64,000 nucleotides of DNA from assembly GCF_900104745.1 (NCBI RefSeq), contig NZ_LT629732.1:1488001-1552000 (forward strand), written 5' to 3'. The notes beneath the pieces were generated by a model that had not been told where the DNA came from, made no database searches, and was given only the letters and a program-made list of their open reading frames with translations. Below are positions 1-64,000 of this stretch, piece after piece; within the stretch, counting starts at the first letter, position 1; every line of letters begins with the position of its first letter. The position numbers and the translations under genes are program-made. This stretch comes from Actinopolymorpha singaporensis. Lineage in GTDB: Bacteria > Actinomycetota > Actinomycetes > Propionibacteriales > Actinopolymorphaceae.

Positions 1-1829
<1,829 letters not shown>

Positions 1830-2016
1830 CACACCACACCCGCAGGGTGTGAACACGACACGTGTGACCTCGAAGCGAAACAAACGACTGTGTGCGTCCA
1901 CTATGCGGTTCTGAAGACACGAACCACCCACCCCGGCCGGCAACCGGCATCCCACAAAGGATTGCTGGTTTTTGCTGGTGCGCGGTCTGCTGGTTGCTGG
2001 TTCACATCTTCACAGC

Positions 2017-2134
2017 GTTACGGCGGTCATGGCGAAGGGGAAACACCCGGTCCCATTCCGAACCCGGAAGTTAAGCTCTTCAGCGCCGATGGTACTGCAG
2101 GAGGGATCCTGTGGGAGAGTAGGACGCCGCCGGA
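2017..2134 (+). rRNA. rrf: 5S ribosomal RNA
   Basis: About 118 nt in the usual place downstream of 23S. The conserved internal region cccattccgaacccggaag and the 3' part gtgggagagtaggacgccgc are clear, and the ends gttacggcgg / ccgccgga can pair as helix I. The 23S-5S spacer of roughly 190 nt holds no tRNA. The exact ends are estimated from the helix I pairing. Confidence 0.96.
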
Positions 2135-2146
2135 CATACATTGGTT

Positions 2147-2174
2147 GAGGGCCACCCCACACGGGGTGGCCCTC
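2147..2174 (+). terminator. rRNA operon terminator hairpin
   Basis: A perfect 12-bp stem, gagggccacccc / ggggtggccctc, with an ACAC loop lies 13 nt after the 5S gene. The T tract is short and broken (agtcatttct), as is common in high-GC actinobacteria. It probably also insulates the convergent glycan gene ending at 2335. Confidence 0.85.
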
Positions 2175-2334
2175 AGTCATTTCTGAAGCTCTTTCACGTG
2201 CCGCCGGGTCCGTTCACCAAAACGCCCGGGTCCATTCACCCCAACGCGACACTGACCCGTCGGCGGCTGAGCCCGGGCTACCGGGTGCGCGGAGGGGGTC
2301 CGGTACCGCTCCGGGGATTCCGGAGGTTCCCGGG

Positions 2335-3789
2335 TCAGGCGTGGTCGGTGACCGTCCGGCGTCGGTCCGCTTCGGCCTCCGCCGGCCACCGGTAGACGTC
2401 GTGGGCGATCGCGAGGCGACGGGCGCGGTAGGCCGGGGAGCTGTCCGGCAGCACGTGCTCGACCGGATGGTCGCCGCGCAGTTGGGCCGGGTCCAGCCGG
2501 TCGGTGACGATCGGCCGGACGGCCAGGGGGCGGGTGGGCCCGGGGACCGGTATCCGACCCAGCGCGCGGCGCACGGCGGAGGTCCCTGCCGGACCGAGCA
2601 TGCGCATCACGCCGGCCCGGGCCTCCAGGTCGAAGGCCCGCAACCGTTCGGCTCGGCCGGCCCGATGGCCGGTGAAGCGCGCCAGGTCGCCCAGCAGCTG
2701 CGCCATGGCCAGGTGTCCGGTCGGCGTCGGCAGTCGCGCACACGTGGCAGCCAGCTCGGTCCGTACGGCGGGGTCCAGCAGCCGTGCACACGCCGCCGCG
2801 ACGCCGGGCGCGGAGTCGTCCGCCGCCAGCACGGCGAGCCCGTCCTGGGCCACCGCGGCGGACCGCGCTTGTTGGTCGTCGGTGGCGGTGGCGGCGTTCG
2901 GCACCAGAACGGTCGGGACCCCGGCCGGCAGCAGTTCGTGCACCGCGTTGTAGCCGGCCGCGCTCACCGCCGCGTCGAACGCCGCGAGGTGGCGGGCCAG
3001 CGGGTAGACGCCCACGAGCTCGTGGACGCGAGCCGCCTCCGCGGGTGGCAGCCCGGACCGGGCCAGCGGCGCCCGGGTCACCGCCACCTGCCACTCCGGG
3101 CGGTCGAGAAACGTCCGGATCGCCGCCAGCGCGGGAGTGACCGCGTCGTTGATCGACCCGGCGCCGAGGGTGACCAGGGCGGTGGGCCGTTCCGGGTCGA
3201 GGCCGAGCGCGGCCGCCGCCTCCGGTCGCGACAGTGGGCGACTCTGCGGCCAGACGCTGATCGGAGGCACCCGTACGGCGTTCCGGCGCCCGGCCGTGGC
3301 GCCCCGGTCGGCCTCCGCGGCCAGGTCGCCTGGTTCGACGACCAGGTCGAAGAACGGGTCGGCGGCCAGCGCCCGCCGGTTCGCGCCCGGCCGCCACATC
3401 CCCCGGCGTACCCAGACGAACGCGACCTCGGGGTGTGCGGCCCGGGCCCGGAGCAGTCCGAGGTAGGGCGCCACTCCGTCGAAGACGAAGGTGTCGGCGC
3501 CCGTCTCGGCCAGCAACGCGCCGACGCGCGCGGCGAGGTAACCGTGCCAGGACAGGTGCGGCATCCAGTTGCGGTGGTGGCTCGGGCAGTACTCCGCCCG
3601 CAGCCCGTGCCGGGTCACCACGTGCACGGCCTGGGAGAGGGAGAAGACGATGGGTTCGGCGTCCACCGTGTCCTGGACCGCGAGCGCGACGGCGGCCTGG
3701 CGGGCCAGGTGACCCATCCCGGTGCCGTTGCTGGTGGCCAGGACGATCCGGCGCGCCGGGGCTCGCCCGCGGGCGGAGGTGTCGCTCAT
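2335..3789 (-). CDS. MurG/GT28-like glycosyltransferase
   Basis: A GT-B fold glycosyltransferase of 484 residues that probably uses a nucleotide-sugar donor in surface glycan assembly. The N-terminal glycine-rich loop GTGMGHLAR (22-30) resembles the MurG acceptor-side loop. The C-terminal domain starts near 205 (VTLGAGS) and has the donor-site segment HELLPAGVPTVLVP (284-297), followed by an acidic/Gln stretch DDQQAR typical of GT28 and UGT-type enzymes. I chose the ATG at 3789 because it makes an ATGA overlap with the upstream epimerase gene; the frame stays open further upstream but that part is antisense to wecB. It is the last gene of a minus-strand run with wecB and two other glycosyltransferases. 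The transferred sugar is unknown. Confidence 0.85.
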   Translation of the reverse strand: MSDTSARGRAPARRIVLATSNGTGMGHLARQAAVALAVQDTVDAEPIVFSLSQAVHVVTRHGLRAEYCPSHHRNWMPHLSWHGYLAARVGALLAETGADTFVFDGVAPYLGLLRARAAHPEVAFVWVRRGMWRPGANRRALAADPFFDLVVEPGDLAAEADRGATAGRRNAVRVPPISVWPQSRPLSRPEAAAALGLDPERPTALVTLGAGSINDAVTPALAAIRTFLDRPEWQVAVTRAPLARSGLPPAEAARVHELVGVYPLARHLAAFDAAVSAAGYNAVHELLPAGVPTVLVPNAATATDDQQARSAAVAQDGLAVLAADDSAPGVAAACARLLDPAVRTELAATCARLPTPTGHLAMAQLLGDLARFTGHRAGRAERLRAFDLEARAGVMRMLGPAGTSAVRRALGRIPVPGPTRPLAVRPIVTDRLDPAQLRGDHPVEHVLPDSSPAYRARRLAIAHDVYRWPAEAEADRRRTVTDHA

Positions 3790-4898
3790 CCGGTCGGGTC
3801 GACCGTGCCCGCCGCGGAGGACCGGTCGGCCAGCCAGGCGGAGACGATCGCGGCGATCCGCGGCCCGGCCTGCCCGTCCCACAGCGGCGGAACCGGCCAC
3901 GACGACGGGCGCCCGCGGTCGGCGATCTGCGCCAGTTCGGCCGGCAGCGTGTCCGCCCGTACCAGCCGGTTGGTGCCGTGGCTGATGGTCGCCGGTCGTT
4001 CGGTGGACGGCCGAAGGGTGAGGCAGGGTACGCCGAGCACGGTGGTCTCCTCCTGCACGCCGCCGGAGTCGGTGAGAACCGCCTCGGCGCCGCGGACGAG
4101 CGACATGAACTCGACGTACCCCAGCGGGTCCACGACCTGGATGCCCGGGTGGTCGGCGAAGCCCAACTCGAGCAGCCGGGCCCGGCCGCGCGGGTGCAGC
4201 GGAACCACGATCGGCATCAGGTCGGCGCACTTGTGCATCGCCTGCACCAGCGTGCGGGCCTGCGTCTCGCTGTCGACGTTGCCGGGACGGTGCAGCGTGG
4301 CCACGGCGTACCGGCCGTTCAGCCCGTGCGCATCCTGCGCCGGACCGGGCTCGAAACGGTCCAGGTGGGTGAGCAACGTGTCGATCATCGGGTTGCCGAC
4401 GAGGTGGATCCGGTCGTCCGGTACGCCTTCGCGGGCCAGGTGGCCGATCGCCTCCGGGCTGGTCACGAACGCGAGATCGGACAGCGCGTCGGTGACCTTG
4501 CGGTTGATCTCCTCCGGCATGGTCAGGTCGAAGCTGCGCAGCCCGGCCTCCACGTGTGCCAGCGGTACGCCGAGCTTCGCGCAGACCAGGGCCGCCGCCA
4601 CCGTGGAGTTGACGTCGCCGTACACGACGACGAGTTCGGGCGGCTCGGCTGTGAACAGTTCCTCCAGCGCGACCATCACCGCTGCCGTCTGACTCGCGTG
4701 CGAGCCCGAGCCGACGCCCAGGTTGACGTCCGGGCGGGGCAGGTCCAGCTCCTGGAAGAAGATCTCCGACATCCGGTCGTCGTAGTGCTGTCCGGTGTGC
4801 ACCAGCCGCTGCTCGACCCCGAGGCGGGCGAGTGCGGCCAGCACCGGTGCGGCCTTGGGAAAGTTCGGTCGGGCGCCGGTGATGTGCACGACGGTCAC
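3786..4898 (-). CDS. wecB: UDP-N-acetylglucosamine 2-epimerase (non-hydrolysing)
   Basis: Interconverts UDP-GlcNAc and UDP-ManNAc in the cytoplasm, the first step toward UDP-ManNAcA for teichuronic-acid or capsule-like polymers. At 370 residues it has the normal length of the family. Signatures: GARPNFPKAAP (8-18), HTGQHYDDRMSE (35-46), YGDVNST (93-99), HVEAGLRS (115-122), DSGGVQEE (277-284) and RPSTERP (296-302), the last two lining the UDP site. The start is GTG, overlapping the stop of the upstream glycosyltransferase (GTGA), and the stop overlaps the next ATG. A second, only partly similar wecB lies at 20173-21300. Confidence 0.95.
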   Translation of the reverse strand: MTVVHITGARPNFPKAAPVLAALARLGVEQRLVHTGQHYDDRMSEIFFQELDLPRPDVNLGVGSGSHASQTAAVMVALEELFTAEPPELVVVYGDVNSTVAAALVCAKLGVPLAHVEAGLRSFDLTMPEEINRKVTDALSDLAFVTSPEAIGHLAREGVPDDRIHLVGNPMIDTLLTHLDRFEPGPAQDAHGLNGRYAVATLHRPGNVDSETQARTLVQAMHKCADLMPIVVPLHPRGRARLLELGFADHPGIQVVDPLGYVEFMSLVRGAEAVLTDSGGVQEETTVLGVPCLTLRPSTERPATISHGTNRLVRADTLPAELAQIADRGRPSSWPVPPLWDGQAGPRIAAIVSAWLADRSSAAGTVDPTG

Positions 4899-6220
4899 GG
4901 TGTTCCTCCTTGGACGTGGTCTGGGTCGTGCCCTGAGGCGAGCGCAGGGTCGGGCTCTGGGTCGTGCTCTGGGTCGAGCCAGCCGCGCACGGCGGCGGCG
5001 AAGGTGGCCGAGACCCGGGCGGGGGCGAGGCGCGCGGCGGCCGCGGCGGCGCTCGCCCGGGCCTGTGGTGTGGCGAGCACCTGCGCTGCCTCGGTGAGGG
5101 CTTCGAGCAGGCCGTCGACGCTGCCGGCGGTGGGGTTGCCGAAGGCGCCGGCGTACGAGGATTCGGCGTACGAGGATTCGGCGTACGAGGTACCGGTGTG
5201 CGTGGTCCTCCCGTCGTACCGCAGCGTGTGGTTCGCCTCCAGCCGCAGCCCGGGTGCCGCGTCGTCGCGGACCACCGCCGGCAATCCGAACGTGAGCGCG
5301 AGCGCTCGGGCGCCGGAGTTCAGCGAACGGCGGTACGGCAGCACCGCGACGTCGGCTGCCCGGAGGTAGACCTGCATCTCCTCCACCGGGATCTTCCGCA
5401 GCGAAGCGTGCGCGGTGGGATGCGCCCGCACCCGGTCCCGGAACGCCAGCGTCTCCGGGTCCGACCCCGCCGGTCCGGCGACGAGCAGGGCGTACCGCCC
5501 GGGTTCGCGTTCACACAACCGGTCGAACGCGTCGAGCAGTTCGGTGATCCCCTTGTACGGCTGGACCCGGCCGAGCAGCAGGAAGACGGTGGTGCCGTCG
5601 GGCAGGCCCAGCTCGGCCCGGGCCTGCGCGCGCGGCATCCACGAGGGATAGGCGTCCTGGTAGCACGGGTGAGGGACCGCGAGCTCCTTGGCCGCGGGGA
5701 TGTCGAACCACGGCGCGACCAGCTCGCGGGTGCGCGGGCTCATCACGTGCACGCGTTCGGCCAGGGAGACGACGTTCTGCCGCAGCTCGGCGTCCAGCTC
5801 CGGGTAGCGGGTCTCGTGCGGAAGTATGTTGTGCACCGTCCACAGCAGCCGCGCGCCGGTGTCGCACAGCTGTGCCAGCCCGTCCAGGAACGCCTTCACC
5901 CGATCGCGGGCGTCGGCCTCGTCGCGTGCCTTGGCCAGCACGAAGTTGAGCCAGTGCAGATGTACGACGAACTCCACGCCCGAGCCGGCGACCATCTCCG
6001 CCACCTGCCGGGTGATGGTGAGGTCGTACGTCGGCAACGGCGTGAACCCGGCCGGGCGCAGCCGAGAGTAGAGCAGGTCCTGGAAGGGGTTCCCGGGCAT
6101 GACCGGGAAGTATCCGAACAGCACGCCGTCCGGCCGGGTCCAGTCGTGCGCGGCCAGTTCGCGGGCCGCGTCGTCGACGGCCAGGGCGGCTTCGTGGCCG
6201 AGGCGCCGGGTGATCAGCAC
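4895..6220 (-). CDS. GT4-type glycosyltransferase
   Basis: A 441-residue GT-B enzyme. The central linker leads to a GT4-like donor domain with LLLGRVQPYKGITELLDAF (about 213-231) and a downstream ALTFGLPAVVRDD element that corresponds to the nucleotide-binding end of the site. The start is GTG at 6220, 7 bases inside the 3' end of the upstream gene, and the end overlaps wecB by 4 bases, so the run is translationally coupled. Near residue 345-358 is a perfect five-residue repeat (YAESS-type) encoded by a 15-bp tandem repeat at 5151-5190, which may vary in copy number. The acceptor and sugar cannot be told from sequence. Confidence 0.85.
   Translation of the reverse strand: MLITRRLGHEAALAVDDAARELAAHDWTRPDGVLFGYFPVMPGNPFQDLLYSRLRPAGFTPLPTYDLTITRQVAEMVAGSGVEFVVHLHWLNFVLAKARDEADARDRVKAFLDGLAQLCDTGARLLWTVHNILPHETRYPELDAELRQNVVSLAERVHVMSPRTRELVAPWFDIPAAKELAVPHPCYQDAYPSWMPRAQARAELGLPDGTTVFLLLGRVQPYKGITELLDAFDRLCEREPGRYALLVAGPAGSDPETLAFRDRVRAHPTAHASLRKIPVEEMQVYLRAADVAVLPYRRSLNSGARALALTFGLPAVVRDDAAPGLRLEANHTLRYDGRTTHTGTSYAESSYAESSYAGAFGNPTAGSVDGLLEALTEAAQVLATPQARASAAAAAARLAPARVSATFAAAVRGWLDPEHDPEPDPALASGHDPDHVQGGTP
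5151..5190 (+). repeat. 15-bp tandem repeat in a glycosyltransferase gene
   Basis: The unit gcgtacgaggattcg occurs 2.7 times (5151-5165, 5166-5180, 5181-5190). The unit is five codons, so copy-number change keeps the reading frame. It encodes a Ser/Tyr/Ala/Glu repeat in a region between GT-B elements. Confidence 0.9.
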
Positions 6221-8076
6221 ACCGATCCCTCTCGTGCAGTACGTCTCAGCCGGCCCTGCTCACCCTCACGGCCCGACCGGCCGGGCCGGAGCAGGTCGGC
6301 GTACGCCTGACCGAACGCGCCGGCCACCGCGTCCCAGGACCGCTCGGCGGCGACCCACTCCGCCGCGTTGTCAACCAGCAGTTGCCGGGCGGGCACGTCG
6401 TCCATCAACTCGGCGGCCGCGGCTGCCAGCGCACCCGCGTCGCCGGCCGGGAACACCTGTCCACGTGGGGCTCCCGCGACTCCTGGCGTGCTGCCCACGA
6501 TCTCGGCCAGCGCGGGCAGGTCGGCGACCAGAACGGGGATCCGCATCGCCATCGCCTCGAACGGCTTCATCGGCGAGACCATCCGGGCGGCGCGCTCGTC
6601 CACCCGGGGCACCACGAACAGGTCGATCTGGGCGTAGTGCCCGGCCACCTCGTCGAAGGACACGTTGCCGGTGAACACCACGTGCTCGGCCACGTCGAGG
6701 CGCCGAGCGAGCTGCTCCAGCTCGGGACGGCGGCCACCGTCGCCGACCAGCAGCCCGGTCACCCCGCGTCCCCGCGCCCGCAGCCTGGCCACCGCCTCGA
6801 TCAGCACCTCCTGTCCCTCCCGCGGGTGGGACAGGTTGCTCACGTAGCCGAGGGTGAACGTGTCCGTCAGTCCCAGTCTGCGGCGCAGGTCCGGGTCACG
6901 CGGGCGGGGCGCGAACCGGTCGAGGTCGACGCCGTTGGGCACCACCCGCACCTTGTCGGCCGGGATGCCGTGGCGTTCGACGATCTCGTCCCGCATCGGC
7001 GAGGACAACGTGAGGACGAGGGAGGCTTCGCGCATCATCGCGGTCTCGGTGGCGAACCGGCGGCGCGGATAGTCCGCGGTCTCGGCGAGTTGGGCGTCGG
7101 CGGTCCAGGTCGTCTCGAAGAAGCTGCGCACCTCGTACAACCACGGGATGCCGGCCCAGCGGGCGACCGCACCGGCGGCCAGCGCGGCCTCGTATCCCCG
7201 GTGCCCGGACGAGACGTGCAGCAGGGCGGGGCGCTCGCGGGCGACGACCCCGGCGAGGGTGGCGGCGGCCAGACCGGCGTACTCGTCGTAACCGAGGTCG
7301 CGGAGGCGGCGGCCGGCGTTCGGCAGCAGATGGTGGTACGTCACGCCTTCGACGATGCTGCGCTCCGGCGCGGGCGTCCCGTCGGTCAGGTCCAGGGTGC
7401 CGGGGAAACCGGGCTCGGTCACGCCCATGACGTCCCAGCCCGCGCGGGCGAGTGCGCGCAGCGACTCGTGGGACCGGGTGCAGAACCCGTTGTGCAGATA
7501 GGGCCTGGACTCCTTGGCGACGTAGAGCACCCGGCCCTCGCGCGCGCGGTAACCCCGCGGAGCGGGTGCGGTGACCACCGGCCGCCAGCGCGGGTCGGTC
7601 TCCCGGGCCCGGCCGACCGCCCTGCGGGCCTCCCGCCAGTGCGCGGGCAGCCCTGTGAGCTCGGCCCGGGCGACCGCGTACGACCCGGCCTCGGTGACCG
7701 CACCCCGCTTCGTCGCCACCCGAAGTCCCAGCTCGAGCGCGGCCTCGTCGACCGGGTCGCGCCGCAGCACGGCCTCTACGCGCGCCGCGGCCTCGGCGTA
7801 CTCCCCGGCGCCGAGGCTCGCCCGGGCGGTGCTCAGACCGGTCCGCGCCACGAGCGCGGTCTGCCCGCCGAGCACCGTCCGCTGGAGCTGACGCAGCCGC
7901 CGACGGGCCCTAGGAGAGAGGTGCTGCCGGGCGAGCGCACGCCCGCGCCGGGCCAGGTCGTCCGCGAAACTCAACCTCCGCCCCCTTTGGCTCGTACGAG
8001 GTGCCGCGTCGGTCTGCACTCTGTCCCGGACCGGTCGCGCGCGGTGAGCGCGGGCCCGGATTGCCCAGCTTGCCAA
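6214..8076 (-). CDS. large GT4-family glycosyltransferase with basic N-terminal extension
   Basis: A glycosyltransferase of up to 620 residues. The first ~190 residues are Arg/Ala-rich and helical (TPR-like spacing around GEYAEAAARVEAVLRRDP). The GT-B core follows from about 190, and the donor domain has LGYVSNLSHPREGQEVLIEAVARL, a VVFTGNVSFDEV segment and the ExxAMR-type element KPFEAMAMRIPVLVADLPALAEIV that marks GT4 enzymes. The frame opens at 8076, but a TTG at about 7975 just after a purine-rich stretch (agggggcggagg) may be the true start. It is first in the minus-strand run GT-GT-wecB-GT and divergent from the glycosyltransferase gene at 8257, so 8077-8256 probably holds two promoters. 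Confidence 0.85.
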   Translation of the reverse strand: MASWAIRARAHRARPVRDRVQTDAAPRTSQRGRRLSFADDLARRGRALARQHLSPRARRRLRQLQRTVLGGQTALVARTGLSTARASLGAGEYAEAAARVEAVLRRDPVDEAALELGLRVATKRGAVTEAGSYAVARAELTGLPAHWREARRAVGRARETDPRWRPVVTAPAPRGYRAREGRVLYVAKESRPYLHNGFCTRSHESLRALARAGWDVMGVTEPGFPGTLDLTDGTPAPERSIVEGVTYHHLLPNAGRRLRDLGYDEYAGLAAATLAGVVARERPALLHVSSGHRGYEAALAAGAVARWAGIPWLYEVRSFFETTWTADAQLAETADYPRRRFATETAMMREASLVLTLSSPMRDEIVERHGIPADKVRVVPNGVDLDRFAPRPRDPDLRRRLGLTDTFTLGYVSNLSHPREGQEVLIEAVARLRARGRGVTGLLVGDGGRRPELEQLARRLDVAEHVVFTGNVSFDEVAGHYAQIDLFVVPRVDERAARMVSPMKPFEAMAMRIPVLVADLPALAEIVGSTPGVAGAPRGQVFPAGDAGALAAAAAELMDDVPARQLLVDNAAEWVAAERSWDAVAGAFGQAYADLLRPGRSGREGEQGRLRRTAREGSVC

Positions 8077-8244
8077 ACAAAGTGAGGCACCGGCGGCGAA
8101 CAGCGAGATCGGGCGGATCCGAAGCCGAATGTCACCGTGCGTGAGGGTGCGGGTTCGTCCTCGGCGCCGTCGCGCAGACCGTGAACGGGCCCGGCTTTAC
8201 CGGACTGTTCGACGTCGGTGCTCGGCATCGGTGGCGAGTGTCCC

Positions 8245-8256
8245 TATGCTCCGGTC
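8245..8256 (+). promoter_or_regulatory. -10 element for leaderless transcript
   Basis: TATGCT at 8245-8250 is followed by 6 nt and then the GTG at 8257. This spacing puts the transcription start at or next to the start codon, a common actinobacterial arrangement. A weak -35 (tcggca, 8222-8227) lies 17 bp upstream. Confidence 0.55.
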
Positions 8257-10410
8257 GTGGCTGACGACACACCTCTTGGCGTAAAGCAGGCGCGGCCGGC
8301 ACTCCGGGGAGGCCCGGAAGGCTCCCCTGCGCCGGCCGTCGTGGGCAGCGTAGTTGTGCTGTGCGACCCGAACTGGCCCGCTGAGCCGGGTGTGTGCTGT
8401 TGGCGCGCGAACGTTCATGCCGCCTTCACCGAACTCGACCTGGACGTTCACCAGGTCCCGTGGTCGCCTCCGCCGCCGGACGTCGTGGAGCCGAGCACGG
8501 CACCCACCGCGCGGGTGCCCAGCGCGGCCGGGGTGGCGGTGCGGTTCGTCGGCCGGGCCGCGCGCGCCGGTGCATACGCCGTCGCCCGGCGGACCAACAC
8601 CGCGGCCAGGCGGGTGGGCCACGAGTTCGGCGTGCACGTGTCCCGGCGGCGGGCGCCCGGTACGCCGGCTCCGGTGGAGCCGGTCCCCGCCCGCACCTCC
8701 GGCGCTCCCGACCCCCAGCTCGCCGCCCTGGCCGGCGCCCGGCTGGTGCTCGCCGAGTCCGCCGCGGCGGCCCTGGCCGCGGTCGACTCCGGCGTACCCG
8801 GTGCCGTCGTGTGGCTGTTCGCCGTCCCGCCCGAACGCGCCGCCCCCGGTGAGCCGGTGACCTGGGCCGGGCAGTTGCGGGAGGCCGCGCCGCTCGTCGG
8901 CGGGCTGGTCGCGGACAGCCTGGACGCCGCGGGGGTCCTGGAGCGGGTGGCCGGCCCCGCCCGCACAGTCGTCTTCCCGCCGCTGGCCGCCGACCGGCCC
9001 TGCCCGACCTGCGGTGGCCGTGACGGCCGTCCCGCTGGGCGTTCGGGCCGCGCGGGTGACGTACATCCCGATGACGTTCCCGGTCACCTCGCGCTGTGGC
9101 GGCGGCTGCTGGACGAGACGGCGGAAGGCGCGGCTCCCGAGCCGACGGCGTACTCCTATCCCGTGGCCCGGCTGCGCGGCGACAGGGGTCCGTGGACGCC
9201 GCCCGACCTGGACCGCTGGGGCGCCGAGCCGTGGCCACGGACCGGTGAGCCGCACGCGGAGTGGACCGCAGCCGCTCAGGACGCCGGCGCCCGGGAGCTC
9301 CTCGCCCTGCTCCCGCCGCTCGCCGAGCCCGAGCCGTCCGCCGAGCCGTCCGCCGAGCCGTCCGCCGGCGGGATCGTGCGGGTCCGGGTGTTCGGGCACG
9401 ACATGAAGTTCATGCGCGGCCTGGCCGCCAAGCTCGGGCAGCGGCCCGACCTGGAGGTGGCCGTCGACGAGTGGCGTACGCCCGGCGCCCGCAACGACGG
9501 CATCACCGAGAACCTCGCCCGCTCCGGCCGGCTCCTGGTGGCCGAGTGGGCCCGGCCGAACGCGGTCTGGCTGTCCCAGACCAAGCGCCCCGACCAGCGG
9601 CTGGTCGTACGCCTGCACCGGTTCGAGATCGAGAGCGCCTACCCTCCGAAGATCCAGCTCGACGCGGTGGACGCGGTGGTCTACATCGCGCCGCACATGC
9701 GCCGGCGCATCCGGACCGAGCTCGGCTGGCCGGACGGCAAGCTGGTCTACATCCCGAACTACGTGGACCTCACCGCCCTGGACCGGCCGAAGTACGCCGA
9801 GGCGCGCTTCACCCTCGGCATGGTCGGGATCACACCCGGCCTGAAGCGGTTCGACCTGGCCCTGGACCTGCTCGCCGCGCTGCGCCGGGAGGACCCGCGT
9901 TTCCACCTGCTGGTGCGCAGCCGGATGGGCTGGGCGCACAAGCCGTCCTGGGAGCGTCCCCAGGAACGCCGCGACACCCAGCGCAGCCTGGAGCGGGTGG
10001 AGAAGGACCCGCTGCTGCGCGGCGCGGTGGTGTTCGACGCGTACGGGCAGGACATGCCCGCGTGGTACCGCAAGGTGGGCCACATCCTGTCGCTGTCGGA
10101 CGTGGAGGGTTCGCACGCCGCGCTGGCGGAGGGCATGGGCTCGGGCGCGGTGCCGGTGATCCGGGCCTGGGAGGGCGCCGCCGAGGCGTACGGCGAGGAC
10201 GCGCTGTGCGGCTCCCTGGCCGAGGCGGTGGCGCGGGTGACCGAGACCGCCGACCAGGCGACCTGGGAGGAGCGGTCGGCGTGGGCTAAGGCCGAGGTCG
10301 CCCGGCGGTTCGACCCCGACCAGGTGGTGGCCGCGTGGGTGGACCTGGCCCACGACCGGGTGGACCAGGCGCGGGCGAGGTTCGCGGCGTACGCCGACGT
10401 CCGCGCCTGA
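8257..10410 (+). CDS. glycosyltransferase with long unassigned N-terminal region
   Basis: 717 residues from the leaderless GTG at 8257 (the frame is also open from a GTG at 8218). The C-terminal ~330 residues are a GT-B donor-domain-like region: RLHRFEIESAYP, DAVVYIAPHMRRRI, YIPNYVDL, then GMVGITPGLKRFDLALDLL and LSLSDVEGSHAALAEGMGSGAVPVI, a close relative of the GT4 E-x7-E loop. The N-terminal ~350 residues match nothing I recognise, contain a CPTCGG motif near 250 and are rich in Pro/Ala. A 12-bp tandem repeat (EPSA x3) links the halves. It is divergent from the other glycosyltransferases of the cluster and convergent with the ABC transporter operon. Confidence 0.8.
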   Translation: MADDTPLGVKQARPALRGGPEGSPAPAVVGSVVVLCDPNWPAEPGVCCWRANVHAAFTELDLDVHQVPWSPPPPDVVEPSTAPTARVPSAAGVAVRFVGRAARAGAYAVARRTNTAARRVGHEFGVHVSRRRAPGTPAPVEPVPARTSGAPDPQLAALAGARLVLAESAAAALAAVDSGVPGAVVWLFAVPPERAAPGEPVTWAGQLREAAPLVGGLVADSLDAAGVLERVAGPARTVVFPPLAADRPCPTCGGRDGRPAGRSGRAGDVHPDDVPGHLALWRRLLDETAEGAAPEPTAYSYPVARLRGDRGPWTPPDLDRWGAEPWPRTGEPHAEWTAAAQDAGARELLALLPPLAEPEPSAEPSAEPSAGGIVRVRVFGHDMKFMRGLAAKLGQRPDLEVAVDEWRTPGARNDGITENLARSGRLLVAEWARPNAVWLSQTKRPDQRLVVRLHRFEIESAYPPKIQLDAVDAVVYIAPHMRRRIRTELGWPDGKLVYIPNYVDLTALDRPKYAEARFTLGMVGITPGLKRFDLALDLLAALRREDPRFHLLVRSRMGWAHKPSWERPQERRDTQRSLERVEKDPLLRGAVVFDAYGQDMPAWYRKVGHILSLSDVEGSHAALAEGMGSGAVPVIRAWEGAAEAYGEDALCGSLAEAVARVTETADQATWEERSAWAKAEVARRFDPDQVVAAWVDLAHDRVDQARARFAAYADVRA
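9331..9366 (+). repeat. 12-bp tandem repeat, three perfect copies
   Basis: The unit gagccgtccgcc is repeated three times and encodes Glu-Pro-Ser-Ala. It lies in the linker just before the glycosyltransferase domain and keeps the reading frame. Confidence 0.9.
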
Positions 10411-10425
10411 CAGTCGCTCGGCCGT

Positions 10426-10470
10426 GGCCGTTGAGCCGCCGGCCGTTCAGCCGTGGGCCGTTCAGCCGTC
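10426..10470 (+). repeat. 15-bp tandem repeat spanning the 3' end of an ABC transporter gene
   Basis: Three copies of ggccgttcagccgtg (first copy with 2-3 mismatches) lie at 10426-10440, 10441-10455 and 10456-10470. The stop codon of the minus-strand ATPase gene (10462-10464) lies inside the third copy, so expansion has added non-coding copies beyond the stop. Confidence 0.8.
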
Positions 10471-11286
10471 GGCTGCCCAGGCGGCGTCCGGGTCGGGCAC
10501 CGGGATCGAGCTGACCAGCAGCCGGGAGTACTCGTGCTGCGGGTTGTCGATCACCTCGCGGGTGTCGCCGCGTTCGACGATCGAGCCCCGGTAGAGGATG
10601 CAGATCTCGTCGCCGACCTGGTAGGCCGTGGACAGGTCGTGGGTGATGTAGAGGAACGAGATGCCGCGCTCGTCCCGTAGCCGCAGCATGATGTCCAGGA
10701 TCAGCGCCCGCAGGGACGCGTCCACCATCGACACCGGCTCGTCGGCCACGATCAGCCGGGGCTGGATGAGGTACGCCCGGGCCATCATCAGCCGCTGCCG
10801 CTGGCCGCCGGACAGCTGGTGCGGGTGCTTGTCGAGGACCTCCGCGCCGCGCATCCCGACCACCCGCAGCGCGTCCTCGACGAGGTCGCGGGCCTGCGCC
10901 TTCGACGTCGCCAGCCGGAAGTGCCGCACCGCCAGGTCGAAGACGTGGCGTACGCGGTAGAAGGGGTTGTAGACCCCGAACGGGTCCTGGAAGATCGCCT
11001 GGACCTCGCGGCGGTACGTGAGGAAACCCTCCTTGTCGAGGGTGGTGACGTCCCGGCCCCGGTGCAGCACCTGGCCGGAGGTCAGTGTGGTGAAGCCCAG
11101 GATGGCGTCTGACAAGGTCGTCTTGCCGCTGCCGCTCTCCCCGGCGATGGTGGTGATGCCGGCCGGTGTCTCGTGCAGTGTCAACGACACGTTGTCGAGG
11201 GCGGTGGTCCGCTCGTCGCCCTTGCCGTACACCTTCACCGCCGACCGGACCTCCAGCAGCGGTGGCACTGTGGTCTGTTCAGCCAT
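10462..11286 (-). CDS. dppF: oligopeptide/dipeptide-type ABC importer ATPase (second subunit)
   Basis: Cytoplasmic ATPase of a Dpp/Opp-type importer, 274 residues. Walker A is GESGSGKTT (about 49-57), the signature is LSGGQRQRL, and Walker B is LIVADEPVSMVD, with the H-loop in YITHDLS. It pairs with the ATPase encoded upstream to drive uptake through the two permeases. Its ATG overlaps the end of the upstream ATPase by 8 bases. It is shorter than many OppF proteins and lacks the usual C-terminal Cys-containing oligopeptide signature. The gene ends inside a 15-bp tandem repeat. The name is given for subunit position; substrate is not proven. Confidence 0.9.
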   Translation of the reverse strand: MAEQTTVPPLLEVRSAVKVYGKGDERTTALDNVSLTLHETPAGITTIAGESGSGKTTLSDAILGFTTLTSGQVLHRGRDVTTLDKEGFLTYRREVQAIFQDPFGVYNPFYRVRHVFDLAVRHFRLATSKAQARDLVEDALRVVGMRGAEVLDKHPHQLSGGQRQRLMMARAYLIQPRLIVADEPVSMVDASLRALILDIMLRLRDERGISFLYITHDLSTAYQVGDEICILYRGSIVERGDTREVIDNPQHEYSRLLVSSIPVPDPDAAWAADG

Positions 11287-12241
11287 CGACCGTCACCTCC
11301 AGGTCGGACGTGGCCACCAGGTGGCCGGGGGCGACCTCGACCATCGCCGGCGTGGGCCTTCGGGTGCGCAGGTCGGGTGCGCGAACGTCGCGGACCACCA
11401 GCGGCCGGCGTTCCCGGATGGACGGGATGGAGGCGATCAGGTGCCGGGTGTACGCGTGCCGCGGGTCGCGCAGGACGTCGCGTACGGAGCCGATCTCCAC
11501 GATGTTCCCCGCGTACATCACCGCGATCCGGTCGACGAGCTGGGCCTGCAGCGCCATGTCGTGCCCGATCAGGATCATCGAGCTGTTCAGCCGCTTCTTC
11601 ACGTCCAGCAGGGTCTGGGCGACCGCCTTCTGTACCACGACGTCCAGCGCGCTGGTGGGTTCGTCGGCGATGATCACCGCCGGGTCCAGCGCGATCGCCA
11701 TCGCGATGCAGACCCGCTGCTTCATCCCGCCGGAGAGTTCGTGCGGGTAGAGGTCGACCACGCGTTCGGGCAGGTTGACCAGCGACAGCAGCCGGACGAT
11801 ACGTTCGCGCAGCGCCCGGCGCGGCTGGCGGCCCTCGTGCGTCTCGATCGCGTCGCCGAGCTGGCGGCGTACGCGGAGCACGGGGTTCAGGGAGTTCATC
11901 GAGCCCTGCGGGATGAGGGCGATGTCGCGCCAGCGGCGGGCCCGCAGCTCCGGCTCGGACATCGCCAGCAGATCGGCGTCGCCGAGGCGGACCGAGCCGC
12001 CCACCACCCGGCCGGGTGGCGTGGTCAGCCGCAGGATCGCCATCGCCACCGTCGACTTGCCCGAACCGGACTCACCGACCAGCCCGAGCGTCTCCCCGCG
12101 GCCGAGGGCGAACGACACGCCGTTCGCGGCCACCACGTCCCCGCCGGCCGTGCGGTAGTGGACCCGCAGGTCCCGCACCGACAGGACGGGCTCGCCGGCG
12201 GTCGTACCCGGGCTCATGCCGGTCCTCCCGCCCGCGCTCAT
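11279..12241 (-). CDS. dppD: oligopeptide/dipeptide-type ABC importer ATPase (first subunit)
   Basis: About 320 residues, the typical length of DppD/OppD. Walker A GESGSGKST, signature LSGGMKQRV, Walker B VIIADEPTSALD and the H-loop in LIGHDMALQ are all present. The C-terminal part has HAYTRHLIASIP, the Tyr-Thr-x2-Leu motif of oligopeptide/dipeptide transporter ATPases. I chose the ATG at 12241, which overlaps the permease stop (ATGA). A second ATG at 12217 has a stronger GGGAGG ribosome site 6 nt away and is a real alternative. Confidence 0.9.
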   Translation of the reverse strand: MSAGGRTGMSPGTTAGEPVLSVRDLRVHYRTAGGDVVAANGVSFALGRGETLGLVGESGSGKSTVAMAILRLTTPPGRVVGGSVRLGDADLLAMSEPELRARRWRDIALIPQGSMNSLNPVLRVRRQLGDAIETHEGRQPRRALRERIVRLLSLVNLPERVVDLYPHELSGGMKQRVCIAMAIALDPAVIIADEPTSALDVVVQKAVAQTLLDVKKRLNSSMILIGHDMALQAQLVDRIAVMYAGNIVEIGSVRDVLRDPRHAYTRHLIASIPSIRERRPLVVRDVRAPDLRTRRPTPAMVEVAPGHLVATSDLEVTVDG

Positions 12242-13170
12242 GCCTTCGCTCCCCGCAGCCGCGGATTGGCCACCTCGTCCAGGCCGATCGCCAGCAGGAA
12301 CAGCCCGATGAAGATCACCATCAGCACCAGGGTCGGGAATCCCCACCACCACCACATCCCGCGCAGGATCGCCGACCCGCTGATCGCGTTGGACACCGTC
12401 ATGCCGAGTGTCGGGATGCGCTGCGGCCCGAGGCCGAGCGCCTCCAGCCCGACCGCGGCCAGGATGCCGCCGGAGGTCGCGCCGATGAAGCTGGCCGCGA
12501 GGTAGGGCAGCAGGTTCGGCATCATCTCCCCGAACATGATGTGCCGCGTGGGCAGCGCGGTGAGCCGGGCCATCCGGACGTACCCCTGCTCGCGCATCGA
12601 CAGCACCTGCGCCCGGATCAGCCGGGTCGGCCCGGCCCAGGCGAACAACGCCACGATCAGCGCCATCGTGGTGACGTCCATCTGCCGTACGTACGCCGAG
12701 ATGACCACCAGGATCGCCAGCGTCGGGATGGTGAGCGCGGTGTCGGACAGCGTACGGATCACTGTGTCGACGACTCCGCCGCGATAGCCGGCGGCGAACC
12801 CGAGCACCGTGCCGACCAGCATGCTCGTGATGCCCACGACCAGGCCGACCTGCAGCGTCGTCGGGCCGCCCACGACCAGCAGGGCGAGCATGTCCCGGCC
12901 GCTGTTCTCGGTGCCCAGTGGGTGCGCGAGCGACCCGCCCGGCAGCCAGAACGGCGGCAGGTTGAGGGGTGAGCTGGCCGCCCTGGCGAGGGTGGTGTCC
13001 CACAGCAGCCGGCCCACCAGCGTGAGCACCAGCACGCCGGCGACCATGCCGGCGCCGGCCAGCAACTTGCGGTTGCGCCACGGCGACGTCGGCCGGCGGC
13101 CGGCCGGGTCGGTTGCCTCGGCGGGCTCGTCCGCCCGTTCCTGGATCTGGGTGACGGCGGTCGGGTCCAT
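12238..13170 (-). CDS. dppC: ABC importer permease, DppC type
   Basis: Inner-membrane permease of 310 residues. A ~40-residue cytoplasmic N-terminus leads to TM1 (about 37-55), a periplasmic-side loop with HPLGTENSGRDML, the classic DppC motif, and then five more membrane segments of the BPD_transp_1 domain. The coupling (EAA-like) loop is near GYVRMARLTALPTRHIMFGEMMPN. A WWWWGFP stretch before the last TM is unusual. It lies between dppB (9-bp gap) and dppD (4-base overlap). Confidence 0.9.
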   Translation of the reverse strand: MDPTAVTQIQERADEPAEATDPAGRRPTSPWRNRKLLAGAGMVAGVLVLTLVGRLLWDTTLARAASSPLNLPPFWLPGGSLAHPLGTENSGRDMLALLVVGGPTTLQVGLVVGITSMLVGTVLGFAAGYRGGVVDTVIRTLSDTALTIPTLAILVVISAYVRQMDVTTMALIVALFAWAGPTRLIRAQVLSMREQGYVRMARLTALPTRHIMFGEMMPNLLPYLAASFIGATSGGILAAVGLEALGLGPQRIPTLGMTVSNAISGSAILRGMWWWWGFPTLVLMVIFIGLFLLAIGLDEVANPRLRGAKA

Positions 13171-13179
13171 GGCCGGCCG

Positions 13180-14190
13180 TCACCTCCTCTCGTAGGAGAT
13201 GCGCGGATCGAGCAGCGGGTAGACCAGGTCGATGATCAGTACCGCGGTGACCGTGGTGAGGATCAGGATGAACACGATGCCCTGCATCACGGTGTAGTCG
13301 GTGGTGGAGATCGCCTGGTAGAGCAGCGCACCCATGCCGGGATAGCCGAAGAGGTACTCCACCAGCACGGTGCCGCCGACGATCCCGCCGATGCCGAGCA
13401 CGAGCGCGGTGACCTGGGGCAGGATCGCGTTGCGGATCTCGTACCGGAAAAGGATGTCCAGCGGCCGCAGCCCCTTCGCGCGGGCCAGCGTCAGGTAGTC
13501 CTCCCCGGCGACGGTGACCATCATCCCCCGCATGCCGAGCGCCCAGAACCCCATGCTGGCAAGGACGATCGACAACGCCGGCAGGGTGCCGTGCTGCACC
13601 ACGCTGTTCACGAACGCCAGGCTGAGCCCGGGCGTCAGGTCGCCGCGGTAGCCGCCGGAGATCGGGAACAGCCGCAGGGTGAAGACGAACACGTAGATCA
13701 GGACGATCCCCAGGATGTAGAACGGGATCGCGGTGAACGTCAGCGACACCGGCAGGAACACCCGCAGCAGCGACGGCGTACGCCGCCACGCCATCAGCGC
13801 ACCGATGACGCTGCCGGCGAGGAACGACAGCGCCGTCGCGACGACCAGCAGGCCGACCGTCCACGGCAGCGCCCGCCCGATCATCGTGCCCACCTGCGCG
13901 GGGAACTGCGCCAGCGAGTAACCGAAGTCGAACGTCGCCATGCTCTTCAGGTAGTGGAGGTACTGCACCGGCAGCGGGTCGTCCAGGCCGAACCTCGCCC
14001 GCCAGGCGGCGACCAGCTTGCCGCTGCCCTCGACGTAGCCCGCCTGCGAGGTGATCCGGGTGATCATCGCCTGTACCGGATCGCCCGGCGCCAGCCGCGG
14101 GATGAAGAACATCAGCGTCGCGCTCGCCCAGATGGTGAACAGGAACATCCCCACCCGGCGGACGACGTACCCCACGCTCAGTCCGCGCAC
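13180..14190 (-). CDS. dppB: ABC importer permease, DppB type
   Basis: Permease partner of 336 residues. It starts with TM1 (VGYVVRRVGMFLFTIWASATLMFFIPRL form) followed by APGDPV, the usual DppB signature, then a ~95-residue extracytoplasmic region and five further TMs. The coupling loop contains EDYLTLARAKGL and the terminal LVYPLLDPRISYERR end is typical of the family. The start is GTG at 14190, 10 bp after the binding-protein gene. Subunit order (binding protein, B, C, D, F) is that of a full peptide or oligosaccharide importer. Confidence 0.92.
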   Translation of the reverse strand: MRGLSVGYVVRRVGMFLFTIWASATLMFFIPRLAPGDPVQAMITRITSQAGYVEGSGKLVAAWRARFGLDDPLPVQYLHYLKSMATFDFGYSLAQFPAQVGTMIGRALPWTVGLLVVATALSFLAGSVIGALMAWRRTPSLLRVFLPVSLTFTAIPFYILGIVLIYVFVFTLRLFPISGGYRGDLTPGLSLAFVNSVVQHGTLPALSIVLASMGFWALGMRGMMVTVAGEDYLTLARAKGLRPLDILFRYEIRNAILPQVTALVLGIGGIVGGTVLVEYLFGYPGMGALLYQAISTTDYTVMQGIVFILILTTVTAVLIIDLVYPLLDPRISYERR

Positions 14191-14200
14191 GGCCGGCTCC

Positions 14201-16123
14201 TCACGCGCTCACCGGGCGCAGGTGATGGATGATCTGGTGCGCGTTCGCCCAGTCCAGCGTGGGCTGGAGGTAGTCGTTCTTCTTGGTCGCCCAGCCGGTC
14301 CAGTACGTCGTGTCGAACGCGTACAGCTTGCGGGCGTGCGCGATCGGCAGGAACGGCAGGTCGCGCAGCCACAGCCGGGCGGCGGCGAGGAACGGCTTGT
14401 CCAGGGCCGGGTCGTCCAGCGGGAGGTTCGCCATCTGGTCGACGGACTTCGTGTAGTCGGCGTTCTTCCAGCGGACCGCGTTGGAGGACGCGGCCTTGCC
14501 GACCGGGACGACCGCCTTCGCCGAGAACAGCTGCATCGAGAACCAGGGTTCGGTGACCGAGCCGCAGGCGCTCCAGTCGCTGGCGGCCTCGAACTTCCCG
14601 TTGCCGAGGTTGTCGCCCCACGTGCCGATGGCGAGCTTGCGGACGGTCGCGTTGATGCCGGCCCGCTGCAGTTGCTCCCCGATCACCTCGGCGTACCGCC
14701 AGATCTCGATGAAGTCGGTCGGCGCGTCGATCTGCAGCCGGAGGTCCCTGCCGTTCTTCTGGTAGTAGCCGTCGCCCTTGCGCGTGTAGCCCTTCGCGGT
14801 CAGGATGCGGTTCGTCTGCTCCGGGTCGTGTTTGCCGATCGGGAACTCCTCGAACAGCCCGGCGTCCTCGATCTTCTGCACCCACCGCTGCATGGGCGGG
14901 TAGTTGGGGAAGAAGAACCTCGCCGGCGTGGTCGTGCCCTCGTAGGCGATCTTCACGATCTCGTCCCGGTCGAGGGCGTGGTTGAGCGCCCAGCGCATCT
15001 GCGGGTCGTTCCATGGCTCGACCGCGTTGTTGACCGACAGCAGCCGGGTGCACGGGTCCGGCCAGGCGTACGGCTTGTCCGGCAGCCAGGAGATCACCTT
15101 CGGGTTGCGCGCCTTCAGGCTCTCGAACGCACCGGCGGTGAGGTCGGCCACGGAGTCGAGTTGGTGGTCGGCGGCCCGGGCAACCCGGATGTCCTCGGTC
15201 TCGTTCACCACCCACTGCAGGTGCTCCGGCTTGGGCAGCGGCAGGAAGCCCGCCTTCGCGCCCCACCAGTCGCTGCGGCGCTCGTAGGTGAACCGCGTCG
15301 GACTCGCCGAGGTGAGGCGGTACGGGCCGGTGAACACCGGCGAGGACTTCTTGTCGTAGTTCTTGAACGTCGTGGGGTCCTTGCCCCGCCACACGTGCTC
15401 GGGCACGATCACCAGGCTGCTGTGGATCTTGACCGAGAAGTAGTCCAGCTGGAACCTCGGGTTCGGCTTGTTCAACGTGAAACGCACCGTCAGCGGGTCG
15501 ACCTTCTCGACCGTCTTCACCCACTCCTGGATCGCGGCCGCGTTGTTGAGTTCCGCGCTGCCCTTCCGCAGGAGGTCGATGGTGAACACCACGTCGTCGG
15601 CGTCGTAGTCCTCCCCGTCGGACCACTTGATGCCGTCCCGGAGCTTCAGCGTCCAGACGGTGCTGGCGTCGTTCGGGGTGAACGTGAGCCCGAGCCAGGG
15701 CTCGGTCTTTCCCGTCTCGTAGTCGAGGATGAACAGCGGCTCGGCCATCGCCTGGTGGAAGCCGGCGTTGTTGGTGAACCCGGGTACGAACGGGTTCCAC
15801 AGGTCCGGGCTCTGCACCCGGCCGCCGTGGTAGTCGAACACGACCGTGCGGGCCCGGGTGCTGGTGCCGCCCCCGCCCGCCCCGCCGCCGGCACCTCCGC
15901 CGCCGGCTCCGTCTCCGCCGCCGCCTCCGCCGGCTCCCTCACCCTCGCAGGCGGCCAGCAGCGCGGGCAGGCCGCCGACCGCCGCTCCGGCGAGGACGGC
16001 GCGCTGCAGGAAAGCCCTCCGGGAGGGCGGGCCGGCGTGCTCCGGGAGGTCGGGCCGGCCGGGGTGGCCGACCCCGGAGGGCGGGCCGGCGTAGTCGGGT
16101 CCTGTCGTGGGGTGGTGGGTCAT
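14201..16123 (-). CDS. solute-binding lipoprotein, SBP family 5 (Tat-type)
   Basis: Extracellular substrate-binding protein of 640 residues. The N-terminus has a twin-arginine signal (SRRAFLQ, RR at 35-36), a hydrophobic segment and the lipobox LLAAC with Cys59. A Gly-rich linker (60-85) follows. The SBP_bac_5 domain shows WTLKLRDGIKWSDGEDYDADDV, FTGPYRL and a long lobe 2. I chose the ATG at 16123; the frame is open to 16222 but that stretch shows no coding signal. The ~640-residue size is closer to family-5 proteins that bind oligosaccharides than to short DppA proteins, so the cargo could be peptides or glycans. First gene of the importer operon and divergent from the nucleotide-sugar dehydrogenase at 16472. 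Confidence 0.9.
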   Translation of the reverse strand: MTHHPTTGPDYAGPPSGVGHPGRPDLPEHAGPPSRRAFLQRAVLAGAAVGGLPALLAACEGEGAGGGGGGDGAGGGGAGGGAGGGGTSTRARTVVFDYHGGRVQSPDLWNPFVPGFTNNAGFHQAMAEPLFILDYETGKTEPWLGLTFTPNDASTVWTLKLRDGIKWSDGEDYDADDVVFTIDLLRKGSAELNNAAAIQEWVKTVEKVDPLTVRFTLNKPNPRFQLDYFSVKIHSSLVIVPEHVWRGKDPTTFKNYDKKSSPVFTGPYRLTSASPTRFTYERRSDWWGAKAGFLPLPKPEHLQWVVNETEDIRVARAADHQLDSVADLTAGAFESLKARNPKVISWLPDKPYAWPDPCTRLLSVNNAVEPWNDPQMRWALNHALDRDEIVKIAYEGTTTPARFFFPNYPPMQRWVQKIEDAGLFEEFPIGKHDPEQTNRILTAKGYTRKGDGYYQKNGRDLRLQIDAPTDFIEIWRYAEVIGEQLQRAGINATVRKLAIGTWGDNLGNGKFEAASDWSACGSVTEPWFSMQLFSAKAVVPVGKAASSNAVRWKNADYTKSVDQMANLPLDDPALDKPFLAAARLWLRDLPFLPIAHARKLYAFDTTYWTGWATKKNDYLQPTLDWANAHQIIHHLRPVSA

Positions 16124-16381
16124 CGCGGCGCCGGCCTTCCTCGTGGGTGTCGGCCGGTGAGTCAGGCCGTCACTGCCGATTCTTCGCCGGACAGACTGGG
16201 CGGCCCGAAGATCATCGGTCAAGAGAGGTCAACCACCCTGGCCAGCCCGAGCCGGTTTCGGCCCACCGCGCCCCGTCCCGGCACCGGATTTCGGCGTCCG
16301 GGCCCGGTTTCGGCGGGGCGAAGACCGGATGAACGCCGCCGGGCCACGAAATGGACGGATCTCACTGATCGGGTTTGAACG

Positions 16382-16398
16382 GTTACCAAAACGGTAAC
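16382..16398. promoter_or_regulatory. inverted repeat GTTACC-N5-GGTAAC, candidate operator
   Basis: A perfect 6-5-6 dyad lies in the divergent region between the importer operon and the UDP-ManNAc dehydrogenase gene. Read on the minus strand it also appears as GTTACC-N6-GTAACC, which resembles repeats bound by response regulators such as MtrA in other actinobacteria. The link to any regulator is inference. Confidence 0.45.
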
Positions 16399-16458
16399 TT
16401 TCCCCTAACTCTCCCCGGCTCGGCGTCATTTCGCGGCTCCGGCGGGGGACTCCCAACC

Positions 16459-16471
16459 TAGGGTGCGGAGC
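16459..16471 (+). promoter_or_regulatory. -10 element for leaderless transcript
   Basis: TAGGGT at 16459-16464 is followed by 7 nt and the GTG at 16472. The same TAGGGT-N7-GTG arrangement is seen at 48189. It also argues against the GTG at 16463, which lies inside the -10. Confidence 0.55.
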
Positions 16472-17725
16472 GTGCGTGACCTCGCTGTCGTCGGTCTTGG
16501 ATACGTCGGTCTTCCCTTGGTCCGTGAGGCCTGCCGGGCGGGACTTCGAGTCGTCGGACTCGATGTCTCTCCGCGCGTGGTCGCGGGCCTGGCAGCCGGG
16601 CGTTCCCACATCGACGATCTCTCCGATGCCGACGTGACCGCCATGCTGGCCGCCGGGCTGACCGTGACCACAGACGCCGACGAGGCGTTGAGTTCGGTGG
16701 GCACGGTGGTGATCTGCGTGCCGACGCCGCTCGACGACGACGGCGGCCCCGACCTGATGGCGGTGCGGTCGGCCGCAGCCACCGTGGCGGACCATCTGCG
16801 GCCGGGCATGCTGGTCGTGCTCGAGTCGACGACCTATCCCGGTACCACCGACGAGGTGGTACGCCCGATCCTGGAGAAGTCCGGGCTGACCGCCGGGGTG
16901 CAGTTCGCGTTGGCGTTCTCGCCCGAACGCATCGACCCCGGCAACCCCACCTACGGCCTGCGCAACACCCCGAAGGTGGTCGGCGGGCACACAGCGCAAT
17001 GCACCGAGCGGGCGGTGGACTTCTACGGCCGGATCTGTGACCGGGTGGTGCGGGCGAAGGGCACCCGCGAGGCCGAGATGGCCAAGCTGCTGGAGAACAC
17101 CTACCGGCACGTGAACATCGCTCTGGTCAACGAGATGGCGATCTTCTGCCACGAACTCGGCATCGACCTGCGGGACGCGATCGAGGCGGCGGCCACCAAG
17201 CCGTTCGGGTTCCAGGCCTTCCACCCCGGCCCCGGTGTGGGCGGGCACTGCATCCCGATCGACCCCAACTACCTGTCGTACAAGGTCAAACGGCTCGGTT
17301 ACCCGTTCCGGTTCGTGGAGCTGGCCCAGGAGATCAACCAGCGGATGCCGTCCTACGTCGCCCAGCGGGTCCAGGACCTCGTCAACGACGCCGGCAAGTC
17401 GGTACGCGGGTCCACGGTGCTGATCCTCGGGGTCACCTACAAGCCGAACATCGCCGACCAGCGTGAGTCGCCGTCGCGACCGGTGGCCCGCCGGCTGCGC
17501 CGGATGGGCACCAACCTGGTCTTCCACGACCCCTACGTCACCGAGTGGGAGGTCGACGGGGAGCCGGTACCGCGGGTGGACGACCTGGACGAGGCCCTGG
17601 ACACCGCCGACCTGGCCCTCCTGCTGCAGGACCACGCCGTCTACGACCCGCAGACCCTCTCCCGCGCGCGGCTGCTGTTCGACACCCGTGGGCGGGTCCG
17701 CGACGGGACGGCCGAGGTCCTCTGA
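16472..17725 (+). CDS. wecC: UDP-N-acetyl-D-mannosamine (UDP-sugar) dehydrogenase
   Basis: Oxidises UDP-ManNAc to UDP-ManNAcA with two NAD+; 417 residues, typical length. N-terminal Rossmann motif VGLGYVGLP (7-15), central FSPERIDPGNPTYGL segment, and the catalytic cysteine in GVGGHCIPIDP (Cys260). The C-terminal UDP-binding domain has LGVTYKPNIADQRESPSRPVA. The start is taken from the leaderless promoter. The stop overlaps the next ATG by one base (TGATG), so it is coupled to a glycosyltransferase. UDP-glucose or UDP-GlcNAc dehydrogenases are related; two neighbouring wecB genes favour UDP-ManNAc. Confidence 0.9.
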   Translation: MRDLAVVGLGYVGLPLVREACRAGLRVVGLDVSPRVVAGLAAGRSHIDDLSDADVTAMLAAGLTVTTDADEALSSVGTVVICVPTPLDDDGGPDLMAVRSAAATVADHLRPGMLVVLESTTYPGTTDEVVRPILEKSGLTAGVQFALAFSPERIDPGNPTYGLRNTPKVVGGHTAQCTERAVDFYGRICDRVVRAKGTREAEMAKLLENTYRHVNIALVNEMAIFCHELGIDLRDAIEAAATKPFGFQAFHPGPGVGGHCIPIDPNYLSYKVKRLGYPFRFVELAQEINQRMPSYVAQRVQDLVNDAGKSVRGSTVLILGVTYKPNIADQRESPSRPVARRLRRMGTNLVFHDPYVTEWEVDGEPVPRVDDLDEALDTADLALLLQDHAVYDPQTLSRARLLFDTRGRVRDGTAEVL

Positions 17726-18852
17726 TGCCCGGCCTGCGCGTACTCGTGTGCACCGTCGTGCACCATCCGCAGGACGCGCGCATCCTTCACCGGCAGATCC
17801 GGGCCATGCTGGACGCCGGACACTCGGTGACCTACGCCGCGCCCTTCTCGGCGTACGCCACCACGGCCTGGCCGGAGCTGACGGCGGTCGACCTGCCTCG
17901 GGCGCTGGGCCGGCACCGCTCCGACGCGCTCCGCGAGGCCCGGCGCGTCCTGCGAACCCACGGGGCGGACGCCGACGTGGTGTTGCTGCACGACCCTGAG
18001 CTGCTCCTCGTCCTGCCCGGCCTCGACCTTCCCGGCGCGGTGGTGTGGGACGTGCACGAGGACACCGGTGCGGCTCTGGTGGCCAAGAGCTGGCTTCCCG
18101 GTGCCGTGCGGCCGCTGGCCCGGGCGGGCGTGCGGATGGTCGAGGGGTGGGCCGAACGCAACCTCCGGCTGATCCTCGCCGAGCCGGGCTACCGCAGTCG
18201 GTTCAGGCGGATCCACCCGGTCGTGCCCAACACCACCTACGTGCCCGACTCGGTGGAACCGTCCGGCCGGGACCGGGTGGTCTACGTCGGGCATCTGTCG
18301 GTCGCCCGCGGCGTCGACGTGATGCTCGAGACCGCACGGCGGCTGGCCGGCAGCGGGCTGGAGATCGACGTGGTGGGGCACGCCGACTCCTACTCCCGCC
18401 GGGCGCTGGTCCGCGCCCAGCAGGACGGCTTCCTGCGCTGGCACGGCTACGTCCCCAACGACAGGGCGCTGGCGCTGGTCGACGGCGCCATGTGCGGCCT
18501 GTCCCTGCTGCGCGACCTGCCCAACTACCGCCACTCGATGCCCACCAAGGTGCTGGAGTACATGGCTCGCGGCGTCCCCGTGGTCTCCACCCCCCTGCCG
18601 GCGGCGGTGTCCCTGATCCAGGTGAACAAGTGCGGGCTCGTGGTGCCCTTCGACGATGCCGAGGCCACCGTGACCGGGATCCTGCGGCTGCGCGACGACA
18701 CGGAGCTGCGGGCCTCGATGGCAAAGCGCGGGCACGCGGCGGCGCTTACCGGCTACCACTGGCCGCAGACCGCCCGGGAGTTCCTGATGCGACTGGAGGC
18801 CTGGGCGCACGCGGCCCGGCCACACCAGTGCATCACCCTCGGCAGCCTCTGA
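17725..18852 (+). CDS. GT4-family glycosyltransferase
   Basis: A GT-B enzyme of 375 residues. The N-terminal acceptor domain has HHPQDARILHRQIRAMLDAGHSV, a form seen in many surface polysaccharide glycosyltransferases. The donor domain starts near 190 (VVYVGHLSVARGVDVMLETARRL) and has HSMPTKVLEYMARGVPVVST (about 270-290), the ExxA-type GT4 motif with K-x-x-E. The ATG shares one base with the dehydrogenase stop, so the two proteins are made together; it is a good candidate for the ManNAcA transferase, by inference only. Confidence 0.88.
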   Translation: MPGLRVLVCTVVHHPQDARILHRQIRAMLDAGHSVTYAAPFSAYATTAWPELTAVDLPRALGRHRSDALREARRVLRTHGADADVVLLHDPELLLVLPGLDLPGAVVWDVHEDTGAALVAKSWLPGAVRPLARAGVRMVEGWAERNLRLILAEPGYRSRFRRIHPVVPNTTYVPDSVEPSGRDRVVYVGHLSVARGVDVMLETARRLAGSGLEIDVVGHADSYSRRALVRAQQDGFLRWHGYVPNDRALALVDGAMCGLSLLRDLPNYRHSMPTKVLEYMARGVPVVSTPLPAAVSLIQVNKCGLVVPFDDAEATVTGILRLRDDTELRASMAKRGHAAALTGYHWPQTAREFLMRLEAWAHAARPHQCITLGSL

Positions 18853-18885
18853 CTCGCCCGGTCGAGGGTCGCGGGGCGCATCGGT

Positions 18886-19341
18886 TCAGAGCAGGGCGTT
18901 GATGATCCCCAGCAACGAGGCGAACCGCAGCAGCCGGCCGACGAAGCCGACCACCACGAACAACGTGATCGACACCCGGAGCTGGCCGGCCAGCACCGAG
19001 ACCACGGCGAACGGCGGGAATCCCAGCGCCGCCGAGACGAGCAGCACCACCGCGGCCAGCCACGGCCGGTCACCGATCCGGCGCTGCCAGGTGAGGAACG
19101 CGTCCCGCCACTTCGGCGACTCGGTCTTCTTGCGTACCCACCGCCACTCCATCGAGTTGCGGCCGATCAGGAAGAACGCCACCTTGCCCACCATCTGCCC
19201 GCCGGCCGCCGCGGCTGCGACCAGCCAGATGGAGTGGCCGGTGAAGGTGGCGGCCACCGCGCCGACGTACGCCTCGGCGTTGAGCAGCGGGATCAGCGCG
19301 GACGCGATGCAGTAGCAGAACGTCGCGGTGAGCAGTCCCAT
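18886..19341 (-). CDS. small VTT/DedA-type membrane protein
   Basis: 151 residues with about four hydrophobic segments (roughly 8-28, 34-58, 92-110, 118-145). The pattern matches SNARE-associated/VTT (DedA-like) proteins: a first polar-containing helix pair, GGQMVGKVAFFLIGR, and a second re-entrant-like region with FPPFAVVSVLAGQLRVSITLFVVVGFVGRLLRF. DedA-family proteins have been linked to movement of polyprenyl and phospholipids across the membrane. The ATG shares one base with the stop of the CDP-alcohol phosphatidyltransferase gene upstream, so the two are coupled. It is shorter than full DedA proteins (about 200 residues). Function in lipid handling is inference. Confidence 0.75.
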   Translation of the reverse strand: MGLLTATFCYCIASALIPLLNAEAYVGAVAATFTGHSIWLVAAAAAGGQMVGKVAFFLIGRNSMEWRWVRKKTESPKWRDAFLTWQRRIGDRPWLAAVVLLVSAALGFPPFAVVSVLAGQLRVSITLFVVVGFVGRLLRFASLLGIINALL

Positions 19342-20033
19342 CAGGCCGCCTGGCCCGGTTGCTCTGCCTGCTCTGTCGGCGCCGCCTGGGCGTGGGCCGC
19401 CGGGTTCGGCCGGCCGGCCGTCTGCGGAAGCGGCAGTCCGAGCCGGTTGAGCCGGACCAGCGACCAGACCTTGACCGCGAGCAGGCCGAGCGCCACCGCG
19501 GTGCACAGGAGTACCGAATGGGTGAACACCATGAGCAGCGCCACCGCCGAGGAGTTGGCGGCCTTGCCCGGCTTGGACCAGTTCGCCAGCCAGATCGGCC
19601 GGTCGACCAGGTGGAAGTAGTTGGGGCTGCGCAGCGGCCAGGCCAGGAACGCCAGCGACACGAACGTGTCCACGACCGCGAACTCGAGCAGGAAGATCCC
19701 TACCGGCAGCGCCATCGCCGGCTCCAGCCAGACCAGCCCGACGTAGAACGCGCCCGCGCACAGCCGGTCGCTCACGATGTCGAACACCGCGCCGATCCGG
19801 GTCTCGGTGTCGGTGAGCCGGGCCAGGGCGCCGTCGGCCATGTCGCCCACCCAGTAGACCGCCAGCGCGACGAGCAGGAGGGTCAGCGACCGGTCGTACG
19901 CGGCGTACAACGCGACGCCCACGGACGCCACGGTGCGGACGAAGGTGACGACGGTCGCACCGGTGAGCAGGCGTTCGGCCTCCGGGCGCTGCCAGCCCCG
20001 CTCCGCGCGGGCCGAGGTGGTCATGGTCGCCAT
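19341..20033 (-). CDS. CDP-alcohol phosphatidyltransferase family protein
   Basis: A 230-residue integral membrane enzyme of the CDP-OH_P_transf family, which moves a phosphate-linked group from a CDP-lipid or CDP-alcohol to an alcohol. The signature D-x2-DG-x2-AR-x8-G-x3-D-x3-D is perfect (DMADGALAR...GAVFDIVSD, about 60-85). Around six TM segments follow, and the last ~30 residues are a Pro/Ala/Gln-rich tail. The ATG at 20033 was chosen over upstream in-frame starts because the extension is low-complexity and antisense-like. Lying between two ManNAcA modules and coupled to a VTT protein, it may make a lipid anchor or inositol-type lipid for the glycan, but phosphatidylglycerol-type synthesis cannot be excluded. 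Confidence 0.85.
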   Translation of the reverse strand: MATMTTSARAERGWQRPEAERLLTGATVVTFVRTVASVGVALYAAYDRSLTLLLVALAVYWVGDMADGALARLTDTETRIGAVFDIVSDRLCAGAFYVGLVWLEPAMALPVGIFLLEFAVVDTFVSLAFLAWPLRSPNYFHLVDRPIWLANWSKPGKAANSSAVALLMVFTHSVLLCTAVALGLLAVKVWSLVRLNRLGLPLPQTAGRPNPAAHAQAAPTEQAEQPGQAA

Positions 20034-20172
20034 CAGTCCCACCCCTTGCGGTACCGCCCGGTGACGTCGTAAGGCCACACCATAACGGGTGATCGGCGGT
20101 GGACGGCGCGTACCGGACCAGGGATGGGGCCACCGGACGGACTGGGAGGAATGTGCTCCGGAGAACGGACGG

Positions 20173-21300
20173 TCAGCCCGCCTCCAGCGCCTCGACTGTC
20201 CGGCGCGCGGCGTGCCCGTCGCCGTAGGGGGTGCCGCGTTCGGCCGTCGGGGCCGGCCGGGCGGCCAGCTCCTTGAGCTGGGCGAGGTGCGGGTCGAGGA
20301 CGTTCCAGCCGCCGGCCAGGGTCTCGGTCCACTCGGTCTCCGTACGCAGCGTCGTGCAGGGAACGCCGAGCAGGAACGCCTCCTTCTGCAGGCCACCGGA
20401 GTCGGTGACCACGCCGCGGGAGCCGAGGACAGCGCGCACCATGTCGGGGTAGGCGAGCGGCGGAAGGACGCGCAGGGCCGGCCGGGCCAGGTCGATGCCG
20501 AACTCCGCGCACCGTGCGAGCAGGCGGGGATGGGCGAGCAGGGCGACCGGGACGTCCAACCCGGCGAGCGCGTCGACCACCGCGGCGAGCCGGGCCGGGT
20601 CGTCGGTGTTGTCGGCGCGGTGCACGGTCGCGACCAGGTAGCCGTCGGGCTCGCCGCCGACGGCCTCGTGGAGTTCGGCGGGCAGGGGCGTGCCGGCCAC
20701 GGCGTCGCGTACGCCGAAGCACACGTCGGTCATCACGTCGCCCACCAGGACCGAGCGGGCGGCCAGGCCCTCGTCGGACAGGTGGGCCATGGCCGCGTCG
20801 GTCGGCGCGAGCAGCAGGTCGGCGGCGTGGTCGGTGAGGACGCGGTTGTGTTCCTCGGGCATCCGCCGGTTGAACGACCGCAGCCCCGCCTCGAGGTGCG
20901 CGACCCGCAGGTGCTGCTTCACCGCGGACAGTGTGCCGGCCAGGGTGGAGTTGGTGTCGCCGTACACCAGCACCCAGTCCGGACGCCGCTGCGCCAGCAC
21001 CGGGTCCAGAGCGGTCAGCATCGCGCCGGTCTGCGCGCCGTGCGTGCCCGAGCCCACGCCGAGATGGACGTCCGGCGCGGGTATCGCGAGGTCGGTGAAG
21101 AACACCTCCGACATCCGGGTGTCGTAGTGCTGACCGGTGTGCACGATCACGTGCCGGTGTCCGGTCGCGGCGAACGCGGCGGCGACCGGGGCCAGCTTGA
21201 CGAACTGCGGCCGGGCGCCCACGACGCTCAGCACCGTCAGCGGGCGCACTGGACGCCCGGCTTGCTCGGCTTGCTCTGGTTGCTCTGGATGCATGGTCAC
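20173..21300 (-). CDS. wecB: UDP-N-acetylglucosamine 2-epimerase, second copy
   Basis: Second non-hydrolysing epimerase of the window, 375 residues. GARPQFVKLAP (28-38), HTGQHYDTRMSE (54-65), YGDTNST (113-119), HLEAGLRS (135-142) and DSGGLQKEAF (about 300) are present. It differs from the first copy (3786-4898): DSGGLQKE instead of DSGGVQEE and RTETEW in place of the RPSTERP segment. These residues line the active site and allosteric UDP-GlcNAc site, so the two enzymes may differ in control or substrate. The start is a GTG with GAGGAG 5 nt upstream; an ATG at 21294 is an alternative. It is divergent from a second dehydrogenase gene. Confidence 0.92.
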   Translation of the reverse strand: MTMHPEQPEQAEQAGRPVRPLTVLSVVGARPQFVKLAPVAAAFAATGHRHVIVHTGQHYDTRMSEVFFTDLAIPAPDVHLGVGSGTHGAQTGAMLTALDPVLAQRRPDWVLVYGDTNSTLAGTLSAVKQHLRVAHLEAGLRSFNRRMPEEHNRVLTDHAADLLLAPTDAAMAHLSDEGLAARSVLVGDVMTDVCFGVRDAVAGTPLPAELHEAVGGEPDGYLVATVHRADNTDDPARLAAVVDALAGLDVPVALLAHPRLLARCAEFGIDLARPALRVLPPLAYPDMVRAVLGSRGVVTDSGGLQKEAFLLGVPCTTLRTETEWTETLAGGWNVLDPHLAQLKELAARPAPTAERGTPYGDGHAARRTVEALEAG

Positions 21301-21459
21301 TGCGGCTCCTCGAGGTGAGCCGGCACCTCGAGGAGACGCCGGCGACCTGCCCGGAACGTTAGCGGCGCGTCACACTCCGTACCGGACTTCGCGGCAGGTT
21401 ACCCTAGCCAGCGACCCGCCGAAGTCCTCGGATCCCTTCCCAGGAAGACGTGTTGCACC

Positions 21460-22785
21460 GTGAAGATCACCGTTGTCGGCCTGGGCAAGATCGGCTTGCC
21501 ACTGGCCGTCCAGTTCGCCGGTAAGGGCCACAGCGTCACCGGCGTGGACATCAACCCGCGGGTCGTGGAGTCGGTGAACGCCGGTATCGAGCCCTTCCCG
21601 GGCGAGGCAGAGTTGGACGTACGCCTGAAGCAGGCGGTGGCCGACGGAGCGCTGACGGCCACGTCCGACTACTCCCGCGCGGTTCCGCAGGCGGAGTACA
21701 TCGTCGTGGTGGTGCCGCTGTTCGTCGACGACGACGGCGTGCCCGACTTCGGCTGGATGGACTCCGCCACCACGGCGATCGCCGCGCACCTGCGCGCCGG
21801 CACGACCGTGATCTACGAGACCACCCTGCCGGTGGGCACCTGCCGAACCCGCTGGAAACCCGCACTGGAACAGGGATCGGCGCTCACCGAGGGCACCGAC
21901 TTCTGGGTGGTCTTCTCACCCGAACGCGTGCTCACCGGTCGCGTATTCGCCGACCTGCGGAAATATCCGAAACTGATCGGCGGGCTCGACCCGGCCGGTG
22001 CCGCGCGGGCACGGGCGTTCTACGAAGCGGTGCTCGACTTCGACCCCCGGACCGACCTACCGCGGCCCAACGGCGTGTGGGATCTGGGTTCTGCCGAAGC
22101 GGCCGAGCTGGCGAAGCTCGCCGAGACGACCTACCGCGATGTCAACATCGGCTTGGCGAACCAGTTCGCGCGGTTCGCCGAGGCCAACGGCATCGACGCG
22201 CTCGCCGTGATCGACGCTGCCAACTCCCAGCCCTACAGCCACATCCACCGCCCGGGCATCGCCGTGGGCGGGCACTGCATCCCGGTCTACCCGCGGCTGT
22301 ACCTCTGGAACGACCCGGCCGCGACCGTGGTGCGGGCCGCCCGCGACGCCAACGCCGCGATGCCTGCGTACGCCGTCGAGGTGCTGGCGCAGACGTACGG
22401 CGACCTGTCCGACGCACGGGTGGTGGTGCTCGGCGCCGCCTACCGGGGCGGAGTGAAGGAGACCGCGTTCTCCGGGGTGTTCGCGACGGTCGCCGCCCTG
22501 CGCCGCAAGGGCGCCCGGGCGGTCGTACACGACCCGCTGTACGACGACGACGAGCTGACCGCGCTCGGGTTCACCGCCTACCGCCTCGGTACGCCCGTCG
22601 ACGCGGCGATCCTCCAGGCCGACCACCCGGACTACCGCGCGATCGGGCCGGCCGACCTGCCCGGCGTACGCGCCCTGGTCGACGGGCGCGCGGTCACCGA
22701 CGCGAGCCGCTGGGCCGGGGTGCCCCGCCGGGTGATCGGTGTCGCGCCGGCGGGTGAACCCGGCGAGACCGCCGACCGGAGCTGA
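21460..22785 (+). CDS. wecC: UDP-N-acetyl-D-mannosamine-type dehydrogenase, second copy
   Basis: Nucleotide-sugar dehydrogenase of 441 residues. NAD motif VGLGKIGLP (5-13), FSPERVLTGRVFADLRKYPKL, and catalytic Cys273 in AVGGHCIPVYP. FSPERV-x-GRVFADLR is common in UDP-HexNAc dehydrogenases (WbpA/TviB/WecC branch). Unlike the first copy, the C-terminal domain reads LGAAYRGGVKETAFSGV and HDPLYDDDEL, which fits that branch better. The start is GTG at 21460. With the divergent epimerase at 20173 it repeats the two-step route to a UDP-uronate. Confidence 0.88.
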   Translation: MKITVVGLGKIGLPLAVQFAGKGHSVTGVDINPRVVESVNAGIEPFPGEAELDVRLKQAVADGALTATSDYSRAVPQAEYIVVVVPLFVDDDGVPDFGWMDSATTAIAAHLRAGTTVIYETTLPVGTCRTRWKPALEQGSALTEGTDFWVVFSPERVLTGRVFADLRKYPKLIGGLDPAGAARARAFYEAVLDFDPRTDLPRPNGVWDLGSAEAAELAKLAETTYRDVNIGLANQFARFAEANGIDALAVIDAANSQPYSHIHRPGIAVGGHCIPVYPRLYLWNDPAATVVRAARDANAAMPAYAVEVLAQTYGDLSDARVVVLGAAYRGGVKETAFSGVFATVAALRRKGARAVVHDPLYDDDELTALGFTAYRLGTPVDAAILQADHPDYRAIGPADLPGVRALVDGRAVTDASRWAGVPRRVIGVAPAGEPGETADRS

Positions 22786-22801
22786 CGCCCTCGACGTTCA
22801 G

Positions 22802-22835
22802 GGCGGTCGGCACGGTCAGGCGGTCGGCACGGTCA
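22802..22835 (+). repeat. 17-bp direct repeat at a gene end
   Basis: Two perfect, adjacent copies of ggcggtcggcacggtca. The stop codon of the minus-strand muramidase gene (22833-22835) is the last triplet of the second copy, similar to the arrangement at 10426-10470. Confidence 0.85.
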
Positions 22836-24089
22836 GCGCGGCCAGCGCTGGTTGGCGAAGGTCCGCAGGTCTTCCATTGATCCGTTGAAGTAGTTCTTGT
22901 CGATCGGGACCTCGGTGTACTGCCAGAAGGTGTGGCCCTTCTGCCAGCCACCAGGCATCGGGCCGGGCTCGGGGTTGTAGCTCGCGATCCACAGCGGGTT
23001 GCGGCCGAACGCCGTGCTGTTGCCGACGCACTGCCGCCACCACGAGCCGTTGGTGTAGATGACCGGGAGCCGGCCGGTGAGCCGCCTGTACTCGTCGCTG
23101 AAGTCGCGGACGAACTCGACGATCTGGTTCGCCGACAGGTCGTAGCAGGTGGACACCCCGACCGCCTCGCCGAACTCGATGTCGAGCTCGCCGGGCAGGG
23201 TCTTGCCGTCGGGCTTCCAGTCCCCGCCGTTGGCGACGAAGAACCGTGCCTGCTCGGCGCCGCTGGACTGGTCGGGCCGGCCGAAGTGGTAGGTGCCGTG
23301 CAGCATGCCGACCTTCGCCGAACCGTTGAACTGCTGGTCGAAGAACGGGTTCTTGTAGGTCGTGCCCTCGGTGGCCTTGACGTAGGCGAACCGGAAGCCC
23401 TGGTCCCGGTAGTAGGGCCAGTCCACGTTGCCCTGGTGGCTCGCCACGTCGATACCGGGCGCCCCTCTGGTCAGCCCGCGCGGCTCCCACCGGGTCTCGG
23501 CCGGCTTCGCCGCGGTCTTCTTCGTGGCTTCTGCCTTCTTCGCGGCGGCGTCCTTCGCGGATGTGGCTCGCGTGAGCTTCTTCGCGGCCTCGGCCCTGCG
23601 GAGTTCGGCGACCCTGCGTTCGGCCGCCTTCTTCGCGGTCGCGGCCCGTGCGACCTCGCGCACCGCCGCGGCGTGCTGCTGGTTGGCGAGCCGCAGGGCG
23701 ATGACTGCCTGTTTGAGGTCGGTCACCTCACGGGTGCCGGCGACGACCCCGTCGGGTGCTGGTGGCCTGGCGGGCTGAGCGGCCTGGCGCTGCGCGGCGG
23801 CAGCCGCGGCGCCCGGCCGGTAGCGGGCGAGGTAGTCGGGGCCACCGAACGACTGCGGGGACATCCGGAGGCCCGGGATGCCGGCCAGGTCGCCCTCGGT
23901 CCTCGGCCCGGCCGCGCCGGCCGCCCGGGATGCCTCGGCGGACGTGGTGGCGTACGACGGTGCGGCGACCCCGAGCGTGAGCGCGGCCGCGCCGACCAGA
24001 GTGGCGGCGCTCCGGGTGAGTGAGGCACGGCGCGAGCGGAGGCGTGGCTGCTCGGTGGCGTGGCTACGCGCGGATGCGGAAAGCCGCAC
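22833..24089 (-). CDS. secreted GH25 muramidase (lysozyme)
   Basis: A secreted hydrolase of 418 residues predicted to cleave the MurNAc-GlcNAc bond of peptidoglycan. Signal peptide at about 20-47 (AATLVGAAALTLGVAAPSYA). Residues 120-200 form an Ala/Lys/Arg-rich helical, probably coiled-coil or wall-binding, linker. The GH25 domain runs 212-418: GIDVASHQGNVDW (212-224), the catalytic DIE (303-305), and the terminal FWQYTEVP and NYFNGSMEDLR elements. The start is a GTG with GGAG 7 nt upstream. The catalytic domain at the C-terminus after a long basic helix is an uncommon layout. It probably remodels the wall where the glycan is attached (inference). Confidence 0.9.
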   Translation of the reverse strand: MRLSASARSHATEQPRLRSRRASLTRSAATLVGAAALTLGVAAPSYATTSAEASRAAGAAGPRTEGDLAGIPGLRMSPQSFGGPDYLARYRPGAAAAAAQRQAAQPARPPAPDGVVAGTREVTDLKQAVIALRLANQQHAAAVREVARAATAKKAAERRVAELRRAEAAKKLTRATSAKDAAAKKAEATKKTAAKPAETRWEPRGLTRGAPGIDVASHQGNVDWPYYRDQGFRFAYVKATEGTTYKNPFFDQQFNGSAKVGMLHGTYHFGRPDQSSGAEQARFFVANGGDWKPDGKTLPGELDIEFGEAVGVSTCYDLSANQIVEFVRDFSDEYRRLTGRLPVIYTNGSWWRQCVGNSTAFGRNPLWIASYNPEPGPMPGGWQKGHTFWQYTEVPIDKNYFNGSMEDLRTFANQRWPR

Positions 24090-24802
24090 TGAGGACTCCT
24101 TCGTTCGGGTGTGCGTCGTTCACACGGGCCACCCGTTCGAGGAGAAAAGTCCTGCGAAACTTCTCGGATTCCTGGCACACATGACCGGGTTGCCGATGCT
24201 GTCGGTGCCGGGGCATGTCGGAGGCCGTGTTCGTTTGTGTTCGTTTTCGGCCCCCGTGGCCGTGCTGCATTGTGCGTGATTTCGGTGAGAGCTTTCAAAT
24301 TCATGTCCCGGCATGCGGAAGCGCAGTGCGGGAGGAAAGCGAAATGTCCTGACGAACCACCCTGCCAGGCGGCGTGGACGAATTTTTCACAGGTCGATCT
24401 TCGAACGACGGTGCAGCCAAGCGTCGACGGCGGATTCCAAGCGTGCAGACGATCTACGGGGTCAGAACCGCGAGCGCCGCCGGACCTGTTGTCGCCCTGT
24501 TTGTCGCACCCAACAGGTTTGTCGCGGACAGTATGAGGAGATCCTTTCTGGGCATCGACGGTCACGCCTGCGGGTATCTCCTGCGACGTGAGAACGCCCA
24601 CAGATCTTCGCATCGGCGAGTCGCATCGGCTGTTCTCGCGGACGGCCCGGACAACTGCCCGAAAGATCGTTCTGTCCGCACCACCCGGCATCTGTTCGTT
24701 TCGGCCATCCTGTCCGTTGATCCCTCAGGGAACCTCGACGGACGTCTGCCGTACGGCGGTCACCGGAACAGGCGCGGGTGGCTTGTCGCCGATGGGGGTG
24801 CT
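24090..24802. other. 713-base intergenic region, lower GC than neighbours
   Basis: It separates the divergent muramidase and sugar transferase genes and is clearly less GC-rich than the rest of the window. An in-frame extension of the sugar transferase (from 24374) is open but has no coding bias and no domain match, so I treat it as leader. I see a promoter for the muramidase gene (24269-24298) with a ~170-nt leader. The leader does not show the conserved blocks of the c-di-AMP (ydaO) riboswitch often found before such hydrolases. Confidence 0.5.
24269..24298 (-). promoter_or_regulatory. sigma-A-type promoter of the muramidase gene
   Basis: On the minus strand TTGAAA (24298-24293) and CACAAT (24274-24269) are separated by 18 bp. 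The start site would be near 24262, giving a leader of about 170 nt. Confidence 0.55.
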
Positions 24803-25480
24803 GTGAGAATCCAGGTGGCGCGAGGGGTCAAGCGGGCGTTCGACATCGGGTTCGCCCTCGCCGGGTTGGGTGTCCTCTCGCCGCTGGTCCTCCTCATCTG
24901 GGTGGCGGTCCGATGGCGGCTGGGGGCCCCCGTGCTCTTCAGTCAGCAGCGCACCGGGATGAACGGCCGGCCGTTCGCCGTCCTGAAGTTCCGTACGATG
25001 ACGGACCGTCGCGACCGCTTGGGCGACCTGCTCCCCGACCACCAGAGGCTCACCCGGCTGGGCCGGTTGCTGCGCGCGCTGAGCCTGGACGAGATCCCGC
25101 AGCTGATCAACGTCCTGCGCGGCGACATGAGCATCGTCGGCCCGCGACCCCTGCTGAGGAAGTACGACCTCTGGTACACCCCGCACGAACGCCGCCGGTT
25201 CGACGTCCGCCCCGGTATCACCGGGCTGGCACAGATCGCCGGCCGCAACACCGTCGGCTGGAGCGCCCGGCTGAGCCTGGACGTGGAGTACGTCGAGCGG
25301 GGGTCGCTGTGGCTGGACCTGAAGATCGTCCTGCGGACCGTGAAGATCGTCTTCACCCGCGAGGGCGTGGTGGTCGACTCCCGAGCGCTGATGTCCGACC
25401 TGGACGAGGAGCGCGGCGAGGCGCTGACCGACGAACTCGTACTGGACGCGACGGCCCGGCGGCTGCTGCGTACCGGCTGA
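24803..25480 (+). CDS. polyprenyl-phosphate sugar (sugar-1-phosphate) transferase
   Basis: Initiating membrane enzyme that places the first sugar-1-phosphate on undecaprenyl (or decaprenyl) phosphate. 225 residues: one hydrophobic/re-entrant segment (12-38) and the catalytic domain with KFRTM (62-66), LSLDEIPQLINVLRGDMSIVGPRP split over 93-116 (catalytic Asp-Glu pair at 96-97), RPGITGLAQ (136-144) and DVEYVE (160-165). This is the short, monotopic PglC-like form without the large N-terminal membrane domain of WcaJ. The start is the GTG at 24803 after a GGGGG site. It marks this window as a complete start-to-elongation glycan locus. Confidence 0.92.
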   Translation: MRIQVARGVKRAFDIGFALAGLGVLSPLVLLIWVAVRWRLGAPVLFSQQRTGMNGRPFAVLKFRTMTDRRDRLGDLLPDHQRLTRLGRLLRALSLDEIPQLINVLRGDMSIVGPRPLLRKYDLWYTPHERRRFDVRPGITGLAQIAGRNTVGWSARLSLDVEYVERGSLWLDLKIVLRTVKIVFTREGVVVDSRALMSDLDEERGEALTDELVLDATARRLLRTG

Positions 25481-25567
25481 CGGTTCGCGGGCGGGGCGGA
25501 CGGGAGGACGGGACGGACCGGGCGGAAGGGACGGCCGGCGCCGCCGGCTCCGTGCCGTCGGGGCTGC

Positions 25568-26272
25568 TCAGCGCGGCTGCGGCCGGGCCGGAACGCCGAC
25601 CACCACGGTCCGCGCGGCCACGTCCCTGGTCACCACCGCCCCGGCGCCGACGAAGGCGCCCGCGCCCACGGTCAGTCCCTGCCGCACGAACGCGTTCGAG
25701 CCCACGGTGGCGCCGGTGGCGAGGTGGACCGAGCCGGCGACGTTGGCGCCGGGCAGCACCGTGGTCACGTCGGCCAGCCGGCAGTCGTGGCCGACCGTGC
25801 TGGTGTAGCTGATCTGTACGTGCCGGCCGAGCACGCACGAGGACGACACGTAGGCCATGGCGAGCACGACGCTCCCGGCCCCGAGGACCGTCTCCGGGCC
25901 GATCACCGCGCGGGGGTGCACGACCGTGCGAGGGGTCAGCCCGCGCCCCTCGAACTCCGCGGACAGCCGGGCCCGGACACCGGGGTCGGAGATCGCCACC
26001 ACGAAGTCGTCGTCGACCTCGTCGGGGTGGACGACCGGCAGGCCGCGGGTCTTCTCGCCGGCGAGCGCGTGGTCGCAGAACACCACCGGCTCGGTCACCG
26101 TGCGGCCGCTACCGGGAGCGCCGGGGGCGCCGCCGGCGCCGTTGCCGAGGGCACCGTTCCCGGCGCTGCCGTTGCCCGGCCGACCAGACGCCGACGCACT
26201 GTCGCGGGCGGCGAGTACTGCGTCGTAGGTCTCCCGGCCGAAGCCGCCCGCTCCCACGATGAACAGCGTCAT
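25568..26272 (-). CDS. PglD/NeuD-type sugar O/N-acetyltransferase
   Basis: A 234-residue sialic acid O-acetyltransferase NeuD/PglD family protein that probably acetylates a nucleotide sugar using acetyl-CoA. An N-terminal Rossmann-like domain (FIVGAGGFGRETYD, 4-17) is followed by a left-handed beta-helix with hexapeptide repeats from about 115; the candidate catalytic His is in STVGHDC. A Gly/Ala/Asn/Pro-rich insert at about 28-56 is not typical of the family. The start ATG has GGGAGG 6 nt upstream. It is convergent with the sugar transferase and divergent from cysD. Confidence 0.88.
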   Translation of the reverse strand: MTLFIVGAGGFGRETYDAVLAARDSASASGRPGNGSAGNGALGNGAGGAPGAPGSGRTVTEPVVFCDHALAGEKTRGLPVVHPDEVDDDFVVAISDPGVRARLSAEFEGRGLTPRTVVHPRAVIGPETVLGAGSVVLAMAYVSSSCVLGRHVQISYTSTVGHDCRLADVTTVLPGANVAGSVHLATGATVGSNAFVRQGLTVGAGAFVGAGAVVTRDVAARTVVVGVPARPQPR

Positions 26273-26478
26273 CGCATCCCTCCCGAGGCCATGCGTGCTC
26301 CCCTTCCGTTACGGTCGTGTCCGTCGGCCGCGTGATGTCCAGGATCCGGTGATGCGAGTGGGTTCCCGTCAGGGTGCAGGTACCATCGCTCCGTCCGTCC
26401 ACGTTGCCGAGATTTTCGAAGTTGCTGCCCATGGGTGGTCCGCCGGAGGACTCACCTCGAAGACCACCTGGTGGTGTT

Positions 26479-27384
26479 ATGCCCCTCGACTACCGCTTGT
26501 CCCACCTGCAGGCCCTCGAGTCCGAATCCATCCACATCATTCGTGAGGTGGCGGCGGAGTTCGAGCGGCCGGCGCTGCTGTTCTCCGGCGGCAAGGACTC
26601 CTGCGTGATGCTGCGCCTCGCCCAGAAGGCGTTCTGGCCGGCCCGCATTCCGTTCGCCCTTTTGCACGTCGACACCGGGCACAACTTCCCCGAGGTGATC
26701 GACTTCCGCGACCGGCTGGTGGCCGACCTCGGCGTACGCCTGGTGGTCGGCTCGGTGCAGGAGGCCATCGACGAGGGGCGGCTGACCGAGCGTCCCGGGC
26801 AGAGCCGCAACCCGCTGCAGACCCAGGTCCTGCTGGAGACGGTCGAGAAGCACAACTTCGACGCGCTCATGGGCGGGGCGCGCCGCGACGAGGAGAAGGC
26901 CCGCGCGAAGGAACGCGTCTTCTCCTTCCGCGACGAGTTCGGCCAGTGGGACCCCAAGAACCAACGCCCCGAGCTCTGGAACATCTACAACGGCCGGATC
27001 CACCCCGGAGAGTCGATCCGGGCGTTCCCGCTGTCCAACTGGACCGAGCTCGACATCTGGCAGTACATCTCCGACGACAGCGTGGAGATCCCGTCCATCT
27101 ACTTCGCGCACCGGCGCAAGGTGTTCGAACGCGACGGCATGCTGCTCGCGGAGTCGGCGGTCCTGCCCCGGCGGGAGGGCGAGGAGCTGCACGAGGCGAC
27201 GGTCCGTTACCGCACGGTCGGCGACATCTCCTGCACCGGAGCGGTGGAGTCGACCGCGGCCACCGTGGCCGACATCATCACCGAGGTGGCCACCAGCCGG
27301 ATCACCGAGCGCGGCGCGACCCGCGCCGACGACCGGGTGAGCGAGGCCTCGATGGAAGACCGCAAGCGGGAAGGTTATTTCTAG
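26479..27384 (+). CDS. cysD: sulfate adenylyltransferase subunit 2
   Basis: Catalytic subunit of ATP sulfurylase (sulfate + ATP to APS + PPi). 301 residues, almost identical in length to Escherichia coli CysD. PP-loop SGGKDS at 36-41 and the conserved HVDTGHNFPEVI, MGGARRDEEKARAKER and NWTELDIWQYI segments. The start ATG at 26479 gives the canonical LxxLExES-type N-terminus; the frame is open upstream without coding sense. The stop shares a base with the cysN GTG (TAGTG). Confidence 0.97.
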   Translation: MPLDYRLSHLQALESESIHIIREVAAEFERPALLFSGGKDSCVMLRLAQKAFWPARIPFALLHVDTGHNFPEVIDFRDRLVADLGVRLVVGSVQEAIDEGRLTERPGQSRNPLQTQVLLETVEKHNFDALMGGARRDEEKARAKERVFSFRDEFGQWDPKNQRPELWNIYNGRIHPGESIRAFPLSNWTELDIWQYISDDSVEIPSIYFAHRRKVFERDGMLLAESAVLPRREGEELHEATVRYRTVGDISCTGAVESTAATVADIITEVATSRITERGATRADDRVSEASMEDRKREGYF

Positions 27385-28634
27385 TGGATCTCCTGCGCTT
27401 CGCCACGGCGGGCAGCGTCGACGACGGCAAGAGCACCCTGATCGGGCGCCTGCTCTACGACTCCAAGGCGATCTTCGAGGACCAGCTGGAGTCCGTCGAA
27501 CGCACCAGCCGCGACCGGGGCTTCGAGTACACCAACCTCGCGCTGCTCACCGACGGGCTGCGGGCCGAGCGCGAGCAGGGCATCACCATCGACGTGGCGT
27601 ACCGCTACTTCGCCACTCCCAACCGCAAGTTCATCATCGCCGACACCCCTGGCCACATCCAGTACACCCGCAACATGGTGACCGGCGCCTCCAACGCCGA
27701 CCTCGCGCTGGTGCTGGTCGACGCGCGCAACGGCCTGGTCGAGCAGACCCGCCGGCACGCGTTCCTGGTCTCGCTGCTGCGGGTGCCGCACCTGGTCGTC
27801 TGCGTCAACAAGATGGACCTGGTCGACTACGACCAGGAGGTGTACGAGCGGATCAAGCAGGAGTTCCTGGGCTTCGCCACCAAGCTGACGATCCCCGACC
27901 TGCAGGTGATCCCGATCTCCGCGCTCGCCGGCGACAACGTCGTAGAGCGGTCGGCCAACATGCCGTGGTACGACGGCCCGTCGCTGCTGCACCACCTGGA
28001 GAACGTCCACGTCGCCAGCGACCGCAACCTCCAGGACCCCCGGCTGCCGGTGCAGTACGTCATCCGCCCGCACTCCGACGACTACCACGACTACCGCGGG
28101 TACGCCGGGCAGGTGGTCGGCGGGGTGTTCAAGCCCGGTGACGAGGTGATGGTGCTCCCGTCCGGGATGACGTCGCGGATCAAACGCATCGACACCGCCG
28201 ACGGCCCGGTCGACGAGGCGTTCTCACCCATGTCGGTGACGGTGTTGCTCGAGGACGACCTCGACGTCTCCCGCGGCGACCTCATCTGCCGCCCGCACAA
28301 CAAGCCCACGGTCGCGCAGAACCTCAGCGCCATGGTGAGCTGGATGACCGACGCGCCGCTCCGGCCCGGGCAGCGGATCTACGTCAAGCACACCACCCGC
28401 ACCGCGCGGGCGATCGTGAAGAAGCTGCACTACCGGCTCGACGTCAACACCCTGCACCGCGACGAGAGTGCCGAGCAGCTCGCGCTGAACGAGATCGGAA
28501 GGGTCGACCTACGGGTGGCCCAGCCGTTGTTCGTCGACGACTACGCACGCAACCGGCAGACCGGCGGCTTCGTCCTGGTCGACGAGGCCACCAACGTCAC
28601 CGTCGGCGCCGGCATGGTGATGAACGCCGACTAG
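27384..28634 (+). CDS. cysN: sulfate adenylyltransferase subunit 1 (GTPase)
   Basis: Regulatory GTPase that drives APS formation with CysD. 416 residues: G1 GSVDDGKST (10-18), effector region EREQGITIDVAY, G3 DTPGH, G4 NKMD, then two beta-barrel domains. The GTG start overlaps the cysD stop by one base. There is no C-terminal APS kinase domain and no cysC, cysH or sulfate transporter nearby, so the APS made here must be used by enzymes encoded elsewhere. The position next to the glycan genes suggests a role in sulfated products, but ordinary cysteine synthesis is equally possible. Confidence 0.97.
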   Translation: MDLLRFATAGSVDDGKSTLIGRLLYDSKAIFEDQLESVERTSRDRGFEYTNLALLTDGLRAEREQGITIDVAYRYFATPNRKFIIADTPGHIQYTRNMVTGASNADLALVLVDARNGLVEQTRRHAFLVSLLRVPHLVVCVNKMDLVDYDQEVYERIKQEFLGFATKLTIPDLQVIPISALAGDNVVERSANMPWYDGPSLLHHLENVHVASDRNLQDPRLPVQYVIRPHSDDYHDYRGYAGQVVGGVFKPGDEVMVLPSGMTSRIKRIDTADGPVDEAFSPMSVTVLLEDDLDVSRGDLICRPHNKPTVAQNLSAMVSWMTDAPLRPGQRIYVKHTTRTARAIVKKLHYRLDVNTLHRDESAEQLALNEIGRVDLRVAQPLFVDDYARNRQTGGFVLVDEATNVTVGAGMVMNAD

Positions 28635-28656
28635 GGGCGTACGTCTGCCGGGTCGT

Positions 28657-28680
28657 CGGATTCTTCCGCGGAAGAATCCG
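28657..28680. terminator. 24-bp perfect palindrome between convergent genes
   Basis: The arm cggattcttccg is followed directly by its exact reverse complement, with no spacer (centre at 28668/28669). It lies between the ends of cysN (28634) and kbl (28757). It would fold in RNA on either strand, so a bidirectional terminator is the simplest reading; there is no U tract and a protein-binding dyad is also possible. Confidence 0.55.
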
Positions 28681-28756
28681 GGCCTGCTGTGGCGCCGGCT
28701 CGGCTTCCTGGCCGAGGCCGAGCCCCGGCCGACGCGACCTGGTCGGCCTAGCTGAC

Positions 28757-29938
28757 CTAGCTGACCTTGTCCCGGGCCTGGGCGAACGCGGCCGCCGCGT
28801 GCTCGAGGTCCTCACGGGTGTGGGCGGCCGAGACCTGCGTACGGATCCGGGCCGTCCCGTGTGGCACGACGGGGTACGAGAACGCCGTCACGTACACGCC
28901 GAGGTCGAGCAGCGCCGCCGCCATCCGGCCCGCGAGGACGGCGTCCCCGAACATCACCGGGATGATCGGGTGCTCCCCCGGGAGGACGTCGAAGCCCTCG
29001 TCCTCCAGCCGCTGCCGGAAGAACGCCGTGTTGTCGCGCAGCCGCTGCCGCAGCTCGTCGGAGGAGTCCAGCAGGTCGAACGCCGCGATCGAGGCAGCCG
29101 CGATCGCCGGCGCGAGGGAGTTGGAGAAGAGGTACGGCCGGGACCGCTGCCGCAGCAGCTCGACGATCTCGGCCCGGGCGCTGGTGTAGCCGCCGCTGGC
29201 CCCGCCGAGCGCCTTGCCCAGCGTGCCGGTGAGGATGTCCACCCGGTCGGCCACGCCGTGCAGCTCCGGCGTACCCCGTCCGTGCTCGCCGACGAAGCCC
29301 ACCGCGTGGGAGTCGTCGACCATCACCAGCGCGCCGTAGGCGTCGGCGAGGTCGCAGATCTCGCGCAGCGGGGCGAGGTAGCCGTCCATGGAGAAGACAC
29401 CGTCGGTGGCGATCATCCTGAACCGCGCGTCCGAGGCGTCCTTCAGCTGCGCCTCGAGGTCGGCCATGTCGCGGTTGCGGTAGCGGAAGCGGCGCGCCTT
29501 GCACAGTCGTACGCCGTCGATGATGCTCGCGTGGTTGAGCGCGTCGGAGATGATCGCGTCCTCCGGGCCGAGCAGCGTCTCGAACAGCCCGGCGTTGGCA
29601 TCGAAGCAGGAGCTGTAGAGGATCGTGTCGTCGGTGCCGAGGAACGCCGAGATCCGGTTCTCCAGCCGCTTGTGCAGCTCCTGGGTGCCGCAGATGAACC
29701 GCACCGAGGCCATCCCGAAGCCCCACTCGTCCAGCCCGGCCTTCGCCGCGGCGATGAGGTCGGGGTGGTCGGCCAACCCGAGGTAGTTGTTGGCGCACAG
29801 GTTGAGGACCCGCTGGCCGTCGGCGACGCCGACGTTGGCGTTCTGTGGCGTGGTGAGCGGGCGCTCGTCCTTGGCGAGCCCGGCCGCCCGGATCTCCGCG
29901 AGCTGGGTCCGCAGGTGGTCGCGCATCGTGTCGGCCAT
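28757..29938 (-). CDS. kbl: glycine C-acetyltransferase (2-amino-3-ketobutyrate CoA ligase)
   Basis: PLP enzyme that splits 2-amino-3-oxobutyrate with CoA into glycine and acetyl-CoA, the second step of threonine breakdown. 393 residues. [10 protein letters not shown] (50-59), [18 protein letters not shown] (208-225), and the PLP lysine K242 in [15 protein letters not shown]. The C-terminal [10 protein letters not shown] and [11 protein letters not shown] segments are typical. The ATG shares one base with the tdh stop (TGATG), so it is co-translated with its pathway partner. Confidence 0.96.
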
Positions 29939-31008
29939 CAGCCAAGTCCGTCCTTCCGGGGTCGGCTCCCCGCCGGTGGGTCCTGTCTCCAGTCGAGGAT
30001 CACCTTGCCGCAGTTGCCGTCGCGCAGGGTCGCGAAGGCCTGTTCGTACTCGGTGACCGGGAACCGGTGGGTGACCACCGGCGAGATGTCCAGGCCCTCC
30101 TCGACCAGCACCGACATCGCGTACCACGTCTCGTACATCTGCCGGCCGTAGATGCCCTGGATGGTCAGCATGGAGAGTACGACCCGGCTCCAGTCGATGC
30201 TGATCGGCCCGGACGCCAGCCCGAGAACCGCGATCCGGCCGCCGTGCGACATCGAGTCGACCATGGCCGGCAGCGCGCTCGGGTGCCCGGACATCTCCAG
30301 CCCGACGTCGAAGCCCTCCTTCATGCCGAGGTCCGCCTGGACCTGCGGAAGGGTGGTACGGGAGACGTCGACGGCCGCGGTGACGCCCACCTTGCGGGCG
30401 AGTTCGAGGCGGTACGGGTTGACGTCGGTGATCACCACGTGGCGCGCACCGGCGTGCCGGACGACGGCCGCGGCCATCAGGCCGATCGGGCCGGCGCCGG
30501 TGATCAGGACGTCCTCGTTGACCACGGGGAACGCCAGCGCGGTGTGCACGGCGTTGCCGAACGGATCGAAGATCGTTGCCACGTCGAGGTTGATGTCGGC
30601 CGGGTGCTTCCACAGGTTGCCGGCCGGCAGGGTGAGGTGGTCGGCGAACGCGCCCGCCCGGTTGATCCCCACTCCCTGGGTGTGTGCGCACAGGTGCCGG
30701 CGGCCGGCCATGCAGTTGCGGCAGCGCCCGCACACCAGGTGACCTTCGCCGCTCACCAGGTCACCGACCGCCACCCGGTCCACCCCGGCGCCGACCTCCA
30801 CCACCCGGCCGACGAACTCGTGGCCGACCACCAGCGGGACGGACACGTGGGTGCGGGCCCACTCGTCCCAGTTGAGGATGTGCAGGTCGGTGCCGCAGAT
30901 GCCGGTCTGGAGAACCTGTACGAGCGCCTCACCGGGGCCCGGCTCGGGTTCGGGGACCTCCTCGAGCCACAGGCCGGGCTCGGCCTTGGCCTTCACGAGC
31001 GCGCGCAT
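29938..31008 (-). CDS. tdh: L-threonine 3-dehydrogenase
   Basis: Zinc-dependent NAD enzyme that oxidises threonine to 2-amino-3-oxobutyrate. 356 residues. Catalytic zinc ligands Cys38 and His63-Glu64 (GHEFVGRV), structural-zinc loop [15 protein letters not shown] (about 92-106), and NAD motif [10 protein letters not shown]. Coupling to kbl and the length support Tdh over other medium-chain dehydrogenases. Confidence 0.95.
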
Positions 31009-31132
31009 TGCTTGTCTCCGCTGCTGGTGTCGTCCCGGTGTGGTGGCCGGGTCTTCGTCGGGCCGCGGTCGGGGTCTCCGGCCGGGCCCACCGGTCTGTG
31101 CCGCCGATCAGGCCGCTGATCCGTGCCGCCGA

Positions 31133-31705
31133 TCAGGGCCGACGGCCGACAAGGGCGATCAGTTGGTCCTGGATGTCGTCGGAGGCGGTGCGGACCGGCG
31201 GCGCGAGCATACTGCTGCCCTCCCACTGGGGTACCCGCACCGAGGCGTACTCCCAGACGTGCCGGACCGCGCGGGGGTCCAGCCGGTCGTCCAGGCCTGC
31301 ACCCCGGGCCAGGTCCCAGGCGTGCACCACGAGGTCGGTCAGCATCTGTTCGGCGTACTCCTGTGCCGAGGTGTCACCGAACGACAGGTGGACGGTGTCG
31401 TCGTCCCTCGCCTCCTTCCACGCGGCCAGCGAGGCGGCGATGGCGGCGTCCCAGGCGGCCACCGGATCCTCGCCCAGCACGTCCCCGTCGTAGCGGTCCC
31501 CGACCTGCTCGATGGTCTCGCCGCGAAGCAGGTGCGGTGCCCAGAGGTGCTCGCCGACCAGGTGGTTGACCAGGTCGCGAACCGACCATTCCGTGCAGGG
31601 GGTGGGTGCGTTCCAGCCGTCGGGCGGTACGCCGTGCACGCGGGCGCCGAACTCCCGGGCCGCGGCGGGGATCAGGGTCCGGGCGGAATCTTGGATCATC
31701 GTCAT
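31133..31705 (-). CDS. TIGR03086-type DinB/mycothiol-associated protein
   Basis: A 190-residue all-helical protein of the DinB/maleylpyruvate-isomerase-like superfamily common in actinobacteria. Visible features: TPCTEWSVRDLVNHLVGEHLW (about 33-53), with the His that helps form the metal site, and LTDLVVHAWDLARG (about 131-144). Some relatives are mycothiol-dependent enzymes; for most the substrate is unknown. The ATG at 31705 has GGGAGG 8 nt upstream. Divergent from the small gene at 31763. Confidence 0.8.
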   Translation of the reverse strand: MTMIQDSARTLIPAAAREFGARVHGVPPDGWNAPTPCTEWSVRDLVNHLVGEHLWAPHLLRGETIEQVGDRYDGDVLGEDPVAAWDAAIAASLAAWKEARDDDTVHLSFGDTSAQEYAEQMLTDLVVHAWDLARGAGLDDRLDPRAVRHVWEYASVRVPQWEGSSMLAPPVRTASDDIQDQLIALVGRRP

Positions 31706-31750
31706 GTGAACGACCTCCCGGTGACGCTGGCGACTCGGCCGGCTACCTGA

Positions 31751-31772
31751 TAGCGTTCGAACATGCTTTCGA
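31751..31772 (+). promoter_or_regulatory. -10 element with LexA-box-like palindrome over the start codon
   Basis: TAGCGT (31751-31756) lies 6 nt before the ATG at 31763. Directly after it, TCGAAC-atgc-TTTCGA (31757-31772) matches the actinobacterial SOS box TCGAAC-N4-GTTCGA in 11 of 12 defined positions. A repressor here would cover the transcription and translation start. Confidence 0.55.
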
Positions 31773-32128
31773 ATGCCTCTCGCGTGTCGTCGGGCGGGCT
31801 CGACGAGATCGACGCGGTAGCCCTCGGCCAGGCCGGCCTGCAGGCTCTGGCGCTCGCCGGCACCGCAATCCTCGCACGCTACGTGACCGCCGAAAGTCAC
31901 GCTGACGGAATGGCCGAACTCGAAGGCGTGGTCCCGCACCCGCAGTGGACGATCCTGATGCGGGCGATCAGCGCCTTCTCCGAGCCGGCGCCAGACGACG
32001 GGGCCGCGCCGGGAGAGCCCGGTGAGCGCGATCAGGGCGACCGGCAGGCGGCGGCGCTCACCGCCATGTGCCGGCGCGCCCGGACCACGCTGACCAGGGA
32101 GCACCAGATGGCGCCCCGACGTGGCTGA
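31763..32128 (+). CDS. unknown small protein, possible SOS-regulated gene
   Basis: 121 residues with no domain I recognise. The third codon positions are strongly GC-rich on this strand, so it looks genuinely coding. Predicted mostly helical: a segment around AGLQALALAGTAILARYVT (about 29-48), then a Pro/Asp/Gly-rich stretch, and a basic C-terminus (CRRARTTLTREHQMAPRRG). No signal peptide or clear TM. Appears to be read from a leaderless mRNA with a LexA-box-like palindrome at the start. Confidence 0.6.
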   Translation: MLSNASRVSSGGLDEIDAVALGQAGLQALALAGTAILARYVTAESHADGMAELEGVVPHPQWTILMRAISAFSEPAPDDGAAPGEPGERDQGDRQAAALTAMCRRARTTLTREHQMAPRRG

Positions 32129-32149
32129 CGTGCGAGCTCCGACCCGATC

Positions 32150-33667
32150 TCAGGGGGTGTTCTGGCCGCCGTCGGTGCCCCTGCGGTCACCGCCGGCCGT
32201 GCCGTTCCCGCCGATCCCGGCCCACCCGGTCGGGTGCACGCCGCCTGGGATCGGGGCGTTCGGGTCGTACGGCTCGCGGGTGTAGACGAAGGTCGCTATG
32301 TCCAGGTGGGTCACCTCGCCGCGGGGGCCGCGGCCGACCCGCAGCGTCTCCCCGGCGTAGTAGCCGTCCAGCCCGGTCCAGGTGCCGTCGGCGTTCGGCC
32401 GAAACCGCGACGCGCGGCCGCTCTCGCCGAGGGGGCGCAGGTCGAGCATCCCGTCCCGCCCGGCACGCAGCGCCGACGCCGTGGGGCCCCAGTACCACGG
32501 CCCCACCAGCTCCAGCGTCCCCTCGGGCAGCTGCGGCACCGGAGTCCACTCCGGCACGAGCCGGGGCTCACGCGCCTCCACCACGTCGATCAGGTCCGAC
32601 ACCAGGCCGAGCGGCCGCAGCCCCGAGGTCGTGTTGCCCAGGCAGACGCCGCCGAGGTTCTGCTCGACGTCGACGTACAACCCGGCGAGGAAACCCGGCA
32701 TCGAGCCGCCGTGGCCGACGAGGGTGCGCTCACCGACCCGCAGCACCTGCCAGCCGAGCCCGTATCCGAACGTCCAGGTCGGCGCCTGCTCCACCGCGTG
32801 CGGCTCGCGCATCTCCGCCAGCGTGCCCGGGTCGAGCACGCCGCCGGTGTCCCCGGCCACGAACGCCGCCCACCGGGTCAGGTCGGCGACGGTCGACCAC
32901 AGCTGCCCGGCCGGTGCCATCGCGCCCGCGTCGTGGTCGGGTTCGGGGAGTACGACGTCGGCCCACGGATGTACGGCGAACCCCGACGCGTGCGGCTGCT
33001 GCGGTGCGTACGTCGTACGGCGAAGTTCCAGCGGCTCCAGCACCTCGGTCCGCAGCGCCTCCCACCACGAGCAGCCGCGGTGCCGGGCAACGACCTCGCC
33101 GAGCACGCCGAAGCCCAGGTTGGAGTAGTGGTAGCGGCGGCCGGCCCGGTGCCTGGCCGTCCCGGCGTCCAGCGTCTCGGCGAGCCCGGGCCACTCCGCG
33201 CCCGGAGTGCGCTCCCACCAGGGGCCGTTCGTCTCCGCCTGCAGCCCGGACACGTGCGCGAGCAGCTGCGCGAGCGTACGGTCACCGAACGGCGTACCCG
33301 GCACGTGCCGGTCAAGCGGGTCGGCGAAGTCCAGCCGGCCCTCGTCCCGCAGCCGGGCCACCAGCACCGCGGTGAACGTCTTGCTGATCGACCCGATCCG
33401 CGACTGCGTGTCCGCGTCCGGGCGGGTGCCGTCGACCCGGCCGCGGCCGCCGCTCCAGGCGAGCGCGCCGTCGCGCATCACCCCGGCGGTGAGGGCAGGG
33501 ATCCGTCCGGTGGACTGCTCCAGGGCGACCCGCCGCAGCAGCTCCGCTCCGGTCTCCGGCCGTACCGGCCCGGGCGCGGGCTCAGTCGGCTCCGCGGGCG
33601 ACCGGACGGGCTCGGGCAGAACGGGCGGCTCTGGTGGGACGGACTCGACATCTCGGCGCTCTGGCAT
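32150..33667 (-). CDS. serine beta-lactamase-family hydrolase
   Basis: A class C beta-lactamase/DD-peptidase/esterase-fold protein of 505 residues. SxxK is SISK with Ser93 and Lys96, YxN is Tyr181-Ser-Asn183, and the third motif is HGG near 326 (VGHGGSMPGF). No signal peptide is seen; the first 40 residues are Pro/Glu-rich. A C-terminal domain of about 120 residues (from LELVGPWYWG) is the lipocalin-like part found in many of these esterase-like proteins. The natural substrate is not predictable; it is not evidence of resistance. Confidence 0.87.
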   Translation of the reverse strand: MPERRDVESVPPEPPVLPEPVRSPAEPTEPAPGPVRPETGAELLRRVALEQSTGRIPALTAGVMRDGALAWSGGRGRVDGTRPDADTQSRIGSISKTFTAVLVARLRDEGRLDFADPLDRHVPGTPFGDRTLAQLLAHVSGLQAETNGPWWERTPGAEWPGLAETLDAGTARHRAGRRYHYSNLGFGVLGEVVARHRGCSWWEALRTEVLEPLELRRTTYAPQQPHASGFAVHPWADVVLPEPDHDAGAMAPAGQLWSTVADLTRWAAFVAGDTGGVLDPGTLAEMREPHAVEQAPTWTFGYGLGWQVLRVGERTLVGHGGSMPGFLAGLYVDVEQNLGGVCLGNTTSGLRPLGLVSDLIDVVEAREPRLVPEWTPVPQLPEGTLELVGPWYWGPTASALRAGRDGMLDLRPLGESGRASRFRPNADGTWTGLDGYYAGETLRVGRGPRGEVTHLDIATFVYTREPYDPNAPIPGGVHPTGWAGIGGNGTAGGDRRGTDGGQNTP

Positions 33668-33838
33668 CCGGCCAGGTTAGAGCCGCGTCCGCGGCCGATC
33701 GGGTTCGGACCAGCTACCGGCGCGCAGCGTGGCCGCACGCGGCGCGCTCCCCGGCGCATCCCCCGTGCAGCACCGGGCGCACCCCCGGGCGCACCCCCCC
33801 GGGTGCACGCCCCGCGCGGGCTGTCCGGGACACCTGGT

Positions 33839-33850
33839 TACACTCGAACC
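33839..33850 (+). promoter_or_regulatory. -10 element for leaderless purF transcript
   Basis: TACACT (33839-33844) is followed by 6 nt and the GTG at 33851. No Shine-Dalgarno sequence precedes the start. Confidence 0.55.
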
Positions 33851-35341
33851 GTGCCGGGCGGCGACGGACTGCTCTCATTCGACCTTCATCCCGACGACAA
33901 AGGCCCGAAGGACGCCTGTGGCGTCTTCGGAGTCTGGGCGCCTGGGGAGGAGGTCGCGAAGCTTACCTATTTCGGGCTCTATGCCCTGCAGCACCGCGGC
34001 CAGGAATCAGCGGGCATCGCGGTCAGCAACGGGCAGCAGGTGCTCGTCTACAAGGACATGGGCCTGGTCTCCCAGGTGTTCGACGAGGCGATCCTCGAGT
34101 CGCTCGTCGGCCACCTCGCGGTCGGCCACTGCCGCTACTCCACGACCGGGGCGAGCGTGTGGGCCAACGCCCAGCCGACGTTCCGGTCGACGAGTGCCGG
34201 TGGGCTGGCCCTGGCCCACAACGGAAACCTCACCAACAGCGCGGACCTGCTCGAACTCGCCGCGAAACGGGCGGCCGAGGCCGATCTCGCCGAGTCGCCC
34301 GCTGACCGGGGCTCGACCAACGACACCGGCCTGATCACCCGGCTGCTCGCCACCTACCCCGACCGGCCGCTGCTGGACGCGGCGCAGGCGGTGTGCGCGG
34401 AGCTGCGGGGCGCCTTCTCGCTGGTGTTCATGGACGAGAACACGCTGTACGCCGCCCGCGACCCGCAGGGCATCCGCCCGTTGGTGATCGGCCGGCTGGG
34501 CGCCGGCTGGGTGGTGGCCAGCGAGAACGCCGCCCTGGACATCGTGGGCGCTGAGTTCGTCCGCGAGGTGGAGCCGGGCGAGCTGGTCGCGCTCGACGGC
34601 GACGGCGTACGCACCCGGCGGTTCGCGCCCGCGGAGCCCAAGGGCTGCCTGTTCGAGTTCGTCTACCTCTCCCGCCCCGACACCAGGATCTCCGGACGTT
34701 CGGTGCACGAGACCCGGGTCGAGGTCGGCCGCCGGCTGGCCCGCGACTTCCCCGTCGAGGCCGACCTGGTGATCCCGGTGCCGGAGTCGGCGACGCCGGG
34801 CGCCATCGGGTACGCCGAGGAGAGCGGCATCCCGTACGGCCACGGCCTGGTCAAGAACAGCTACGTCGGACGAACCTTCATCCAGCCCAGCCAGACCCTG
34901 CGCCAGCTCGGTATCCGGCTCAAGTACAACCCGCTGCGCGAGGTGATCGAGGGCAAGCGCCTGGTCATGGTGGACGACTCCATCGTGCGCGGCAACACCC
35001 AGCGGGCACTTGTCCGGATGCTCCGCGAGGCCGGCGCCAGCGAGGTGCACGTCCGGATCGCCAGCCCTCCGGTGAAGTGGCCCTGCTTCTACGGCATCGA
35101 CTTCGCCTCCCCCAAGGAGCTGATCGCGGCCGAGCAGACCGTGGACGAGATCTGCGCCTCGATCGGTGCGGACTCCATCGGCTTCATCTCGCTGGAGTCG
35201 CTGACCGAGGCGAGCAGCGTCCCCGCCGACCGGTTGTGCCGGGCCTGTTTCGACGGCAGCTATCCGGTGCCGATCCCGGAGGCCGCCAGCCGGCACGGAA
35301 AGTTCCAGCTCGAGGTCGTTGGCCCCGCCGCGGGCAACTGA
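33851..35341 (+). CDS. purF: amidophosphoribosyltransferase
   Basis: First committed enzyme of purine synthesis: PRPP + glutamine to phosphoribosylamine. 496 residues. The N-terminal nucleophile is Cys23 (KDACGVFGVW), so a ~22-residue propeptide is removed, as in the Bacillus-type enzyme. Glutaminase domain: YFGLYALQHRGQESAGI, HCRYSTTG, HNGNLTN. The PRPP loop is VMVDDSIVRGNT near 372-383. C-terminal Cys residues (CRACFDG and others) fit the Fe-S cluster of this class. purM follows after 58 bp. Confidence 0.97.
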   Translation: MPGGDGLLSFDLHPDDKGPKDACGVFGVWAPGEEVAKLTYFGLYALQHRGQESAGIAVSNGQQVLVYKDMGLVSQVFDEAILESLVGHLAVGHCRYSTTGASVWANAQPTFRSTSAGGLALAHNGNLTNSADLLELAAKRAAEADLAESPADRGSTNDTGLITRLLATYPDRPLLDAAQAVCAELRGAFSLVFMDENTLYAARDPQGIRPLVIGRLGAGWVVASENAALDIVGAEFVREVEPGELVALDGDGVRTRRFAPAEPKGCLFEFVYLSRPDTRISGRSVHETRVEVGRRLARDFPVEADLVIPVPESATPGAIGYAEESGIPYGHGLVKNSYVGRTFIQPSQTLRQLGIRLKYNPLREVIEGKRLVMVDDSIVRGNTQRALVRMLREAGASEVHVRIASPPVKWPCFYGIDFASPKELIAAEQTVDEICASIGADSIGFISLESLTEASSVPADRLCRACFDGSYPVPIPEAASRHGKFQLEVVGPAAGN

Positions 35342-35399
35342 CGCGAGCCCTACGCCCACGTCCGTACGTGAGCCGCACCCGACGAAAGGACACCCAGCA

Positions 35400-36488
35400 G
35401 TGACCCAGTCCGCGGAACCCAACAGCGGGCAGACGTCGGGGGCGTCCTACGCCGCGGCCGGTGTCGACATCGAGGCCGGTGACCGGGCCGTCAGCCTGAT
35501 GCGCACCTGGGTGGAGAAGACCCGGCGGCCGGAGGTCGTCGGCGGGGTGGGCGGCTTCGCCGGCCTGTTCGACGCCTCGGCGCTGCGCGGCTACCGACGG
35601 CCACTGCTGGCGACCTCCACCGACGGGGTCGGTACGAAGGTCGCGATCGCCCAGGCACTGGACAAGCACGACACGATCGGCTTCGACCTGGTGGGCATGC
35701 TGGTCGACGACCTGGTTGTCTGCGGTGCCGAGCCGCTGTTCCTGACCGACTACATCGCCTGCGGCAAGGTCGTACCCGAACGCATCGCGGCCATCGTCAG
35801 GGGCATCGCCGAGGCCTGCGTGCACGCCGGCTGCGCTCTGGTGGGCGGGGAGACCGCCGAGCACCCGGGGCTGCTGTCGCCGGGGGAGTACGACGTGGCC
35901 GGGGCGACCACGGGGGTGGTGGAGGCCGACGAACTGCTCGGTCCGGACCGCGTACGCCCGGGCGACGTGGTGGTGGCGATGGCCTCGTCCGGACTGCACT
36001 CCAACGGCTACTCCCTGGTCCGGCACGTGCTCGCGGCGTCCGGGCGGGACCTGACAGACCACGTGGACGACCTGGGCCGCACGCTCGGGGAGGAACTGCT
36101 GGAGCCGACCCGCGTCTACGCCAAGGACTGCCTGGCGCTCAACCGCGAGGTCGACGTACACGCGATGTCGCACATCACCGGTGGCGGGCTGGCGGCGAAC
36201 GTCGCCCGCGTGCTCCCGGCAGGCGTGGAGGTCGAGATCGACCGGTCGACGTGGACTCCGCCGCGGATCTGCACCCTGGTCGGGGAGTGGGGCCACGTCG
36301 AGCAGTCCGAACTCGAGCGGACGCTCAACATGGGTGTGGGCATGGTTGCCCTGGTGAACGCAGACGACGCCGATGCCGCGGTCGGCGTTCTTGCCAACCG
36401 CGGCATCCACGCGTGGATCGCCGGGAAAGTGCTCGCAGGCGAGGGTTCAGCGCATCTCACGGGCAGCTACGGAAGGAGCTGCCCGTGA
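35400..36488 (+). CDS. purM: phosphoribosylformylglycinamidine cyclo-ligase (AIR synthetase)
   Basis: Closes the imidazole ring: FGAM + ATP to AIR. 362 residues. YAAAGVDIEAGDRAV (about 16-30), TSTDGVGTKV, DDLVVCGAEPLFLTDYIACGK, and GGGLAANVARVLP are all diagnostic. The start is GTG at 35400 with AAGGA upstream; the frame is open back to 35319. The last codons lie in a hairpin (36460-36485). Confidence 0.97.
   Translation: MTQSAEPNSGQTSGASYAAAGVDIEAGDRAVSLMRTWVEKTRRPEVVGGVGGFAGLFDASALRGYRRPLLATSTDGVGTKVAIAQALDKHDTIGFDLVGMLVDDLVVCGAEPLFLTDYIACGKVVPERIAAIVRGIAEACVHAGCALVGGETAEHPGLLSPGEYDVAGATTGVVEADELLGPDRVRPGDVVVAMASSGLHSNGYSLVRHVLAASGRDLTDHVDDLGRTLGEELLEPTRVYAKDCLALNREVDVHAMSHITGGGLAANVARVLPAGVEVEIDRSTWTPPRICTLVGEWGHVEQSELERTLNMGVGMVALVNADDADAAVGVLANRGIHAWIAGKVLAGEGSAHLTGSYGRSCP
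36460..36485. terminator. terminator hairpin overlapping the end of purM
   Basis: cgggcagct-acggaagg-agctgcccg, a perfect 9-bp stem directly before the purM stop codon. It sits between the convergent purM and DUF3073 genes and could work in both directions. Confidence 0.6.
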
Positions 36489-36503
36489 TGAGGTCGGCCG
36501 TGG

Positions 36504-36710
36504 TCAGCGGCGACGTGCGATGCGATAGTCCTCGTCGGCCCCGTCTTCGTCAGGCTCGTCGGGGTCATCCTGCCCGCCACGAACGTTGCCGTTCGCTTCC
36601 TCACGACTCGACAGCTCTCGCTGCAGCGCTTCGAGGTCGGTGTCGTGGGTGCGGTACTTCAGCTCCCGGGCGACCTTCGTCTGCTTGGCCTTAGCACGGC
36701 CGCGCCCCAT
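36504..36710 (-). CDS. DUF3073 family protein
   Basis: A 68-residue basic-then-acidic protein. The N-terminus MGRGRAKAKQTKVARELKY followed by THDTDLEALQRELS is the DUF3073 pattern, found beside purM in many actinobacteria. The second half is acidic and disordered. The ATG at 36710 has GAGGGGG 7 nt upstream, and a -10-like TATGTT at 36734-36729 (minus strand) would give a very short leader. Function unknown; nucleic-acid binding is a guess from charge. Confidence 0.88.
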   Translation of the reverse strand: MGRGRAKAKQTKVARELKYRTHDTDLEALQRELSSREEANGNVRGGQDDPDEPDEDGADEDYRIARRR

Positions 36711-37255
36711 GGGTCGACCCCCTCGCACAACATAAACCGGGGCAACACGTCATGGACGTGTGCCCTCGGGCTCACGGTCTCATCTGCTCGTGGGTCAACG
36801 GTACCGGCATGTGCCCGGATCGTGCACCTGGGGTGGGTCCGGATCATCCCGCGACGCCGCGACGGGCCGGAGGGGACGTGCCGGAACCAGGAGATTCCGT
36901 ACGTCGTGCCCTGCTCGGCCCGCCACGGTCCTGCCCCGCGGGGAAAGGGCCCGCCTCCGGCCCTGAGCAGGCCCTGAAGCGGTCCTGGGCGGCTGCTGGG
37001 CGGGTGCCGGCGGGTTCCCCGGGGGGACGGATTGCCGGCCCGCGCGAGAACGGACGCACCCGGTTGATCGGGTCGCACAGGGAGGGCGCCTGTCCGGTTT
37101 CGGGCAGGCGCGGAAGTGACGCGGATCCGTCGCGGAGCCATCGCGGAACCGTCCAGGGGGACGGAGTCCGGGATCGGGCACGTCCGTCCGTCCGCCGGAA
37201 TCGCACCGAACGCTCCCGGCATGGTGCGATAGAGGTGGACTGGCGAAGAGTGCCG
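36711..37255. other. 545-base intergenic region
   Basis: Divergent region between DUF3073 and the epimerase gene. Open frames here have no coding bias. Apart from the TATGTT -10 candidate of the DUF3073 gene and a purine-rich site before 37256, I see no clear element. Confidence 0.5.
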
Positions 37256-38122
37256 ATGACCCAACGACACGACGGGACGGGCGACCAGCGGATGACCCAG
37301 CGCAGTGTGCTGCTCACCGGAGCGGCAGGCAACGTGGCCCGGCTCCTGCTACCCGGTCTCGCCGGTTACTCGCTCCGGCTGACCGACCGGCCGGACCGGG
37401 CCGGTTCGATCCCGGCCGACTCCGCCGGGGCGGCGCTGGTCGGCACGGACGAGGCACCGACCGCCGACCCGGGCTCCGTCGAGGTCCGCCCCGGCGACCT
37501 GGCCGATACGGACTTCGTGGCCGCCGCGGTCGCCGGCATGGACACCGTCGTGCACCTGGCCGCCGACCCCAGCCCCCAGGCCTCCTGGGAGGACCTGCGA
37601 GGGCCGAACTTCGACGTGGTGGCGTCCGTCCTGGAGGCGGCGCTGGCGGCCGGGGTGCGCCGGGTGGTGCTGGCAAGTTCGGTGCACGCGATGGGCGCCT
37701 ACGTTCGCCGCGGCGAGGTGCCGATCGACCCGGCGTGGCCGCCGTCGCCGTGCTGCCTGTACGGCGCGAGCAAGGCGTTCACCGAGGCGATCGGGCGTAC
37801 GTACGCCTACCGCACGGACCTGTCGGTGGTGTGCCTGCGGTTCGGGGGCGTCCAGCCCCGGCCGGGCTCGGTCGGCGGGCTGCCGTCCTGGATCGGGCCG
37901 GAGGACCTGCGGGCGCTGGTGGTCGGCGCGGTGGAGGCCGACGCCGCGAAGGTGCCGTTCGGCGTCTACCACGGGATCTCCGCCAACACCCGCCACGAGT
38001 GGGACACCGGCAACGCCACCGCCGACCTCGGCTACGCGCCGGCCCAGGACTCCGAGGCGTTCGCCGACTCGGTGGACCCGGACGAGGAGCGCGGGCTGTG
38101 CGCGGTCGGTCCGCTGTCCTAG
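37256..38122 (+). CDS. NAD-dependent epimerase/dehydratase, uronate-dehydrogenase-like
   Basis: Extended short-chain dehydrogenase of 288 residues. Rossmann motif LLTGAAGNVARLLLP (about 19-33), then PGDLAD, MDTVVHLAA, SSVHAMG and the catalytic YGASK. The shape of the first domain, the WIGPEDLRALV-type segment and ISANTRHEWDTGNATADLGY resemble bacterial uronate dehydrogenases, which oxidise galacturonate or glucuronate to aldarolactones. A nearby internal ATG (37292) is an alternative start. It stands next to a ThuA gene; both interrupt a synteny otherwise shared with Streptomyces. Confidence 0.8.
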   Translation: MTQRHDGTGDQRMTQRSVLLTGAAGNVARLLLPGLAGYSLRLTDRPDRAGSIPADSAGAALVGTDEAPTADPGSVEVRPGDLADTDFVAAAVAGMDTVVHLAADPSPQASWEDLRGPNFDVVASVLEAALAAGVRRVVLASSVHAMGAYVRRGEVPIDPAWPPSPCCLYGASKAFTEAIGRTYAYRTDLSVVCLRFGGVQPRPGSVGGLPSWIGPEDLRALVVGAVEADAAKVPFGVYHGISANTRHEWDTGNATADLGYAPAQDSEAFADSVDPDEERGLCAVGPLS

Positions 38123-38257
38123 CCGCAGCCGACAAGTTTCGCACCACCAGATCCCCGTGAGGCCCGTACCCGACACACCGGCGTCTCGGTGTTACGTCCT
38201 CGCGGTCCCGCCGGCCGGCGACCCGTCAACCGCCGGCCACCTCTCGTAGGAGGAAAC

Positions 38258-38935
38258 GTGAGCGAGCAGGGAAAGATCCGCGTCCTCGTCTGGTCCGAGC
38301 ACACCGCCCCCAAGGAGTGGTACCCGCACGACATCAACGGCGCGGTCGCCGACGGCCTGCGCCAGGACAAGGACCAGGGGTTCCAGGTGAGCACGGCCGA
38401 GCTCACCGACCCGGACCAGGGCGTGTCCGAGGAGGTGCTCGCGCAGACCGACGTACTGGCCTGGTGGGGACACCTCCTGCACGGGCACGTCCGCGACGCG
38501 ACCGTCGACCGGATCGAGCGGCACGTCAAGGAACGCGGGATGGGCTTCCTCGCCCTGCACTCCTCGCACATGGCCAAGCCGTTCACCCGGCTGATCGGTG
38601 ACGACGGCCGGATCGGCGGCGTGAAGCACGACGCCGGCCCGGAGTCGATCAAGGTGCTGGCTCCGGAGCACCCGATCGCCGCGGGCGTGACCGACTTCGC
38701 CATCGAGGACGAGGAGATGTACGACGAGGAGTTCGGCTGCGGCAAGCCGGACACGGTGGTGTTCCACTCGACGTTCCCGGGCGGGCACGAGTTCCGGTCC
38801 GGGTGCGCGTACACCGTCGGCAACGGGCGGGTGTTCTACTTCCGGCCGGGCCACGAGGAGAACCCCACGTACTACCGGGACGACGTACGCCACATCATCC
38901 GCAACGCCGCCCGCTGGGTCGCCGGCCGCTCCTGA
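38258..38935 (+). CDS. ThuA domain protein (sugar metabolism)
   Basis: 225 residues in a class I glutamine-amidotransferase-like fold of the ThuA/trehalose-utilisation family. IRVLVWSEHT at the N-terminus, DVLAWWGH, GFLALHSSHMAKPFTRL, HPIAAGV and GRVFYFRPGHEENPTY are typical. The start is GTG behind a strong AGGAGG. ThuA proteins accompany oxidoreductases that act on oligosaccharides or their keto-derivatives; here the partner is the uronate-dehydrogenase-like gene 135 bp upstream. Confidence 0.88.
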   Translation: MSEQGKIRVLVWSEHTAPKEWYPHDINGAVADGLRQDKDQGFQVSTAELTDPDQGVSEEVLAQTDVLAWWGHLLHGHVRDATVDRIERHVKERGMGFLALHSSHMAKPFTRLIGDDGRIGGVKHDAGPESIKVLAPEHPIAAGVTDFAIEDEEMYDEEFGCGKPDTVVFHSTFPGGHEFRSGCAYTVGNGRVFYFRPGHEENPTYYRDDVRHIIRNAARWVAGRS

Positions 38936-38981
38936 CCTGTCCCCGGCGCTCGGCGCGGGAGAACAGCACCGCGACGACACC

Positions 38982-39025
38982 ACACGACCGCGGGTCCGGC
39001 CGGAGTGCCGGGCCCGCGGTCGTGT
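38982..39025. terminator. strong bidirectional terminator hairpin
   Basis: An 18-bp stem with one G-U position (arms 38982-38999 and 39008-39025, starting acacgaccgcggg) and an 8-nt loop lies between the convergent ThuA and valine dehydrogenase genes. Confidence 0.8.
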
Positions 39026-39034
39026 CTGACCCGG

Positions 39035-40117
39035 TCAGCTGGTCGGCCCGCCGAGCCACAGCGGCCGGCCGCGGCCCGCGTCGGCCATCCGGCGTTCGGC
39101 CAGCCGGTCGGCGGCGACCACGGGGGGTACGCCTTCGGCGTCGGCCGCCTGCAGGACCTCCCGGGTGGTGTCGAGGATCCGTGCAGCACGGGCCCTCGCC
39201 CGTTCGAAGTCGAACCCGTGCAGCTCGTCGGCCACCTGGATCAGGCCGCCCGCGTTGACGAGGTAGTCGGGCGCGTAGAGGATGCCGCGGTCCTGCAGAA
39301 GCTTCTCGATACCCGGGTGGGCGAGCTGGTTGTTGGCGCCGCCACAGACGATGCCGGCCCGCAGCCGGGGCACGCTGGTGTCGTCCAGCGCGCCGCCGAG
39401 GGCGCAGGGTGAGTAGACGTCGAGGTCGGCCTCGACCAGCGCCATGGTGTCGGTCACCACGTCGATCTCGGGGTGCTCCTGGCGTACCCGCTCCACGGCG
39501 GCCTCGCTGACGTCGGTGATCACGGCTTCGCCTCCGTCGGCGAGCACGTGGTCGAGGAGGTGCCGGCCGACCTTGCCGACACCGGCGACGCCCACGCGGC
39601 GGCCGCGGAGGGTCGGCGTCCCCCACCGGTGCTCGGCGCAGGCGCGCATGCCCTGGAAGACGCCGAACGCGGTGAGCACGGAGGAGTCGCCGGCGCCGCC
39701 GTGTTCGACGGTGCGGCCGGTGACGTGGCGGGACTCCTGGGCGATCACGTCCATGTCGGGCGAGTACGTGCCGACGTCGCAGGCGGTGATGTAACGCCCG
39801 CCGAGGGACTCGACGAACCGGCCGTAGGAGCGCAGGAGCGGCTCGGTCTTGTCCCGGTCGGGATCCCCGATGATCACGGCCTTCCCGCCGCCGAGGGCGA
39901 GTCCGGCCAGGGCGGCCTTGTAGGACATCGCGGTGGAGAGGTTGAGGGCGTCGGCCACGGCCGCGTCCTCGCTGGGGTACGGGTGGAACCTGGTGCCGCC
40001 GAGCGCCGGCCCGAGAGCCGTGGAGGAGATCGCGATGATCGCCTGCAGGCCGGTCGTCTCGTCGGCGCAGAAGACCAGCTGCTCGTGGCCGGGGTGCCGG
40101 CCGAAGAACTCCGTCAC
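39035..40117 (-). CDS. vdh: valine (branched-chain/Leu/Phe) dehydrogenase
   Basis: NAD-dependent oxidative deamination of valine and related amino acids, linking branched-chain catabolism to acyl-CoA supply. 360 residues, the length of Streptomyces Vdh. Lysines K67 (MSYKAAL) and K79 (LGGGKAV) form the active site, with the NAD domain [13 protein letters not shown] and CGGANNQL. The position between DUF3073 and the unknown gene before bldC matches the Streptomyces order. Confidence 0.93.
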
Positions 40118-40252
40118 GTTGGTGACTCCTCGCTGCTGCGTGCCCGCAGGGGGTGGGGCGGGCCGTCCGGATCCACCTTAGAGCGGATAACGGCTGCTCA
40201 GGATCTCACTGGACAGGTGCCGCGAACCAACGGAGAGGTGCACGATGGGAGC

Positions 40253-41083
40253 ATGCGGACTTCGGTCGTCACGCCGTACTGCTGCTACCTGCGGGTTTAC
40301 GAGCCGCTGGGCGCATTCCCGGCCCGGGAACGGACATCGTGGGAAGCGCAGGTCCGGGTGCCCGAACGTCCGGAAACGTCGTCTTTGGCCGTGGCCGAGC
40401 AGCGGGAGTCGCTCGCCGCCTTGTTACCGATGCTGCCACCTGGTGCCGTGTCGCGGGCGCGTCGCGCTTATGCCATGGAGGTGGGGGGCAACCTCCTGCT
40501 GTGTCCGGACGAATCCGCCCTTCGGGTCCGCCAGGCACTCGGTGATCTCATGATGTCGTTGCCTGAGCACGTGCTGCGGGTCCTGCTGCCCGCGGGCGGC
40601 CTGGACCGTGTCGACTTCGACGCGCTCAGTGAGGACATGTGTCCGCCGGACGCAGAACCCCACATCCTGACCGCGCGCTGGCACGTTCCGCTCGCTTGGT
40701 TCGTCATCTTTGGTGATGAGGACCGCAGTATCGGGATGGATCCTGTGGAGCTTCGCTACCGCGCACCCATGGTGGAGGCGCGCCGCCGGCTCAGCCGTGC
40801 CCACCGGCTGCTGACCCGGGCTCGTCCCGAGTGGGAGATGGAGCCGCTTCGCACGCTCGGCCGCTGGATCGAGTCGTTCCATCCGCACAGCTGGGTGGAG
40901 TTGGACTACGGCGGCCTCGTGCGGCTGATGGGCTCGGAGCGGATCACCGCGGACCGCTCCGCCAGGGATGTGGCTGCCGCCCTCCAGGCGGTGGCGAAGG
41001 GTGACGACGAGGAGGCGATAGGGATCTACCACCGCCTACGGAAGCAGTGGTGGGAGCTGCGCGAAAAAGAGCGCGCATCGTGA
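40253..41083 (+). CDS. unknown protein of conserved context (upstream of bldC)
   Basis: 276 residues, no catalytic motif recognised. The N-terminus TSVVTPYCCYLRVYEPLGAFP is hydrophobic-aromatic but not a signal peptide. Hydrophilic, with basic and Trp-rich helical parts at the C-terminus (RRRLSRAHRLLTRARPEWEMEPL, RLRKQWWELREKERAS). Codon use is less GC-biased than its neighbours. The start is inferred at the ATG at 40253, which has no separated ribosome site. The same slot between vdh and bldC is filled by an uncharacterised gene in Streptomyces, so a shared role is plausible. Confidence 0.75.
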   Translation: MRTSVVTPYCCYLRVYEPLGAFPARERTSWEAQVRVPERPETSSLAVAEQRESLAALLPMLPPGAVSRARRAYAMEVGGNLLLCPDESALRVRQALGDLMMSLPEHVLRVLLPAGGLDRVDFDALSEDMCPPDAEPHILTARWHVPLAWFVIFGDEDRSIGMDPVELRYRAPMVEARRRLSRAHRLLTRARPEWEMEPLRTLGRWIESFHPHSWVELDYGGLVRLMGSERITADRSARDVAAALQAVAKGDDEEAIGIYHRLRKQWWELREKERAS

Positions 41084-41323
41084 AACACTGGAACAGGTCC
41101 GGAAATTCTGGCAAAACTGGGCGGAACGACCGGATTCGGGTTACGGTGAGTCACGTGAGGAGAGGGGTGGACTAGTATCACTACGTCACGTGGGGGATGC
41201 ATAACGCGGCGTGACCAAAGTGGTGCTTGTCCTGACACAAGCCTCTGTCCTCGATGAGGGATTCGATGCACCATGGAGGGTGCGGGACGGACGAATGTCC
41301 GGTTCTCGTGGAGGAGGCCGCTC

Positions 41324-41542
41324 ATGACGACACGTACGCCGGAGACCGAGTCTCTGCTGACGCCGGCAGAGGTCGCGGCCATGTTCAGGGTCGACCCCAA
41401 AACAGTGACCCGGTGGGCTAAGGCAGGCAAGCTCAGCTCGATCCGGACACTTGGGGGACACCGGCGTTACCGTGAGTCCGAGGTGCGAGCGCTGCTGGCC
41501 GGGGTACTCCCCGAACAGCGCGGGGGAGCCGAGAGCCGCTGA
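41324..41542 (+). CDS. bldC: BldC-type MerR-like DNA-binding protein
   Basis: 72 residues, only the winged-helix DNA-binding domain of the MerR family. LLTPAEVAAMFRVDPKTVTRWAKAGKLSSIRTLGGHRRYRESEV (11-54) is the BldC pattern. BldC binds AT-rich direct repeats and controls the onset of differentiation in Streptomyces. There is no effector domain. The ATG follows GGAGGAGG. A strong terminator follows. Confidence 0.95.
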   Translation: MTTRTPETESLLTPAEVAAMFRVDPKTVTRWAKAGKLSSIRTLGGHRRYRESEVRALLAGVLPEQRGGAESR

Positions 41543-41864
41543 GAAGGTGGTTGTCTCACGCTCGGACACGCAGGTACTGACGAGGTGGCGGTCCATCCCG
41601 ATGAGGGAGGGGCCGCCACTTTCGTGTGTACGGACAGTTTCGACCGCAAGCGTGAGGGCGGTGAGGCCGGACCTTCGGCGGGTCGTCGGACCGCGAAGCC
41701 CGGCCGCACGAGTTGCATCACGCTGAGTGAATGCCGAGCACGTCACCGGAGCGGCTGTCAGGGTCCGGCCAGATCGTTGCGGATTCGCGATTGGCGGGGC
41801 CGAACGTCGTCCGGCAGGCTGACGACGCTGACCGTCGAGGTGCCGGGGGACGGAAGGGGCGGCT
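41543..41864. other. 322-base intergenic region
   Basis: It holds the bldC terminator (41585-41619) and the leader of the downstream operon. Several open frames cross it on both strands but none shows a start site and coding bias together. Confidence 0.5.
41585..41619 (+). terminator. bldC terminator hairpin
   Basis: gtggcggtccatccc and its complement flank a gatga-type loop, forming a stem of about 14 bp (one G-U pair and one bulged base), followed by tttcgtg. Confidence 0.7.
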
Positions 41865-42773
41865 GTGCGTGCACGCGGACCGGCGGCCCGCTGGGCCGGC
41901 GCGGCCATGGTCGCCATGGTGCTGGTGCTCCTCGCCGCCGGCGCCGTCGGCCTCGGCTGGCAGGACCAGATCTCCCTGGACACCCGGCAGATCTCGGCGA
42001 AGACGATCGTCGCGATCTTCGGGGTGCTGCTGGGCCTTGGCCTCGCGCTGTTCGTCGCGGCGCTGCTCGTCGGGCCCTCGCTTCGCCGCGGGGACCGACC
42101 GCAGCGAACCGGCGGGCTGAGCATGGTGATCGGCGCCGTGGTGATGCTCGCGATCGTGCTGGCAGTCTTCGCCTTCCGTGACCAGATCCAATCGGCCCTG
42201 CAGAACCACGGCGCCACCCCCACGACGCCGCCCACCGCCCCGCCGGCCGGTGCCGGGGCCGCCACCGCCGCGCCACGGCCGCAGCCCGGCGCTCGCCCCA
42301 GCTGGAACTGGCCGGTCGCCGTCGCCGCCGGGTTCGTCGCCGGGCTGATCGCTCTCGCGCTGGCCCTGGTCGCTCGCCGGCAGGCTCCGCAGCCGCAGGA
42401 GGCCCTGGCCGAACCGTCCGCGGCGGAGGTGCACGCGGTGGTCTCCGCCGGCCGGGCCGCGTTGGCCGACCTGGACGAGCCGAGGGCGGCCGTGATCGGT
42501 GCGTACGCCGCGATGGAGGAGGCGCTCGCACGGACGGGGGTCGCTCGCGCTGCCGCCGACACCCCGGCCACCCTGCTCCGGAGGGCGGTGGACGCCGGGC
42601 TGTTCAGTTCCGCGGGCGCCGCCGCGGCGGAGGAACTCACCGGGCTGTTCCGGCAGGCCCGCTACACCCGGCGGGAGCTCGACCCGCAGGTGCGCATTCG
42701 CGCGGTGGACGTACTCGGCCGGCTGGACAGCGAACTACGCGTGGCGGCGACCCGGGACGAGGCGGACAGGTGA
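41865..42773 (+). CDS. DUF4129-type membrane protein
   Basis: 302 residues with three hydrophobic segments (about 10-30, 43-67, 86-104), a Pro/Ala-rich stretch (115-145), a fourth TM (about 148-170) and a cytoplasmic C-terminal domain. ALADLDEPRAAVIGAYAAMEEALARTG and ARYTRRELDPQVRIRAVDVL are the DUF4129 signature. Such proteins lie with MoxR and DUF58 genes in actinobacteria. Start GTG with a GGAAGGGG site. First gene of an operon with 4-base overlaps throughout. Confidence 0.85.
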   Translation: MRARGPAARWAGAAMVAMVLVLLAAGAVGLGWQDQISLDTRQISAKTIVAIFGVLLGLGLALFVAALLVGPSLRRGDRPQRTGGLSMVIGAVVMLAIVLAVFAFRDQIQSALQNHGATPTTPPTAPPAGAGAATAAPRPQPGARPSWNWPVAVAAGFVAGLIALALALVARRQAPQPQEALAEPSAAEVHAVVSAGRAALADLDEPRAAVIGAYAAMEEALARTGVARAAADTPATLLRRAVDAGLFSSAGAAAAEELTGLFRQARYTRRELDPQVRIRAVDVLGRLDSELRVAATRDEADR

Positions 42774-43405
42774 GGCAGCTTCGCCCGATCCTGGTCGTCC
42801 TGCTGCTCGCCGCGACCGCCACCCAGCGGTTGCAGGGACTGCTGCTCGGGCTCACCGTCATGGCCGTGTTCGAGGTCCTCGGAGCGTTGCTGCGGCTGCA
42901 GGGCCCCGAACGCCCGCGCCGCCGTCCGTTGTGGGACTGGCTTCGGCGGCTGCCGTTCCCGCGGCGTCGGCGGAGGAGCTCGGCGGGATCGTTCCCGGCG
43001 TACGAACGGATCGTCGCCGACATCGGCTGGGCGAGGTTCTCCCGGCGCGACTTCGACGTCGGGCTGCGCGAACGCCTGCTGGCCGCCGCGTCGGTACGGC
43101 TGGCCGAGGGGCACGGCGTCGACCTGGCCGCAAACCCCGAGGCCGCCCGCCGGCTGCTGGGCGAGGAGGCCTGGGACCTGCTGGGTCCGGAACGGTCGGC
43201 GTCGACCGACCGGACCGCGCCCGGGCCTGACCTGAGCACGCTGGACCGGCTGGTCGGCACCCTCGAACGCCTTCGCCCCGAGGCGAGCCCCGAGACAAGC
43301 ACCGAGACAAGCCCCGAGGCAGGTCCCGAGGCGGGCCCCGCAAGTACCGAGCCGAATCCCGCGACCGGTCAGGTCGACCGGCCGGAAAGGAGCACCTCAC
43401 CGTGA
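42770..43405 (+). CDS. unknown membrane-anchored protein of the MoxR operon
   Basis: 211 residues. One or two N-terminal hydrophobic segments (about 6-40), a very basic loop (PRRRPLWDWLRRLPFPRRRRRSS), then a soluble helical part (60-135) and a disordered tail. The tail has Glu-Ala-Ser-Pro-type repeats from a 12-bp unit (43280-43339). Overlaps both neighbours by 4 bases (GTGA), so it is a true operon member. I recognise no family. Confidence 0.75.
   Translation: MRQLRPILVVLLLAATATQRLQGLLLGLTVMAVFEVLGALLRLQGPERPRRRPLWDWLRRLPFPRRRRRSSAGSFPAYERIVADIGWARFSRRDFDVGLRERLLAAASVRLAEGHGVDLAANPEAARRLLGEEAWDLLGPERSASTDRTAPGPDLSTLDRLVGTLERLRPEASPETSTETSPEAGPEAGPASTEPNPATGQVDRPERSTSP
43280..43339 (+). repeat. 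12-bp imperfect tandem repeat, five units
   Basis: The unit gaggcgagcccc (four codons) recurs five times with changes (gagacaagcccc, gaggcaggtccc and so on). It encodes the acidic Pro-rich tail of the unknown operon protein. Confidence 0.8.
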
Positions 43406-44442
43406 CGACACCGCAGAACCCGTCGGCCACGCACCACCCACCGGCCGCGCAGGACCGACCGGCGCTGAGCCCGGAGCAGACCCGGGAGCGGGCGCTGGCC
43501 GTCCTGGCCGAGATGGAACGCGTGATCGTCGGCAAGCGCGGACCGCTCACCCTCGTCCTGCTCGGCATCCTCGCCGACGGCCACGTTCTGTTGGAGGACC
43601 TGCCCGGCCTGGGCAAGACGCTGCTCGCCCGGTCGTTCGCGCGGGCGCTCGGCCTGCGGTTCACCCGGGTGCAGTTCACGCCGGACCTGCTGCCCCAGGA
43701 CCTCACCGGTGCGTCGATCTACCACCAGAAGACCGGTGAGTTCGCGTTCCGCGAAGGTCCGGTCTTCACCCAACTGCTGCTCGCCGACGAGATCAACCGC
43801 ACGCCGCCGAAGACGCAGGCCGCCCTGCTCGAGGCGATGGAGGAACGGCAGGTGTCCGCCGACGGGGTGACCCGCGCACTGCCCGCGCCGTTCGTGGTGC
43901 TGGCCACGGAGAACCCGATCGAGTACGAGGGCACCTACCCGCTGCCGGAGGCGCAGCTGGACCGGTTCGTGCTGCGTACCCGGCTCGGCTACCTCACCGC
44001 CGAGCTGGAGGCGGACATGGTGCGCCGCCGGCTGGACCGGGGCGCCGAGCGGCCGGTACCGAACCAGGTCGTGGAGCCGGCCGAGCTGGCGGCCATGAGC
44101 GCGTCTCTGGAGCAGGTCGAGGTGCACGACGACGTGCTGGCGTACGTCGTGGCGCTGGTTCAGGCCACCCGCGAACACCCCAAGGCGCAGGTCGGCGCCA
44201 GCCCGCGCGGCACCCTGGCGGTGACCCAGCTGGCCCGGGGCGCCGCGGTGCTGGCCGGCCGCGACTACGTCACGCCTGAGGACGTGCAGCAGGTCGCTGT
44301 CGCCGCGCTCGGGCACCGGCTGGTGCTGCGGCCGGAGCTGTGGGTACGCCGGGTGTCCGGCGAGGACGTGATCACCGAACTCCTCGGCCGGGTGCCGACG
44401 CCCAGCACCCGGGTCTTCGACCGCACCGGCGCCGCCCGGTGA
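43402..44442 (+). CDS. MoxR-family AAA+ ATPase
   Basis: 346 residues. Walker A EDLPGLGKT (65-73), Walker B LLLADEINR (125-133), sensor 1 in VVLATENPIEYEGTYPLPEAQLDRF, and the C-terminal lid region with SPRGTLAVTQLARGAAVLAGRDYVTPEDV. MoxR proteins act as chaperones, commonly with a DUF58 partner that has a von Willebrand-like domain. Overlaps its neighbours by 4 bases on both sides. Confidence 0.95.
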   Translation: MTTPQNPSATHHPPAAQDRPALSPEQTRERALAVLAEMERVIVGKRGPLTLVLLGILADGHVLLEDLPGLGKTLLARSFARALGLRFTRVQFTPDLLPQDLTGASIYHQKTGEFAFREGPVFTQLLLADEINRTPPKTQAALLEAMEERQVSADGVTRALPAPFVVLATENPIEYEGTYPLPEAQLDRFVLRTRLGYLTAELEADMVRRRLDRGAERPVPNQVVEPAELAAMSASLEQVEVHDDVLAYVVALVQATREHPKAQVGASPRGTLAVTQLARGAAVLAGRDYVTPEDVQQVAVAALGHRLVLRPELWVRRVSGEDVITELLGRVPTPSTRVFDRTGAAR

Positions 44443-45785
44443 CCACGCCGCCGCCGGCGCCGGAGCTGACACCGCCGAGGGCGACGCCGCCGCCGACGCG
44501 GCCGGCGTCGCCGTTGCCGGGCGTCGAGGTCACGCCGACCTGGCGGATGAGCAGGCTCGCGGTCCGGCTGGCGGTGTTCGGCGCGCTGGCGCTGGTGGCC
44601 GGCATCGTCGCGGCCCGGCCAGAACCCGTCCTGGTGGCCGCGCCCTGCCTGGTCGCCCTGGTCGTCGCGCTGCGCCGGCCACGGCCGGAGACGGTCCGGG
44701 TGGAGGCGGCCCTGTCCGAGCCGCGCAGCTTCGAGGACGAGGACGTCGAGGTGCACGTCGTGGTGCGCGCGGAGGAGGTGCTCGGGGAGATCGGGCTCGA
44801 CCTGGCGCTGCCGCGGACGTTCGAGGTCGACGGACAGCGGGCGTGCCGGGAGTTCGAGGTACGGAGCGTGTCGCACACCTGGACGGTTCGGGCGCGGCGG
44901 TGGGGGCGCTGGCGGGCGGGGCCGCTGCGGTTACGGGTACGCAGCCGCGGCTGGGGTTACGTCGGGACCGCCACGCTCTCCCTGGCCGAGCTCACCGTCT
45001 TCCCGCCGCCCTCCGCGGTCCGCGAGGTCGCCGTACCGCCCAGGCTGCTGGCCCGGGTGGGCAGCCACGTGGCCAGGCGCGCCGGCCCCGGGGTGGAGTT
45101 CGCGGGAATCCGTACGTACGCCCCCGGTGATCCGGTGCGCCGGGTCAACTGGCCGGTGAGCACCCGCCGCGACGAGCTGTACGTCAACGAGTACGCCGCC
45201 GAGCGGGCCGCGGACGTGGTGGCGGTCGTGGACACCACCGTGGACCTCGGGCCGTTCGGGCGGTCCTCCCTCGACCTGGCGGTGCGCGGGGCGGCGACGG
45301 TGGTCCAGGCATACCTGCGGTACGCCGACCGGGTGGGGGTGGTCACGCTCGGCGGCGCGCTGCGGTGGCTGGCGCCCGACGTCGGGACCCGGCAGTACTA
45401 CCGCATCGTGGAGACCCTGCTCGCGTCCCGCGTGGACGAGAGCTACCTCGAGCCGGACGTCGCCCACTTCCCGCCGCAGGCGCTGCCGCCGGGCGCGCTG
45501 GCGTTCGTGTTCACCCCGCTGGTCGACGCGCGCGCCGCCGAGGCCGTACGAGACCTGCGCGAACGCGGGCACCCGGTGATCGTGGTCGACGTGCTGTCCG
45601 CCGAACCCGAGCCCTCGCCCCGGGAGCCGGACAGCGAGCTGGCCGTGCGGGTCTGGCGGCTGGAGCGGGAGGTCCTGCTGCACAGCCTGGCGGAGATGGG
45701 CGTGACGGTGCTGTCCTGGGACGAGGAGGTCGGCATCGCCCTGGACCGGGTGCGGCTGGAGCCGCTGATGGGAGGTGCCCGATGA
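44439..45785 (+). CDS. DUF58 domain protein (MoxR partner)
   Basis: 448 residues. Two TM segments (about 36-75), then a beta-rich domain and the DUF58 core GVEFAGIRTYAPGDPVRRVNWPVSTRRDELYVNEYAAERAADVVAVVDTT split over about 211-270, including the YxxGDxxRxIxW-type motif. The second part is a von Willebrand A-like fold. Start GTG at 44439 overlaps the ATPase stop (GTGA). It probably works as the substrate or adaptor of the MoxR ATPase at the membrane. Confidence 0.92.
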   Translation: MTTPPPAPELTPPRATPPPTRPASPLPGVEVTPTWRMSRLAVRLAVFGALALVAGIVAARPEPVLVAAPCLVALVVALRRPRPETVRVEAALSEPRSFEDEDVEVHVVVRAEEVLGEIGLDLALPRTFEVDGQRACREFEVRSVSHTWTVRARRWGRWRAGPLRLRVRSRGWGYVGTATLSLAELTVFPPPSAVREVAVPPRLLARVGSHVARRAGPGVEFAGIRTYAPGDPVRRVNWPVSTRRDELYVNEYAAERAADVVAVVDTTVDLGPFGRSSLDLAVRGAATVVQAYLRYADRVGVVTLGGALRWLAPDVGTRQYYRIVETLLASRVDESYLEPDVAHFPPQALPPGALAFVFTPLVDARAAEAVRDLRERGHPVIVVDVLSAEPEPSPREPDSELAVRVWRLEREVLLHSLAEMGVTVLSWDEEVGIALDRVRLEPLMGGAR

Positions 45786-46396
45786 GGATCGGTCCGCTCA
45801 CCGCGGCATCGGCGGCCGGGGCGTGCGTCCTCGGGTTCGTGGTGGTCCTGCTCGAGGTGCTGCCGCCGTCGGCGCTGGTCTGGGTCGGGCTGCCCACGGT
45901 GGTGGCGCTCTGCCTGGGATACGGGGGCGTGGTCGGAGCCGGTGTCCGGGGCCTCCGCGGTGTCGCGGGCATCCGGCGGCTGGGCGTCCTGGCCGACCTC
46001 GGGCTGGGGGCGTTCGGCACGACCGGGCTGGCGCTGGCCGCACTCGGCGTCATGCTGTCGGCCGACAGCGGGCGGTTGCCGGTGCCCACCGCAGCCGTGC
46101 TGGGGCTGCTGGCGCTGGCGTACCTCGTGCTGGTGGAACTCGCCCAGTCCCTGGCAGGGGAGGACGGCTGGCAGCCCGAGGGCACCCGGGCCGCGGGGTC
46201 CGGAGCGACCACGGCCGGGCTGCCCGGCTGGGTGCGGACGGTCGCACCGCTGCTCGCCGCCGGGCTCACCGGTGCGGTGGTGCTGTCGGTCGTCGTCGTA
46301 CTCCCGCTCCCGCCGGCCGCCTGGCTGGTGGTGACCGCACCGGCGATCCTGGCCGTCGCCGTCATCCTCGCCCTGCCGCGCCGCTCCGGCCGCTGA
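45782..46396 (+). CDS. polytopic membrane protein, end of MoxR operon
   Basis: 204 residues, about six hydrophobic segments separated by short loops (about 8-30, 35-54, 68-92, 100-120, 150-175, 178-198). No family signature seen. The ATG overlaps the DUF58 stop (ATGA). A hairpin follows (46428-46457), so this ends the operon. Confidence 0.75.
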   Translation: MRIGPLTAASAAGACVLGFVVVLLEVLPPSALVWVGLPTVVALCLGYGGVVGAGVRGLRGVAGIRRLGVLADLGLGAFGTTGLALAALGVMLSADSGRLPVPTAAVLGLLALAYLVLVELAQSLAGEDGWQPEGTRAAGSGATTAGLPGWVRTVAPLLAAGLTGAVVLSVVVVLPLPPAAWLVVTAPAILAVAVILALPRRSGR

Positions 46397-46427
46397 AAAG
46401 GAGTCCGGCCCGCCGCTGAAACGGCCC

Positions 46428-46457
46428 CGGCCCGGCACGAAGTGACGCGCCGGGCCG
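46428..46457. terminator. terminator hairpin between convergent operons
   Basis: cggcccggc-N12-gccgggccg, 9 bp perfect stem, between the MoxR operon and the DoxX gene. Confidence 0.65.
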
Positions 46458-46487
46458 AGAGCTTGGCCGGTCCTCGGTAGGGCTTGG

Positions 46488-46937
46488 TCAGGCCGGTGCG
46501 CCGACCTTGACTGTGGTCGTACGAGCGCGGCGGCCGAACAGCAGCGGGTCCAGGCCGATCCGCCCGGAACCGAACGCCGCCAGCAGCAGGGCTGCCAGCC
46601 CGATCGACACCACGAGCTCGAAGCCGCCCGCGGTGACGAAGACGCCGTTGCCGGCGTGCACGAGCGCGAACGCCCCGGCCATGTCGAGCGCGACGAGGAC
46701 CCCGACGAGGGGCACCACGAGGCCCAGGACGAGGGCCGCGCCGCCGACGAGTTCGACCGCGGTCGCGAAGTAGGCGCTGGCGGTCGGCAGGGGGATGCCC
46801 ATCTTGTCGAAGCTCGCGGCGGTGCCGGCGAGCCCGAACTCGTCGAACTTCTGCCAGCCGTGGGCGATCAGGACGACGCCGAGGCCGACCCGGGTGAGCA
46901 GGAGGGCGAGGTCGCGAACGATGCGCGGGGACTTCAT
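46488..46937 (-). CDS. DoxX family membrane protein
   Basis: 149 residues with four TM segments. LLTRVGLGVVLIAHGWQKFDEFG (about 12-34) and the GGAALVLGL segment are DoxX hallmarks. Relatives take part in redox or quinone-linked membrane functions. The ATG lies 92 bp after the VOC gene; with it, the gene forms an operon divergent from a MarR regulator. Confidence 0.9.
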   Translation of the reverse strand: MKSPRIVRDLALLLTRVGLGVVLIAHGWQKFDEFGLAGTAASFDKMGIPLPTASAYFATAVELVGGAALVLGLVVPLVGVLVALDMAGAFALVHAGNGVFVTAGGFELVVSIGLAALLLAAFGSGRIGLDPLLFGRRARTTTVKVGAPA

Positions 46938-47028
46938 CTGGTCGGTGGTCCTTCCGTGGTCGAGGCGGTGCGGGTCGTCGGGTTCACGGGTGGATTCACG
47001 AGCGGGTTCATCCCGGGCGACGCCGGAT

Positions 47029-47550
47029 TCAGGCCGGATCGACCGCGGAGCTCGCGCCGGGCGTGGTCGCGCCGTACCGCCGCTTCTCCTGTTCCAGGTC
47101 GAGCGGGCGGATGCCCTTGCGGCCGGCGAGCGTGGCCTCGTCGAGCAGCTTGGCCGGAACGAACCACGCCACCTCGAACTCGATGCCGTCCGGGTCGCGG
47201 CCGTACAGGCTCTTGCTGGTGCTGTGGTCGCTGGCGCCGACCAGGGCCCCGGCGGCGACCAGTCGCTCCCGCACGGCGTCGAGCTCGGCGAGCGTGTCGA
47301 CCTCCCACGCGAGGTGGTAGAGGCCGACGGTGACCCGGCCGGCCTGGGAGGCACCGGCCTGCGCGCCGATCTCGAACAGGCCGAGGTCGTGGTCGTTGGA
47401 CGAGCCCGCGGCCTGGAGGAACGCCGCGCCGGTGAAGCCCTCCGGGGTCATGTCGACACGCCGGAAGCCGAGCACGTCGGAGTAGAACGCGACGCTGCGG
47501 TTCACGTCCCGTACGTACAGCACGGCGTGGTTGAGACGGGTGATCGGCAT
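47029..47550 (-). CDS. VOC (glyoxalase/extradiol-dioxygenase-like) protein
   Basis: 173 residues, vicinal-oxygen-chelate fold. LNHAVLYVRDVNRSVAFYSDVLGF (5-28) and GLYHLAWEVDTLAELD (about 89-104) with DPDGIEFEV are typical, giving metal ligands His7, His92 and Glu of the last segment. Likely a glutathione/mycothiol-independent ring-cleavage or glyoxalase-type enzyme. The ATG follows GGGAGG. Its promoter overlaps the MarR operator. Confidence 0.87.
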   Translation of the reverse strand: MPITRLNHAVLYVRDVNRSVAFYSDVLGFRRVDMTPEGFTGAAFLQAAGSSNDHDLGLFEIGAQAGASQAGRVTVGLYHLAWEVDTLAELDAVRERLVAAGALVGASDHSTSKSLYGRDPDGIEFEVAWFVPAKLLDEATLAGRKGIRPLDLEQEKRRYGATTPGASSAVDPA

Positions 47551-47581
47551 GGCGACCGTCCTCCCTGGAACGAGCCAGTTG

Positions 47582-47634
47582 GTTGAACGCTTGACTACCC
47601 CCCGACCATAACAGAGGATCATCAAGCGTTCAAC
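47582..47634. promoter_or_regulatory. MarR operator: paired 13-bp inverted repeats over divergent promoters
   Basis: gttgaacgcttga (47582-47594) and its exact reverse complement (47622-47634) lie 27 bp apart between the VOC and MarR genes. The minus-strand promoter TTGAAC-N17-TATGGT has its -35 inside the right arm, and the regulator's own -10 (TACGAT, 47644) starts 9 bp beyond it, so binding would shut both. Confidence 0.75.
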
Positions 47635-47643
47635 TATTTCGGG

Positions 47644-47655
47644 TACGATGGAGCC
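47644..47655 (+). promoter_or_regulatory. -10 element for leaderless MarR transcript
   Basis: TACGAT (47644-47649) followed by 6 nt and the GTG at 47656. Confidence 0.55.
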
Positions 47656-48156
47656 GTGGCGGAAACCAGGTGGCTCGACGACGGTCAGCAGCGGGTCTGG
47701 CGGGACTTCCTCGCGGCGACCCGGCTGTTCTTCGAACGCCTCGACCAGGAGCTGCAGGCGGAGGCGGGGATGCCGCACGCCTACTACGAGATCCTCGTCC
47801 GGCTGTCGGAGCACCCCGACCGGGAGATGCGGATGAGCGAGCTGGCCGACCTGCTCGGCTCCTCCCGCAGCCGGCTCTCCCACGCCGTCGCCCGGCTGGA
47901 GGAACGCCGCTGGGTGCGCCGCCGCGCCTGCGCGACCGACCGGCGCGGGCACTTCGCGGCACTGACCGACGAGGGCTTCGCCGCGCTCGAGGCCGCGGCA
48001 CCCGGGCACGTGGAGGGCGTACGCCGGCACCTGTTCGACCAGCTCAGCGACGACCAGGTGGCCGAGCTCGGCACGATCAGCGCCACCCTCGCCCGCCACC
48101 TGGAGGCCGGCCGCGAGAGTGCCGCCCGGCAGGCCCGCGAGACGGCCCAGGAGTGA
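47656..48156 (+). CDS. MarR-family transcriptional regulator
   Basis: 166 residues. Winged helix-turn-helix with MSELADLLGSSRSRLSHAVARLEERRWVRRRACATDRRGHFAALTDEGFAAL (about 60-112): recognition helix SRSRLSHAVARLE and wing DRRGH. It probably represses itself and the divergent VOC-DoxX operon through the inverted repeat at 47582-47634, with a small phenolic or electrophilic ligand releasing it (family knowledge). Confidence 0.92.
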   Translation: MAETRWLDDGQQRVWRDFLAATRLFFERLDQELQAEAGMPHAYYEILVRLSEHPDREMRMSELADLLGSSRSRLSHAVARLEERRWVRRRACATDRRGHFAALTDEGFAALEAAAPGHVEGVRRHLFDQLSDDQVAELGTISATLARHLEAGRESAARQARETAQE

Positions 48157-48188
48157 CGCCGTGGGACGGGACCCGATCCGGCATGGCC

Positions 48189-48201
48189 TAGGGTGCTCGG
48201 C
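48189..48201 (+). promoter_or_regulatory. -10 element for leaderless transcript
   Basis: TAGGGT (48189-48194), 7 nt, then the GTG at 48202. Same arrangement as at 16459. Confidence 0.55.
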
Positions 48202-48855
48202 GTGGCCTCGACGTACAAGCTGGTGATCTTCGACTGCGACGGCGTGCTCGTCGACAGTGAGCCCCTCGCCCTCCGGGTCGACACCGAACTCTTCGCCGAA
48301 CTCGGCTGGCCGCTGTCCAGCGAGGAGATCGCGCGCCGGTTCGTGGGCCGGACCACCGACTACATGATGGGCGAGCTGGCCGCGCATCTCGGCGCGCCGG
48401 TGCCCGAGGACGTCCACGCCAGGTTCGTCGCGCGCTACCGCGAGGTGCTCGCCGCCGAGCTGCGCCCGGTCGAGGGGATCGTGGAGGCGCTCGACCGGAT
48501 CGCCGGCCTGACCTGCGTCGCCTCCAGCGGCAGCCACGAGAAGATGCGGTTCACCCTCGGGCTCACCGGACTGTACGAACGCTTCGAAGGCCGCATCTTC
48601 AGCGCCACCGAGGTCGCGCACGGCAAGCCGGCTCCCGATCTGTTCCTGCACGCGGCGCGCTCGCTCGGTGTCGACCCGGCCGACTGTGCGGTGATCGAGG
48701 ACAGCGAGTACGGCGTATTGGCCGCGCGTGCGGCCGGGATGACGGCGTACGGTTATGTCGGCGGCGGGATCATCCCCGCCGAACGGCTCGCAGGCCCTGG
48801 CACCACGTTGTTCAGCGACATGCACGAGCTTCCGGGACTGCTCGGGGAGGGGTGA
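48202..48855 (+). CDS. HAD-superfamily phosphatase/phosphoglucomutase-like
   Basis: 217 residues. Motif I FDCDGVLVDSE (9-19), cap helices, motif II SSGSHEK, Lys in HGKPAPDLFL, and motif III/IV VIEDSEYGVLAARAAGM. The pattern is that of beta-phosphoglucomutase or 6-phosphogluconate-type phosphatases. The substrate cannot be set. A membrane protein gene starts 7 bp after it. Confidence 0.9.
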   Translation: MASTYKLVIFDCDGVLVDSEPLALRVDTELFAELGWPLSSEEIARRFVGRTTDYMMGELAAHLGAPVPEDVHARFVARYREVLAAELRPVEGIVEALDRIAGLTCVASSGSHEKMRFTLGLTGLYERFEGRIFSATEVAHGKPAPDLFLHAARSLGVDPADCAVIEDSEYGVLAARAAGMTAYGYVGGGIIPAERLAGPGTTLFSDMHELPGLLGEG

Positions 48856-48862
48856 CCCGCCG

Positions 48863-49372
48863 ATGTCCGAGGTCGGCCGGAAGGGTTACCGCGCGGGCAT
48901 CCGCGCGGACGCACGACCTGGCGCCGGAGCGTCCTCGGGTGCCACCCGGTGGGCGCCGACACTGGTTCTGGCGTTCGCGTTCGTCGTCTCGATCTTCCAC
49001 TACGTCGACAACACCGTTCGCTTCGACCGGTACGCCGTCAATCCCGACAGCCCGATCGCCGGCGCCGGGTCCTGGGTGGTCCCGGTGGCCTGGGTGGTGC
49101 TCACCGCCGTCGGCATGATCGGCTACCTCGCCTACCGCGAGGGACGCTGGTGGCCGGCGGTCGGCGGGATCGCGGTCTACTCCGTCAGCGGCCTGATCAG
49201 CGCGGCCCACTACACCGACGGGCCGCCCTCGGCGTTCGACGGCGTGCAGAACCTCCTCATCGTCGCCGACCTCGTGGCCGGGATCGCGGTGCTGGGGCTC
49301 GCGCTGTGGGTGATGTTCCGGCGCGCGCTGGTGGCCGACGCCCAGGCCGGCACGGCCCACCTGCAGGGCTGA
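48863..49372 (+). CDS. membrane protein, unknown
   Basis: 169 residues with about four hydrophobic segments (33-52, 70-92, 103-122, 137-156). HYVDNTVRFDRY after TM1 and SAAHYTDGPPSAFDGVQNLL between TM3 and TM4 would lie on one side of the membrane. No family recognised. ATG behind GGGGAGGGG; likely in an operon with the HAD gene. Confidence 0.78.
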   Translation: MSEVGRKGYRAGIRADARPGAGASSGATRWAPTLVLAFAFVVSIFHYVDNTVRFDRYAVNPDSPIAGAGSWVVPVAWVVLTAVGMIGYLAYREGRWWPAVGGIAVYSVSGLISAAHYTDGPPSAFDGVQNLLIVADLVAGIAVLGLALWVMFRRALVADAQAGTAHLQG

Positions 49373-49417
49373 GGCAACCTCGGTCCGCCCGGCGTCGCGG
49401 GCGGGCGGTGGCCGGAG

Positions 49418-52393
49418 TCAGCGGTCGGCGAGGACGATCGCGGCGAGCTGGGCCCGCGAGGTCACGCCGAGCTTCGGATAGGCCTTGTAGAGGTGGTAAC
49501 CGACGGTACGCGGGCTGAGGAACAGCTGGGCGGCGATGTCCCGGTTGGACCTGCCCTCGGCGGCCAGCCGGACGATCTGGAGTTCCTGCGGAGTGAGCGT
49601 GGCCAGCAGGTCCGGCGCCTGACCGCCGGTCGGCCTGCTCGCCCCGGTCGGCCTGCTCGGCCTGGTCAGCGTGGCCGGCGCCCCGGCCGCGCGGAGCTCC
49701 GCCCGGGCACGGTCCGCCCAGGGATCCGCGGCCAGGTGTTCGAACGCGGTGAGTGCGGCCGCGAGCTGGGTACGGGCGGCGGTCGGGCGGTGAACCCGGC
49801 GCAGCCACTCGCCGTACAGCAGTCTGGTGCGCGCGGCGTCCCACGGCTTCGCCGACACCTCGTGGAGCTCGAGCGCCGCGGCGAAGTCCGCCTCGGCCTC
49901 GTCGTCCGGGGCCAGCAGCGCCCGGCATCGGCGGACGAGCGCGTCGACCCAGGGCTGGCGTACCCACGAGGCCCATTCGGTCAACCGGGCAAGGGGTTCG
50001 GCGGCCCTGTCCGGCGCGCCGAGGCGGATGGCGGCCTCCACCTGGTCGGGTGCGCAGCGGGTCGCGGGTACCTGGTGCCGGGCCGGGCCACGCGCGACGG
50101 TCTCGAGCCGGGCCAGGCACGCCTCGGGGCGACCGGTCGCGAGGTCGTGCGTCGCCATCGCCCACTGCGTCCACGTCGGGCCTGGGGAGGAGTCGCCCGC
50201 GGCGGCGGCCCGCACCGTGTCGACGAGTTCACGAAGGTGGGGTTCGTCGCCGCGCAGGGCAGCGAGGTAGGCGCGGACGCCCCCGAAGTGGCTCACCGCG
50301 TGTGCCTGCCCGGTGTCGGCACCGATCCGCATGGCCTCGTCCAACTGGGCAGCGGCGTTCCGGTGCCGGTCGAGGAAGAGTTCGGCCTCACCGAGCGAGC
50401 CGAGCGCACCCGCGAGCCAGCCGATCCGTCCGTCGGCGCGGACCTGGTCGGCGAAGGACGCGAACACGTCGTACGCCAGGTCGTCCTGGGCGGTGATCCA
50501 GGCCGCGCCACCGATCATCACCGTGGGGAGGAGGTCGCGGCTGCCGGCTCGCCCGAGCGCCTCGGCGACGATCGTCGGCGGCGGGCCGCCGTCCCGGTCG
50601 GTGTCGGCGGCGTCGCCGGTGTCGGTTGGCTTGGCGTTGTCGCCGGGGTCGCCGGGGTCGCCGGGGTCGCCGGGGTCGCCGGGGTCGCCGGGGTCGCCGG
50701 GGTCGCCGGCTCCGCCCGCCAGCCGGGCCAGCAGGGTCATCAGCGGGAGGATCGCCCGGTGCGGATGGTCGTCGGGCAGCCGTACGCCGCGCAGCCGGTC
50801 CGCCGTCGCCCGGCTCAGCTCGCGGTCGCCGGTGAACCAGGCGACGTACATCGCCTGCATCAACAGCCAGGCGGCCTGCGGCTGGTCGTGCGGGGCCGCC
50901 GCGGTGGCGCCGTCGAGCAGCAGGCGGTGCGCGGTCGGGAACGCGCCGGCCCAGAAATGGGCGGTCGCGCGGGCCAGCGCCAGCCGGGCGCGTTCGGTCG
51001 AACGCCCCTGGCGGAGCTCGCGCTGGTCGTCGGGGGTGTTCGGAACGCGGTCGGCGAGGGCGAGCGCCCGGGTGAAGTCGCCGGCCCGGGCGGCGGACTC
51101 GGCGGCCAGCAGTAACCGTCGGGCTCGGCTCCGCGTGGTGGTGCTCGACCGGGCGGCGCGTTCGTACGCCGTCGCGGCCGCCGCGTCCCCACCGCGCTCG
51201 GCCGCCCGGGTCGCGCTGGCCTCGAGTTCGGCGGCGACGCCTTCGTCGGGGCCGGTGCTCGCCAGCGCGAGATGCCATGCCCGCCGATCGCGGTCGGAGG
51301 GGTCGTCGAACGCCGCGGCCAGCGCCCGGTGCGCCTTCAGCCGCAGCCCGAGCGGAGCGCCCTCGTACACAGCGGAGCGCACCAACTGGTGTCGGAACCG
51401 GATCGTGCCCCCGTCGGCGACGACCAGACCGGCGGACTCGGCGTCGGCCAGGTCCGCGAGCCCGGCACCGAGCTCACCCGCCGCCCGGAGCACGACGTCG
51501 AGGTGCCCGGCGTCCTCGGCCGCGGCGACCAGCAGGGCGAGCTGCGTCCTCGGTGGGAGCCGGCGTACCTGACCGTCGAAGGCGACCCGCAGGCGTTCGG
51601 TCAGCGGCAGAGCGCCCGGCCGGATCGCCTCGCCGGTCGGCGCGGCGGCGAGCGCGGCGGGAAGCTCCGCCAGCGCCAGCGGGTTGCCGTGGGCCTCGGC
51701 GAGCACGCGAGCGCGCACCTGAGCTGTCAACGGTCCCTTGACGGGACGGGAGTCGAGCACGGCGGTCGCGGCGTCGGGGGCGAGCCCGGCGAGGCGGAGT
51801 TGGGCCAGTCCGGTCGAGGGGAAAGCATCCGCGGTGTCCCGGGCGGCGAACACCACGGCCACTCCGTCGGCGTCCAGCCGGCGGGCGGCGAACGTCAACG
51901 CGTCCGCCGACGCCCGGTCCAACCACTGCGCGTCGTCGACCAGGCAGACCGCACCGCCGTCCTCTGCGACCTCCGACAGCAGCGAGAGGACGCCTAACCC
52001 GACGAGGAACCGGTCGCCCCCGGCCGGGGCCGAGGACAGCCCGAACGCGGCCGAGAGCGCGCCGGCCTGGGGTGGTGCCAGCGCGCCGATCCGGTCCAGC
52101 ACCGGGTGCAGCAGCAGGTGGAGTCCGGCGTACGGCAGCGCCGCCTCCGCCTCGATCCCGGCGCCGCGGAGCACGCGTACCCCCGCGGCCCGCGCCCGGT
52201 CGGCCAGGTCGTCGAGCAGCGCGGTCTTGCCGATGCCCGGCTCGCCTCGCAGGACGAGGACGCCGCTGCGGCCCGCCCGGGCGTCCTCGACCAGGGACGC
52301 CAGGCGTTCCTGCTCGCTCGCCCTGCCGTACAGCACGGTCGCACGGTACCTGGCGGCGACGGATCCCGGTCGGTCCCGGTCAGTCCCAGTCAT
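49418..52393 (-). CDS. LAL-type LuxR regulator (large ATP-binding regulator)
   Basis: 991 residues. N-terminal STAND/AAA-like ATPase: GEPGIGKTALLDDL (50-63) is Walker A, CLVDDAQWLD near 155 is Walker B. A long TPR-rich middle senses an unknown ligand. The C-terminal LuxR helix-turn-helix is LTPQELQIVRLAAEGRSNRDIAAQLFLSPRTVGYHLYKAYPKLGV (about 934-978). A perfect 9-bp repeat (50642-50704) puts seven Gly-Asp-Pro units into a linker near 563-585. It is divergent from a SnoaL-like gene, which it may control. Confidence 0.92.
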   Translation of the reverse strand: MTGTDRDRPGSVAARYRATVLYGRASEQERLASLVEDARAGRSGVLVLRGEPGIGKTALLDDLADRARAAGVRVLRGAGIEAEAALPYAGLHLLLHPVLDRIGALAPPQAGALSAAFGLSSAPAGGDRFLVGLGVLSLLSEVAEDGGAVCLVDDAQWLDRASADALTFAARRLDADGVAVVFAARDTADAFPSTGLAQLRLAGLAPDAATAVLDSRPVKGPLTAQVRARVLAEAHGNPLALAELPAALAAAPTGEAIRPGALPLTERLRVAFDGQVRRLPPRTQLALLVAAAEDAGHLDVVLRAAGELGAGLADLADAESAGLVVADGGTIRFRHQLVRSAVYEGAPLGLRLKAHRALAAAFDDPSDRDRRAWHLALASTGPDEGVAAELEASATRAAERGGDAAAATAYERAARSSTTTRSRARRLLLAAESAARAGDFTRALALADRVPNTPDDQRELRQGRSTERARLALARATAHFWAGAFPTAHRLLLDGATAAAPHDQPQAAWLLMQAMYVAWFTGDRELSRATADRLRGVRLPDDHPHRAILPLMTLLARLAGGAGDPGDPGDPGDPGDPGDPGDPGDNAKPTDTGDAADTDRDGGPPPTIVAEALGRAGSRDLLPTVMIGGAAWITAQDDLAYDVFASFADQVRADGRIGWLAGALGSLGEAELFLDRHRNAAAQLDEAMRIGADTGQAHAVSHFGGVRAYLAALRGDEPHLRELVDTVRAAAAGDSSPGPTWTQWAMATHDLATGRPEACLARLETVARGPARHQVPATRCAPDQVEAAIRLGAPDRAAEPLARLTEWASWVRQPWVDALVRRCRALLAPDDEAEADFAAALELHEVSAKPWDAARTRLLYGEWLRRVHRPTAARTQLAAALTAFEHLAADPWADRARAELRAAGAPATLTRPSRPTGASRPTGGQAPDLLATLTPQELQIVRLAAEGRSNRDIAAQLFLSPRTVGYHLYKAYPKLGVTSRAQLAAIVLADR
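50642..50704 (+). repeat. 9-bp tandem repeat, seven perfect copies
   Basis: gccggggtc x7 encodes (Gly-Asp-Pro)7 on the minus strand in the linker of the LAL regulator. Perfect copies suggest recent expansion. Confidence 0.95.
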
Positions 52394-52484
52394 TCGACAG
52401 ATGCCGCGTACACCCCGCGATTCCTAGCGTGTGAGGCACATCGAAACGCACGACATGGCACGAAGCCAGTAGGAGGTAACCACC

Positions 52485-52853
52485 ATGAGCGACTTCACCG
52501 AACTCGTCGAGCGCTACATCGCGACCTGGAACGAGACCGACGCGGCCGCCCGCCGGGCAGGCGTCGAGGCGGTTCTCGCCGAGGACGGCACCTACACCGA
52601 CCCGCTGGTCGACGTGGCCGGCCACGACGCGTTCGACGCGACCATCGCGGCCGTGCAGGCGCAGTTCCCGGGCCTGGTGTTCCGGCTCGGCGGCGGCGTC
52701 GACACCCACCACGACATCGCGCGGTTCACCTGGGAGCTCGGGCCCGCTGACGGCGAGGCCCTGGTCGTGGGGTTCGACGTCGCGGTCCGCGGCGAGGACG
52801 GGAGGATCCGGGCGGTGCTCGGGTTCCTGGACAAGGTGCCCGCCGGCGCCTGA
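52485..52853 (+). CDS. SnoaL-like (NTF2-fold) protein
   Basis: 122 residues. FTELVERYIATWNETDAAARRAGVEAVLAEDGTYTDPLVDVAGHDAFDATI (4-53) fits the NTF2-like/SnoaL pocket. Such proteins include polyketide cyclases and many with unknown ligand. A strong AGGAGG precedes the ATG. It lies 91 bp from the divergent LAL regulator. Confidence 0.85.
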   Translation: MSDFTELVERYIATWNETDAAARRAGVEAVLAEDGTYTDPLVDVAGHDAFDATIAAVQAQFPGLVFRLGGGVDTHHDIARFTWELGPADGEALVVGFDVAVRGEDGRIRAVLGFLDKVPAGA

Positions 52854-52934
52854 GGTCCGTACGACTTCCTCTCCTACCGCACGAATCCGTGCCCTCGGTT
52901 CCGGCTGCCGACGTACGCCCGTCGCTCGAACGGT

Positions 52935-52965
52935 TTGACCTGAACCAAGGTTGAGCCAGCATGGT
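52935..52965 (+). promoter_or_regulatory. MerR-type promoter with 19-bp spacer
   Basis: TTGACC (52935-52940), a 19-bp spacer, then CATGGT (52960-52965). The spacer contains the dyad CTGAACC-AA-GGTTGAG (one mismatch). The long spacer plus dyad is the design of promoters activated by DNA-distorting MerR proteins. Drives the oxidoreductase gene at 53010. Confidence 0.55.
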
Positions 52966-53009
52966 GGCGGGCGTACTGCGGAACCGGTTGCGAAGCCCGA
53001 GGAGGGGAT

Positions 53010-53990
53010 GTGGAACAGATGTGGGCCGTACGGGTGAAGGAGTTCGGCGGGCCGGAGGTGCTCGTGCCGGAGCAGGTGCCCGCGCCGGTCGCCGGGCCGG
53101 GGCAGGTCGTCATCGGCGTCGAGGTGGCGGACACCGGCTTCGTCGAGACCCAGATCCGGCGCGGGGCCTGGCGGGACTACTTCCCGGTCGAGCTCCCGTG
53201 GGTGCCCGGCAACGCGGTGGCCGGCCGGGTGCTCTCGGTCGGCGCGGACGTGGACCCGGGCTGGGTCGGACGCCGGGCGGCGTCCGCGACCGTCGAATGG
53301 GGCGGGTACGCCCAGCAGGCGCCGGCCCCCGCCGAAGCGCTGCTCGCGGTACCGGACGAGGTGGAGACGACCGTCGCGGCGGCCCTGCTGCACGACGGGG
53401 TCACCGCGCTCGGGGTGTTCGAACCGGCCGCGCCCGGGTCGGGTGAGACGGTGCTGATCACGGCTGCCGCGGGTGGCATGGGCGTACTCCTCGTCCAGTT
53501 GGCCCGGTCGGCGGGCGCCCGGGTGATCGGGGCGGCGCGAAGCGAGGCGAAGCTGGCCCACCTGCGGACGTACGGCATCGAGGTGGTCGACTACGGCGAG
53601 CCCCACTGGACGGCACGGGTGCGCGAGCTGGCCGGGCCGCGCGGAGTGGACGTCACCTTCGACGGCGCCGGAGGCGACATCGGGCGGACGGCGTTCGACC
53701 TGACCGCCGACGGGGGACGCATGTCCGCCCACGGAGCACCCGGCGGCGGTTTCGCCGCGATCGAGCCGAGCGAGGCGGAACGCCGCGGGGTGACGCTGCG
53801 CGGCATCGCCGACGTGCAGTTCGCACCGGTGGAGGCGGCCCGGCTGGCCGGCCGGGCACTGGAGCTTGCGGCCGCCGGCCGGCTCCGCCCGGTGATCGGG
53901 GCGAGGTTCCCCCTGGAACGCGCGGCCGACGCGCACGCCGCGATCGAGGCGCGGTCCGTGGTGGGCAAGACGTTGTTGACGGTGAACTGA
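53010..53990 (+). CDS. zinc-type/quinone oxidoreductase (MDR family)
   Basis: 326 residues, NADPH:quinone reductase-like. PGNAVAGRVLSVG (about 69-81), no catalytic zinc Cys pair visible, nucleotide motif TAAAGGMGVLLVQLA (about 151-165) with ARSEAKL. The C-terminal GKTLLTVN is a normal end. Start GTG at 53010 with GGAGGGG; the ATG at 53019 is an alternative. The MerR-type promoter suggests it answers a redox-active compound. Confidence 0.9.
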   Translation: MEQMWAVRVKEFGGPEVLVPEQVPAPVAGPGQVVIGVEVADTGFVETQIRRGAWRDYFPVELPWVPGNAVAGRVLSVGADVDPGWVGRRAASATVEWGGYAQQAPAPAEALLAVPDEVETTVAAALLHDGVTALGVFEPAAPGSGETVLITAAAGGMGVLLVQLARSAGARVIGAARSEAKLAHLRTYGIEVVDYGEPHWTARVRELAGPRGVDVTFDGAGGDIGRTAFDLTADGGRMSAHGAPGGGFAAIEPSEAERRGVTLRGIADVQFAPVEAARLAGRALELAAAGRLRPVIGARFPLERAADAHAAIEARSVVGKTLLTVN

Positions 53991-54017
53991 CAGTCGGGCT
54001 TCCGCCCGGGACGATTC

Positions 54018-54053
54018 GGGCGGGGGAGGAGCCCGCCGCTCCCTCCCCCGCCC
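54018..54053. terminator. strong terminator hairpin
   Basis: gggcgggggagg and its perfect complement form a 12-bp stem with a 12-nt loop between the convergent oxidoreductase and L,D-transpeptidase genes, followed by ttccttcc. Confidence 0.75.
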
Positions 54054-54172
54054 TTCCTTCCCCCCGGCGCCGGCTCGTCCGCGACGGCTCCGGCAGCCGT
54101 CATCGCGTGCGGACGTCACCGACGCGTTCTGGCGGGGCCGGCCGGGCAGCTACCCGGGGCTGAGGTCCGGTC

Positions 54173-55486
54173 TCAGCCGAGCGCGCTGCCGGCCTTCCAT
54201 TGCGTCCAGGAGAGGTTCCAGTCGCCGTACCCGTTGGTGAGTTCCATCCGCGGCCCGGCGGGGTTGTGCACCTCGACCGGATCGCCGATGCGGGTGTGGT
54301 GGAACAACCAGTCGGAGTCCTCGAGGTTCATGCCGACGCAGCCGTGGCTGACGTTGGAGTTGCCCTGGGAACCCGTCGACCATTCGGCGGTGTGCAGGAA
54401 CTCACCGCTCACCGTGACCCGGATCGCGTACTGCGAGAGCAGGCTGTAGCTCTCCGGTACGCCGATCATTTCGTTGGTGAACACGTAGTCGGTCTGCTTG
54501 TCGATGATCACCTTGGTGCCCTGCCGGGTCTCCCAACCGGGCTTGCCGCCGGTGACCGCGATGGTGCGCTCGAGCTTCCCGTCGATGTACGTCCGCGCGT
54601 GGTGGTCCACCAGGTCGACCTTGGTGACCACGGAGTTGCCGATCTCGAAGTTGCGGGTGAGGTTCGCCGTGCCCCACACGTCCGCGCCGGCGTTCACCTT
54701 GTCCAGGTCGGCGCTCAGCGTCACCCTGGTGTGTGCCGGCCAGTACGTCTTCGGCCGGTAGTGGATCTCGGAGGGGCTGATCCAGTGCCAGGCCCCCACG
54801 ACCGGTCTGGACGTCTTCACCTGCAGGCGTTTCTCCACCGCGGCGCGGTTGCGCACGGCCGCCGAGAACCGGACGGCGATGGGCATTGCCACGCCGACCT
54901 CGGCCCCCTCGCGCGGCATGACGTCGGTGTTCAGCGCCTTCGATGGCTGGGTGGTGCTGAACGTCCGGGACGTCTGTGAACTCTTCCCGTCGCGGTTGAC
55001 CGCCTGCGCCTGCACGCTGTAGACCTCGGCCGGCACGAGTGCGCCGGTGGCTGTCCACGTCGTTCGCGCGGGGTTCAGCGAACCCGTCAGCGCGTGTCCG
55101 GTCGGGTCGGTCACCCGGACCCGGGTGAGCATGCCCCCGGAGGCCGCCACCCTGACCGGGGTGTGCAGGCCGACCGCCACCGCGTTGTCGAGCGGGTTGG
55201 TGGCGATCCGGGCCAGTGGTGCCCGGCCCTTGTCCTTGTCATTGTCCGGGGCGCCGGATCCCGTGCAACCCGCGGCGAGCGCGGTGCACGCGGCGAGCAC
55301 GGCAATTCCGGCGCCTCGAATTCCGGCGCCTCGAATTCCGGCGCCTCGAATTCCGGCGCCGCCGTTCCGCCGGCGTGGCTGGATGAATTCGGCCGACCCC
55401 GGAAATTCGGGTGAACCGGTGAGTTTTGTCGGTGTCGAACCTGTGGTCTGCGCCGTGTGAGGCGGGCGCCCTCGTCGTAGGACCAT
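54173..55486 (-). CDS. L,D-transpeptidase lipoprotein (Ig-like + YkuD)
   Basis: Cell-wall crosslinking enzyme of 437 residues. Lipoprotein signal with lipobox ALAAGC. Two Ig-like beta domains (about 95-300) precede the YkuD catalytic domain (about 300-437), whose motif SHGCVGM holds His381, Gly382 and the nucleophile Cys383; upstream are KVIIDKQTDYVFTN and the His in HTAEW. The layout is that of mycobacterial Ldt proteins. The n-region of the signal has a (GAGIR)3-4 repeat from a 15-bp tandem repeat. The ATG at 55486 has GGGGG 5 nt upstream. Forms 3-3 peptidoglycan crosslinks (family knowledge). Confidence 0.92.
   Translation of the reverse strand: MVLRRGRPPHTAQTTGSTPTKLTGSPEFPGSAEFIQPRRRNGGAGIRGAGIRGAGIRGAGIAVLAACTALAAGCTGSGAPDNDKDKGRAPLARIATNPLDNAVAVGLHTPVRVAASGGMLTRVRVTDPTGHALTGSLNPARTTWTATGALVPAEVYSVQAQAVNRDGKSSQTSRTFSTTQPSKALNTDVMPREGAEVGVAMPIAVRFSAAVRNRAAVEKRLQVKTSRPVVGAWHWISPSEIHYRPKTYWPAHTRVTLSADLDKVNAGADVWGTANLTRNFEIGNSVVTKVDLVDHHARTYIDGKLERTIAVTGGKPGWETRQGTKVIIDKQTDYVFTNEMIGVPESYSLLSQYAIRVTVSGEFLHTAEWSTGSQGNSNVSHGCVGMNLEDSDWLFHHTRIGDPVEVHNPAGPRMELTNGYGDWNLSWTQWKAGSALG
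55304..55360 (+). repeat. 15-bp tandem repeat in a lipoprotein signal region
   Basis: aattccggcgcctcg occurs 3.8 times perfectly. It encodes Gly-Ala-Gly-Ile-Arg repeats directly before the hydrophobic core of the L,D-transpeptidase signal peptide, so copy number changes the positively charged n-region. Confidence 0.95.
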
Positions 55487-55822
55487 CTCGACCCCCTGTA
55501 CCGGCGGCCATCGGGCGAGGTGTTTGCTTCCTTCGGCAGGGCCTCGGCGCTGAGGTGGTGCACCTGTCTCGGGGAAGGTCGTCGCTGTGGTGCCACCCAA
55601 AGATTACCCAACGACAGAGTTCGGCAACGGGCAGTGAGAGTTTTTCGTCGTACGCCGTTCCCGCCCGCTCGGCGAGAGTTCGGAATGTCCGAAGCGAAAC
55701 TGTCTCGGCTGATTTCTCGGGCTGGTGGAGAAGAGTGCGCAGAACGTTGTTTCGCGATTCAGCTCCGGACGGCCGGAACCCCACCAACAGGAAAATGCGT
55801 GCCGGCCCGGCGAACGGCTCGA

Positions 55823-55835
55823 TAACATCCCGCGC
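55823..55835 (+). promoter_or_regulatory. -10 element for leaderless sulfotransferase transcript
   Basis: TAACAT (55823-55828), 7 nt, ATG at 55836. Confidence 0.55.
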
Positions 55836-56774
55836 ATGCCCGGTGATCATGGCGGTGTGGTTCCGCCCGTTCGCTACCGTTCCTCCGACGAGGACAGCGC
55901 CCGCTGGCTGGAGTTCGCGTTCCGGCCCGGCGACATCGTGATCAGCACCCGTTCCAAGAGCGGAACGACCTGGATGCAGATGATCTGTGCGCTGCTGGTC
56001 TTCCGGACGCCCGACCTGTCCGCGCCGCTGAACGAGTTGTCGCCCTGGGTGGACTGGCTGGTCGAGCCCGCCGACAAGGTGTTCGCCCGGCTGGAGGCGC
56101 AGCGGCACCGCCGGTTCGTGAAGACGCACACGCCACTGGACGGTGTGGTGCTCGACCCACGGGCCACCTATGTCGTGGTCGCCCGCCACCCGCTGGACAT
56201 GGCTGTCTCGCTCTATCACCAGGGCGCGAACATCGACCGCGACCGGCTGCGCGAACTCACCGGGCAACCCGCCGCCGAGCCGTCTCCGGAGAGGGCGCAG
56301 CCGGCTCGGCCCCGGCCGCCTCTGCGTGAGTGGCTGCTGTCGTGGGCCGCGAGTGAAGCCGATCCCCGGGAGGAGATGGACTCCCTGCCCGGGGTGGCGT
56401 GGCACCTGTCCGACGCGTGGGCCCGCCGCGACCAGCCGAACGTCGTCCTCGTCCACTACGACGACCTGTCCGCCGACCTCGAGGGGCAGATGCGCCGGCT
56501 CGCGGACATTCTCGGGATCGAGGTGCCGGAGGGGACGTGGCCGGCGCTCGTCCAGGCGGCGACGTTCGACCGGATGCGGGCCCGTGCCGACGAACTCACC
56601 CCCAACCCGGCCGGCGTTCTGAAGGACAACGCGGCGTTCTTCCGGCGCGGCCGGTCCGGGGCCGGCCGGGAGATTCTCGGCGACGACGAGTGGGCGAACT
56701 ACCGGGCGCGTACGCAGGCGATGGTGCCGGCCGACCTGTGGGCGTGGCTCCACCGGGAGCAGGCCGCCGGCTGA
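55836..56774 (+). CDS. PAPS-dependent sulfotransferase
   Basis: 312 residues, Sulfotransfer_1 family. 5'-phosphosulfate loop RSKSGTTW (39-46), catalytic His98 in KTHTP, 3'-phosphate motif RHPLDMAVSL (117-126), and a C-terminal FFRRGRSGAGREI corresponding to the RKGxxGDWK element. A cytoplasmic soluble enzyme; the acceptor is unknown. It needs PAPS, and cysDN in this window makes the precursor APS. Confidence 0.9.
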   Translation: MPGDHGGVVPPVRYRSSDEDSARWLEFAFRPGDIVISTRSKSGTTWMQMICALLVFRTPDLSAPLNELSPWVDWLVEPADKVFARLEAQRHRRFVKTHTPLDGVVLDPRATYVVVARHPLDMAVSLYHQGANIDRDRLRELTGQPAAEPSPERAQPARPRPPLREWLLSWAASEADPREEMDSLPGVAWHLSDAWARRDQPNVVLVHYDDLSADLEGQMRRLADILGIEVPEGTWPALVQAATFDRMRARADELTPNPAGVLKDNAAFFRRGRSGAGREILGDDEWANYRARTQAMVPADLWAWLHREQAAG

Positions 56775-56802
56775 TCAGGGCTTCCGGCCGGAGGCCGCAC
56801 TG

Positions 56803-57279
56803 TCACGTGAAACGGGCCGGCGTGCCAGGCCGCCACGCCAGCCCGTCGTCGATCCGCATGCGCATGGACGGATGGATGTCCAGGGCTGCCAGGTCGTTCA
56901 CCGGGACCCACCGGGCGGCGCTGGTCTCGCCCGGCTGCGGGCGCAGCGAACCACCGATGGGCTCGGCCCGGAAGCAGACGCTGAACTGCTGGCGTACCTC
57001 GCCGTCGTCGTAGCGCATCACGTGCCGCGGGTCGGTGTAGACGCCGACCAGGCCGGTGACCTCCACGTCGAGCCCGGTCTCCTCCGCGGTCTCGCGTACG
57101 GCCGCGTGTACGGCGGACTCGCCGCGGTCGACGCCACCGCCGGGCAGCGCCCACCTGTCGTTGTCCACCTTGTGGATCAGCAGCAGGTGCCCGTCACGGA
57201 CGACGACCGCGGTGACCGACGGAACGATGCTGGTGGGGAACGGCGCGTTCGGGTCGTCCCAGAAGTCGACGCGCGCCAT
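56803..57279 (-). CDS. Nudix hydrolase
   Basis: 158 residues. The Nudix box GGGVDRGESAVHAAVRETAEETGL (about 47-70) fits GX5EX7REUXEEXGU exactly. Converges with the sulfotransferase gene. The substrate (nucleotide diphosphate or a related compound) is open. Confidence 0.93.
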   Translation of the reverse strand: MARVDFWDDPNAPFPTSIVPSVTAVVVRDGHLLLIHKVDNDRWALPGGGVDRGESAVHAAVRETAEETGLDVEVTGLVGVYTDPRHVMRYDDGEVRQQFSVCFRAEPIGGSLRPQPGETSAARWVPVNDLAALDIHPSMRMRIDDGLAWRPGTPARFT

Positions 57280-57353
57280 GCGCTTCCTCCAGCCTGCGTT
57301 CTCCAGTGGGCCCTGTCGGTGGTGTCGAGCATGCTGTCCCGACGGACCAGTCC

Positions 57354-57421
57354 CGATCGATCAGTGTCGCTCGATCGGTCTCGATCGATCAGTTCCGACC
57401 GATCCGACCGATGCGACCGAT
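57354..57421 (+). repeat. GATC-rich direct repeats in a divergent promoter region
   Basis: cgatcgatcagt occurs at 57354-57365 and 57382-57393 (28 bp apart), followed by three tandem 9-mers ccgaccgat at 57395-57421 (last with one change). It sits between the Nudix and SGNH genes. Confidence 0.75.
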
Positions 57422-57539
57422 GAGTTCCGGCCCGAACACAGGTCGACACCCCAGAGCGTTCCACACCGCTCCGCCGTTCCAGTGCCTCACCGTTCCACTG
57501 CCCGCACCGTTCGATCCCGCTTACCCGCAAGGAGTTCCC

Positions 57540-58955
57540 ATGCGCTCGAAGACCGTCCCGGCAGGGGCGACCAGACTGTCCGCGGCGTTGGTGGCCGTGC
57601 TCGCGACGCTCGCGTTGCTGGCCGCGTCGGCCGCGGTCGTCGTCGGACCGGCAGCCACCGCGCGCGCCGACGACCGATCCCAGCACGACAGCCGAGCCCA
57701 GCACGCATCACAACCCGCATTCCCACCCGCATCTCAGCACGACGATCGATCACCGAACGGCGGCCGGCACCCGCGGGCCGCGCACTGGACCGCGGCGTGG
57801 GCCGCTGCAGTGCACCACCCGTTCACTCTGCCGGAGTGGTTCGGCCCCAACTGGTCGGAGGAGGGGTTCGCCGACCAGACGGTGCGGCAGGTCGTACGGG
57901 TCACCACCGGTGGTGCACAGGTTCGGGTCCGGCTGTCCAACCGTTTCGGTACGGCGCCGCTCCGGGTCACCGGGGTCACCGTCGCCAGGGCGGGCGACGG
58001 CGCCGCTGTCCGGCCCGGGACCTTGCGGCCGGTGACGTTCGGCGGCCGGACGAGCACGACCCTTCCTGTCGGCAGCGACCGCGTCTCCGACCCGGTGCGG
58101 CTGCCGACGCGGGCGCTGCAGCCGCTCGCGGTGACGATGTACTTCGCCCGGCCGACGGGTGCGACGACCTTCCACGAGGGCGGGCTGACCACGACCTACC
58201 GCGCGGCCGGTGACCACCGCTTCGCCAACGCGGCCGGGCCGTTCGGCGGCGAGACCACCCACTCCTACTACCTCCTCACCGGCGTGGACGTGACCCGCGG
58301 GCCTGGTCGCCAGACCGGCACCGTGGTGGCGTTCGGCGACTCCATCACCGACGGCGCCTTCTCCACCGCGAACGCCGACAACCGCTATCCGGACGAACTC
58401 GCCGAGCGCCTGGTGGCCGCCGGGCGGCGGCTCGGAGTCGTCAACCTGGGCATCAACGGCAACAAGGTTCTGGGTGACTCGACCTGCTTCGGTGAGCGGG
58501 GAGTCGGGCGGTTCGGGCGGGACGCGCTCGGCCAGCCCGGTGTCCGCACCGTGATCGTGCTCGAGGGCATCAACGACATCGGCTCCGGCGGGCTGCCGGA
58601 CACCGGCTGCGGTACGGCGCCGAAGGTCACCGCCGGACAGATCATCGCCGGCCACCGCGCCATGATCGCGGCAGCGCACTCTCGCGGGGTCAGGATCCTG
58701 GGGGCGACGCTGACCCCGGTGAAGGGCAACGAGTACGGCTACGACACCCCGGAGAACGAGCGGATCCGCGACGAGGTGAACCGCTGGATCCGTACCAGCG
58801 GCGAGTACGACGGGGTGGTCGACTTCGACCGGGCGGTCGCCGACCCGAACGACCCGGACGCCTTCCTGCCGGCCTACGACGGCGGCGACCACCTGCACCC
58901 CAACGACGCGGGCATGCGGGCGATGGCCGAGGCGATCGACCTGGCCGACCTCTGA
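57540..58955 (+). CDS. secreted SGNH/GDSL hydrolase
   Basis: 471 residues. Signal peptide at about 10-40 (long Ala/Val/Leu core), then a polar Gln/Asp/Ser/His-rich segment (42-75). The N-terminal half (80-240) is a beta-rich domain with RVRLSNRFGTAPLRVTGVTVA. The SGNH domain has block I FGDSITDG (with the nucleophile Ser), block III GINDIG and block V DHLHPND with catalytic Asp-His. ATG at 57540 with GGAG 6 nt upstream; the frame is open to 57306 without coding sense. Secreted lipase/esterase or carbohydrate esterase. Confidence 0.9.
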   Translation: MRSKTVPAGATRLSAALVAVLATLALLAASAAVVVGPAATARADDRSQHDSRAQHASQPAFPPASQHDDRSPNGGRHPRAAHWTAAWAAAVHHPFTLPEWFGPNWSEEGFADQTVRQVVRVTTGGAQVRVRLSNRFGTAPLRVTGVTVARAGDGAAVRPGTLRPVTFGGRTSTTLPVGSDRVSDPVRLPTRALQPLAVTMYFARPTGATTFHEGGLTTTYRAAGDHRFANAAGPFGGETTHSYYLLTGVDVTRGPGRQTGTVVAFGDSITDGAFSTANADNRYPDELAERLVAAGRRLGVVNLGINGNKVLGDSTCFGERGVGRFGRDALGQPGVRTVIVLEGINDIGSGGLPDTGCGTAPKVTAGQIIAGHRAMIAAAHSRGVRILGATLTPVKGNEYGYDTPENERIRDEVNRWIRTSGEYDGVVDFDRAVADPNDPDAFLPAYDGGDHLHPNDAGMRAMAEAIDLADL

Positions 58956-58961
58956 CCTGCG

Positions 58962-58998
58962 GCAGGGGCCGGGTGCCGATCGGCACCCGGGCCCCTGC
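58962..58998. terminator. terminator hairpin between convergent genes
   Basis: A 16-bp stem with one bulge and a GATC loop (arms gcaggggccgggtgcc and its complement) directly after the SGNH gene. Confidence 0.8.
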
Positions 58999-59053
58999 CC
59001 TTCTCATCGGTCGTTCGCTCGCGCTCGTCGCCGGTCGTTCGCTGGCGGCGTCG

Positions 59054-59440
59054 TCAGGAGCGGGGGCCGTTCCAGTCGACGAGCTGGACGATCACGCCGT
59101 TGGGGTCACGTACCTGAAAGGCACGCTCGCCCCACTCCTCGGCTGTCAGGGGCATGGTGATCGTCACACCCTCGGCCTGCAGGCGGGCGAGTTCGCCCTC
59201 CAGGTCCTCGACCACGAACGCGAGGATGATCCCGCGGGCGTGATCGTCCCGCTGGTCGTCGGGCAGGGTTTCCAGGCCCCGCCGCAGGAAGACGACGTTC
59301 ATGCCGGTGTCCTCCCGGGTCAGCGAGGCGAAGCCGGGTGCGGCCATCTCCTCCACGAAGCTGAAGTGCCTGGTGAGAAAAGCGCTGGCGGCCGACACGT
59401 CGTCGACGTTCAGCGACACGGCGGACGAGGTGATCTTCAC
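59054..59440 (-). CDS. VOC-family protein
   Basis: 128 residues, glyoxalase/bleomycin-resistance-like. VSLNVDDVSAASAFLTRHFSF (about 8-28), VFLRRG and FQVRDPNGVIVQLVDW (about 108-124) are typical. GTG at 59440 with AGGGAG upstream. Divergent from the TetR regulator, which probably controls it. Confidence 0.88.
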   Translation of the reverse strand: MKITSSAVSLNVDDVSAASAFLTRHFSFVEEMAAPGFASLTREDTGMNVVFLRRGLETLPDDQRDDHARGIILAFVVEDLEGELARLQAEGVTITMPLTAEEWGERAFQVRDPNGVIVQLVDWNGPRS

Positions 59441-59472
59441 GGGACTCCCTGGTGATGCTTGGCCAGTAATGC

Positions 59473-59499
59473 CGTACACAGTACGTCGTACAGCGTACG
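59473..59499. promoter_or_regulatory. TetR operator: 27-bp dyad with four GTAC cores
   Basis: cgtacacagtacgt... to ...cagcgtacg is symmetric in 22 of 27 positions, with GTAC at regular ~8-bp steps. It spans the 69-bp gap between the VOC and tetR genes and overlaps the tetR -10 (TACGAT, 59496-59501). Confidence 0.75.
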
Positions 59500-59509
59500 A
59501 TGCGCAAGA

Positions 59510-60283
59510 ATGATTCCCGTGCCGATCGAACGCAGCAGCGCCGGCGACCCCGCCCGCACTCTCGCCCTGTTGTGGCGGGACCCCTCCGTGGTGCCCCGCC
59601 GTGGTCCCTCGCGCGGCCTGAGCCTGGACGCGGTGGTCGACGCCGCGACCGAACTCGCCGACGAGGAAGGACTCGCCGCGGTGACCATGCGGCGGGTGGC
59701 CGAGGCGGTCGGCGCCGCTCCGATGACGCTCTACACCTACGTCCGGGGCAAGGCGGAGTTGCTCGACCTGATGCTCGACGCGACGTACGCCCGGATGCGC
59801 CGCGCCGACACCGCCGGGGAGCCGTGGCGCCGGCGGCTCACCGCGGTCGCCGAGGAGAACCGCGCGCTCTACGACGCGCATCCGTGGGCTGCAGGCGTCT
59901 CCACCCTCCGCCCGCCGCTGGGCCCCGGGCTCGTGGCGAAGTACGAGCACGAACTCGCCGCGTTCGACGGGCTCGGGCTGACCGACGTCGACCGGGACGA
60001 CTGCCTGACGTACCTCCTCGCGTTCGTCCAGGCCAACGCCCGGGCCCGGATCGAGGCCCGTGCGGCGGCGTCGGAGAGCGCGATGAACGACGAGCAGTGG
60101 TGGGCGGCCGCGGGACCGCTGCTGTCGAGGGTGCTCGACCCGCAGACCTATCCGCTGGCCACCCGGGTCGGTTCGGCGGCCGGCGCGGCGCACGGTAGCG
60201 CGCACGATCCCGATCATGCGTTCGCGTTCGGGCTGGCGCGGGTCCTCGACGGCCTGGCCGCGGTCATAGACCGGCCGTCGTAG
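59510..60283 (+). CDS. TetR-family regulator
   Basis: 257 residues. HTH region GLSLDAVVDAATELADEEGLAAVTMRRVAEAVGAAPMTLYTYVRGKAELLDLML (36-90) with recognition helix APMTLYTYVRGK. The C-terminal ligand domain resembles tetracycline-repressor type C1 domains (AFVQANARARIEAR). Start ATG 59510, 8 nt after the -10. Likely autoregulated through the 27-bp dyad. Confidence 0.9.
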   Translation: MIPVPIERSSAGDPARTLALLWRDPSVVPRRGPSRGLSLDAVVDAATELADEEGLAAVTMRRVAEAVGAAPMTLYTYVRGKAELLDLMLDATYARMRRADTAGEPWRRRLTAVAEENRALYDAHPWAAGVSTLRPPLGPGLVAKYEHELAAFDGLGLTDVDRDDCLTYLLAFVQANARARIEARAAASESAMNDEQWWAAAGPLLSRVLDPQTYPLATRVGSAAGAAHGSAHDPDHAFAFGLARVLDGLAAVIDRPS

Positions 60284-60412
60284 CACCGCCGGTACGCCGG
60301 TCGGCGTAACCCGATCCGCTCCCGTCGGCCGATGACCCGGCCGCCGCCGTGCCCACAGGATGGTGCGAACCGCGAAGCCGGCCGTCTTCGCGAGGACACC
60401 TTGGGAGGGGCC

Positions 60413-61210
60413 ATGACGGAGAGGACGCTCGACGGGCAGGTGGCGATCGTGACCGGGGCCAGCCGTGGCATCGGGGCTGTCACGGCTCGGGTGCTCGCGC
60501 AGAAAGGCGCGTCGGTGGTCTGCTCGGCGCGGGACGAGGTGGGACTGGCGGCGGTGGCGGAGGACATCACCGCGGCCGGCGGCAGTGCGATCGCCGTACC
60601 CACTGACGTCGGGGATGCCGGGGCGGTGGCCCGGCTGGTCACCCGCACGGTGGAGGCGTACGGGCGACTGACGATCGCCGTCAACAACGCCATGGGCGGC
60701 GGACACCCGCCGACCCGGCTGGCCGACGTCGCCGTCGACGACTTCGACAGCGCACTTCGGACCGGGCTGCGCGGAGTCTTCCTGTCCATGAAGTACGAGA
60801 TCCCGGCGATGCTCGCCTCCGGTGGCGGCGCCATCGTGAACATGACCTCGACGGCCGGCGTGCACCCGATCGGCGGGCTGGCGGGCTACGTCTCGGCGAA
60901 GGCCGGGGTGATCGGGCTCACCCGCAGCGCCGCCCTGGACTACGCCGAGGCCGGAGTACGCGTCAACGCGCTGGCGCCCGGGCCGACCGCCACCGAGCGC
61001 CTACGGGCGGCCGACCCGAAGTCGATGCGACGAATCACCGACTCGGTGCCGATGCGCCGGATGGGCGCGGCCGAGGAGGTGGCCGCGGCCGTGGTCTGGT
61101 TGTGCTCGCCCGCGGCGGCGTTCGTCACCGGTACCGTCCTTCCGGTGGACGGCGGCATGCTGGCGGGTGCGGCCCCCTTCGGCCGGCCCGCCCCCGAGCG
61201 CGAGGCGTGA
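60413..61210 (+). CDS. short-chain dehydrogenase/reductase
   Basis: 265 residues, classical SDR. TGASRGIG (14-21), NNAMGGG where NNAG is normal, catalytic Ser in MTSTAG, Tyr159 and Lys163 in YVSAK, and PVDGG near the end. FabG-like; substrate unknown. Good GGGAGGGG site before the ATG. Confidence 0.93.
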   Translation: MTERTLDGQVAIVTGASRGIGAVTARVLAQKGASVVCSARDEVGLAAVAEDITAAGGSAIAVPTDVGDAGAVARLVTRTVEAYGRLTIAVNNAMGGGHPPTRLADVAVDDFDSALRTGLRGVFLSMKYEIPAMLASGGGAIVNMTSTAGVHPIGGLAGYVSAKAGVIGLTRSAALDYAEAGVRVNALAPGPTATERLRAADPKSMRRITDSVPMRRMGAAEEVAAAVVWLCSPAAAFVTGTVLPVDGGMLAGAAPFGRPAPEREA

Positions 61211-61263
61211 GCCGGGCGCGGACGCCCCGCACCCCTTCGCCGCCTGATCCACAGGACACGCCA

Positions 61264-61275
61264 TAGCCTGGTTCG
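61264..61275 (+). promoter_or_regulatory. -10 element for leaderless transcript
   Basis: TAGCCT (61264-61269), 6 nt, then the GTG at 61276. Confidence 0.45.
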
Positions 61276-62295
61276 GTGAACGATTCCCGGGAGGAGCTCC
61301 GTGCCGACTGCGCGCGGTGTTTCGCCCTGTGCTGCGTCGTACCGGCGTTCGCGGCGTCGGCGGACTTCGCGATCGACAAGCCCGCCCGCACGCCCTGTCC
61401 CAACCTGCACCCGGACTTCCGCTGCGGGATCCACGACCGGCTGCGCCCTCGCGGGTTCCCCGGCTGTACGGCGTTCGACTGCCTCGGCGCGGGCCAGCAG
61501 GTCGCGCAGGTGACCTTCGGCGGCCGCGACTGGCGCGGACACCCGGACACCGCGCAGCCGATGTTCGACGCGTTCGTGGTGATGCGGCAGTTGTACGAGT
61601 TTCGCTGGTACCTCACCGAGGCGCTCGCGCTGACCGAGGAACTGGCGGCGGCCGAGGTGCGCGAGGCGAGCGGGACGGGCGAGACGACGGGGCGTCCGCG
61701 GACACCGGATCCGGCCGCTGTCCGCACACTGCGCGCGGAACTCACCGAGGTGCAGGACCTGACCGAACGCCACACCCGCGCCGACGTCGGCAGCCTGCGC
61801 GAACTCGACCTTGACGCCCACCGGTCCGCTGTCAACCCGCTCCTGCGGCGTACCAGCGAACTCGTCCGGTCCAAGTCGCTCGGACCGACACACCGGGGTG
61901 GAGGTGCCGTGGGTACGGCAGGCCGCGGGCGGGGGCGAGGCAGGCGGTCGCGTTCGGGTGGGGCGGACAGGGCAGGCCGGCGGGACAGGCACCGACGGCG
62001 CGGGGATCTGCGGGGCGCCGAACTCCCCGGAGCGGACCTGTTGGGCGCGGACCTGCGCGATGCCGACCTGCGCGGAGCGGATCTGCGCGGCGGCTACCTC
62101 ATCGGTGCCGACCTGCGCGGAGCGAACCTCTCCCGGACGGACCTGATCGGTGCCGACCTGCGCGCGGCGGACCTGCGCGGTGCACACGTGCGCGAGGCGT
62201 TGTTCCTCACTCGTACGCAACTCGCGGCGGCCAACGGCGACCGAGCCACCGAGGTGCCGCCGTGGTTCACTCCGCCCGCTCACTGGACGAACTGA
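61276..62295 (+). CDS. cysteine-rich (YkgJ-like) + pentapeptide-repeat protein
   Basis: 339 residues. The N-terminal part has CARCFALCC (12-20, a CxxCxxxCC motif) and further Cys (CPNL, RCGIH, GCTAFDC), a metal or Fe-S cluster site like YkgJ. The middle is helical, then a Gly/Arg-rich linker (about 205-245). Residues 245-315 are pentapeptide repeats (ADLRG, GADL, GANLS forms) that make a right-handed beta-helix. The 3' end overlaps the convergent membrane-protein gene by 29 bp. Function unknown. Confidence 0.82.
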   Translation: MNDSREELRADCARCFALCCVVPAFAASADFAIDKPARTPCPNLHPDFRCGIHDRLRPRGFPGCTAFDCLGAGQQVAQVTFGGRDWRGHPDTAQPMFDAFVVMRQLYEFRWYLTEALALTEELAAAEVREASGTGETTGRPRTPDPAAVRTLRAELTEVQDLTERHTRADVGSLRELDLDAHRSAVNPLLRRTSELVRSKSLGPTHRGGGAVGTAGRGRGRGRRSRSGGADRAGRRDRHRRRGDLRGAELPGADLLGADLRDADLRGADLRGGYLIGADLRGANLSRTDLIGADLRAADLRGAHVREALFLTRTQLAAANGDRATEVPPWFTPPAHWTN

Positions 62296-62812
62296 TCGCC
62301 GCGCCGGCCCCTCCTGGCGTACCGCCCGCGTCCGTTGGGTCAGTTGTGCCTGTCACCCGGCGCCGGCGCGCGTACGCGAGCGGAGCGGCAACCAGCAACG
62401 CCGCCGAGGCCACCGCAAGCGCGGCCATCAGCGGGTTGAACCACACCGGAACGATCTCCTGGCCCCGGCACACCGTGCTGAGCGGCAGCAGGCCGGAGGA
62501 GTCGGGGAAGGCCCGCGCACCCATGGTGAAGTAGCACGTCTTGTCGGGGAAGAGCCCCGGCGAGTACCTCAGTACTCCGTACGCGTACGCCTCGACCGTC
62601 CCCACCGACACCAGGGCCGCGAGCCACCCCAGCGAGGAGACGGTGGCGAGAGCAGGCCGATCGCCGACGCGGTACCCGGTGCGGGAATGTTCGACGCGGC
62701 GGCGGACCAGGCGTACGACCCGGGTGGTGAGAACGCTGGCGGCGAGCAGGCAGGTAGCCGGTCCACCCACCGCCAACACCAGCAGCGCGATGAGAACCAG
62801 TGCCTTGAGCAC
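62267..62812 (-). CDS. membrane protein, unknown
   Basis: 181 residues with three to four hydrophobic segments (5-30, 57-78, 125-150). FPDKTCYFTMGARAFPDSSGLLPLSTVC between TM2 and TM3 has two Cys that could pair outside the cell. Starts 4 bp after the MFS gene and is probably coupled to it. Tail overlaps the pentapeptide gene. Confidence 0.75.
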   Translation of the reverse strand: MLKALVLIALLVLAVGGPATCLLAASVLTTRVVRLVRRRVEHSRTGYRVGDRPALATVSSLGWLAALVSVGTVEAYAYGVLRYSPGLFPDKTCYFTMGARAFPDSSGLLPLSTVCRGQEIVPVWFNPLMAALAVASAALLVAAPLAYARRRRVTGTTDPTDAGGTPGGAGAAISSSSERAE

Positions 62813-62815
62813 GCC

Positions 62816-64000
62816 TCACGCCCCCGCCGGCACGGGCGGCGTTCCCATCGCTCGGCGCCCGCCGGACCAGGCGACGGCCATCGCCAGCACGCCCGCGGCC
62901 AGCGACACGAAGAACCCCGCGTTCGCGCCGTGGCTGTCGATCACCCGCCCGGCGACCGCGCCGCCCAGAGCGATCCCGCCGACCAGCGCGCTCGTCGACC
63001 AGGTGATGCCCTCACTGAGCCGGCTGGCGGGGACGGTCTCCTCGACCCGGGCCACGCTCGCGATCATCGTCGGCGAGATCGTCAGCCCGGTGAAGAACAC
63101 GATCGGTGCCAGCAACCCGAGGTGGGAGACGAACGGCAACGGCACCATCGCCGCGGTGATGGCCGCCGTGCCGATCCGGAACCGTGTCAACGGCGGCTTG
63201 CGCAGGGTACGGCTGCCCAGGACCGCTGCGGAGATCATCGAACCGGTGGCGGTGATGCCGAGCAGAACGCCGGACCACGCCCGGGCGTCGGCCTGGGTGG
63301 CGAGGGCGATCACGGAGATGTCGAACGCGCCGAAGAGGGTGCCGATCCCCACGCTCGCGCCGACCACCGGGAACAGCGCCGGCCAGCCCAGCGGCGCCGC
63401 GGGGGTGCCGCCTCCGCCGCGGCCGTGGGCGGGCGGCTCGGTGTCGCGGAGCGCGGACAGCAGCAGGGTGCCGACCAGGCCGCAGCCCAGTGCGACCAGG
63501 AGCCCGGCGTTCGGGCTGATCCCGGTGGCGAGGAACGTCACCACCGGCGGCCCGATCATGAACAGCAGCTCGTCGGCCACCGCCTCCAGCGCGAACGCGG
63601 TCTGCAGGCTCGGCCCCCGTCCGAGCAGATGGCTCCACCGCGCCCGGACGTACGAACCGATCGACGGCGAGGTCGCCCCGGCCACCCCGGCCAGGACGAC
63701 CGTCACCGCGAGCGGCGAGTCCACCTCGACCGCCACCACCAGCCCACCCAGCGCCGCCGCGTTCAGTCCGGCGACGGCGGGCAGGGTGCGGTGCTGGCCG
63801 TGCCGGTCCACCAGGCGGGCCTGCATCGGAGAGCAGACGGCTCGGAAGACCACGAAGACCGCGGACACCACGCCGGCCAGGCCGTACGAACCGGTCTTCG
63901 CCGAGACCAGGATGACCAGGCCCAGCGACACCATCGAGATCGGCAACCGGGCGAGCAGTCCGCTGGCCGAGAACCTCAGGGCGCCGGGTTGGCGCAGCAG
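62816..64000 (-). CDS. MFS transporter (5' end outside window)
   Basis: At least 394 residues of a 12-TM major facilitator protein. The reading continues past a TTG at 63946 to the window edge (LRQPGALRFSASGLLARLP), which is the normal start region of this family, so the gene is cut off. VDRHGQHRTLPAVAGLNAAALG marks the loop 2-3 motif A. Drug or metabolite exporter by family; substrate unknown. Confidence 0.85.
   Translation of the reverse strand: MLRQPGALRFSASGLLARLPISMVSLGLVILVSAKTGSYGLAGVVSAVFVVFRAVCSPMQARLVDRHGQHRTLPAVAGLNAAALGGLVVAVEVDSPLAVTVVLAGVAGATSPSIGSYVRARWSHLLGRGPSLQTAFALEAVADELLFMIGPPVVTFLATGISPNAGLLVALGCGLVGTLLLSALRDTEPPAHGRGGGGTPAAPLGWPALFPVVGASVGIGTLFGAFDISVIALATQADARAWSGVLLGITATGSMISAAVLGSRTLRKPPLTRFRIGTAAITAAMVPLPFVSHLGLLAPIVFFTGLTISPTMIASVARVEETVPASRLSEGITWSTSALVGGIALGGAVAGRVIDSHGANAGFFVSLAAGVLAMAVAWSGGRRAMGTPPVPAGA

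Follow-up and report, generated by a model that had tools for sequence, protein, structure and literature searches.

The window analysed here, a 64,000-base stretch at positions 1488001-1552000 of the single-contig genome (6,403,569 bases) of Actinopolymorpha singaporensis, carries two overlapping genes on its minus strand, behind a short conserved block of upstream sequence. The features are as follows.

19341-20033, minus strand: CDP-alcohol phosphotransferase (CDP-AP), first gene of the pair, 230 amino acids, with its ATG at 20033 and its stop codon at 19343-19341.
18886-19341, minus strand: minimal VTT/DedA gene, second gene of the pair, 151 amino acids, with its ATG at 19341.
19339-19343 (plus-strand positions), minus strand: TGATG stop/start overlap with one base in common, read directly from the sequence; the A that closes the CDP-AP TGA also opens the VTT ATG.
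20060-20097, minus strand: block between wecB and CDP-AP, conserved in four of the five Actinopolymorpha loci aligned; it contains a TATGGT hexamer resembling a -10 element (20084-20079).

The preliminary description of this locus had proposed a CDP-alcohol transferase with an intact catalytic signature, sharing one base with a 151-residue VTT/DedA-like protein, and each of these points was borne out. The signature D64xxDGxxAR(x8)GxxxDxxxD89 is complete and the enzyme scores 39.7 bits against Pfam PF01066 (cut-off 22), while the small protein scores 41.4 bits against PF09335 (cut-off 33.9) over profile positions 4-116 of 123. Upstream of the pair, the rest of the spacer between wecB and CDP-AP varies among the four loci that keep the conserved block, and a scan of 18500-21600 for consensus (sigma-70) promoters and terminators returned nothing. 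The block is a possible separate promoter of the pair, but only a lead, since the four loci that carry it are close relatives, the fifth Actinopolymorpha locus (L045) lacks it and no sigma-70 consensus was matched.

Genome samples of the order, class and phylum were searched with alignments of both families (A1 and A2). In the order sample (147 genomes; E <= 1e-15 for CDP-AP and E <= 1e-12 for VTT), CDP-AP was found in 57 genomes and VTT in 94: both in 57, VTT alone in 37, CDP-AP alone in none and neither in 53 (Fisher p = 7e-16, uncorrected for phylogeny and inflated by shared descent). A same-strand VTT gene lay directly downstream in 55 of the 58 CDP-AP loci of this sample, the exceptions being G004, where the genes diverge (locus L046), G108, whose VTT is on a different contig, and a further CDP-AP copy in G048. 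Within the phylum sample both families occurred in the same 3 of 396 genomes, adjoining each other. Matches to CDP-AP at E <= 1e-10 were present in 58 of 394 class-sample genomes, 17 of which hold full-length members (at least 236 bits); the remaining matches score at most 58 bits and reach no further than about position 121 of 212, the pattern that other CDP-APs should give. Three of the 17 genomes lie outside the order (G452, G576 and G695), and in all three VTT follows downstream with a 4-base overlap. Because few candidates were scored per genome, 7-9 in the phylum and class searches and 20-26 in the order searches, very diverged members may have been missed.

A scan of named genomes, from which the best 80 of 168 relatives were kept, recovered chiefly Nocardioides and MAGs from the same family, together with Knoellia and Janibacter, the nearest named relatives being Actinopolymorpha rutila and A. 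pittospori. VTT was directly downstream on the same strand in 71 of these best 80 loci, with gaps of -4 (36 loci), -1 (19), -11 (4) or +1 to +25 bases (12), so that an overlap of 1, 4 or 11 bases is present in 59 of the 71. For seven of the nine loci without an adjacent VTT, the gene was found elsewhere in the genome; one of these, L130, is an extra CDP-AP copy, its genome having a paired copy as well (L116). None was found for the remaining two (L088 and L091), both MAGs. Some genomes contribute more than one of the 80 loci, and the named set shares members with the other sample, so these locus counts are not independent. The adjacency of CDP-AP and VTT is more than chance, and translational coupling through the overlap is supported. 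A variant arrangement was seen at L057 (9043-10787), where two VTT genes flank one CDP-AP in the order VTT, CDP-AP, VTT, all on the same strand. A mobile origin was considered and rejected: neither protein had a plasmid match, and the 39 pattern-matching stretches in viral contigs encoded no relative.

Residues D64, D67, G68, A71, R72, G81, D85 and D89 of the enzyme are invariant in alignments of 21 and 41 CDP-AP sequences. Its predicted structure (pLDDT 88.9, pTM 0.81) adopts the six-helix fold of solved class I members, with Z scores of 12.8 to the PIP synthase 5d92 (rmsd 3.7, 164 aligned), 12.7 to PgsA1 and 11.5 to both the PS synthase MjPSS and PGP synthase, and a best Foldseek E value of 8e-3 at probability 1.0. 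As helical bundles can give Z values near 13 between themselves, and values within 1 of each other are ties, the identity of the enzyme rests on sequence and fold together. The closest sequence matches are also PIP synthases, but the enzyme falls far below the curated cut-offs, scoring 40.5 bits against the PIP synthase model NF045883 (cut-off 170), 36.2 against the archaetidylinositol phosphate synthase model (cut-off 180) and 25.9 against the ClsA/cardiolipin synthase model NF053678 (cut-off 240). No match to the PgsA model TIGR00560 was obtained at E 0.001, and no PS synthase model matched in the NCBIfam search. Since PgsA (129.2 bits, cut-off 109.1), ClsA (280 bits, cut-off 240) and PIP synthase (265.4 bits, cut-off 170) are each encoded elsewhere in this genome above their NCBIfam cut-offs, the enzyme of the pair is an additional one.

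According to the accessible text of PMC4634129, PIP synthases keep two acceptor-site arginines (R153 and R191 in RsPIPS), whereas no invariant or near-invariant arginine follows R90 among the 41 aligned CDP-AP sequences. Mapping of the acceptor site by alignment onto PIP synthase, PgsA and ClsA proved unreliable beyond helix 3 and was dropped, and for this reason only the absence of an invariant arginine is used here. The second half of the subfamily instead holds its own invariant residues (S136, P137, N138, Y139, F140, D144, N151, W152, S153, K157, N160 and K188 across the 41 sequences), which form the signature SPNYF..VD......NWS...K..N. The enzyme thus has in common with actinobacterial PIP synthases (PgsA1, RsPIPS) the six-helix fold, the catalytic signature and the best PDB match, and differs from them in its score, its arginines and its SPNYF signature. 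By its sequence, this predicted enzyme belongs to a CDP-AP subfamily outside the curated PIP, PGP and cardiolipin synthase families. Six-helix CDP-APs use soluble acceptors, as described in the accessible part of PMC4634129, and by analogy the acceptor is therefore likely to be a small alcohol. The genome also encodes other CDP-APs: two genes about 3 kb apart (L166 and L168, at ~3.165-3.169 Mb), both below every NCBIfam cut-off, and an orphan of 193 amino acids (L165, 1432-2013) with no NCBIfam match at E 1e-10.

The fold and best sequence matches could also fit an isoenzyme of, or replacement for, the enzymes that make PI, PG, cardiolipin, PS or PC, with VTT moving that lipid. We regard this as the strongest of the alternatives but unlikely; the shortfall against the curated cut-offs and the arginine pattern both count against it, as does the lipid context. 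Of the 147 order-sample genomes, 8 gave a PS decarboxylase, none of them among the 57 with CDP-AP, and the search of the A. singaporensis genome itself (G000) found none; a route from PS to PE thus looks unlikely and was set aside. As a product, PC is disfavoured. The available text of PMC6113628 describes PC as ubiquitous in Kribbella and Kribbellaceae, and that of PMC3035274 gives it as the main polar lipid of K. flavida; yet at least 12 of the order-sample genomes that have VTT without CDP-AP belong to family f3, taken here as Kribbella, so that a PC synthase role fits poorly, although Kribbella may have another route to PC. The lipids listed for Actinopolymorphaceae in the same available text (PMC6113628) are DPG, PG, PI and phosphatidylglycolipids, with PC not among them. 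A search of the literature for Actinopolymorpha phospholipids gave nothing pertinent. On the other side, some Nocardioides species are listed with PC and PE (PMC12890105, as far as its accessible text goes), and many members of that genus, not necessarily the same species, carry the pair; for this reason PC counts as no more than disfavoured.

The predicted structure of the 151-residue protein (pLDDT 89.2, pTM 0.80) contains helices at 2-16, 22-32, 38-63, 67-73, 76-91, 93-106, 111-120 and 125-150, an order that agrees with the DedA core of two copies of a re-entrant hairpin plus membrane helix set out in the accessible part of PMC7818093. Invariant residues S14, A15, P18 and E23 flank one helix break, and G107, P109 and P110 the other. 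Comparison of the two halves with hhalign was not significant (probability below 1%, E 0.075-0.14), with the breaks in the same register in all three cuts. As no solved structure resembled the model at E <= 0.001 (Foldseek against the PDB), the fold rests on Pfam and prediction, and as far as these tell, the VTT fold that had been set beforehand as a test of the small protein is not contradicted. No NCBIfam family matched it at E 0.001, UptA models included. The same genome encodes five other PF09335 proteins of 215-462 amino acids, four of them stand-alone DedA proteins (215-245) and one (462) with an added phosphatase-like part, and the UptA models do recognise other DedA proteins encoded there, with scores under the cut-off. 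Given these five, the flipping of undecaprenyl phosphate need not fall to the 151-residue protein, which shares the PF09335 domain with UptA-type and larger DedA proteins but, being so much shorter than they are, is essentially a bare DedA core.

Across the samples the dependence runs one way: a genome with CDP-AP nearly always holds a VTT of this family as well, whereas many genomes have VTT but no CDP-AP (37 of the 94 VTT genomes of the order sample). Our reading is that the enzyme needs VTT and that VTT has a use without the enzyme; because VTT persists where CDP-AP is missing, its substrate cannot be only the lipid made by CDP-AP. Twenty loci were fetched around VTT genes that do not adjoin a CDP-AP, and in two genomes (G016 and G050) an FtsX-like gene, VTT and purC are arranged as in CDP-AP-bearing relatives, minus the CDP-AP. 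In a quick VTT tree of 67 rows, paired and unpaired members are intermixed, with 10 label changes for the paired group against a shuffled mean of 21.7. Six VTTs displaced from their CDP-AP (L161, L170 and L172-L175) form one clade with a support of 99, as would be seen after a single relocation in which VTT was kept, and a seventh (L171) falls elsewhere. The displaced gene at L161 (7815-8285), which shares its clade with displaced VTTs from five other genomes, lies near genes that we take to resemble those of coenzyme F420 synthesis.

This persistence without the enzyme would be expected if VTT served membrane housekeeping as a general scramblase or proton-coupled transporter merely co-regulated with CDP-AP. 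We consider that rather improbable, as all 57 CDP-AP genomes of the order sample also have VTT and the stop/start overlap recurs in unrelated neighbourhoods.

The preliminary description had placed the pair in the service of the neighbouring glycan genes, as a system to make or recycle a lipid anchor or carrier, and the window itself invites this, the pair lying between wecB and a glycosyltransferase gene here and at four other loci of the genus, five of 21 in all. These five carry the full set of the window's glycan genes. At the other 16 loci no match to the window's wecB, wecC, GT4 and WbaP-like genes was found (E <= 1e-10). Among the 80 named loci, a set that overlaps the 21, the full glycan set occurs only at L062 and L063, both Actinopolymorpha; L085 has a single weak wecC-like match (29% identity), and the five glycan genes are unmatched in the remaining 77, within at most 10 kb per side and less at contig ends. 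Outside the genus the pair adjoins various other genes in unrelated neighbourhoods, whose members presumably include purC, purS/purQ, proA and nadD. Recurrence beside wecB/wecC, which had been put forward as a check, thus stands within the genus but not outside it in the loci examined; likewise, the proposition that the pair occurs only without glycan genes holds at the examined loci outside the genus and fails inside it.

A genome of the same genus (G018, 8.0 Mb) is the most direct comparison. Locus L189 of this genome keeps the glycan genes in the same order as the window, with identities of 81.5% for wecB, 84.4% and 86.5% for the wecC-like genes, 77.0% for the glycosyltransferase and 77.8% for the WbaP-like gene, and also keeps cysDN-like genes in order, but at the place of the pair wecB and the glycosyltransferase are 55 bases apart. 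Neither CDP-AP nor VTT was found elsewhere in that genome (95% complete, ~130 contigs). The pair is not the sole difference, since counterparts of the region's hexapeptide transferase and ABC transporter genes are missing there too. With both CDP-AP and VTT missing and the glycan genes kept, we conclude that the two are gained or lost together and that the glycan genes can stand alone. The glycan neighbours are outside the conserved unit, and the pair travels independently of them. The proposed anchor or carrier role is left unsupported, was rejected on synteny and is now very unlikely.

The glycan region has further features of its own. At 26479-28634 lie a CysD-like gene (PAPS_reduct domain) and a gene for a CysN-like GTPase, gene names that are inferred, in a synteny near the glycan genes that G018 retains, which raises the possibility of a sulphated glycan. 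Two genes of the UDP-GlcNAc 2-epimerase family (3786-4898 and 20173-21300) are separated by about 15 kb, and nucleotide-sugar dehydrogenase genes (16463-17725 and 21460-22785) stand on either side of the pair.

That the enzyme might instead make a soluble phosphodiester solute for VTT to move is scarcely credible: AF2299 (Z 11.4) and DIPP synthase (Z 10.6) have the same fold, but the closest folds and sequences are those of lipid-making PIP synthases, even though Z values within 1 count as ties.

The general pattern of such a pairing is already known. Bacillus subtilis has the operon pssA-ybfM-psd (PMC8144471, PMC5063857), and flipping of PE has been proposed as the role of its DedA protein PetA (PMC11474028), all according to the accessible parts of these papers. 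This operon is the nearest precedent of the pair, and the earlier statement that no two-gene system of this kind had been described was too strong. Presumably PetA is YbfM, and in both systems a CDP-AP gene is coupled to a DedA-superfamily gene, joining synthesis to proposed transbilayer movement of lipid; in the Bacillus operon, however, the CDP-AP is a PS synthase followed by a decarboxylase, whereas here no PS decarboxylase was found in the genome or in any of the 57 order-sample genomes with CDP-AP, and the VTT has only 151 amino acids. Another short protein, the archaeal Mt2055 (168 amino acids), is similarly little more than a repeated unit of re-entrant loop and membrane helix, but it belongs to PF06695, and the available text of PMC7818093 mentions no partner enzyme. 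No description of the present CDP-AP and DedA pair was found in the open-access literature searched, in the parts of papers that were accessible. What is new here is a CDP-AP subfamily outside the assigned ones, the 151-residue partner and the one-way dependence.

We propose that the two genes act as one unit that both makes and moves an accessory phospholipid, and assign this reading a probability of roughly 0.58. The pairing of lipid synthesis with lipid translocation, already suggested in the preliminary description, is plausible; the identity and predicted fold of the enzyme, the family of the VTT protein and the coupling of the genes are likewise borne out. Judging from its fold and family, the six-helix CDP-AP, with its active site facing the cytosol, would transfer phosphatidyl from CDP-diacylglycerol to a small soluble alcohol, so that an accessory phospholipid would be made on the inner leaflet. 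VTT, as its family suggests, may then equilibrate or flip that phospholipid to the outer leaflet, and the overlapping genes would keep the two proteins in a fixed ratio. A bolder version holds that the lipid is a phospholipid class of Propionibacteriales new to description, that a new CDP-AP subfamily makes it, and that a minimal DedA translocase dedicated to it carries it to the outer leaflet; this is a tentative and somewhat doubtful proposal.

Assignments of cargo to DedA/VTT proteins are few: the accessible text of PMC11474028 gives undecaprenyl phosphate and PE for bacterial members, and phospholipid scrambling is described, in sources likewise available in part, for TMEM41B and VMP1. If a translocase moves what its partner enzyme makes, identifying that product also identifies the cargo, and an enzyme tied to a very small VTT would offer a direct route to it, the product being determined first and transport by the partner afterwards. 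Polar-lipid profiles, such as those of Nocardioides in the accessible part of PMC12890105, list unidentified phospholipids, and the pair could supply the enzyme for one of them.
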